21,693 nt of DNA from positions 1 through 21,693 of IMG/VR virus record IMGVR_UViG_3300025407_000149; one strand, written 5' to 3'. Below, in pieces: positions 1 through 21,693 of this stretch. A program made the translations under genes and the position numbers. The stretch's first letter is position 1. The number at the start of each line of letters is the position of its first letter. The DNA is from a virus. The notes beneath the pieces are model-generated. The model was given only the letters and a program-made list of their open reading frames with translations. It did no database searches and had not been told where the DNA came from.

Positions 1-1323
1 GTATCCAAGTCAAGATCGTTCGGGAATAGATCAGCGCATTCATTCAGGTTGCCGATGACCCAATCAATAAGCCGGGCCTTGTTCTCGGCGCGACATTCGG
101 GGGCCAATGCCTGATAGACCGCAATGACGGATTCGTACTGATTCTTCTGATGGTCAGAGCGTTCCTTCTTGGTCGGCTCAAGGGCTTCAGGCCAGATAGC
201 CTTGAAGGACCGACGGCACTGATGAAACCATTCGTTGTAGCTGGTCTTTGCGTATTCGGGGAATCGTTGCTGTAGGGTCAGGAAGTAATCCGGGGACCAC
301 GCAACGTACTGCACGATGTTATCCATCCAGTCGTATATGGGCTTCATTTCGAGCCGGACTGAATCGATATAGCTGTTGATGAGTTTCGCGTCCTCTTCGC
401 CTTCTCCGAAGCCCTGCGCGAGTGAATCATTGGTCAGGAAGGATGCGGGCATATCCAGGGACAGCGCGATATTCTCAAGGATGTTCTTCCGTTGCTCGGC
501 ATAGGTCAGGTTATTCAGGTCGAGCGATTCGATGGCCTCGTCGGGCTTGACAGAGATCGTGTTGCCGGTCTGCGCTTGCTTCAGGATATTGAGCCTAAGA
601 TTCTGCGCGGATTGCATGGTTCGACTGAGGATGGAGCCCGGCTGATCGATCTTCGCCACGATCACGCCTGACTTAATCATCATCAGGTTGTCGGCAATCA
701 TCGACTGGATGAAAGACTGCAACGGGTACAGGGCGCGATTGAAACAGGACCGGCCTACATAGCCCCACGCGCTTACGGTGTAATCCAGATAGACCGGGTT
801 TTCGTGAAGCTGAATGTGCGCCCGGCTTCGGTGATATGGAACACCGGCCACGGCGATGTGCGAATACTTCAAAAAGTCAGGATCATTCGGGTCGAGGATG
901 CCAACAAGCGATCCAGCGGTATTCAGAGGATCAAGCGAGTTGAACTTGATCTTCCCACTCCACAGCTCCTCAGGCGTGATCTCATCCGTGGTCTTTCGGT
1001 CATCTTGCGGCATGATCGCCATAAATCCGGGCGAGGCGTTCGCAGTCGGCAATGTAATAGTCGGACTGCATCCGATCCCATACATCGTTGTATCGCTCAA
1101 TGACGCATTCCGGGGCCTCGGCTACGATGATCTCCCGGCGCTTATACATGGCCCTAGCAATCGGCGCGTCGATGATGCGCTTGCCCAGAGGGTGACTGAC
1201 ATAGATCAGTTTGCAGAGTTCATAGCTCGGAGTTGATCCCGGCTCAATATTCTGCGCTTGCATGATATTCCAAAGCGGTGAACCGTTCGCCAAACCGCCG
1301 TATTCAATATCGCCGTTGCTCAT
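1..1323 (-). CDS. Phage portal protein (DUF1073/PF06381-like), frameshifted and cut by the window edge
   Basis: Portal proteins form the dodecameric DNA gate at the capsid vertex and dock the terminase. The gene starts at ATG 1323 (MSNGDIEYGG) and reads in one frame to a stop at 1000. From about codon 102 homology jumps to another frame (AIMPQDDRKTTDEI onward), which I translated by hand and found open to base 1. The joined product has the DUF1073 look: an N-terminal KLIYVSHPLGKRIIDAPIARA stretch, ARIYG, then NPVYLDYTVSAWGYVGRSCF, QSMIADNLMMIKSGV, and ALSLDMPASFLTND with GFGEGEEDAK. The break lies at about 1017-1020 and fits loss of a GC dinucleotide from a GCGC stretch. It follows TerL by 55 bases, the usual gene order. 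Its C-terminus is outside the window. It may be a real pseudogene or a sequence error. Confidence 0.85.
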
Positions 1324-1378
1324 GTCAGTAGCCCTTGGTATCGCTTGATGATGACGCTGTATAGCACACTAGAATTTA

Positions 1379-2709
1379 TCACATCGCTTTGCTGTCACTA
1401 AGACCCAAAACTATCGAATACGCTGCGGTATCGAGCAAATCATCTGCTCTTTTTGCTGCATCCTTATCGCCAATGCGGAATGATCCAATTTGGGCCATGA
1501 GGTGATTTCTTTCGACGCCTTTGTTTTTGGTTCGTTTGTTGTATGCGTATTCGGTGATTTTCACCGATCCTGAAGCGACATGAGGGCTAGCTGACAATGC
1601 GCGAGCGTCTTTTCCAAGCATCACCAGTTTCGATTCAATCGGTGTAGCGTTGATGTTGTTGCGTTTGCAGAATTGAAGCAAAACAGAACCGCCCGCTGCG
1701 TCTTCAATGAAAATCCCTGCATTGTTCTGAACTCCCAAGGTGGATTGATATTCCTTGGATAGCTCTTCTAATCGAGCATGGACGCTAGGAATCCACTCTA
1801 GCATCGAGTATGCCTCGATTTGGATCAATTCCCAATCAAGCCAATAAACCTTCGGCTTTTGGTCTTCGAACATGTAGCCCGGCTGTAAGGCGCAATAGAG
1901 AACCGCTGTTGAATCGTTATCGGTTCCTGTCTTAACGGCGCAATCAATGACTGCATAAACATTCCCAAAAATTCGGAACGGGCAAGGAATGGGCTTTCCA
2001 TTTTCCAGAAAATCCTCAAGCCTAAAGAGAGCTGCACCAGAGAAATCAACCCATTCAGCAAGGTATTCTTGAGCGAACACCATTGGATTCGTGGTCTCGC
2101 GTAGCTTTTCTATTTCGTCTGAAGGCATGTATGGATTGTTTATGGTCGGGGCGTAATACTCCGAAAATCCATATTCTGGCAGATTGCATATGCGCCAGAA
2201 AAAATTGTCTTCATTGATGCCATCTGGCGTTGATGTGGCGATACATTCGCCTTTGAAGTCTAGCAAGGTGGGCTTAATTGCTTTTTCCCAGATGCCCATC
2301 ATGGTGGATTCTTTGGCAAATGCGATCTCATCCAAAACGACCAGATGATAACGTCGAGATCGACCGGCGTATTCATTGTCAGTTGACCAGAAATCAATTC
2401 TGCCTCCGGTCGTAAGTCGAATCACGCCTTCCATTTTGCTGGCCCTCGCCACGATAGGTCGAAGGCGATCCACCATTTCCTCATACGATTCGCCAAGGAT
2501 TTTGAATGATGGAGCGAAGAATCCTACAGATTGTCCTCTGATTGCTCTATCGCACATGATGGCGATAGACATGAGCGTTTTTCCCCAACCTAACGACGAC
2601 CACAACGGATCGCCTTGAACCTCCCCGGCATTTGATATGCCGCTATCTGGTCTGCATGAAGGACAGGGAGATCAATCGTTATCGCTTCTTGTTGACTCTT
2701 GCGTGACAT
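1379..2709 (-). CDS. terL: Terminase large subunit (TerL), frameshifted
   Basis: ATPase-nuclease that packages phage DNA into the prohead. The best start is ATG 2709 (MSRKSQQEA), overlapping the end of TerS by 38 bases. This frame encodes the typical N-terminus LPVLHADQIAAYQ and GRFKAIRCGRR, then hits TAG at 2590-2592. The rest, LGWGKTLMSIAIMCDRAI, continues in the next frame to the stop at 1379. One missing T near 2591-2596 would restore an uninterrupted GRR-L-GWGKT Walker A region. Other landmarks are the Walker B LVVLDE, the ATSTPDG coupling-type motif, and nuclease-domain acidic stretches (VIDCAVKTGTDND, FIEDAAGG, KRADDLLDTAAY). No in-frame ATG precedes the second piece, which supports a gene broken by an indel rather than a short gene starting at TTG 2605. 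Confidence 0.9.
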
Positions 2710-3058
2710 CAAATGACGGGAATCCACCCGTTATGCGTATTTCCTGAATGTTCTTGCTATCTTCTCGGGATTCCTTCTGATCTAGCCATTGTTTTCCAAG
2801 CCAAATCATCATCTGGATATTGCCCTTTTCTGCCGCTTCATATTGCCATCGTCGCAATGATTTCCTTCCGGGAGCGGACAATGCCTTTATGTAGTCTTCA
2901 ACGGTTACGTTATATTCCTCTTTGATTCGTCTTTCCAGAGTGGAATATGAAACGCGCATGATATTCGCAATTTCTTGTGCTGTGCATTGTATTAGGCACA
3001 TTTCTTCAATTTGAGCCCAATCCTCAGAATCGAATTCTATTTTTGTTTGGAATGGCAT
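2672..3058 (-). CDS. terS: Terminase small subunit (TerS)
   Basis: DNA-recognition partner of TerL that selects the packaging site. It has 128 residues. Residues about 24-48 form a helix-turn-helix (AQEIANIMRVSYSTLERRI). The segment RRWQYEAAEKGN followed by MMIWLGKQWLDQ (residues 69-94) is the pattern seen in this TerS family. The start at ATG 3058 is fixed by a perfect AGGAGG at 3065-3070, six bases upstream. The end overlaps the true TerL start by 38 bases, so the two are probably translationally coupled. The start also lies inside the 3' end of the preceding small gene (overlap 35 bases). Complete and intact. Confidence 0.9.
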   Translation of the reverse strand: MPFQTKIEFDSEDWAQIEEMCLIQCTAQEIANIMRVSYSTLERRIKEEYNVTVEDYIKALSAPGRKSLRRWQYEAAEKGNIQMMIWLGKQWLDQKESREDSKNIQEIRITGGFPSFDVTQESTRSDND

Positions 3059-3296
3059 CCCACTCCTCCTGTGTTATATCGTCTATTGAATTTCTTAACA
3101 TTTTGATTCTTTTTTTGTCAAGCTCAGAATGCTTTGGCAGAGAACACCACCAAGTCCAATCGCATCCTTCGTACCATTGCCCAATAACTGCTGGACCGTT
3201 GTCTGCTTTAAAAAGTATTTTCGTGCCTTTAGGTGGAAAAATATCATCAAAATGTTTCCACTCTGGCTTGTACTCTGACATATATCTTTCAGGCAT
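3024..3296 (-). CDS. Small phage protein of unknown function
   Basis: I do not recognise a family. The protein has about 90 residues and is rich in Trp, Lys and Asp (EGCDWTWWCSLPKHSEL), with a charged C-terminus (DDITQEEWDAIPNKNRIRF). The open frame extends up to 3356, but that part lies inside the HNH gene. ATG 3296 or ATG 3281 are better starts: the first overlaps the HNH stop by 8 bases, the second has GAAAG just upstream. It overlaps the TerS start by 35 bases, which argues for a real co-translated gene. Its DNA is AT-rich like the HNH gene next to it, so the two may have arrived together. Confidence 0.6.
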   Translation of the reverse strand: MPERYMSEYKPEWKHFDDIFPPKGTKILFKADNGPAVIGQWYEGCDWTWWCSLPKHSELDKKRIKMLRNSIDDITQEEWDAIPNKNRIRF

Positions 3297-3786
3297 TTTT
3301 TCTTTGAATCGGATTAAATGTGTGCAGATTTCTTTTTGCTTCTTCTCTAACCGCAATCGCTTCTTCTATCGTTTTAAATCTTCCAAGCCTTAGAGATTTT
3401 CCATTAACATCAATTTGCGCTCGCCACTTTTGCGTGAATTTTTCAAAGAAAACGCCAACGTGACCAGATGTGTTGTGTTTTGGAATTTTCATGTTCTGCA
3501 TATTTTGAGCGTGTGTGGCTAATCTCAAATTGCAAAATCTATTGTCTTCCCCATTTCCATTAATGTGATCCAAATCAGATATTGGATAATGACCAGTCAC
3601 ATATAACCAAGCCAACTTGTGTTCCCAATATTTTGTTCCATCAATGTTTATTTTTCTGTGATTTTTGTTATCACTACCTCCGGCTCTACTGCCTTCTGTT
3701 ATTCTGCCTTTTCTTATTTTCCATACAAATTCCCCAGAATCTTGGTTATAGGAAAGAATGGATTTTAGATATTCTTGAGTAATCAA
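3289..3786 (-). CDS. HNH endonuclease with AP2-like DNA-binding domain (homing type)
   Basis: Freestanding HNH nuclease of the kind that spreads between phage genomes by cutting alleles that lack it. The N-terminal half carries the HNH core: DLDHINGNGEDNRFCNLR (residues 71-88), with the His pair region at D73-H74 and the Asn residues at 82 and 86. The C-terminal half (about 105-150; GHVGVFFEKFTQKWRAQI, LGRFKTIEEAI) looks like an AP2/ERF-type DNA-binding fold, a common partner. The start is TTG 3786, chosen because GGAG sits six bases upstream (3792-3795). Base composition is clearly more AT-rich than the flanking terminase and primase genes, as expected for a recent arrival. It appears intact, at 165 residues. 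Confidence 0.9.
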   Translation of the reverse strand: MITQEYLKSILSYNQDSGEFVWKIRKGRITEGSRAGGSDNKNHRKINIDGTKYWEHKLAWLYVTGHYPISDLDHINGNGEDNRFCNLRLATHAQNMQNMKIPKHNTSGHVGVFFEKFTQKWRAQIDVNGKSLRLGRFKTIEEAIAVREEAKRNLHTFNPIQRKNA

Positions 3787-3802
3787 TTGAGTCTCCGTCG
3801 AG

Positions 3803-3862
3803 TTCGTAAAGCAGGGCGAGACTGCTAGGTTACGAATCTAGCGGGATGCCTCCCTGTCTCGC
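3803..3862 (-). other. Structured intergenic element with competing hairpins
   Basis: Two sets of inverted repeats overlap. Set one is a three-way junction: a 7-bp closing stem (3816-3822 with 3856-3862), a 5-bp hairpin (3824-3828 with 3838-3842) and a 4-bp hairpin (3843-3846 with 3851-3854). Set two is TTCGTAA plus AGCAG (3803-3814) pairing with CTGCT and TTACGAA (3822-3826 and 3830-3836). The two sets cannot form together. The element covers the last codons of the upstream cysteine gene and ends just before the HNH ribosome-binding site. The function is unknown. Confidence 0.45.
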
Positions 3863-4062
3863 AATAGTGTTTTAGTCTCCCACAGTTTGATTGTCAAGGT
3901 TCGGATTTCGTTCAGCGTGTCGGCGTCCAGTTCGCGTTCCCATCGAGCGAGCCAGTCCTGTCGATGTTGCTTCGAGGGTTGGTTGACCAGAAAACGGGCT
4001 CGGCAGCAGGGGTTTTTCATCTGGTAGATGGGTTTTTCTTGTTGGCACAGAATGCACGTCAT
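3838..4062 (-). CDS. Small cysteine-rich phage protein (possible zinc site)
   Basis: A 74-residue protein of a type I have seen in many phages without a known function. Cys3-x2-Cys6 and Cys19-Cys20 near the N-terminus (MTCILC, NPCCRARF) could bind a metal. The remainder, WLARWERELDADTLNEI, is a charged helix. The start at ATG 4062 keeps the first cysteine pair, but there is no Shine-Dalgarno next to it: the ATG abuts the 3' arm of an 11-bp GC hairpin (4063-4093). The only G-rich sequence upstream is in the other arm of that hairpin. The stop at 3838 lies within the structured element that precedes the HNH gene. Confidence 0.7.
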   Translation of the reverse strand: MTCILCQQEKPIYQMKNPCCRARFLVNQPSKQHRQDWLARWERELDADTLNEIRTLTIKLWETKTLLRDREASR

Positions 4063-4093
4063 GGGTGGGGGGTTCGCTGTTGACCCCCCACCC
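4063..4093 (-). promoter_or_regulatory. 11-bp GC hairpin abutting a start codon
   Basis: GGGTGGGGGGT at 4063-4073 is the exact inverted repeat of ACCCCCCACCC at 4083-4093, with a 9-base loop. On the minus-strand transcript it would fold directly against the ATG at 4060-4062 and leave no free ribosome-binding site. Both arms are copies of the G-tract repeat found elsewhere in this gap, so it may belong to the repeat region rather than act in translation. Confidence 0.5.
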
Positions 4094-4314
4094 TCTGAAT
4101 CCCGCGCCAGTCGTGGCTTAGAGCGATTTTGGGTGGGGGGTGGTGGGGGGTTGGCGTCAATCTCTATACCCTATGTATTTTCACTATATACCCTATATTT
4201 TAAAAAAATCTTTTTTTATAGAAAGCACCTACCACCCTCCACCCTAGACCTTTAATCTTTTATTTATCAATAACTTACTCAGGGTGGGGGGTTGGGTGTA
4301 GGGTGGGGGGTCTG
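4063..4314. repeat. G-tract repeat and AT-rich non-coding region, candidate replication origin
   Basis: This 252-bp gap has no gene. GGGTGGGGGG occurs on the plus strand at 4063, 4131, 4282 and 4301, with a shortened copy at 4142, and on the minus strand at 4084-4093. Related C-rich ACCCTCCACCCT lies at about 4232-4244. In the middle are two copies of TATACCCTAT (4165-4174 and 4187-4196) and an AT-rich run with long A and T tracts (4196-4225). Repeats around easily melted DNA next to a primase-helicase gene resemble a phage origin with iterons; the G runs could also form quadruplexes. The origin role is inference from position and composition. Confidence 0.5.
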
Positions 4315-6567
4315 TCATGAATTGGGCGGTTCATTGGGCAAACTGCCTTTTGGCTTCACACTAGGCACCTTGATGTATTTTGTGCCGTTTACGGCCTTTT
4401 GCCCCATGTGTCTCTTGGCAAGGTAGAGCCCCGCTGATGCCACTTCGCTCGGCGTGGGTCGGTCAATGCCCAGAGAAACAAGCAACATGGAGGCCGTTGA
4501 CCAATCCCAGAATTCCACTGGTTTGTCCCAGTCCATCATGGTTGCTAGACGTTCATGGATAGGGTTAGATGCGGTGAATGTCTCATTATGTGCATTGAGA
4601 TTTTCAATTTCATCCCTTTCCAAATAATGACTTTCGCCTTCCCGATATAAATGCAAAACCTCTGCCCATATTTGTTGCATGTTCAGATTATGGGTGTAAT
4701 TAATCTTTTCGCATTCAATCGTCCAGAATCGTCTATTTCCTGTGGGATCATGCAAAAACTCTTTGGGGTTTACTGATCCGAAAAAAACAGTTCTTCTGGC
4801 AAAATGTGAATCCTTTCTCGCATAGGGAAGACGAATCACGTCCAGCTTATTTGTGATGAATGCTTTTAGCTGTGATATTTCGGCTCGTTTGAATGTAGCA
4901 TCCAGTTCCCCCAATTCAACCAACCAAAACGAACACGCTTGCTTTACTGAGTCCTTGCTCTTGGGGTCAAGCATCAAACCGTCTTTAGTCAGGTCGAGAT
5001 TTTGAGGAACCAGATTCAAAAACCATTTGGTTTTTCCTAGAGATTGCTCTCCCTGAAGAACCAGAACCCCGGAAGCAGAAACCCCATCAGGAGAAAAAGC
5101 GGCTGCAATCGCTGAGATCATCCATTTGCGGATGAGCATCTCCTTGAGATCGTTGTCAGCGTTTCTTTTGCACCAAATGGTGTCATATAACTCAGGAAGT
5201 CTTTCCACGCCATCCCAAGGCTTAGATTCAATCCAAGTCACTACGGGGTTGTATTGGTTCTTGTCGGCAAGATAGGTGAGAAACTCGGGCACCTTGGGCG
5301 TGGGATAGTTGAATTTGGCGCACTCACTGATGATCCATGAAAGACTCGCGTTGTCCCGGTTGTCGGTTGTGAATCCTTGGCCGGGGATCAGGTAATCTTC
5401 GCGCTTTCTGATGATGTCATATCGAACAATGACACCGATTCGATTGAGGATTTCCCTGAGATTCTCGATGGAGGCAAGAGGTTTTCCCTTGACGGTGATA
5501 TCAATCAAGGGATCAAAATAGTTAATGGTGTCACGCGGCAGGAGTGTTTGGCTTTCTGTTCTTTGAGGCTCTGCCATCCTCGCCTCCGACTTCCTCGCCT
5601 CTGCCTTCCTCGGCTCCGGTTTCAAACCCCAATCTTTAGCCAGTTGCTTAACCGCTTTCTTGGCATCGCCGCCATGATCGTTATGGCAGTAGAAATCAAA
5701 CGGCGAAACGGGCCTTCCTGTTTCATCACTACAAAGCGAATCGCTCGCATGGTGAATCCAGCATCGGTTGTCATCGAAAACCACCACGCCGGGAATCTTG
5801 GTTCCTGAGTTGGGCGATAGATACCGCTTGCCGATCCGCTTGTATCCGTATTGGGTGAGCGTCGAATGAATGTCATTTTCTGAGTTATAACGCCCGATGA
5901 GATCGCTCCCTTCGTGCGGTGCCGATGCTGTGGGTTTAGGCTTTGGGGCATCTTCTGACCAAGGACAAATGCTCATGGCATTGGCTTTGAATATGTCCCA
6001 ATTCAGCCAGAAATTGAGAATGTCATCAGGGAGTTCGGTGAGCCCTGCTGATAGCTTGGTGATCCACTTGTAGGGCTTTTTGGTGTCAGGATGGATGGAT
6101 GGCGCGATAACGTCCTGAACCGCCCCGCCTCTGAGTTCAAAAACCGTGAAGGTTTTCTTATCAGGATTCTCCGGGTCGATTTCCTTCAGCGGCCATGCAA
6201 TGCTGTGGCGCGAGAGTTCGATACCCTCTGGGGCTCTGAACCAGATTCTGAATCGTTCCGGGTTACCGCACATGGATGGGCAAGCATCCCGAAGAGCGAA
6301 TATGTCGATGCCGAATTCAGAGAAAATTAGATTGGTCGCGTCAACGTCATCAACGTCGATCGACACGATATTGGATGGCCCGAGAACCGCGCCGATGTTT
6401 TGGTTTGGGTTTTTGGTGAAGTATTCTGTGGCCTGATCCGGGTCCGTAAAGTAGCCACCGGGTTTTTGCCATCCTTGTCCTGTGGGGCCTTTGGAGCCTC
6501 TAGGGATTGGAACGATAGCCAGTCCATACTCGCTGATGTAGCGAGTGACAATTTCTGCGAGAGTCAT
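4315..6567 (-). CDS. Primase-helicase: N-terminal prim-pol domain with C-terminal VirE-type P-loop ATPase
   Basis: Replication protein that would make primers and unwind DNA at the phage origin. The N-terminal part (about 1-190) is a bifunctional primase/polymerase fold: VPIPRGSKGPTGQGWQ, then IGAVLG and the catalytic acidic motif SIDVDDVD. The C-terminal part is a VirE/DUF5906-like superfamily III ATPase with Walker A GEQSLGKTKW (about residue 506), FWLVELGELDA as Walker B region, and GSVNPKEFLHDPTGNRRFW as sensor region. Between them is a charged linker with near-repeats (KAEARKSEARMAEPQ). I chose ATG 6567 (MTLAEIV) because GGTGG lies seven bases upstream; ATG 6591 and TTG 6594 have no such site. 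The stop borders the G-tract repeat region, so enzyme and putative origin are adjacent. Confidence 0.9.
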   Translation of the reverse strand: MTLAEIVTRYISEYGLAIVPIPRGSKGPTGQGWQKPGGYFTDPDQATEYFTKNPNQNIGAVLGPSNIVSIDVDDVDATNLIFSEFGIDIFALRDACPSMCGNPERFRIWFRAPEGIELSRHSIAWPLKEIDPENPDKKTFTVFELRGGAVQDVIAPSIHPDTKKPYKWITKLSAGLTELPDDILNFWLNWDIFKANAMSICPWSEDAPKPKPTASAPHEGSDLIGRYNSENDIHSTLTQYGYKRIGKRYLSPNSGTKIPGVVVFDDNRCWIHHASDSLCSDETGRPVSPFDFYCHNDHGGDAKKAVKQLAKDWGLKPEPRKAEARKSEARMAEPQRTESQTLLPRDTINYFDPLIDITVKGKPLASIENLREILNRIGVIVRYDIIRKREDYLIPGQGFTTDNRDNASLSWIISECAKFNYPTPKVPEFLTYLADKNQYNPVVTWIESKPWDGVERLPELYDTIWCKRNADNDLKEMLIRKWMISAIAAAFSPDGVSASGVLVLQGEQSLGKTKWFLNLVPQNLDLTKDGLMLDPKSKDSVKQACSFWLVELGELDATFKRAEISQLKAFITNKLDVIRLPYARKDSHFARRTVFFGSVNPKEFLHDPTGNRRFWTIECEKINYTHNLNMQQIWAEVLHLYREGESHYLERDEIENLNAHNETFTASNPIHERLATMMDWDKPVEFWDWSTASMLLVSLGIDRPTPSEVASAGLYLAKRHMGQKAVNGTKYIKVPSVKPKGSLPNEPPNS

Positions 6568-6592
6568 GCTCTTACCACCGAAGAAGCCCATC

Positions 6593-6651
6593 AAAAAAGA
6601 TGCGGCAGACGCAGATGGTGTGCGCCGTTCGGGAGCTACCCTAGCCGCATC
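6593..6651 (-). terminator. Terminator-like hairpin with T run before the primase gene
   Basis: On the minus strand GATGCGGC (6651-6644) pairs with GCCGCATC (6606-6599) over 8 bp and is followed at once by six T residues (6598-6593). The 37-base interior can form a GGG/CCC hairpin (about 6629-6639) and a CGCA/TGCG hairpin with a 7-base loop. It looks like an intrinsic terminator with a structured loop, or an attenuator controlling the primase-helicase. The T run ends one base before the codons at 6592-6594. Confidence 0.5.
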
Positions 6652-6663
6652 GGGAAGTTTACA

Positions 6664-6918
6664 TCAAGATTTTTTAACGGAATTCCACCACTCTTCTTCT
6701 GATGCCCACTCTCTATCCATGTAAATTGTCACAATTCCGCTTGCATGAAGAATTGGATGAACAGAGGCAAGGTCGCCAAACAAATTTTCAGCTGTAATTG
6801 GATTGACGTATCCATCTTGGATTTCCCATCCGATGATATCTATTTTCGAATATGCAATCGCTGGATCATGTGTTTCAAGAATGAAAAAACCGGGATTAGC
6901 CGGAATGTAAGTGGCCAT
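6664..6918 (-). CDS. Small phage protein of unknown function
   Basis: I do not recognise a family. The protein has 84 residues, acidic and aromatic, beginning MATYIPANPGFFILET and ending EWASEEEWWNSVKKS. The phrases FFILETHDPA, IIGWEIQDGYVNPITAEN and HASGIVTIYMDREW suggest a compact alpha/beta protein. The start ATG 6918 is fixed by GGAGG four bases upstream; the open frame extends upstream to 6978 but that segment is the structured leader. It sits between the VRR-NUC and primase genes with structured gaps on both sides, so it may be expressed at a different level from its neighbours. Confidence 0.75.
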   Translation of the reverse strand: MATYIPANPGFFILETHDPAIAYSKIDIIGWEIQDGYVNPITAENLFGDLASVHPILHASGIVTIYMDREWASEEEWWNSVKKS

Positions 6919-7038
6919 AAAACCTCCGGGCACAAAAAAGGCCCATTTGCTCAGGATACGGTGAGACTCCCACCCCAAAACGGGCGGGACGCATCCTGAA
7001 TAAATAAGCCTTCGCCGGGTCTCACGCCGACAGTCATA
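6919..7038 (-). promoter_or_regulatory. Structured mRNA leader with competing helices
   Basis: On the minus-strand RNA, GTGAGAC (7025-7019) can pair with GTCTCAC (6967-6961). CAGGATGCG (about 6998-6990) can instead pair with CGTATCCTG (about 6960-6952), 9 bp with one G-U; the two helices exclude each other or form a pseudoknot. Between them an 8-bp hairpin TCCCGCCC/GGGTGGGA with a G-U pair can form in either state. The G-U pairs exist only on this strand. A GGGC/GCCC hairpin then sits just before the ribosome-binding site of the 84-residue gene. Confidence 0.5.
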
Positions 7039-7380
7039 TTATCCTATCAACCTCAACGCATCGTCAACGCTCCACGCGAGCCCTGCTGATCCTCCTTTAA
7101 GGTTCACTTGAGCGATAAAATTCTCCTGCTCTCGTGTCACGCGCCCGCCTTTGGCTTTGACTTCGCAAGCAATGAATCGGCCTTCATGAAGTCCGATGAT
7201 ATCGCTCGATCCCTTGCACAGCCCGACATGAAGCCGCCGGGGATTCTTTAGAAGCACATCGCCATTCGCCAGTTGAACGGGTTCACCCACCCACGCAAGG
7301 CCCGTGTTTTGTCGCCAGACGGTTGCACCTGATGCGGAAAGGGCTAGGAGGATGCGGTTTTGTAGGTCGTGTTCGTTCAC
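7039..7380 (-). CDS. VRR-NUC domain nuclease
   Basis: PD-(D/E)XK-type nuclease of the VRR-NUC family, which in phages often stands next to a helicase and is thought to resolve branched DNA. At 113 residues it is a stand-alone domain. The catalytic set is visible: N25 (RQNTG), GSSDIIG with D60, and CEVKAKGGR with E73 and K75, followed by EQENF. The start is GTG 7380, overlapping the helicase stop by four bases (GTGA), with a G-rich site (AGGGGG) five bases upstream. The overlap implies coupled translation with the helicase and a shared role in replication or recombination. Confidence 0.9.
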   Translation of the reverse strand: MNEHDLQNRILLALSASGATVWRQNTGLAWVGEPVQLANGDVLLKNPRRLHVGLCKGSSDIIGLHEGRFIACEVKAKGGRVTREQENFIAQVNLKGGSAGLAWSVDDALRLIG

Positions 7381-8783
7381 AAATACCCCCTAGCCGCACT
7401 AAAATCAGGTTTCGCCCCGGTCCTTGCGGCATAAACGTGCGCCGCCCATCCCGCAGGGTCTTTTAATCCTCGCCGCTTGCCGAGTTCCACCAAGTCTCTA
7501 AGCGTTCTTGCGCCTCCTTGCTCCTTTCGCTGTGTTCGACGGATGGACTCAATATCCAACTGTTCAAGATGTCCTTCATGGACCTCAATGACTCGGGGCT
7601 TTCCTTGGACGGGCTCACCGCAGGACGGACACTCGGTTGGACCGGGATTGAAGATGGCATAGCATTTCTCACATTGTTTAATTTTCATTTCATCCGGGTC
7701 AGCTTTTTTTCGCTTGCCCCTATTTGGATCGCCTTCAAGCGACCATTGACGCTCATCGTCTGGTAGACCATGCCGCGCATAATTCTGGACGTGATCCAGA
7801 ATAATCAGAAGATCCTTTCCATGCGCCTGACGGAATCCACGCCCATTCCCTTGACACCAGATAATGAGGGATGCCGTTGGCCTGAGCCATTGAACTGCTT
7901 CGATGGCGGGAACGTCTACGCCTTCAATCACCAATTCCACATTGGTCAAGACGAGCGTTTCTCCTGATTTCACTCGCGCAAGGATCGCCTGACGTTCTGC
8001 GGATGACGTGTTACCGTCAATATGTTCAGCGGTCACACCCGCTTGGTTGTAGGCTTCACAAACGTGTCTGGCATGATTCAGCGTAGCGCAAAACACCACG
8101 CATCGTTTGCCATTGGCGTGACGTTTGTAGTGGGCCACTGCATCCCCGGTAATGGAGGGTTTATCCATGATGGCTTCAATTTCTTCAGCCACATAGTCCC
8201 CCATGCGCTTCTTCAAGCTGGCCGTTTCAACCGGCTTGCTGATTCCGAAAATGACATACGGACACAGATATCCGTCACGGATCAGGCTGGCAACCGTAGG
8301 GCCTTCGACCATTGCCTGAAAGATATCGGATAGCCCTTTGCCATCCGTCCGTTGTGGTGTGGCTGTTAGCCCAACAATTCTTGCGTTCGGATAAGCCTCT
8401 AATATTTTTCGATAAGTCTGTGCGGCTGATCGATGCGCCTCATCAATGACAATCAGCCCAGGTTCGGCCACACGGTTCAATCGTCGTACCAATGTTTGCA
8501 CTGATGCTACCTGTACCGGCAGTTTTGTCATGGATCGCCCTGCCGCAATAACGCCATGCTCAACCTTCTGCTCCCACAATGCCCGACTGGTCTGCGCCAG
8601 TAGCGTATCCCGATGAACACAAAATATGGAACTGATGCCCCGACTGGCCGCCGTTGCCATCATGTGAACCGTCAGCGCGGTTTTCCCGGCTCCAGTGGGT
8701 GCCACCATCAGGACGGACTGGTGGTCGCGTAGGGATTGGCGGGCCTTGGTGATGAGGTCAGTTTGGTAGGGTCGAAGCTGCAT
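7377..8783 (-). CDS. DEAD/DEAH-box (SF2) helicase, SSL2/UvsW-like
   Basis: ATP-dependent DNA helicase of 468 residues. The domains in order are a Q-like motif (LRPYQ), Walker A APTGAGKT (28-35), DEAH box VIDEAHRSA (112-120), motif III LTATPQR (139-145), a second RecA fold with VVFCATLNHA, and motif VI GNGRGFRQ. A C-terminal zinc ribbon has CEKC and CPSC. The start ATG 8783 shares one base with the methyltransferase stop (TAATG), so the upstream GTG reading of five more residues is unlikely. Together with VRR-NUC it forms a coupled helicase-nuclease pair likely used in replication restart or recombination. Confidence 0.92.
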   Translation of the reverse strand: MQLRPYQTDLITKARQSLRDHQSVLMVAPTGAGKTALTVHMMATAASRGISSIFCVHRDTLLAQTSRALWEQKVEHGVIAAGRSMTKLPVQVASVQTLVRRLNRVAEPGLIVIDEAHRSAAQTYRKILEAYPNARIVGLTATPQRTDGKGLSDIFQAMVEGPTVASLIRDGYLCPYVIFGISKPVETASLKKRMGDYVAEEIEAIMDKPSITGDAVAHYKRHANGKRCVVFCATLNHARHVCEAYNQAGVTAEHIDGNTSSAERQAILARVKSGETLVLTNVELVIEGVDVPAIEAVQWLRPTASLIIWCQGNGRGFRQAHGKDLLIILDHVQNYARHGLPDDERQWSLEGDPNRGKRKKADPDEMKIKQCEKCYAIFNPGPTECPSCGEPVQGKPRVIEVHEGHLEQLDIESIRRTQRKEQGGARTLRDLVELGKRRGLKDPAGWAAHVYAARTGAKPDFSAARGYL

Positions 8784-9365
8784 TACATAAATCCCCACTG
8801 CTCTGCCATTGCGTCTGCGATGCCTTGATAGGTCGCGGATCTTAATTTACCTCTGTCCGCTGATGGCGATAAATAATGCAGCCGTTCCCTTTGGCTTTTA
8901 GGAAATGCCATCATTTCTTGATGCACATCATTGGTTGGCAACAGGGGCCTTAGATTCTTCAGCCACAGGCAGGTCGTTTTCTGTTCGGCGTGACCAAACA
9001 TATAGGGGTGAATAATCTGGTTGGGTTTGCGCCAAATTTTCGACATGATGCACACCGGATTTTCAATTGCAATCTTCGGAATGTCTGCCTTGGCCAGTTT
9101 CATAAAAAACGACACACCGGCTTGCTGTCTACCATCCAGACGTTTTTCCTTAAACCATGCGGCACCGCTGACAGCAATATCTGTGCAAGGCGGGTGTGCA
9201 ATCATCAAGTCCCAAGGGTAATCCAGAACATCCCTCACATCCCCTTGGTAATGTGGTCCTGGCAATTCAGTTGGTAGCAAGTCACAACTCATCGCTTCGT
9301 GCCCCCCCCCTGATAAACGCATCCCGAACCACGCCGGAATACTCACAGGCTACTAGAACGCGCAT
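8783..9365 (-). CDS. C5-methyltransferase-like phage protein, frameshifted at a G9 tract
   Basis: Related to phage proteins annotated as DNA cytosine methyltransferases. The true start is ATG 9365 (MRVLVACEYSGVVRDAFI, the SAM-binding motif I region), sharing a base with the stop of the HTH gene. This frame runs into a G9 tract (9302-9310) and then stops (TGA at about 9288-9290). The rest (HEAMSCDLLPTELPGPHYQG onward) is in the next frame. Eight G residues would join them. The second part has AHPPCTDIAVSG, a PPC motif comparable to the catalytic PC motif, and AIENPV, comparable to the ENV motif. The full product would be about 194 residues, shorter than typical C5 enzymes, so activity is not certain. 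It could be a slippage-controlled gene or a sequence error. Confidence 0.75.
9302..9310. repeat. C9/G9 homopolymer tract inside the methyltransferase gene
   Basis: Nine C residues on the plus strand (G on the coding strand). Nine places the gene out of frame; eight (or eleven) would restore it. Tracts of this kind slip during replication and are also a common place for sequencing errors. Confidence 0.85.
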
Positions 9366-9535
9366 CACTTCCCCTCCAAATACTCACTCAACACCCTGAC
9401 CCGCTCATGCCCCGGATTCTGGAATGATCCTTCGCGGAACTTGTACAGGTAAGTCACCGGAATGCCGGTACGCTTCGACACCACGTCCAAACGTCTGTCT
9501 TCCAGACGCCTTCGTATTTCATCAATAGTCAACAT
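9365..9535 (-). CDS. Small helix-turn-helix protein, Cro/repressor-like
   Basis: A 56-residue DNA-binding protein, MLTIDEIRRRLEDRRLDVVS at its start and HERVRVLSEYLEGK at its end. The middle, VVSKRTGIPVTYLYKFREG, reads as a Cro/CI-type helix-turn-helix (turn at TGIP, recognition helix VTYLYKFREG). ATG 9535 has AGAGG eight bases upstream. The stop (TGA) shares a base with the methyltransferase ATG, making it the first gene of the leftward operon. Lying beside a divergent promoter with a palindrome, it is a good candidate for the switch protein that controls the two transcription directions and its own expression. Confidence 0.8.
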   Translation of the reverse strand: MLTIDEIRRRLEDRRLDVVSKRTGIPVTYLYKFREGSFQNPGHERVRVLSEYLEGK

Positions 9536-9558
9536 TTTTTATCCTCTTGGTTGAATAG

Positions 9559-9587
9559 TTGACAGTCTAAATCCGTTCGTTTAGATT
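9559..9587 (+). promoter_or_regulatory. Promoter for the recombination operon, with overlapping palindromic operator
   Basis: TTGACA (9559-9564), a 17-base spacer and TAGATT (9582-9587) form a sigma70-like promoter ahead of the RecE-like gene. The spacer and -10 contain TCTAAA (9566-9571) and its inverted copy TTTAGA (9580-9585), a likely operator. On the other strand TTGCCA, 17 bases and TAGACT could form the opposing promoter for the HTH gene, so one bound protein could block both. Confidence 0.6.
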
Positions 9588-9637
9588 GGCAACCACTGGC
9601 AAGCGTTGTCAGTTTAACCAACCATCAGGAGTAGATA

Positions 9638-10426
9638 ATGATTATCGAAGACATGGAAAACGCCGCTTATCACGCGGCTGAAGGCATCAGCAATTCGGGG
9701 CTGTCCTTGATTGCTCGATCCCCGGCTCATTACAAGTTCAAGCCACCGTCTGAAGCCACCCGATCTATGGAGATGGGTACTGCGATTCACACGGCGATCT
9801 TGGAGCCTGATCGATTTGCGTCCCATTACGTTCTATTGAAGAACATCACTGATCGTCGTTCATCGGCTTACAAGGATGCTTGCAAAATCCATACGTCCGA
9901 ACGTGTCCTCACTGGCACTGAAGCTGACAAAGTTCAGGGCATGGCTGAATCTATTTTGGGCAACCCCCACGCTCAGGCATTGATCGCACATTCCGAAGCC
10001 CGTAAGGAATTATCGGTATTTACCCAAGACCCGGAAACAGGTGTCACAGTGAAGTGCCGGTTTGACCTGATGACTCCGGGCAAGGCGCTTGATCTTAAAA
10101 AGACACAGGACGCCCGTCCTGAAGCATTTGCCAAGTCTGTAGCCAATTATCGCTACATGGTTCAAGCGGCTTTTTACAGCGATGTTTGGGAATGGGAAAC
10201 CGGCGAAAAGCTGGATGCTTTTGGTTTCCTGTGCGTCGAGGAAGAAATGCCTCACGCATCGGCTATCTATGTTCTGGATGACGAAGCAATGGACTACGGC
10301 AGGAAGCTGTATCGGCGTGATTTAAATCGCTACGCTGAATGCGTCGAATCAGGTCACTGGCCATCTATTGATTCCGCGCCTCAAGTTCTGGCGTTGCCGC
10401 AGTGGATTTATAAGGAGGCGGTATGA
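9638..10426 (+). CDS. RecE-like 5'-3' exonuclease (PDDEXK family)
   Basis: Double-strand DNA exonuclease that makes 3' single-strand tails for annealing by RecT. It has 262 residues, matching the nuclease domain of exonuclease VIII (PDDEXK_10-like) without the long N-terminal part of E. coli RecE. Visible motifs are SNSGLSLIARSPAHYK, GTAIHTAILEP (His51), VKCRFDLM (D143), ALDLKKTQDA (D152 and K154), and YMVQAAFYSDV (Q176). The start ATG 9638 has AGGAG at 9627-9631. It is first in the rightward operon and overlaps the next gene by four bases. RecT and an SSB-like protein follow, forming a single-strand annealing recombination set. Confidence 0.9.
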   Translation: MIIEDMENAAYHAAEGISNSGLSLIARSPAHYKFKPPSEATRSMEMGTAIHTAILEPDRFASHYVLLKNITDRRSSAYKDACKIHTSERVLTGTEADKVQGMAESILGNPHAQALIAHSEARKELSVFTQDPETGVTVKCRFDLMTPGKALDLKKTQDARPEAFAKSVANYRYMVQAAFYSDVWEWETGEKLDAFGFLCVEEEMPHASAIYVLDDEAMDYGRKLYRRDLNRYAECVESGHWPSIDSAPQVLALPQWIYKEAV

Positions 10427-10668
10427 CTATCCAATACGAATCCGTTCAATACGAACCCGTTCAATACGAACCTCAGCCAAACGCCGTAGTCGATGCAGGG
10501 CGTGACTATCTTGTCACCATCAAAGCCATCGTTGATTCACACATCCTGCCCCCGGCAACGAACGTGGAATTAGCCGGTGCGCTAGGTGGACTGAGTAGCA
10601 TCGTTGATCTGTATGAAACCTTGTATCACGATTATTGGAGGTCTCAGTATGAGCAATGCAATCGCTGA
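10423..10668 (+). CDS. Small protein between RecE-like and RecT genes, with QYExV repeats
   Basis: I do not recognise the function. The 81-residue protein begins with three near-identical five-residue repeats (QYESV, QYEPV, QYEP) encoded by 15-bp tandem repeats at about 10432-10476. The remainder is helical (VTIKAIVDSHILPPATNVEL, LSSIVDLYETLYHDYW). The ATG overlaps the exonuclease stop (ATGA) and GGAGG precedes it, so expression is clear. The end overlaps the RecT start by 20 bases. Position suggests a helper in recombination, or a gene simply carried along. Confidence 0.75.
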   Translation: MTIQYESVQYEPVQYEPQPNAVVDAGRDYLVTIKAIVDSHILPPATNVELAGALGGLSSIVDLYETLYHDYWRSQYEQCNR

Positions 10669-11446
10669 AGTCCGTTCCCAGTTGATGACGATGGGCAGTG
10701 AGTTCGGCAAGGTATTGCCCGATCACGTCACTATCGAAAAGTTCCAGCGGGTCACGCTAACCGCTTTACAGCGCAGTCCTGATCTTCTGGCGTGTGACAG
10801 GAAGTCACTGTTTGAATCCGTCATGGCTTGCGCTCAGGATGGCTTGATCCCGGATGGCCGGGAAGCCGCATTAACCAAGTTCGGTAACAAGGTGGCTTAT
10901 CTTCCGATGGTGGCCGGTATCTTGAAAAAGGTACGCCAGTCCGGGGAGCTGTCAACGATCACCGCTCAGGTGGTTTATGAGGCCGACCAGTTCCGCTATT
11001 GGATTGATGACCAAGGCGAACACCTTGACCATCACCCGGAGATCATTGGCGATCCGGGGCAACCCAAAGCGGTCTACGCAATGGCGCGGACTACGGATGG
11101 TGGCGTATACATCGAAGTCCTGCGGATGGCCGATATCCAGAAAATTCGATCCGCATCAAGGGGCGGCACGATCTGGAATCAATGGCAGGATCAGATGATG
11201 AAGAAATCGGCTATCCGTCGATTAGCCAAGCGTTTGCCTATGTCTACCGATGTGGAATCCGTCATCAGTCGCGATGACCAGTTCTATCCCTATCAGGACA
11301 CGCCCAAGCAAGCGACCAAGGCTGTTGAGGCCCTGACTGTCACCAAGGCCGATATTGTCGATCCCGACACGGGAGAGGTGACGGAGATTAATGTTGTAAA
11401 GACTGAAGAGACCAATCAAGAGACCACAGAAGGAGAATTGTTTTAA
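10649..11446 (+). CDS. recT: RecT-family single-strand annealing protein
   Basis: Coats single-stranded DNA left by the exonuclease and promotes annealing and strand exchange. It has 265 residues from ATG 10649 (MSNAIAEVRSQL), fixed by GGAGG eight bases upstream; the open frame goes further upstream but inside the previous gene. RecT features are SPDLLACDRKSLFESVMACA, the AQDGLIPDGREAAL motif (a RecT hallmark), NKVAYLPMVAGILKKVRQSG and MMKKSAIRRLAKRLP. The acidic tail (PDTGEVTEINVVKTEE) is typical. The stop shares one base with the next ATG, coupling it to the SSB-like gene. Confidence 0.93.
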   Translation: MSNAIAEVRSQLMTMGSEFGKVLPDHVTIEKFQRVTLTALQRSPDLLACDRKSLFESVMACAQDGLIPDGREAALTKFGNKVAYLPMVAGILKKVRQSGELSTITAQVVYEADQFRYWIDDQGEHLDHHPEIIGDPGQPKAVYAMARTTDGGVYIEVLRMADIQKIRSASRGGTIWNQWQDQMMKKSAIRRLAKRLPMSTDVESVISRDDQFYPYQDTPKQATKAVEALTVTKADIVDPDTGEVTEINVVKTEETNQETTEGELF

Positions 11447-11742
11447 TGAATAAGCTATACGACCTCGCCGTTAAGACTGGCGAATACACCGACCGCAGCG
11501 GAAACACCAAGGGCCGTTACGAAAATATCGGGGCTGTCATGGAGAAGGACGGGAACAAATTCCTGTTCATCAAAAAGACGTTCAACCCGGCGGGCGTTCC
11601 ATCCCGCGATGGGAGCGAGTCCATCATCGTGTCGATGTTCAAACCGCGTGAGGATGAGCCACAGCAACAGCCCCCGGCTCAAACGCAACATCATCAGCAG
11701 AAATCGAATGGGTATGCGCCGGTAGAAGATATACCGTTCTGA
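11446..11742 (+). CDS. SSB-like single-stranded DNA-binding protein
   Basis: A 98-residue protein with a beta-rich N-terminal part (MNKLYDLAVKTGEYTDRSGN, YENIGAVMEKDGNKFLFIKK), a Gln/Pro-rich flexible linker (QQQPPAQTQHHQQKSNG), and a C-terminal tip VEDIPF that matches the SSB docking peptide DDIPF. This layout supports a phage SSB, although the N-terminal domain is shorter than a standard OB fold. The ATG shares a base with the RecT stop (TAATG), so it forms part of the RecE-RecT-SSB recombination set. Confidence 0.75.
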   Translation: MNKLYDLAVKTGEYTDRSGNTKGRYENIGAVMEKDGNKFLFIKKTFNPAGVPSRDGSESIIVSMFKPREDEPQQQPPAQTQHHQQKSNGYAPVEDIPF

Positions 11743-11761
11743 TCTACGCGCCCCGTCAGAG

Positions 11762-12103
11762 ATGGACGTAAAACGCTGCCCCCACTGCCGCCAGGATTTA
11801 CCCCTGACGGCTTTCCATATCAACCATGCGCGGAGGAACTCGTATCAGTCATGGTGCAAACAATGCAAGGCTGATTCGCTCAGGGATTCAAGATTGTTAC
11901 GTGGTGATGCGCCTGAATCGGTCAGGGTCATGCCGCAATGGGGCGAATTCCGCTGGAATGCCAAGCTCACGAAGGCCGATGTGATCCTGATCCGTGGTCT
12001 CCTTCCGTGGCTGTCCTGCGCGGAGATCGCCCGGAAGTTTGACGTAAGCCGCCAGTGCATCAGCGATATCAAACACGGTTATTCGTGGTATCGTTTGCGC
12101 TGA
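11762..12103 (+). CDS. Zinc-finger plus helix-turn-helix DNA-binding protein
   Basis: A 113-residue protein. The N-terminal half has CPHC (residues 6-9) and CKQC (about 32-35), a four-cysteine zinc site with an aromatic core (LPLTAFHINHARRNSYQSW). The C-terminal half, AKLTKADVILIRGLLPWLSC then AEIARKFDVSRQCISDIKHG, is the HTH seen in phage regulators and HNH-associated DNA-binding modules. No HNH catalytic motif is visible, so a transcription regulator is more likely than a nuclease. It is the last gene of the recombination operon, ending 30 bases before a strong terminator, and could control the second promoter just downstream. Confidence 0.75.
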   Translation: MDVKRCPHCRQDLPLTAFHINHARRNSYQSWCKQCKADSLRDSRLLRGDAPESVRVMPQWGEFRWNAKLTKADVILIRGLLPWLSCAEIARKFDVSRQCISDIKHGYSWYRLR

Positions 12104-12133
12104 CAATAGTTTTCATTTTCTCTCCATCCTTTT

Positions 12134-12162
12134 CCCGCCACCCCCCCGGCGGGATTTTTTTT
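12134..12162 (+). terminator. Intrinsic terminator
   Basis: CCCGCC (12134-12139) and GGCGGG (12148-12153) form a 6-bp GC stem with an 8-base loop, followed by A and eight T residues (12155-12162). It ends the recombination operon. Confidence 0.9.
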
Positions 12163-12173
12163 GCTTAAAAATG

Positions 12174-12202
12174 TTGACAGTTAGATTTTGAGGGTTAATA
12201 AT
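12174..12202 (+). promoter_or_regulatory. Sigma70-like promoter for the accessory gene chain
   Basis: TTGACA (12174-12179), a 17-base spacer and AATAAT (12197-12202) lie directly after the terminator and 44 bases before the next gene. GTTGACAGT is shared with the promoter at 9559, followed by TTAGATT here and by TCTAAAT and later TTAGATT there, so both may answer to the same regulator. Confidence 0.75.
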
Positions 12203-12245
12203 TCACCCATGCCCCGGTTGTTGGGGCCTTAACTGGAGAGATGAG

Positions 12246-12458
12246 ATGAAATTTGAAGCTGGCAAGACCTACACCGCCCGTTCTGTCTGCGATTCTGCGA
12301 CTGTCGTTTCAGTTGAAGTTATTAGCCGCACTGCAAAAACCATCAAGGCCAAGACCTGCTTTGGCATCAAGTCACTGCGCATATCGGATTGGGATGGGAT
12401 TGAAATGGTCAAGCCGTGGGGTTCTTATTCTATGGCTCCAATTGTCAGGGCAAAATAA
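12246..12458 (+). CDS. Small phage protein of unknown function
   Basis: A 70-residue beta-rich protein, MKFEAGKTYTARSVCDSATV, then VEVISRTAKTIKAK and SLRISDWDGIEMVKPWGSYS. Short phage and plasmid proteins with this plan (an AGKTY start, a paired-strand core, a WG ending) are common, with no known function that I can name. GGAG precedes ATG 12246. It is the first gene after the 12174 promoter, so it should be among the more strongly expressed of the accessory chain. The frame starting at 12253 is a shadow. Confidence 0.75.
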   Translation: MKFEAGKTYTARSVCDSATVVSVEVISRTAKTIKAKTCFGIKSLRISDWDGIEMVKPWGSYSMAPIVRAK

Positions 12459-12460
12459 AA

Positions 12461-12628
12461 ATGAATGACCTCGACACCCCAGACACCAAGCCCGGATACT
12501 GTCCGGTTTGCGCTAGACCCGCAACCATTTGGAACGTCATACCTCGCACTTGGGAATGTACCTACTGCAATTGGTCAGGCCGCATTACCGACCAGACGCC
12601 ATTCATAAAATTAGGAGAGACAAAATGA
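12461..12628 (+). CDS. Small zinc-ribbon protein
   Basis: A 55-residue protein with CPVC (residues 14-17) and CTYC (about 33-36), forming a rubredoxin-like zinc ribbon: GYCPVCARPATIWNVIPRTW followed by ECTYCNWSGRITDQ. ATG 12461 has AGGG upstream and begins two bases after the previous stop. The longer upstream frame from 12416 overlaps the previous gene and is not needed. The function is unknown; such ribbons often bind nucleic acid or act as protein adapters. Confidence 0.7.
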   Translation: MNDLDTPDTKPGYCPVCARPATIWNVIPRTWECTYCNWSGRITDQTPFIKLGETK

Positions 12629-12900
12629 AAACAATCGACAAATTCGGATCGTGGATTCTTGACACCAAGGCAGGGCTAATCTTTGGACTGCTAGTCATCA
12701 TCACTGGAGCCAGCATTGTTTCTTACAAAGCCCTTACCGGCCCCAAGAGCGTCACCAAACGGCTTCCGAGTTCACTTGCGTCGATGCTGAACCCTTTGGC
12801 ATATCGACGCGTTGCACGGCTTATGCGAGGGTGCGGTGATGACCAAGGATCAAGTCATGGAAATCGCCAAAGTCACCGCAGGAGCGCACTGGATGGATGA
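12625..12900 (+). CDS. Small single-pass membrane protein
   Basis: ATG 12625 overlaps the zinc-ribbon stop (ATGA) and has AGGAG eight bases upstream. The 91-residue product has a charged N-terminus (MKTIDKFGSWILDTKAG), one hydrophobic segment (LIFGLLVIITGASIVSY, about residues 18-34) and a basic tail. The last 20 residues overlap the next gene in another frame and look random (GSSHGNRQSHRRSALDG). The true end may therefore be a frame artefact, but the start and membrane segment are convincing. The function is unknown. Confidence 0.55.
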   Translation: MKTIDKFGSWILDTKAGLIFGLLVIITGASIVSYKALTGPKSVTKRLPSSLASMLNPLAYRRVARLMRGCGDDQGSSHGNRQSHRRSALDG

Positions 12901-13039
12901 GGCACACGTTCAGCGGTTTGCGGTTTCAATTCGGACTTTAGCTCTGCATGAAGCGGCGCATTTGGCTGAATATAAGATGCACCCATCTTATGGGGAGTGT
13001 GCGAATTGCATTCGTGAATTAGCCTTGGAGGATTTGTAA
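12839..13039 (+). CDS. Small phage protein of unknown function
   Basis: A 66-residue, helix-rich protein from ATG 12839 (MTKDQVMEIAKVTAGAHWM), with GAGG eight bases upstream. It has AVSIRTLALHEAAHLAEYKM and a C-terminal CANCIRELALEDL. The HEAAH string recalls the HExxH metalloprotease motif only superficially; nothing else supports a protease. Small proteins of this type, which often carry a C-x2-C near the end, are frequent in phage accessory regions. The stop shares one base with the next ATG (TAATG). Confidence 0.65.
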   Translation: MTKDQVMEIAKVTAGAHWMDEAHVQRFAVSIRTLALHEAAHLAEYKMHPSYGECANCIRELALEDL

Positions 13040-13260
13040 TGCCAACCCTAACCATCCCCCTCAATGACGTACCCGTCGAAGTTGAATTTGATTTCACCAA
13101 AGGCTACCCCGCCACATGGGACGATCCCGGCTGTGATGATGAAGCGGATATCACGGCAGTCATCTACAAGGGCGTTGATGTGTTGCCGCTGATTAACGAA
13201 GACGATATGGATGGCCTGTATGACTACATTTACAGCTATAAAGGTGATGACGATGTATAA
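13039..13260 (+). CDS. Small acidic phage protein
   Basis: A 73-residue, strongly acidic protein: MPTLTIPLNDVPVEVEFDFT, then GYPATWDDPGCDDEADI and INEDDMDGLYDYIYSYKGDD. It begins with two beta strands of the type L-T-I-P-L-N-D-V-P-V-E-V and has a conserved-looking Y-P-A-T-x-D-P sequence seen in many phage hypothetical proteins. Very acidic small proteins can act as DNA mimics, but this is a guess. It is coupled to genes on both sides by overlaps. Confidence 0.75.
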   Translation: MPTLTIPLNDVPVEVEFDFTKGYPATWDDPGCDDEADITAVIYKGVDVLPLINEDDMDGLYDYIYSYKGDDDV

Positions 13261-13354
13261 ATTCCTGCTCGCCGTAATCCTCTTCACCGCCTACGCCTAC
13301 GTCAGCAATCAGGATTACGAAGACGCGATGGCCGCCCAGGAGATTCAGAAGTGA
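13253..13354 (+). CDS. Tiny membrane peptide (33 residues)
   Basis: ATG 13253 lies inside the end of the previous gene, with AGGTGATG upstream. The peptide starts MYKFLLAVILFTAYAYVSNQ, a clear membrane or signal segment, and ends DAMAAQEIQK. Its stop overlaps the GTG of the following gene. It is too short for most gene finders, but the overlaps and hydrophobic pattern support translation. The function is unknown. Confidence 0.55.
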   Translation: MYKFLLAVILFTAYAYVSNQDYEDAMAAQEIQK

Positions 13355-13506
13355 GTTCCCATGGCGATCGCTTCACGGATCGGGATCGGAATTCTCGGGC
13401 GAATAAGCCAGCCGATCATCCACCACCGTGTGATGCTTGTTTCAGGCAATCCGAATGCCGCGAGGAATGCGCCAGCTATCGCACATGGGAAGAACACGGC
13501 GTTTAA
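13351..13506 (+). CDS. Small cysteine-rich protein (51 residues)
   Basis: The GTG start at 13351 overlaps the previous stop (GTGA) and has AGGAG eight bases upstream. The product ends CDACFRQSECREECASYRTW then EEHGV: four cysteines in a C-x2-C-x5-C-x3-C pattern that could bind zinc, preceded by a polar, Pro-rich N-terminus. Phage proteins with a short C-x2-C...C-x3-C-x2-Y...W ending are familiar but uncharacterised. A longer frame over the same bases (13361-13561) has no ribosome-binding site and is rejected. Confidence 0.6.
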   Translation: MSSHGDRFTDRDRNSRANKPADHPPPCDACFRQSECREECASYRTWEEHGV

Positions 13507-13513
13507 CGATTAT

Positions 13514-13571
13514 GGCCCCGGTACACATGAACCCTGCGATCAGGACTCTAGTGGACGGTAGCAACGGGGCC
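13514..13571 (+). other. Inverted repeat in an 82-bp gap between accessory genes
   Basis: GGCCCCG (13514-13520) and CGGGGCC (13565-13571) can close a loop that contains a CCTG-CGAT-CAGG hairpin (13533-13544). There is no T run. It may be an mRNA fold in the gap before the next gene; chance is possible. Confidence 0.3.
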
Positions 13572-13588
13572 TCCCTTACAGTAAGACC

Positions 13589-13777
13589 ATGAACAAAACC
13601 TATCTCGGAGACAGCGTTTACATTGAGTTAACCAATGGCGTTCTGAAGCTGACCACAGAGAATGGTGGCGATCCTTCAAACACCATTTACCTCGACTTCG
13701 ATGTGTACGTTGAAATGATGCACTACATCCGGGATACCTGTTTTTCACCTGATACGCGGGGGATGACCAAGCAATGA
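13589..13777 (+). CDS. Conserved small phage protein
   Basis: A 62-residue protein, MNKTYLGDSVYIELTNGVLK then LTTENGGDPSNTIYLDFDVY. The pattern YLGDSVY, LTTENG, P-S-N-T-I-Y-L is one I recognise from many phage genomes, always of unknown function. The ribosome-binding site is weak (GTAAGA). It follows an 82-base gap and is linked by an ATGA overlap to the next gene, starting a new coupled run. Intact. Confidence 0.8.
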   Translation: MNKTYLGDSVYIELTNGVLKLTTENGGDPSNTIYLDFDVYVEMMHYIRDTCFSPDTRGMTKQ

Positions 13778-13971
13778 GCGTTTTGCAGGAGTTTAAGGAC
13801 TGGTGGGACTCCCTGCCAATGGATTCAAGGATGAGGATGAATGCGTCCGATTGTGAGTTCGTATGGCTTACGCGGGAGCGTGAAATTAGAAGATTGAAAC
13901 TTGAAATTAAAGAACTGCGTTTTGAATTAAGAGAGAAGAGCAATGACAACACCAATGACACCACAGAATGA
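13774..13971 (+). CDS. Small coiled-coil protein
   Basis: A 65-residue protein. The N-terminal part is MSVLQEFKDWWDSLPMDSRM; the C-terminal half, LTREREIRRLKLEIKELRFE then LREKSND, is a heptad-like coiled coil, so it probably forms dimers or binds a partner. The ATG overlaps the previous stop (ATGA). The end overlaps the MazG-like start by 29 bases. The function is unknown. Confidence 0.7.
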   Translation: MSVLQEFKDWWDSLPMDSRMRMNASDCEFVWLTREREIRRLKLEIKELRFELREKSNDNTNDTTE

Positions 13972-14326
13972 ACCCGTTTACACCTTCGACCTGTTTCAGC
14001 AACAGGCCCTTAGAACGGCCAAGGAAGTTCACACCGACGAAGAAATCGGAATGGAGATCATCCATGCCGCCTTGGGCATCGCGTCAGAGGCCGGAGAGCT
14101 TGCTACGTCCGTGAAACGATGGGTGGCTTACGGCCAACCGCTGGACGTTGAAAACATCATCGAGGAAGCCGGAGATTGTCTCTGGTTCATTGCCATGTTG
14201 ATGTGGCGCTTGAACCTTCCGATGGAGGCCCCGGCGCTGTCCTGCATTGCCAAGCTGTATCAGCGTTTTCCGGAGAAATTTACCGAAGCTGATGCCATCG
14301 CTCGGGCCGACAAGGTGACCCAATGA
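13943..14326 (+). CDS. MazG-like nucleotide pyrophosphohydrolase
   Basis: All-alpha NTP pyrophosphatase, which hydrolyses (d)NTPs to monophosphates; phage members may trim altered nucleotides or affect ppGpp levels. At 127 residues it is a single MazG domain. Motifs are HAALGIASEAGELATSVKRW, with the metal-binding E-x2-E-like pair at SEAGEL, and NIIEEAGDCLWFIAMLMW, with EE and D giving the second metal-binding pair. ATG 13943 lies inside the previous gene and follows GAGAAGAG. The stop overlaps the next ATG. Confidence 0.85.
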   Translation: MTTPMTPQNEPVYTFDLFQQQALRTAKEVHTDEEIGMEIIHAALGIASEAGELATSVKRWVAYGQPLDVENIIEEAGDCLWFIAMLMWRLNLPMEAPALSCIAKLYQRFPEKFTEADAIARADKVTQ

Positions 14327-14412
14327 AATCCCTTGCCGCGATCCTGATCGTCTTTGCCATCGTGGTGTTCTTTGTGGAGTTCATTATCACAGGGGTGGGG
14401 AGGGAGGAATGA
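14323..14412 (+). CDS. Tiny membrane peptide (29 residues)
   Basis: ATG 14323 overlaps the MazG-like stop (ATGA). The peptide, MKSLAAILIVFAIVVFFVEF then IITGVGREE, is almost entirely one membrane helix. Its 3' end supplies the GGAGG site for the next gene, which starts on its stop codon. Its role is unknown; it may be a single-pass membrane peptide or mainly a coupling leader. Confidence 0.5.
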   Translation: MKSLAAILIVFAIVVFFVEFIITGVGREE

Positions 14413-14552
14413 CCCAAGAAGCCAGAACGTGGATTCTATTGTTATTTTCCACAATTCACGCATCGACAGACCATATATTGTTTGCCTCTATATGGGCTGT
14501 TCTTGCCATTTTGAGCTTGATTGCTCAGTGGAGGGAGGAACACGGAGCATGA
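14409..14552 (+). CDS. Small membrane protein (47 residues), two possible membrane segments
   Basis: ATG 14409 overlaps the previous stop, with GGGAGG just upstream. The sequence MTQEARTWILLLFSTIHAST then ILFASIWAVLAILSLIAQWR has two hydrophobic stretches and a charged REEH tail. A holin-like role is possible from the size, but no lysin gene is near and it lies among accessory genes. The stop overlaps the next ATG. A longer frame covering the same bases starts at 14354 without a site. Confidence 0.55.
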   Translation: MTQEARTWILLLFSTIHASTDHILFASIWAVLAILSLIAQWREEHGA

Positions 14553-14791
14553 ACGCACCGAAGAAGATTTGGGTCGATGGAGAAATGGTCGGTGAATCTG
14601 GTTTTGCCAGTTGTTTTGATGAGCCAATGGGAGGTGGGTATACCGCTTACGTACGAGCCGACCTAGTGGATGGGTTGGTAAAGATAATGGAAGATTTTCC
14701 CGGCTTTACTGAAGATGCTGCTGTAGGTGACGCATGGGTTGAATCATTATGGGCCGCGCTGAAAGCCTTGGAGGAATCCAATGGGAACTAA
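14549..14791 (+). CDS. Small phage protein of unknown function
   Basis: An 80-residue protein from ATG 14549 (MNAPKKIWVDGEMVGESGFA), then GGGYTAYVRADLVDGLVKI and a helical end (DAWVESLWAALKALEESNGN). The KIW...YVRADLVD pattern is common in phage proteins carried near ABA-sandwich and DUF1653-type genes. The start overlaps the previous stop and has AGGAA upstream; the frame open from 14354 is not used. The end overlaps the next gene by 11 bases. Confidence 0.7.
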   Translation: MNAPKKIWVDGEMVGESGFASCFDEPMGGGYTAYVRADLVDGLVKIMEDFPGFTEDAAVGDAWVESLWAALKALEESNGN

Positions 14792-15083
14792 ACACAAACA
14801 CTACGATGTGATCGTCGCGTGGGCGGCGGGTGAGGAGATTGAGTTTTGGAGTGACGTTAGTGAAGCGTGGGAAACCCTTAGTACCCTTCACGTGCCACCT
14901 GCATTTTATGAAGATTACAAATACCGCATCAAACCCAAGCGCGTGAAGAAAGAGGGGTGGGTGAATGTTTATCCCAATGAGGAAGTGTCTTGTTGCGTTT
15001 ATCCAAGCAAAGAGTCTGCTGATAACTACGCGGGGATCAAGAGAAACGCCTGCATCCGCATCGAATGGGAAGAGGAAGTATGA
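14781..15083 (+). CDS. Conserved phage protein with YRIKP motif
   Basis: A 100-residue protein. The plan MGTKHKHYDVIVAWAAGEEI, a central W-x8-P region and YKYRIKPKR is one I recognise from many phage genomes, with no assigned function. The second half (EGWVNVYPNEEVSCCVYPSK, ESADNYAGIKRNACIRIEW) resembles small domains that bind or shield protein surfaces, but this is inference. GGAGG-like sequence within the previous gene precedes the ATG. It overlaps the next gene by four bases. Confidence 0.8.
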   Translation: MGTKHKHYDVIVAWAAGEEIEFWSDVSEAWETLSTLHVPPAFYEDYKYRIKPKRVKKEGWVNVYPNEEVSCCVYPSKESADNYAGIKRNACIRIEWEEEV

Positions 15084-15409
15084 GCGACAAAGAACTCCTA
15101 GAACTCGCGGCGAAAGCGGCGGGGTATGACAAGACAAGAACCTGCATTGATGAATACTTCTGGGTATTAACAGATGGTGATGATTGGCATCCTTGGAACC
15201 CCCTAACCGACGATGGTGACGCTCTGCGCCTTGCGGTGAAGTTGGGGTTATTGGTTGACGCAACAAAAGGAATGTTTACTGGGGTTAGGTATTCATCAGA
15301 AAACGGGTATGACGTTTGGCTATATGAAAAACATAACGACGACCCCTACGCCGCAACCCGTAGAGCCATCGTGAGAGCCGCCGCTGAGATTGGCAGGGGG
15401 ATGGAATGA
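15080..15409 (+). CDS. Phage ABA-sandwich domain protein
   Basis: A 109-residue protein from ATG 15080 (MSDKELLELAAKAAGYDKTR), which overlaps the previous stop; the five-residue longer start at 15065 is less likely. WHPWNPLTDDGDALRLAVKL is the signature of the small phage ABA-sandwich family. The last part (AATRRAIVRAAAEIGRGME) is typical of the family. The final codons are encoded by a 28-bp sequence that recurs exactly at 15951-15978. The molecular role is not established. Confidence 0.85.
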   Translation: MSDKELLELAAKAAGYDKTRTCIDEYFWVLTDGDDWHPWNPLTDDGDALRLAVKLGLLVDATKGMFTGVRYSSENGYDVWLYEKHNDDPYAATRRAIVRAAAEIGRGME

Positions 15410-15567
15410 GCGAGAAACAAATAGAAGCTCTGATGGGTTGGGTAAAAGCAACCATAGATGCAAGGATTGAATCAGCCTTTGGCCGAGACAGTTTGCACGA
15501 GGACATTGCCGAATACGAATGCAAGAAGGATCTTTATGTGGCGCTTGGTATTTGGGAGGAAGCATGA
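15406..15567 (+). CDS. Small phage protein (53 residues)
   Basis: ATG 15406 overlaps the previous stop (ATGA). The product is helical and acidic: MSEKQIEALMGWVKATIDAR, then AFGRDSLHEDIAEYECKKDL and YVALGIWEEA. I do not recognise a family. Its stop overlaps the next ATG, and GGGAGGAAGC at its end provides that gene's ribosome-binding site. Fully inside a coupled gene chain, so it is likely translated. Confidence 0.65.
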   Translation: MSEKQIEALMGWVKATIDARIESAFGRDSLHEDIAEYECKKDLYVALGIWEEA

Positions 15568-15974
15568 GTACCGCAACCGAACTGCTGAGACGGGCGCTTG
15601 AGGCTTTGCATTTTGATTTATCGGCAAAAGAAAGCGCAAAAGTAACTGAAGATATCCGCGCTTTCCTCGAAGCCGAGCCAGAAGCTGATAAGCCTGTGGC
15701 GTGGGGTCATCCAAATACGGCCATCACAGGGAGAAAACAGCCGTTAATGACGGTGAACTTAGAAATCCCAAGCAACGCGCAGTATCCGCAACTCTGGGTT
15801 CCTCTCTACCTCCACCCACCCAGACCCGAGCCAGCAAGGAAGCCGATGAGTGATGAAGAAATTGCTGATGCTTTCTACACCAGCACTACGGTTGGGGATA
15901 GTCAGTTAGCCGCTTTTGCCGAAGGGTTCCGGCAAGCAGAAAGAAAGCATGAGATTGGCAGGGGGATGGAATGA
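15564..15974 (+). CDS. Duplicated accessory protein, copy 1
   Basis: A 136-residue protein from ATG 15564, with GGGAGG upstream. Three blocks are shared with the protein at 16168: an N-terminal STATELLRRAL and IRAFLE helix, a middle EADKPVAW that leads to a PLYLHPPRP turn, and a C-terminal RKPMSDEEIADAF then FAEGFRQAERKHEI. The LYT/H-x-P and KPM(S/T)DEEI pattern occurs in many phage accessory proteins with interchangeable ends. The function is unknown. Confidence 0.75.
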   Translation: MSTATELLRRALEALHFDLSAKESAKVTEDIRAFLEAEPEADKPVAWGHPNTAITGRKQPLMTVNLEIPSNAQYPQLWVPLYLHPPRPEPARKPMSDEEIADAFYTSTTVGDSQLAAFAEGFRQAERKHEIGRGME

Positions 15975-16171
15975 GCGAAACAAACATCCTCCCCAAACCC
16001 GATGGCTTGTATCGACACCACAGCGGTAAGGTCTATCAAGTGCTGGAGGTTGCCAAGATGGAAGCAACCGGAGAGGTGGTGATTGTCTACCGTGAGCGTG
16101 GCTCAATAGACAACGTGTGGGTGCGCCCTGCATCCGAATGGTGGGATAAGTTTAAAGAGGTGTTGGCATGA
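15971..16171 (+). CDS. DUF1653-type protein
   Basis: A 66-residue protein, MSETNILPKPDGLYRHHSGK, then VYQVLEVAKMEATGEVVIVY and VWVRPASEWWDKF. The order Y-x-H-x-G-K-x-Y-x-V...VVY...VWVRP matches the DUF1653 family, a small beta-barrel-like domain of unknown role that is common in phages. The ATG lies in the second copy of the 28-bp repeat, so its ribosome-binding region (GGGGGATGGA) was probably copied from the 15406 gene. It overlaps both neighbours. Confidence 0.8.
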   Translation: MSETNILPKPDGLYRHHSGKVYQVLEVAKMEATGEVVIVYRERGSIDNVWVRPASEWWDKFKEVLA

Positions 16172-16611
16172 GTACTGCAACCGAACTGCTGAGACGGGCG
16201 CTTGATTGGATTGAATACGATCCTGAGTTGGTTGAAGAAATCCGCGCTTTCCTCGAAGGCGAGACAGAAGCGGAGCCTACTGGATATGCTCAAAAGGTAA
16301 TTGAAGCGTTATATGAAAACGGCGATCCCGTTTCTATTGATGCCGCTGAACTTTTGGAACGGCTAACAGAGAACGTTGAGCCAGAAGCAGATAAGCCTGT
16401 AGCGTGGATGAGAACAACGCCTAATGGAGATCAGATAGTAGCGTTTCATAAAACTGATGGGTTTGAACCCCTCTACACCAGACCCTCGCCATCAAGGAAG
16501 CCGATGACGGAGGAGGAAATCCGAGAGCTTTGCCCGTTCACCAGACAAGAGTTTGTGACTGGTTTTAATTCTGGCATCCGTTGGGCAGAAAAACACCACA
16601 ACATCAAATAA
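16168..16611 (+). CDS. Duplicated accessory protein, copy 2
   Basis: A 147-residue paralogue of the protein at 15564. The first 13 residues (MSTATELLRRALD) and their DNA are almost unchanged, as are IRAFLEGE, PEADKPVAWMR, the LYTRPSPSRKPM turn and the C-terminal FVTGFNSGIRWAEKHH. It differs by an inserted acidic segment (GYAQKVIEALYENGDPVSID) between the first two blocks. The near-identical start suggests recent copying or conversion, while the middle has changed freely. The function is unknown. Confidence 0.75.
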   Translation: MSTATELLRRALDWIEYDPELVEEIRAFLEGETEAEPTGYAQKVIEALYENGDPVSIDAAELLERLTENVEPEADKPVAWMRTTPNGDQIVAFHKTDGFEPLYTRPSPSRKPMTEEEIRELCPFTRQEFVTGFNSGIRWAEKHHNIK

Positions 16612-16970
16612 TGCACCTACACCTTAACAAAACCGCTGATTTAGTGCCCATGACGCTGTTTTTGGCATTTATATTGGCATTCGATCCCAAAATAACGGAA
16701 GCCTCATGTCGGAGTCAGACTCAGAAACATCACTTCGATGTGAGGGAAGGCTACCCGCATGGACGCAAGGGATACGTTGTCGATCATGTCTGTGCGCTTG
16801 AGTGCGGTGGAATCGATGACCCGGTCAATATGCAATATCAGACCTATGCCGCAGGGAAGGCCAAGGACAAGTGGGAGCGTAAGCCCGAGGGATGCGCTCA
16901 GACTTGCACCCCGGAAAATTCCACTTTCGATAGGCGCGTTTTTAACTGCAAAAAAAACCCCGGTGATTAG
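16611..16970 (+). CDS. HNH nuclease with N-terminal export signal
   Basis: A 119-residue protein from ATG 16611, which shares a base with the previous stop. A hydrophobic stretch (VPMTLFLAFILAFDPKITEA, about 12-31) resembles a signal peptide. The nuclease core follows: GRKGYVVDHVCALECGGIDD (D58, H59), then VNMQYQTYAAGKAKDKWER (N73), as in small secreted or periplasmic HNH nucleases. Six further cysteines could form disulphides or a zinc site, fitting export. It ends the rightward gene chain, and its stop lies in the loop of the convergent terminator. Confidence 0.8.
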   Translation: MHLHLNKTADLVPMTLFLAFILAFDPKITEASCRSQTQKHHFDVREGYPHGRKGYVVDHVCALECGGIDDPVNMQYQTYAAGKAKDKWERKPEGCAQTCTPENSTFDRRVFNCKKNPGD

Positions 16971-16976
16971 CCGGGG
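16950..16976 (-). terminator. Intrinsic terminator of the tail operon
   Basis: CCCCGG (16958-16963) and CCGGGG (16971-16976) form a 6-bp stem with a 7-base loop; on the minus strand eight T residues follow (16957-16950). The loop holds the stop codon of the convergent HNH gene. In the plus direction only CTTCT follows, so it acts mainly leftward. Confidence 0.9.
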
Positions 16977-17000
16977 CTTCTGAAGGAGAGACAGGCGATT

Positions 17001-17195
17001 TTAAGCCGCCGGAGTCTCTTCTGCTACCTTTTCCGCTACAGCCGCCGCCGCTTCAGTCGGGGCGATATCTTCGGGAGCCGCTACGGCTTCAATGGCTTCG
17101 GCCACCGGGGCCACTTCTGCCGCACTACTGGCCAATGAATGGAGGATAGTCTCGAATTCCAGAAACAGGGCAGAAATCCTTTCGTGAATAGTCAT
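17001..17195 (-). CDS. Ala/Glu/Pro-rich small protein at the operon end
   Basis: A 64-residue protein, MTIHERISALFLEFETILHS, then a low-complexity AAEVAPVAEAIEAVAAPEDI and AEKVAEETPAA. The N-terminal helix may be the only folded part. Such Ala/Glu-rich small proteins are common at the end of phage tail operons. ATG 17195 has a weak GAG upstream and overlaps the lipoprotein gene by 71 bases. The operon terminator lies 25 bases after the stop. Its role is unknown. Confidence 0.65.
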   Translation of the reverse strand: MTIHERISALFLEFETILHSLASSAAEVAPVAEAIEAVAAPEDIAPTEAAAAVAEKVAEETPAA

Positions 17196-17397
17196 AACCG
17201 TACTCGCAGTGAATGTTGAAATTGAGATTGTAGATCAAGTCGATGACATTCTTGCTAAGAACATCACTCGGCGTGGTCGTGCAATCTGCGACCCAAGGGT
17301 AAGGACTATCGATCCTTGTTTCGAGTCGGTAAGGACACCCGATCAGGAGGCAAGTGACTAAGCCCAAACAAAGCCGCCGCCAATGCCTCAATGGCAT
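17125..17397 (-). CDS. Putative lipoprotein overlapping both neighbours (Rz1-like position)
   Basis: From ATG 17397 the 90-residue product starts MPLRHWRRLCLGLVTCLLIG followed by Cys21: a basic start, hydrophobic core and lipobox LIGC, so it is probably a membrane-anchored lipoprotein. The mature part has several cysteines and aromatics (IHCEYGYDYSRKDFCPVSG). It overlaps the holin-like gene by 92 bases and the next gene by 71. Out-of-frame nesting with a lipoprotein signal is the arrangement of Rz1 spanins, but the mature region is not Pro-rich and no clear Rz partner is seen. The ribosome-binding site is weak. Confidence 0.5.
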   Translation of the reverse strand: MPLRHWRRLCLGLVTCLLIGCPYRLETRIDSPYPWVADCTTTPSDVLSKNVIDLIYNLNFNIHCEYGYDYSRKDFCPVSGIRDYPPFIGQ

Positions 17398-17503
17398 ATT
17401 TCTGATCGTCGGTAAAACTGTAAACCCCAAACGCCGACAACATGAGAAAAATCCCGCGCCATGTCGACGTTTCCGCAAGTCGAGCCCAGAGGTATTCTTT
17501 CAT
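17306..17503 (-). CDS. Small holin-like membrane protein
   Basis: A 65-residue protein from ATG 17503, which shares a base with the tail-fibre stop (TGATG). MKEYLWARLAETSTWRGIFL, then MLSAFGVYSFTDDQKYAIEA and LAAALFGLSHLPPD, shows two hydrophobic segments (about 17-27 and 39-52) and a basic end. Phage proteins with STWRG...LLTAFGV...Q...AI...G are often annotated as holins or holin-like, but function is unproven. The open frame extends to 17644 inside the tail-fibre gene and is not used. Confidence 0.65.
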   Translation of the reverse strand: MKEYLWARLAETSTWRGIFLMLSAFGVYSFTDDQKYAIEALAAALFGLSHLPPDRVSLPTRNKDR

Positions 17504-18642
17504 CAATTCAACTGACTCCAAGATGTAGTGGTCTGGTTGTAGGCAAAAATCTTGTTGGTTGATTGGTTGAAGTAAAGCGCCGCTGTTCCGGCAGGGTTGG
17601 ACGTTGGCGTTCCGGTCGGGTTTCCTGCGGCGGCTGGAATCCATAGGAATCCATTGGTCATGTCGGCTGTTCCCTGACTGGTGAACAAGTCACCCCCCGA
17701 AAAAAACCAATTCGATACCGTGGCATCACCCATGTTGATGATGATGGTTCCATCGAGAACGCCACCACCTACCACGGTAGGCGTTAAGTTAATCACCCCG
17801 GCGGCGTTGTTTACCGTGACCGCAAGCTGTCCTGATCCGGTTGCGCCGTTGCCAGCAATCGTAAACTGCCTTGCGGGGGTTGAACCGTCTGCATTAGTGA
17901 TCGAGAGGGCCTTGTCAAAGTAACCCTGATTTGGCGTAATGGAGCCAATCACCATGTCATCCATCGTGCCGGTTACGGTCGGAGCAATGGTGACGGTTCC
18001 TGACGTGGTGAAATTGACTGAAGTGCTTGCAGATAGCGTTGTAAATTTAGCAGGAGCCGCTGTTTTTGAACCAATGTATACGTTTTCCATGTAGCCAGTG
18101 GTCGTAGAACGGATGCTGATAAAACCGTTGTTAGACTGAATACCGAACGAAGTATCAGTAACTTCGATGCTGCCAACCTGATTGCCTTGGTTTCTGAAGT
18201 CTATAACGCCGTCAGTGATATCAGAGCCATCCAGCGTTATGCAGCGAGCTTGCGTCCCGTAGTAGTTCGCAAACAGCGTACCCAGACCCAATGATCCGTA
18301 CTGATCGACAGCGAAGAACGGTCCCGGAGGAAGCCCCGATCCCTGCTGCTGAATGATGAATGAACCATCGGTGTTAAGGAAATATCCACTACCGTCATTG
18401 GCTGTGATCGTGTTAAGACCAGCACCCCAGATAATGTCCTCTGCGGTTCCCAGGTTCACCTGAGAGAAAACCGCCGTGTTCGGAGTCGTACCGCCAATGG
18501 CCGGAGGGGCCGCAAGGACCGGAGTGACAATCTGATTCGGCGTGGCTTTCGAAGTGGTTCCGCTAGAATCAATCGGAAGAACATTTGCCGCCGGGTCTAC
18601 GTTGGTGACCGCCGGAAGTGCTGAAATCGTTGTGTCTGTCAT
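17503..18642 (-). CDS. Tail fibre-type structural protein with repeated IGxxTP motif
   Basis: A 379-residue protein, rich in Thr, Ser, Gly and Asn with almost no charged clusters, typical of fibrous tail proteins. It starts MTDTTISALPAVTNVDPAAN, a common tail-fibre opening. Three copies of a short motif recur: AIGGTTPNTAVFSQVNL (about 49-64), YIGSKTAAPAKFTTLSAS (189-206) and VIGSITPNQGYFDKAL (231-246), as in phage fibres with I-G-x-x-T-P-x-x-x-x-F repeats. The C-terminus (TAALYFNQSTNKIFAYNQTT) is a short beta-rich tip. ATG and stop overlap neighbouring genes by one base each. It probably forms a trimeric fibre that meets the host surface. Confidence 0.8.
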   Translation of the reverse strand: MTDTTISALPAVTNVDPAANVLPIDSSGTTSKATPNQIVTPVLAAPPAIGGTTPNTAVFSQVNLGTAEDIIWGAGLNTITANDGSGYFLNTDGSFIIQQQGSGLPPGPFFAVDQYGSLGLGTLFANYYGTQARCITLDGSDITDGVIDFRNQGNQVGSIEVTDTSFGIQSNNGFISIRSTTTGYMENVYIGSKTAAPAKFTTLSASTSVNFTTSGTVTIAPTVTGTMDDMVIGSITPNQGYFDKALSITNADGSTPARQFTIAGNGATGSGQLAVTVNNAAGVINLTPTVVGGGVLDGTIIINMGDATVSNWFFSGGDLFTSQGTADMTNGFLWIPAAAGNPTGTPTSNPAGTAALYFNQSTNKIFAYNQTTTSWSQLN

Positions 18643-18839
18643 TAGCTTGTCACCAAATAAGCACCGGAATCAGTGGTTATGAACTCACCAGAGAGCGTGA
18701 TGATGAATGATCCGCTAGGCGGTGGCGTTACTGAACGGGCCACTACGCCCGCCCCTCCCACTCCATATTTCGCCGTAACGCCTTGAGCAAGCCCCGAGGT
18801 CGTATTAACGTAATCAGATACTGAACCCCCGCCAACCAT
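18642..18839 (-). CDS. Small structural-type protein
   Basis: A 65-residue protein, MVGGGSVSDYVNTTSGLAQG then VTAKYGVGGAGVVARSVTPP and FIITLSGEFITTDSGAYLVT. It is Gly/Ser/Thr-rich with beta-strand repeats in the second half, like small tail or fibre accessory proteins. It overlaps both neighbours by single bases (TAATG), so it is expressed with them. I cannot name a function. Confidence 0.65.
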   Translation of the reverse strand: MVGGGSVSDYVNTTSGLAQGVTAKYGVGGAGVVARSVTPPPSGSFIITLSGEFITTDSGAYLVTS

Positions 18840-19132
18840 TAGGCGTTGACTCCCGCCTGAATGATCGTCATGGCAACCGATCCCGTTCCCGCCGTGACGG
18901 TGACGCGAATCTGATCCACCGGGAAAGCATAGTTCCCATCGGCGTTGGTCGTTTCAGAGGCAACGTCTGGATGATCGAACCAGTTGGTTCCATCGAACGT
19001 GTGCTGAACGGTATACGTCACGGTCCCGGTGGCAATGCACCCGAATCCGATATTGACCCCTGATACAAAGCTATTGACGTTGTAAGTTGTCGATGAGCCT
19101 GTGCCGGTCTGGGTAAGAGTGATTGGGAGCAT
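18839..19132 (-). CDS. Conserved small tail-region protein
   Basis: A 97-residue beta-sandwich-like protein: MLPITLTQTGTGSSTTYNVN, VTYTVQHTFDGTNWFDHPDV, NYAFPVDQIRVTVTAGTGS and VAMTIIQAGVNA. The V-Q-x-T-x-D-x-x-x-W and RVTVTAGTG pattern is familiar from phage structural proteins near tail genes. ATG 19132 has AGAGG five bases upstream. It may be a decoration or tail-fibre connector protein; the function is not established. Confidence 0.75.
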   Translation of the reverse strand: MLPITLTQTGTGSSTTYNVNSFVSGVNIGFGCIATGTVTYTVQHTFDGTNWFDHPDVASETTNADGNYAFPVDQIRVTVTAGTGSVAMTIIQAGVNA

Positions 19133-19147
19133 TGTGGCCTCTTAGTG

Positions 19148-19306
19148 TTAGCCGTTGTCGGGAGTTTTAGGATCGGGAGCCTTGGGATCAGTCGCTTGTT
19201 GCTTGATGCTCATGAGTAGCGCGGCCACTTCATTGAAGGGGCGAAGCTCAAGAACCTTAACGACATACTGAAGTTGCTCGGCTGTGAATCTGATTGAGTA
19301 GTTCAT
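19148..19306 (-). CDS. Small tail-operon protein (52 residues)
   Basis: Hand translation from ATG 19306 gives MNYSIRFTAEQLQYVVKVLE, then LRPFNEVAALLMSIKQQATD and a Pro/Lys/Asp tail (PKAPDPKTPDNG). FTAEQLQYVVKVLELRPFNEV reads as a helical domain of the type found in small phage proteins placed just before or after tail-fibre genes. It starts four bases after the glycosyltransferase stop. The ribosome-binding site is weak, so it may depend on coupling. I do not know its function. Confidence 0.7.
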   Translation of the reverse strand: MNYSIRFTAEQLQYVVKVLELRPFNEVAALLMSIKQQATDPKAPDPKTPDNG

Positions 19307-19310
19307 AGTA

Positions 19311-20414
19311 TTAAGACCAGATCGCGTGGGACGGTTCGGTGGAATACCACCCTTTGTGGTTCAAATTTTCGACCTGTCGAAAGATTTTGTCCATCTGAGC
19401 GCCAACTTCCTCCAGGGAATACTTGTTCCGGGCTGTGGATGCAATCGCCCGGCGGTTCAATGAAGGCACGTTTCGAACAGCTTCAAGCCAATCGCCCAAG
19501 GTTTTGCATCGATAGCCGTTATATCCATGCACAACGGTCTCTGAGAAGGCTCCAAAGTCAGAAGCGATCAAAGGCGTACCGCAGAGCATCCCTTCGACTC
19601 CCGCGCCTCCAAAAGGCTCACAGTAGCGCGTAGGCATCAATAGGGCGTAAGCGTTGCGGAGAAGTTCGGATCGGTCCTTGCCGGTGACAGGCGGCTCGAC
19701 GGTCATATTGATCGGAGCGTCCTGCATAAAGTGATCCAGCCATTCCTTGTTGCCTTCACCTACCAAGCGAACGGGCATATCAACGTGACGGGCAATCTCC
19801 TTGATGTGATGCAGTCCCTTGCAATCGATCAGTCGGCCAAAATAGAGTAGGTACTTCCCATCATCGTAAGAGGGCAACCAATCCTCAATGTCGTACCCCA
19901 TCGGGCAGACCCATTGATAGTCATTCCCCGCGACCTGTTCCTTGCCTTGATGCCATGACCACCACTGATAGGTTTCATAGACCCGAAGCGGAAACGCGCA
20001 TTGGGTGTAGCCAATCCCAATCTCTACATGATGAGCATTTGGAAAACGTTGACCCAAATCTGAATGAGTGATGCCAAAAGGATGGCAAATAATATCGCCA
20101 TCGCGAACGCGCATAGATAGCTCGGGAACCAGTCGTTTACAAAATTCTCGATACAGACTCGAATCCGTTGAAGCGGCCTCATGGGGCTGTTCTTCTTTGT
20201 AGAGGGCCTTGAGCCGTTCAAATGTTTCCGCATCCAGAATTTCAACGTGTTCACTTGATTGGGCCTCTGTCCCTGCATTGCTGTATTCGATGACCTCATG
20301 ACCAAAGGGAAGCATCATCTTCCCAAATCTAACGACGCGACCCGTGAAAGCACAATGTGAAAAATCTGCCGCAGGGATTGTATGAAACAACCCCAATAGG
20401 TGTAAACGAGCCAT
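19311..20414 (-). CDS. GT4-family glycosyltransferase
   Basis: Retaining glycosyltransferase that moves a sugar from a nucleotide donor; it has 367 residues. The C-terminal Rossmann half is clear: LLYFGRLIDCKGLHHIKEIA (about 189-208), VRLVGEG, and the donor-site E-x7-E motif in RYCEPFGGAGVEGMLCGTPL (E266 and E274). The N-terminal half is less typical and carries several His and Cys residues. GGGAGG six bases upstream fixes ATG 20414. Lying inside the tail operon, it might modify a tail protein, the phage DNA or the host surface; the sequence does not tell which. Intact. Confidence 0.85.
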   Translation of the reverse strand: MARLHLLGLFHTIPAADFSHCAFTGRVVRFGKMMLPFGHEVIEYSNAGTEAQSSEHVEILDAETFERLKALYKEEQPHEAASTDSSLYREFCKRLVPELSMRVRDGDIICHPFGITHSDLGQRFPNAHHVEIGIGYTQCAFPLRVYETYQWWSWHQGKEQVAGNDYQWVCPMGYDIEDWLPSYDDGKYLLYFGRLIDCKGLHHIKEIARHVDMPVRLVGEGNKEWLDHFMQDAPINMTVEPPVTGKDRSELLRNAYALLMPTRYCEPFGGAGVEGMLCGTPLIASDFGAFSETVVHGYNGYRCKTLGDWLEAVRNVPSLNRRAIASTARNKYSLEEVGAQMDKIFRQVENLNHKGWYSTEPSHAIWS

Positions 20415-20432
20415 GTTGAACCTCCCTTAGTT

Positions 20433-21693
20433 CTATTGGCCTGTTAAATACGCTTCCCATACTATATCAATTTGTCCTGATGAGTTTAAACCAAACGCCC
20501 ACCACTCGAAGTATGACGCCGTTACTTCTCCCAGTATACAACCTACAGCACCACCTGTATTTTCATTTTCACCATTACCAGCATATAAACTTATCACGAC
20601 GGTTGGTGATTGCGGAAATGCTTGAGAAAAATTAACTCTATTAAATGTTCCTCCAGTGCTAGGATCAGTCGCAATTCTATAAAAATTACTTCCATAAGTA
20701 GCGGATGACATCGGAGCACTTGCGCTTCCCTGTTGGGCCTGTCCTACTGCAAATGTGATCGTACCGGAAAGTGCGAAAAATCTTGACGGAACGCTTGTGA
20801 ATGCTTGAGGGCATACATACACTTGCCCACTATAAATTCCAATACCTTGTGTGGACCCCCCCTGACCACAAATTGCATTTGTCCCAAGTGTTATTGCTGA
20901 TCCACCATTAATTTGAATAGCTTTGCTTCCAGATGCAACAGCCATTTCATTTCCACCGATGTAGACATTAGATAAGTTTGCCCCTTCAAACTGAATGCCG
21001 ATGTTCCCATTAACTGTCATCTGATTCCCGGTGATGACAACTTGGGAAAATGAATTAGAACTTGTATTTAATGCAATTGATGATGATGCTGCGGCTTCTA
21101 AGCTATTTCCTGAAATAACAAGAATTGAGGTGCTTGGATTCCCAGCGCCTGTCGAATACTGACCAAGGTAGTGATAGGTCGCATTAAGAAATTTATTTCC
21201 GATGATTTTCAAACCACCAGAAGAATATTGAGAAATAGTGATCCCGCCGATAGACGACGCAAATGTGCAATTCGTTATGCAAGAATCGCCTGAATCAATG
21301 TTATTCGTGTTTTGGATTTGGATAGCAGTCGTATAGTTGTTCCAGTTGCATCCTAAAACAACCCACCCAGAAGCTTTTACAAAATTTAACCCGATTGCCC
21401 CGACGATAAATTGGCAATTTGTAATTCTACTATTACCGTTTTCACCAGACGCTGGATTAACAGTTATATAAGATCCACTTGTTCTTTGGGCATTAGATGT
21501 AAATACAATGTTCGACACAAAAAACGTTTGAGTAGAACTTATCGTTATTACATCACCTGTTGAGGAACTGGCAACAATAGCACTTGCGTAAAAAGAATCC
21601 CCAAGTAAATTTATACCAGTTGTGATAGATAAGCTTGAAACTAAATAACGACCAGCGGGGAAATAAATTGTTCTATTTGGGTTAGAAGTGATT
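20433..21693 (-). CDS. Tail spike/fibre protein with right-handed beta-helix (pectate-lyase-like), 5' end outside the window
   Basis: Reading upstream of the GTG at 21518 gives an open frame to the window edge, including NRTIYFPAGRYLVSSLSITT and GINLLGDSFYAS, a typical start of pectate-lyase-3-like beta-helix rungs. The rest has many N-x-I and I-x-G-N rungs: FVKASGWVVLGCNWNN, GGLKIIGNKFLNATYHYLG, SILVISGNSLEA, VVITGNQMTVNGNIGIQFEG and VYIGGNEMAV. The C-terminal part (FYRIATDPSTGGTFNRVNFS, FEWWAFGLNSSGQIDIVWEA) is a beta-rich tip. Such proteins bind or cut surface polysaccharide. At least 419 residues are present; the start is missing. The base content is more AT-rich than the neighbours, suggesting exchange between phages. 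Confidence 0.8.
   Translation of the reverse strand, partial: ITSNPNRTIYFPAGRYLVSSLSITTGINLLGDSFYASAIVASSSTGDVITISSTQTFFVSNIVFTSNAQRTSGSYITVNPASGENGNSRITNCQFIVGAIGLNFVKASGWVVLGCNWNNYTTAIQIQNTNNIDSGDSCITNCTFASSIGGITISQYSSGGLKIIGNKFLNATYHYLGQYSTGAGNPSTSILVISGNSLEAAASSSIALNTSSNSFSQVVITGNQMTVNGNIGIQFEGANLSNVYIGGNEMAVASGSKAIQINGGSAITLGTNAICGQGGSTQGIGIYSGQVYVCPQAFTSVPSRFFALSGTITFAVGQAQQGSASAPMSSATYGSNFYRIATDPSTGGTFNRVNFSQAFPQSPTVVISLYAGNGENENTGGAVGCILGEVTASYFEWWAFGLNSSGQIDIVWEAYLTGQ

Follow-up and report, generated by a model that had tools for sequence, protein, structure and literature searches.

The window, the whole 21,693-bp stretch of viral DNA analysed, carries a Prim-Pol/VapE primase-helicase gene on its minus strand (4315-6594). 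The encoded protein, the proposed initiator, comprises 759 aa from the listed TTG start. Its Prim-Pol domain (PF09250, E 1.6e-19) spans residues 18-190 and is encoded at 6025-6543 (-), and its VapE-like helicase domain (PF05272, E 4.2e-55) spans residues 456-674, encoded at 4573-5229 (-). The C-terminal tail, residues 675-759, is encoded at 4318-4572 (-). A gap of 252 bp (4063-4314) separates the stop codon of this gene from the start codon at which the next ORF (3838-4062, -) begins. The preliminary description had reported non-coding DNA with A/T-rich stretches after a prim-pol/VirE gene, which was confirmed with two tracts of 77% AT (4161-4226) and 78% AT (4245-4281). Another minus-strand ORF at 3289-3786, which by motif we take to be HNH-endonuclease-like, is located in a stretch (about 3040-3869) without a match in the near-identical contig L006. 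This stretch is possibly a mobile insertion. Exonuclease VIII-like and RecT-like genes (PHROGs) were present at 9638-11446 (+), divergent from the replication genes. The ORFs at 8783-9346 (-) and 19311-20414 (-) had PHROG matches annotated as DNA methyltransferase and glycosyltransferase, respectively.

The gap held five exact copies of GGGTGGGGGGT. Four were in plus orientation, at 4063-4073, immediately beside the start codon of the following ORF, at 4131, at 4282-4292 and at 4301-4311, and one was inverted, at 4083-4093 (-). The earlier count of at least four direct copies and one inverted copy beside the primase gene was therefore reproduced with exact matches. No further exact copy was found in the rest of the 21,693-bp record, and 1000 dinucleotide shuffles yielded 0.006 exact copies on average and one at most. 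Allowing up to two mismatches, 20 matches were detected in the window, 11 of them in 4063-4311, compared with an average of 5.3 and a maximum of 11 in 100 shuffles. The near copies included one with a single mismatch at 4141-4151, overlapping the exact copy at 4131, two with two mismatches at 4289-4299 and 4294-4304, and an inverted pair at 4227-4244 (-), consisting of 4234-4244 with one mismatch and 4227-4237 with two. The best repeat score of the window was 13.5; the highest of 40 shuffled windows was 7.4. The AT-rich core at 4161-4226, a candidate melting region, includes a pair of TATACCCTAT copies (4165-4174 and 4187-4196), which the preliminary description had also listed. The pair is real, yet weak by itself, because two matches with up to one mismatch occurred in 9 of 100 shuffles. 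It differs from the iteron and was kept in L006, where the array region as a whole was retained with small differences.

Arrays of the same form recurred behind related enzymes: copies in both orientations and an AT-rich core were located just after the enzyme gene, and the repeated word was specific to the clade. The arrays were located by a blind scan along the entire length of each locus, which took the 7- or 8-mer with the greatest excess within any 500 bp over a first-order background. The strongest repeat of a locus of about 13 kb was positioned at -180 to +520 of the enzyme stop in 74 of 80 Prim-Pol-set loci (expected 4.7) and in 60 of 83 VapE-set loci (expected 6.4). For other ORFs of at least 200 aa in the same loci, the values were 26/930 and 17/506, respectively. 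The six Prim-Pol-set loci without this placement were L016, L017, L020, L031, L091 and L093. The usual array was present in L020, L031 and L093, where the ORF taken ends elsewhere, and no array above the threshold used was found in L016 and L017. The array was not the top repeat in 23 of the 83 VapE-set loci. The Prim-Pol set comprised 82 loci after removal of L015 and L085, which duplicate the contigs of L006 and L007, and of L076, truncated by its contig end, and after addition of L175 and L176; L075 and L078, with less than 520 bp downstream, were omitted from the count of 80. From the VapE set, L095 and L102 were left out as duplicates, and the count of 83 omits L107 and L117, which were too short downstream, and L007. 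The scan of genome contigs yielded only two loci.

Locus L007, with an enzyme 47% identical to that of the window, carried another word, CAGTGCC/GGCACTG, at the same position around AT-rich DNA. Words seen among the relatives were TGTTGGGT, TGTAAGGT, TGTCGGAA, AGTGCAAC, AGGGACAC, GGGTAATA, GGGGTCA and others. Of the 34 dereplicated VapE-set arrays, 33 had iterons in both orientations, and the word of the remaining array is a palindrome. In 28 of the 34 VapE-set loci, the AT content of the most AT-rich 40 bp of the array was reached by at most 10% of the locus stretches of the same length; the same was observed for 11 of 13 Prim-Pol cluster representatives. Conservation of the repeats beside related primases thus holds for the form of the array, and the exact repeat recurred in this position only in the near-identical contig L006/L190. 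Two GGGTGGGGGGT copies spaced by 1-30 bases were detected in 34 IMG/VR stretches. Since a VapE/Prim-Pol gene adjoins the array only in L190, which is the L006 contig, occurrences of GGGTGGGGGGT outside the phage were rejected as evidence for the system. L181 and L193 showed weak, distant DUF5906-type matches, and the remaining 31 stretches had no VapE/Prim-Pol or DUF5906-type match.

Other repeats were observed away from this position. About 1.35 kb beyond its primase stop, Pseudomonas phage PPpW-3 (L012:6501-6900) has 17 copies of CGCAGCC in 400 bp, probably a repetitive coding stretch. Seven copies of GGTGACA in Burkholderia phage Mica (L013:8035-8222) were iteron-like but located about 2.8 kb past the VapE-type enzyme. 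A terminase-like ORF (L189:1493-4060) is preceded by tandem GTACGCAT repeats and by four copies of ACCCCCCACCC; an internal stretch of it (CIAGDTPIHT ... THNC) resembles an intein.

Judged from enzyme comparisons, the repeat follows the helicase half of the enzyme and not the primase half, as shown by three natural chimeras and two replacements of the primase type. In L074, the Prim-Pol half is closely similar to its counterpart in Pseudomonas phage Lodos (L014, word ACCCAACA), the helicase half resembles that of L018, and the word is the word of L018. In a table of 2926 pairs from 77 Prim-Pol-set loci, omitting L016, L017 and L091 (no called word) and L020 and L093 (short C-halves), the word was common to 0 of 45 pairs with an N-half identity of at least 80% and a C-half identity below 45%. 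It was common to all 413 pairs with a C-half identity of at least 80% and to 1934 of 1943 pairs at 60-80%. These pair counts are not independent trials, as they go back to about three separate chimera events (L074; L018; L019/L022/L052). The primase itself was replaced in two further groups. L111 has a Prim-Pol domain by Pfam, and L116 and L118 were assigned to the TOPRIM type with a profile derived from five phage enzymes in which Pfam identifies Toprim domains. The N-half of L111 showed no similarity to those of L116 and L118, but the word GGGGTCA was common to all three and the helicase, tail and array were nearly the same. Likewise, AGGGACAC was common to L132, L137 and L150 with Prim-Pol and L141 with TOPRIM; 31 of the 86 N-halves in the VapE set were not classable.

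Within the VapE helicases, the last approximately 85 residues are the best predictor of the word by sequence identity. An array was called in 49 of 86 VapE-set loci, and the 37 loci without an array above threshold were omitted from the pair analyses. Segment identity predicted a common word with an AUC of 0.918 for residues 731-759, 0.873 for 701-730 and 0.756 for 601-674. For pairs at a core identity of 55-70%, the three tail segments reached 0.81-0.91, compared with 0.47 for residues 601-674. In the dereplicated set of 34 loci, at a core identity of at least 65%, tail minus core identity had a median of -0.14 among the 26 pairs with a common word, compared with -0.30 among the 120 pairs with different words (Mann-Whitney p 2e-9; label-permutation p <= 0.001). 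The segment preceding the helicase had a weak effect (p 0.03). Eight of 405 columns, 674, 700, 708, 715, 719, 723, 734 and 736, had a z above 5, and five of them fall in the predicted recognition helix or wing. The mean column z was 2.91 for the third helix, 2.35 for the wing and 0.33 for the helicase core. Enzymes with the word AGGGACAC have, for example, QGEATRAAH or QSEATRAAH in the third helix. In the DUF5906 family (69 loci), word variants overlap inside loci and were not mappable to the tail; the top segment was located at residues 411-450 with an AUC of 0.795.

The fold of the tail was predicted with an AlphaFold model of the C-half of the enzyme, calculated from 64 sequences with a mean pLDDT of 90.8. 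The tail follows the order helix-strand-helix-helix-strand-strand (model residues 323-388), from which it was named a predicted winged helix. The third helix, model residues 360-372 with an offset of 355, corresponds to residues 715-727 (4414-4452, -) and is the predicted recognition helix. The closest solved structure by sequence and fold was PDB 7pds, PriRep1 with dsDNA (Z 26.7, rmsd 3.9, 379 residues; sequence E 9.5e-25). It was followed by the C-terminal region of NrS-1 (Z 14.5, rmsd 5.7, 325 residues) and the SaPI5 primase-helicase (Z 12.4, rmsd 6.2, 343 residues). The adjacent enzyme had been suggested as the initiator. This idea gained from the tracking between the repeat and a predicted DNA-binding tail at the C-terminus, but the primase domain is not the determinant.

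Tail and array are adjacent in the DNA, which inflates their covariation, and some covariation is expected without contact. Over pairs that are not mutually independent, a common word was predicted with an AUC of 0.94 by the tail, 0.885 by the downstream gene, 0.77 by the core and 0.72 by the N-half. Linkage alone is disfavoured because of a local exchange and because of same-word pairs with unrelated downstream DNA. Nucleotide identity between L104 and L111 was about 25-60% over the array and the final 180 nt or so of the gene, and mostly 90-100% from +217 on, so by alignment the tail and array alone are swapped between otherwise similar flanks. L133 and L146 showed a similar but milder drop and recovery of identity. 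Pairs with the same word had similar identities in tail and core also in cases of unrelated downstream DNA; for L137 and L148, the core had 0.88, the tail 0.85 and the downstream DNA 43% identity. Exceptions were detected in both directions. The tails of L168 and of L160, L165 and L170 are as similar as their cores, and the words differ, though they are close. L159 and L166 have a word in common at 47% tail identity.

Taken together, 4063-4314 is very likely the replication origin of the phage, an iteron array that would be bound by the adjacent Prim-Pol/VapE protein through its C-terminal winged helix. The protein, encoded by the gene that ends at the array, would bind the repeats at 4063-4311 and assemble as a ring helicase. 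The ring helicase would melt the AT-rich core, and the Prim-Pol domain would prime and perhaps extend the exposed strands. Binding, melting, priming and firing of the origin are envisaged partly by analogy with published work on SaPI Rep, SCCmec Cch2 and NrS-1. Computation showed the sequence of the array and its position, the recurrence of such arrays behind related enzymes, and covariation with the recognition helix. The origin suggested in the preliminary description is thus well supported by the recurring architecture and the tracking of repeat and tail, but the word is not conserved, the primase domain does not determine it and a quadruplex is not shared. The GC skew gave no support. Its cumulative minimum was at about 9.5-9.75 kb, where the gene orientation flips, and not at 4.1-4.3 kb. 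This minimum coincides with the divergence at the exonuclease VIII-like and RecT-like genes.

The array might instead be an operator bound by the tail, autoregulating the replication gene or controlling the downstream ORF, with replication starting elsewhere. Its position between two co-oriented ORFs, abutting the next start codon, would suit such a function, and covariation with the tail points to a binding relation and says nothing on an origin. We consider an operator unlikely. The array is placed after and not before its own gene, a sigma-70-type promoter was not found in 3900-4500, and the AT-rich core and the layout in both orientations were retained across the relatives. The equivalent site in SaPIs is reported as the origin (PMC7581432).

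Very unlikely is a role of the repeats as template priming sites for the Prim-Pol domain, comparable to GTG(A/G) or TTTGGTTA for the NrS-1 polymerase and GTG for pRN1 ORF904. GTGG is located inside the iteron and is described as an efficient NrS-1 priming motif (PMC8718748). Nevertheless, the word differs between enzymes whose Prim-Pol halves are nearly identical (0 of 45 pairs in common) and is unchanged where a TOPRIM-type primase replaces Prim-Pol. Recognition by Prim-Pol via GTG, an early idea since the first arrays had GTG, was rejected as GTG/CAC occurs in only 17 of 34 words and the words vary with a constant Prim-Pol half. For TTTGGTTA, the window, possibly a genome fragment, had 0 matches. 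Priming may still occur at some copies once the array is opened.

Recognition of the origin as a stem-loop and not by iterons, as proposed for pRN1 and phage BIP-1, appears highly improbable. The array strand of the window folded better than shuffles (z -3.0), and z was below -2 in 18 of 34 representative arrays compared with 7 of 34 control stretches, but the hairpins arise from the inverted iterons themselves, 16 of the 34 arrays fell short of z -2 and the tail follows the word, not the fold. For BIP-1, PMC4234260 proposes a stem-loop and dismisses iterons. In the BIP-1 record (L177:2608-2711; record approximately 26,607-26,710), 467 bp past the stop of the Prim-Pol enzyme, two GCCTCGTTT copies face two inverted copies with an AT-rich core between them, forming a 48-nt inverted repeat. 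The BIP-1 stem-loop read as an origin may be a set of inverted iterons. The formation of quadruplexes from the G runs, as suggested earlier, is the least credible of these alternatives and was rejected as a shared function because the quadruplex-type pattern, although it begins at 4282-4289 in the window, was seen in just 5 of the 34 array regions of dereplicated relatives, whose words include AGTGCAAC, TGTTGGGT and GGGTAATA.

Returning to the iteron origin, a wider reading is conceivable but tentative. In phages with fused primase-VapE enzymes, the C-terminal winged helix and the adjacent array may form the specificity cassette of one common modular initiation system. This cassette would be exchanged between phages irrespective of Prim-Pol or TOPRIM, and a few residues of the recognition helix and wing, at about 715, 719, 723, 734 and 736 of the window enzyme, would serve as a readable origin code. 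If so, origins and incompatibility groups of many uncultured phages would be predictable from sequence. To our knowledge, origins are unmapped in most phages. If the iteron origin proposed here is correct, the origin would be readable from the sequence in phages with fused Prim-Pol-VapE, TOPRIM-VapE or Prim-Pol-DUF5906 enzymes. The domain for origin recognition would be named, and natural swaps of tail plus array would provide ready tests of initiator specificity and replicon compatibility. An initiator helicase with downstream iterons is already known as a kind. The open-licence papers searched gave no account of iteron arrays following Prim-Pol/VapE genes in phages. Also apparently unreported there are phage examples in which Prim-Pol or TOPRIM is fused to such a helicase and the words differ by clade, the evolutionary mapping of specificity onto the winged helix, and the exchange of a tail together with its array.

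Several known systems resemble the window in part. The NrS-1 polymerase is also a phage Prim-Pol fused to a ring helicase (C-half Z 14.5). Two copies of an 8-nt priming sequence are described for it (PMC7102993), whereas the window has a dense iteron array without TTTGGTTA. The pRN1 protein ORF904 combines Prim-Pol, helicase and winged-helix parts; the origin region closely follows its gene, and this origin is given as a stem-loop of about 100 nt without iterons (PMC4234260). The window matches this arrangement with Prim-Pol, helicase, a predicted winged helix and a putative origin region just 3' of the gene; however, it has plain iterons, and its stem potential (z -3.0) is uneven among the relatives. 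P4 alpha, according to the same source (PMC4234260), likewise fuses primase and helicase, and its C-terminal winged helix binds repeats of the origin. Its primase is of the TOPRIM type, in contrast to the PF09250 Prim-Pol of the window. In SaPI Rep and SCCmec Cch2, iterons that immediately follow the helicase gene are reported to be recognised by the C-terminal domain of the protein (PMC7581432). Both share with the window a VapE/D5-type helicase and, immediately after its gene, short iterons together with AT-rich DNA, and SaPI Rep has a C-terminal DNA-binding winged helix that corresponds to the predicted fold of the window enzyme. Unlike SaPI Rep, the enzyme of the window has Prim-Pol fused ahead of the helicase and belongs to a tailed-phage genome, and among its relatives the primase part can be TOPRIM and the iteron word varies by clade.
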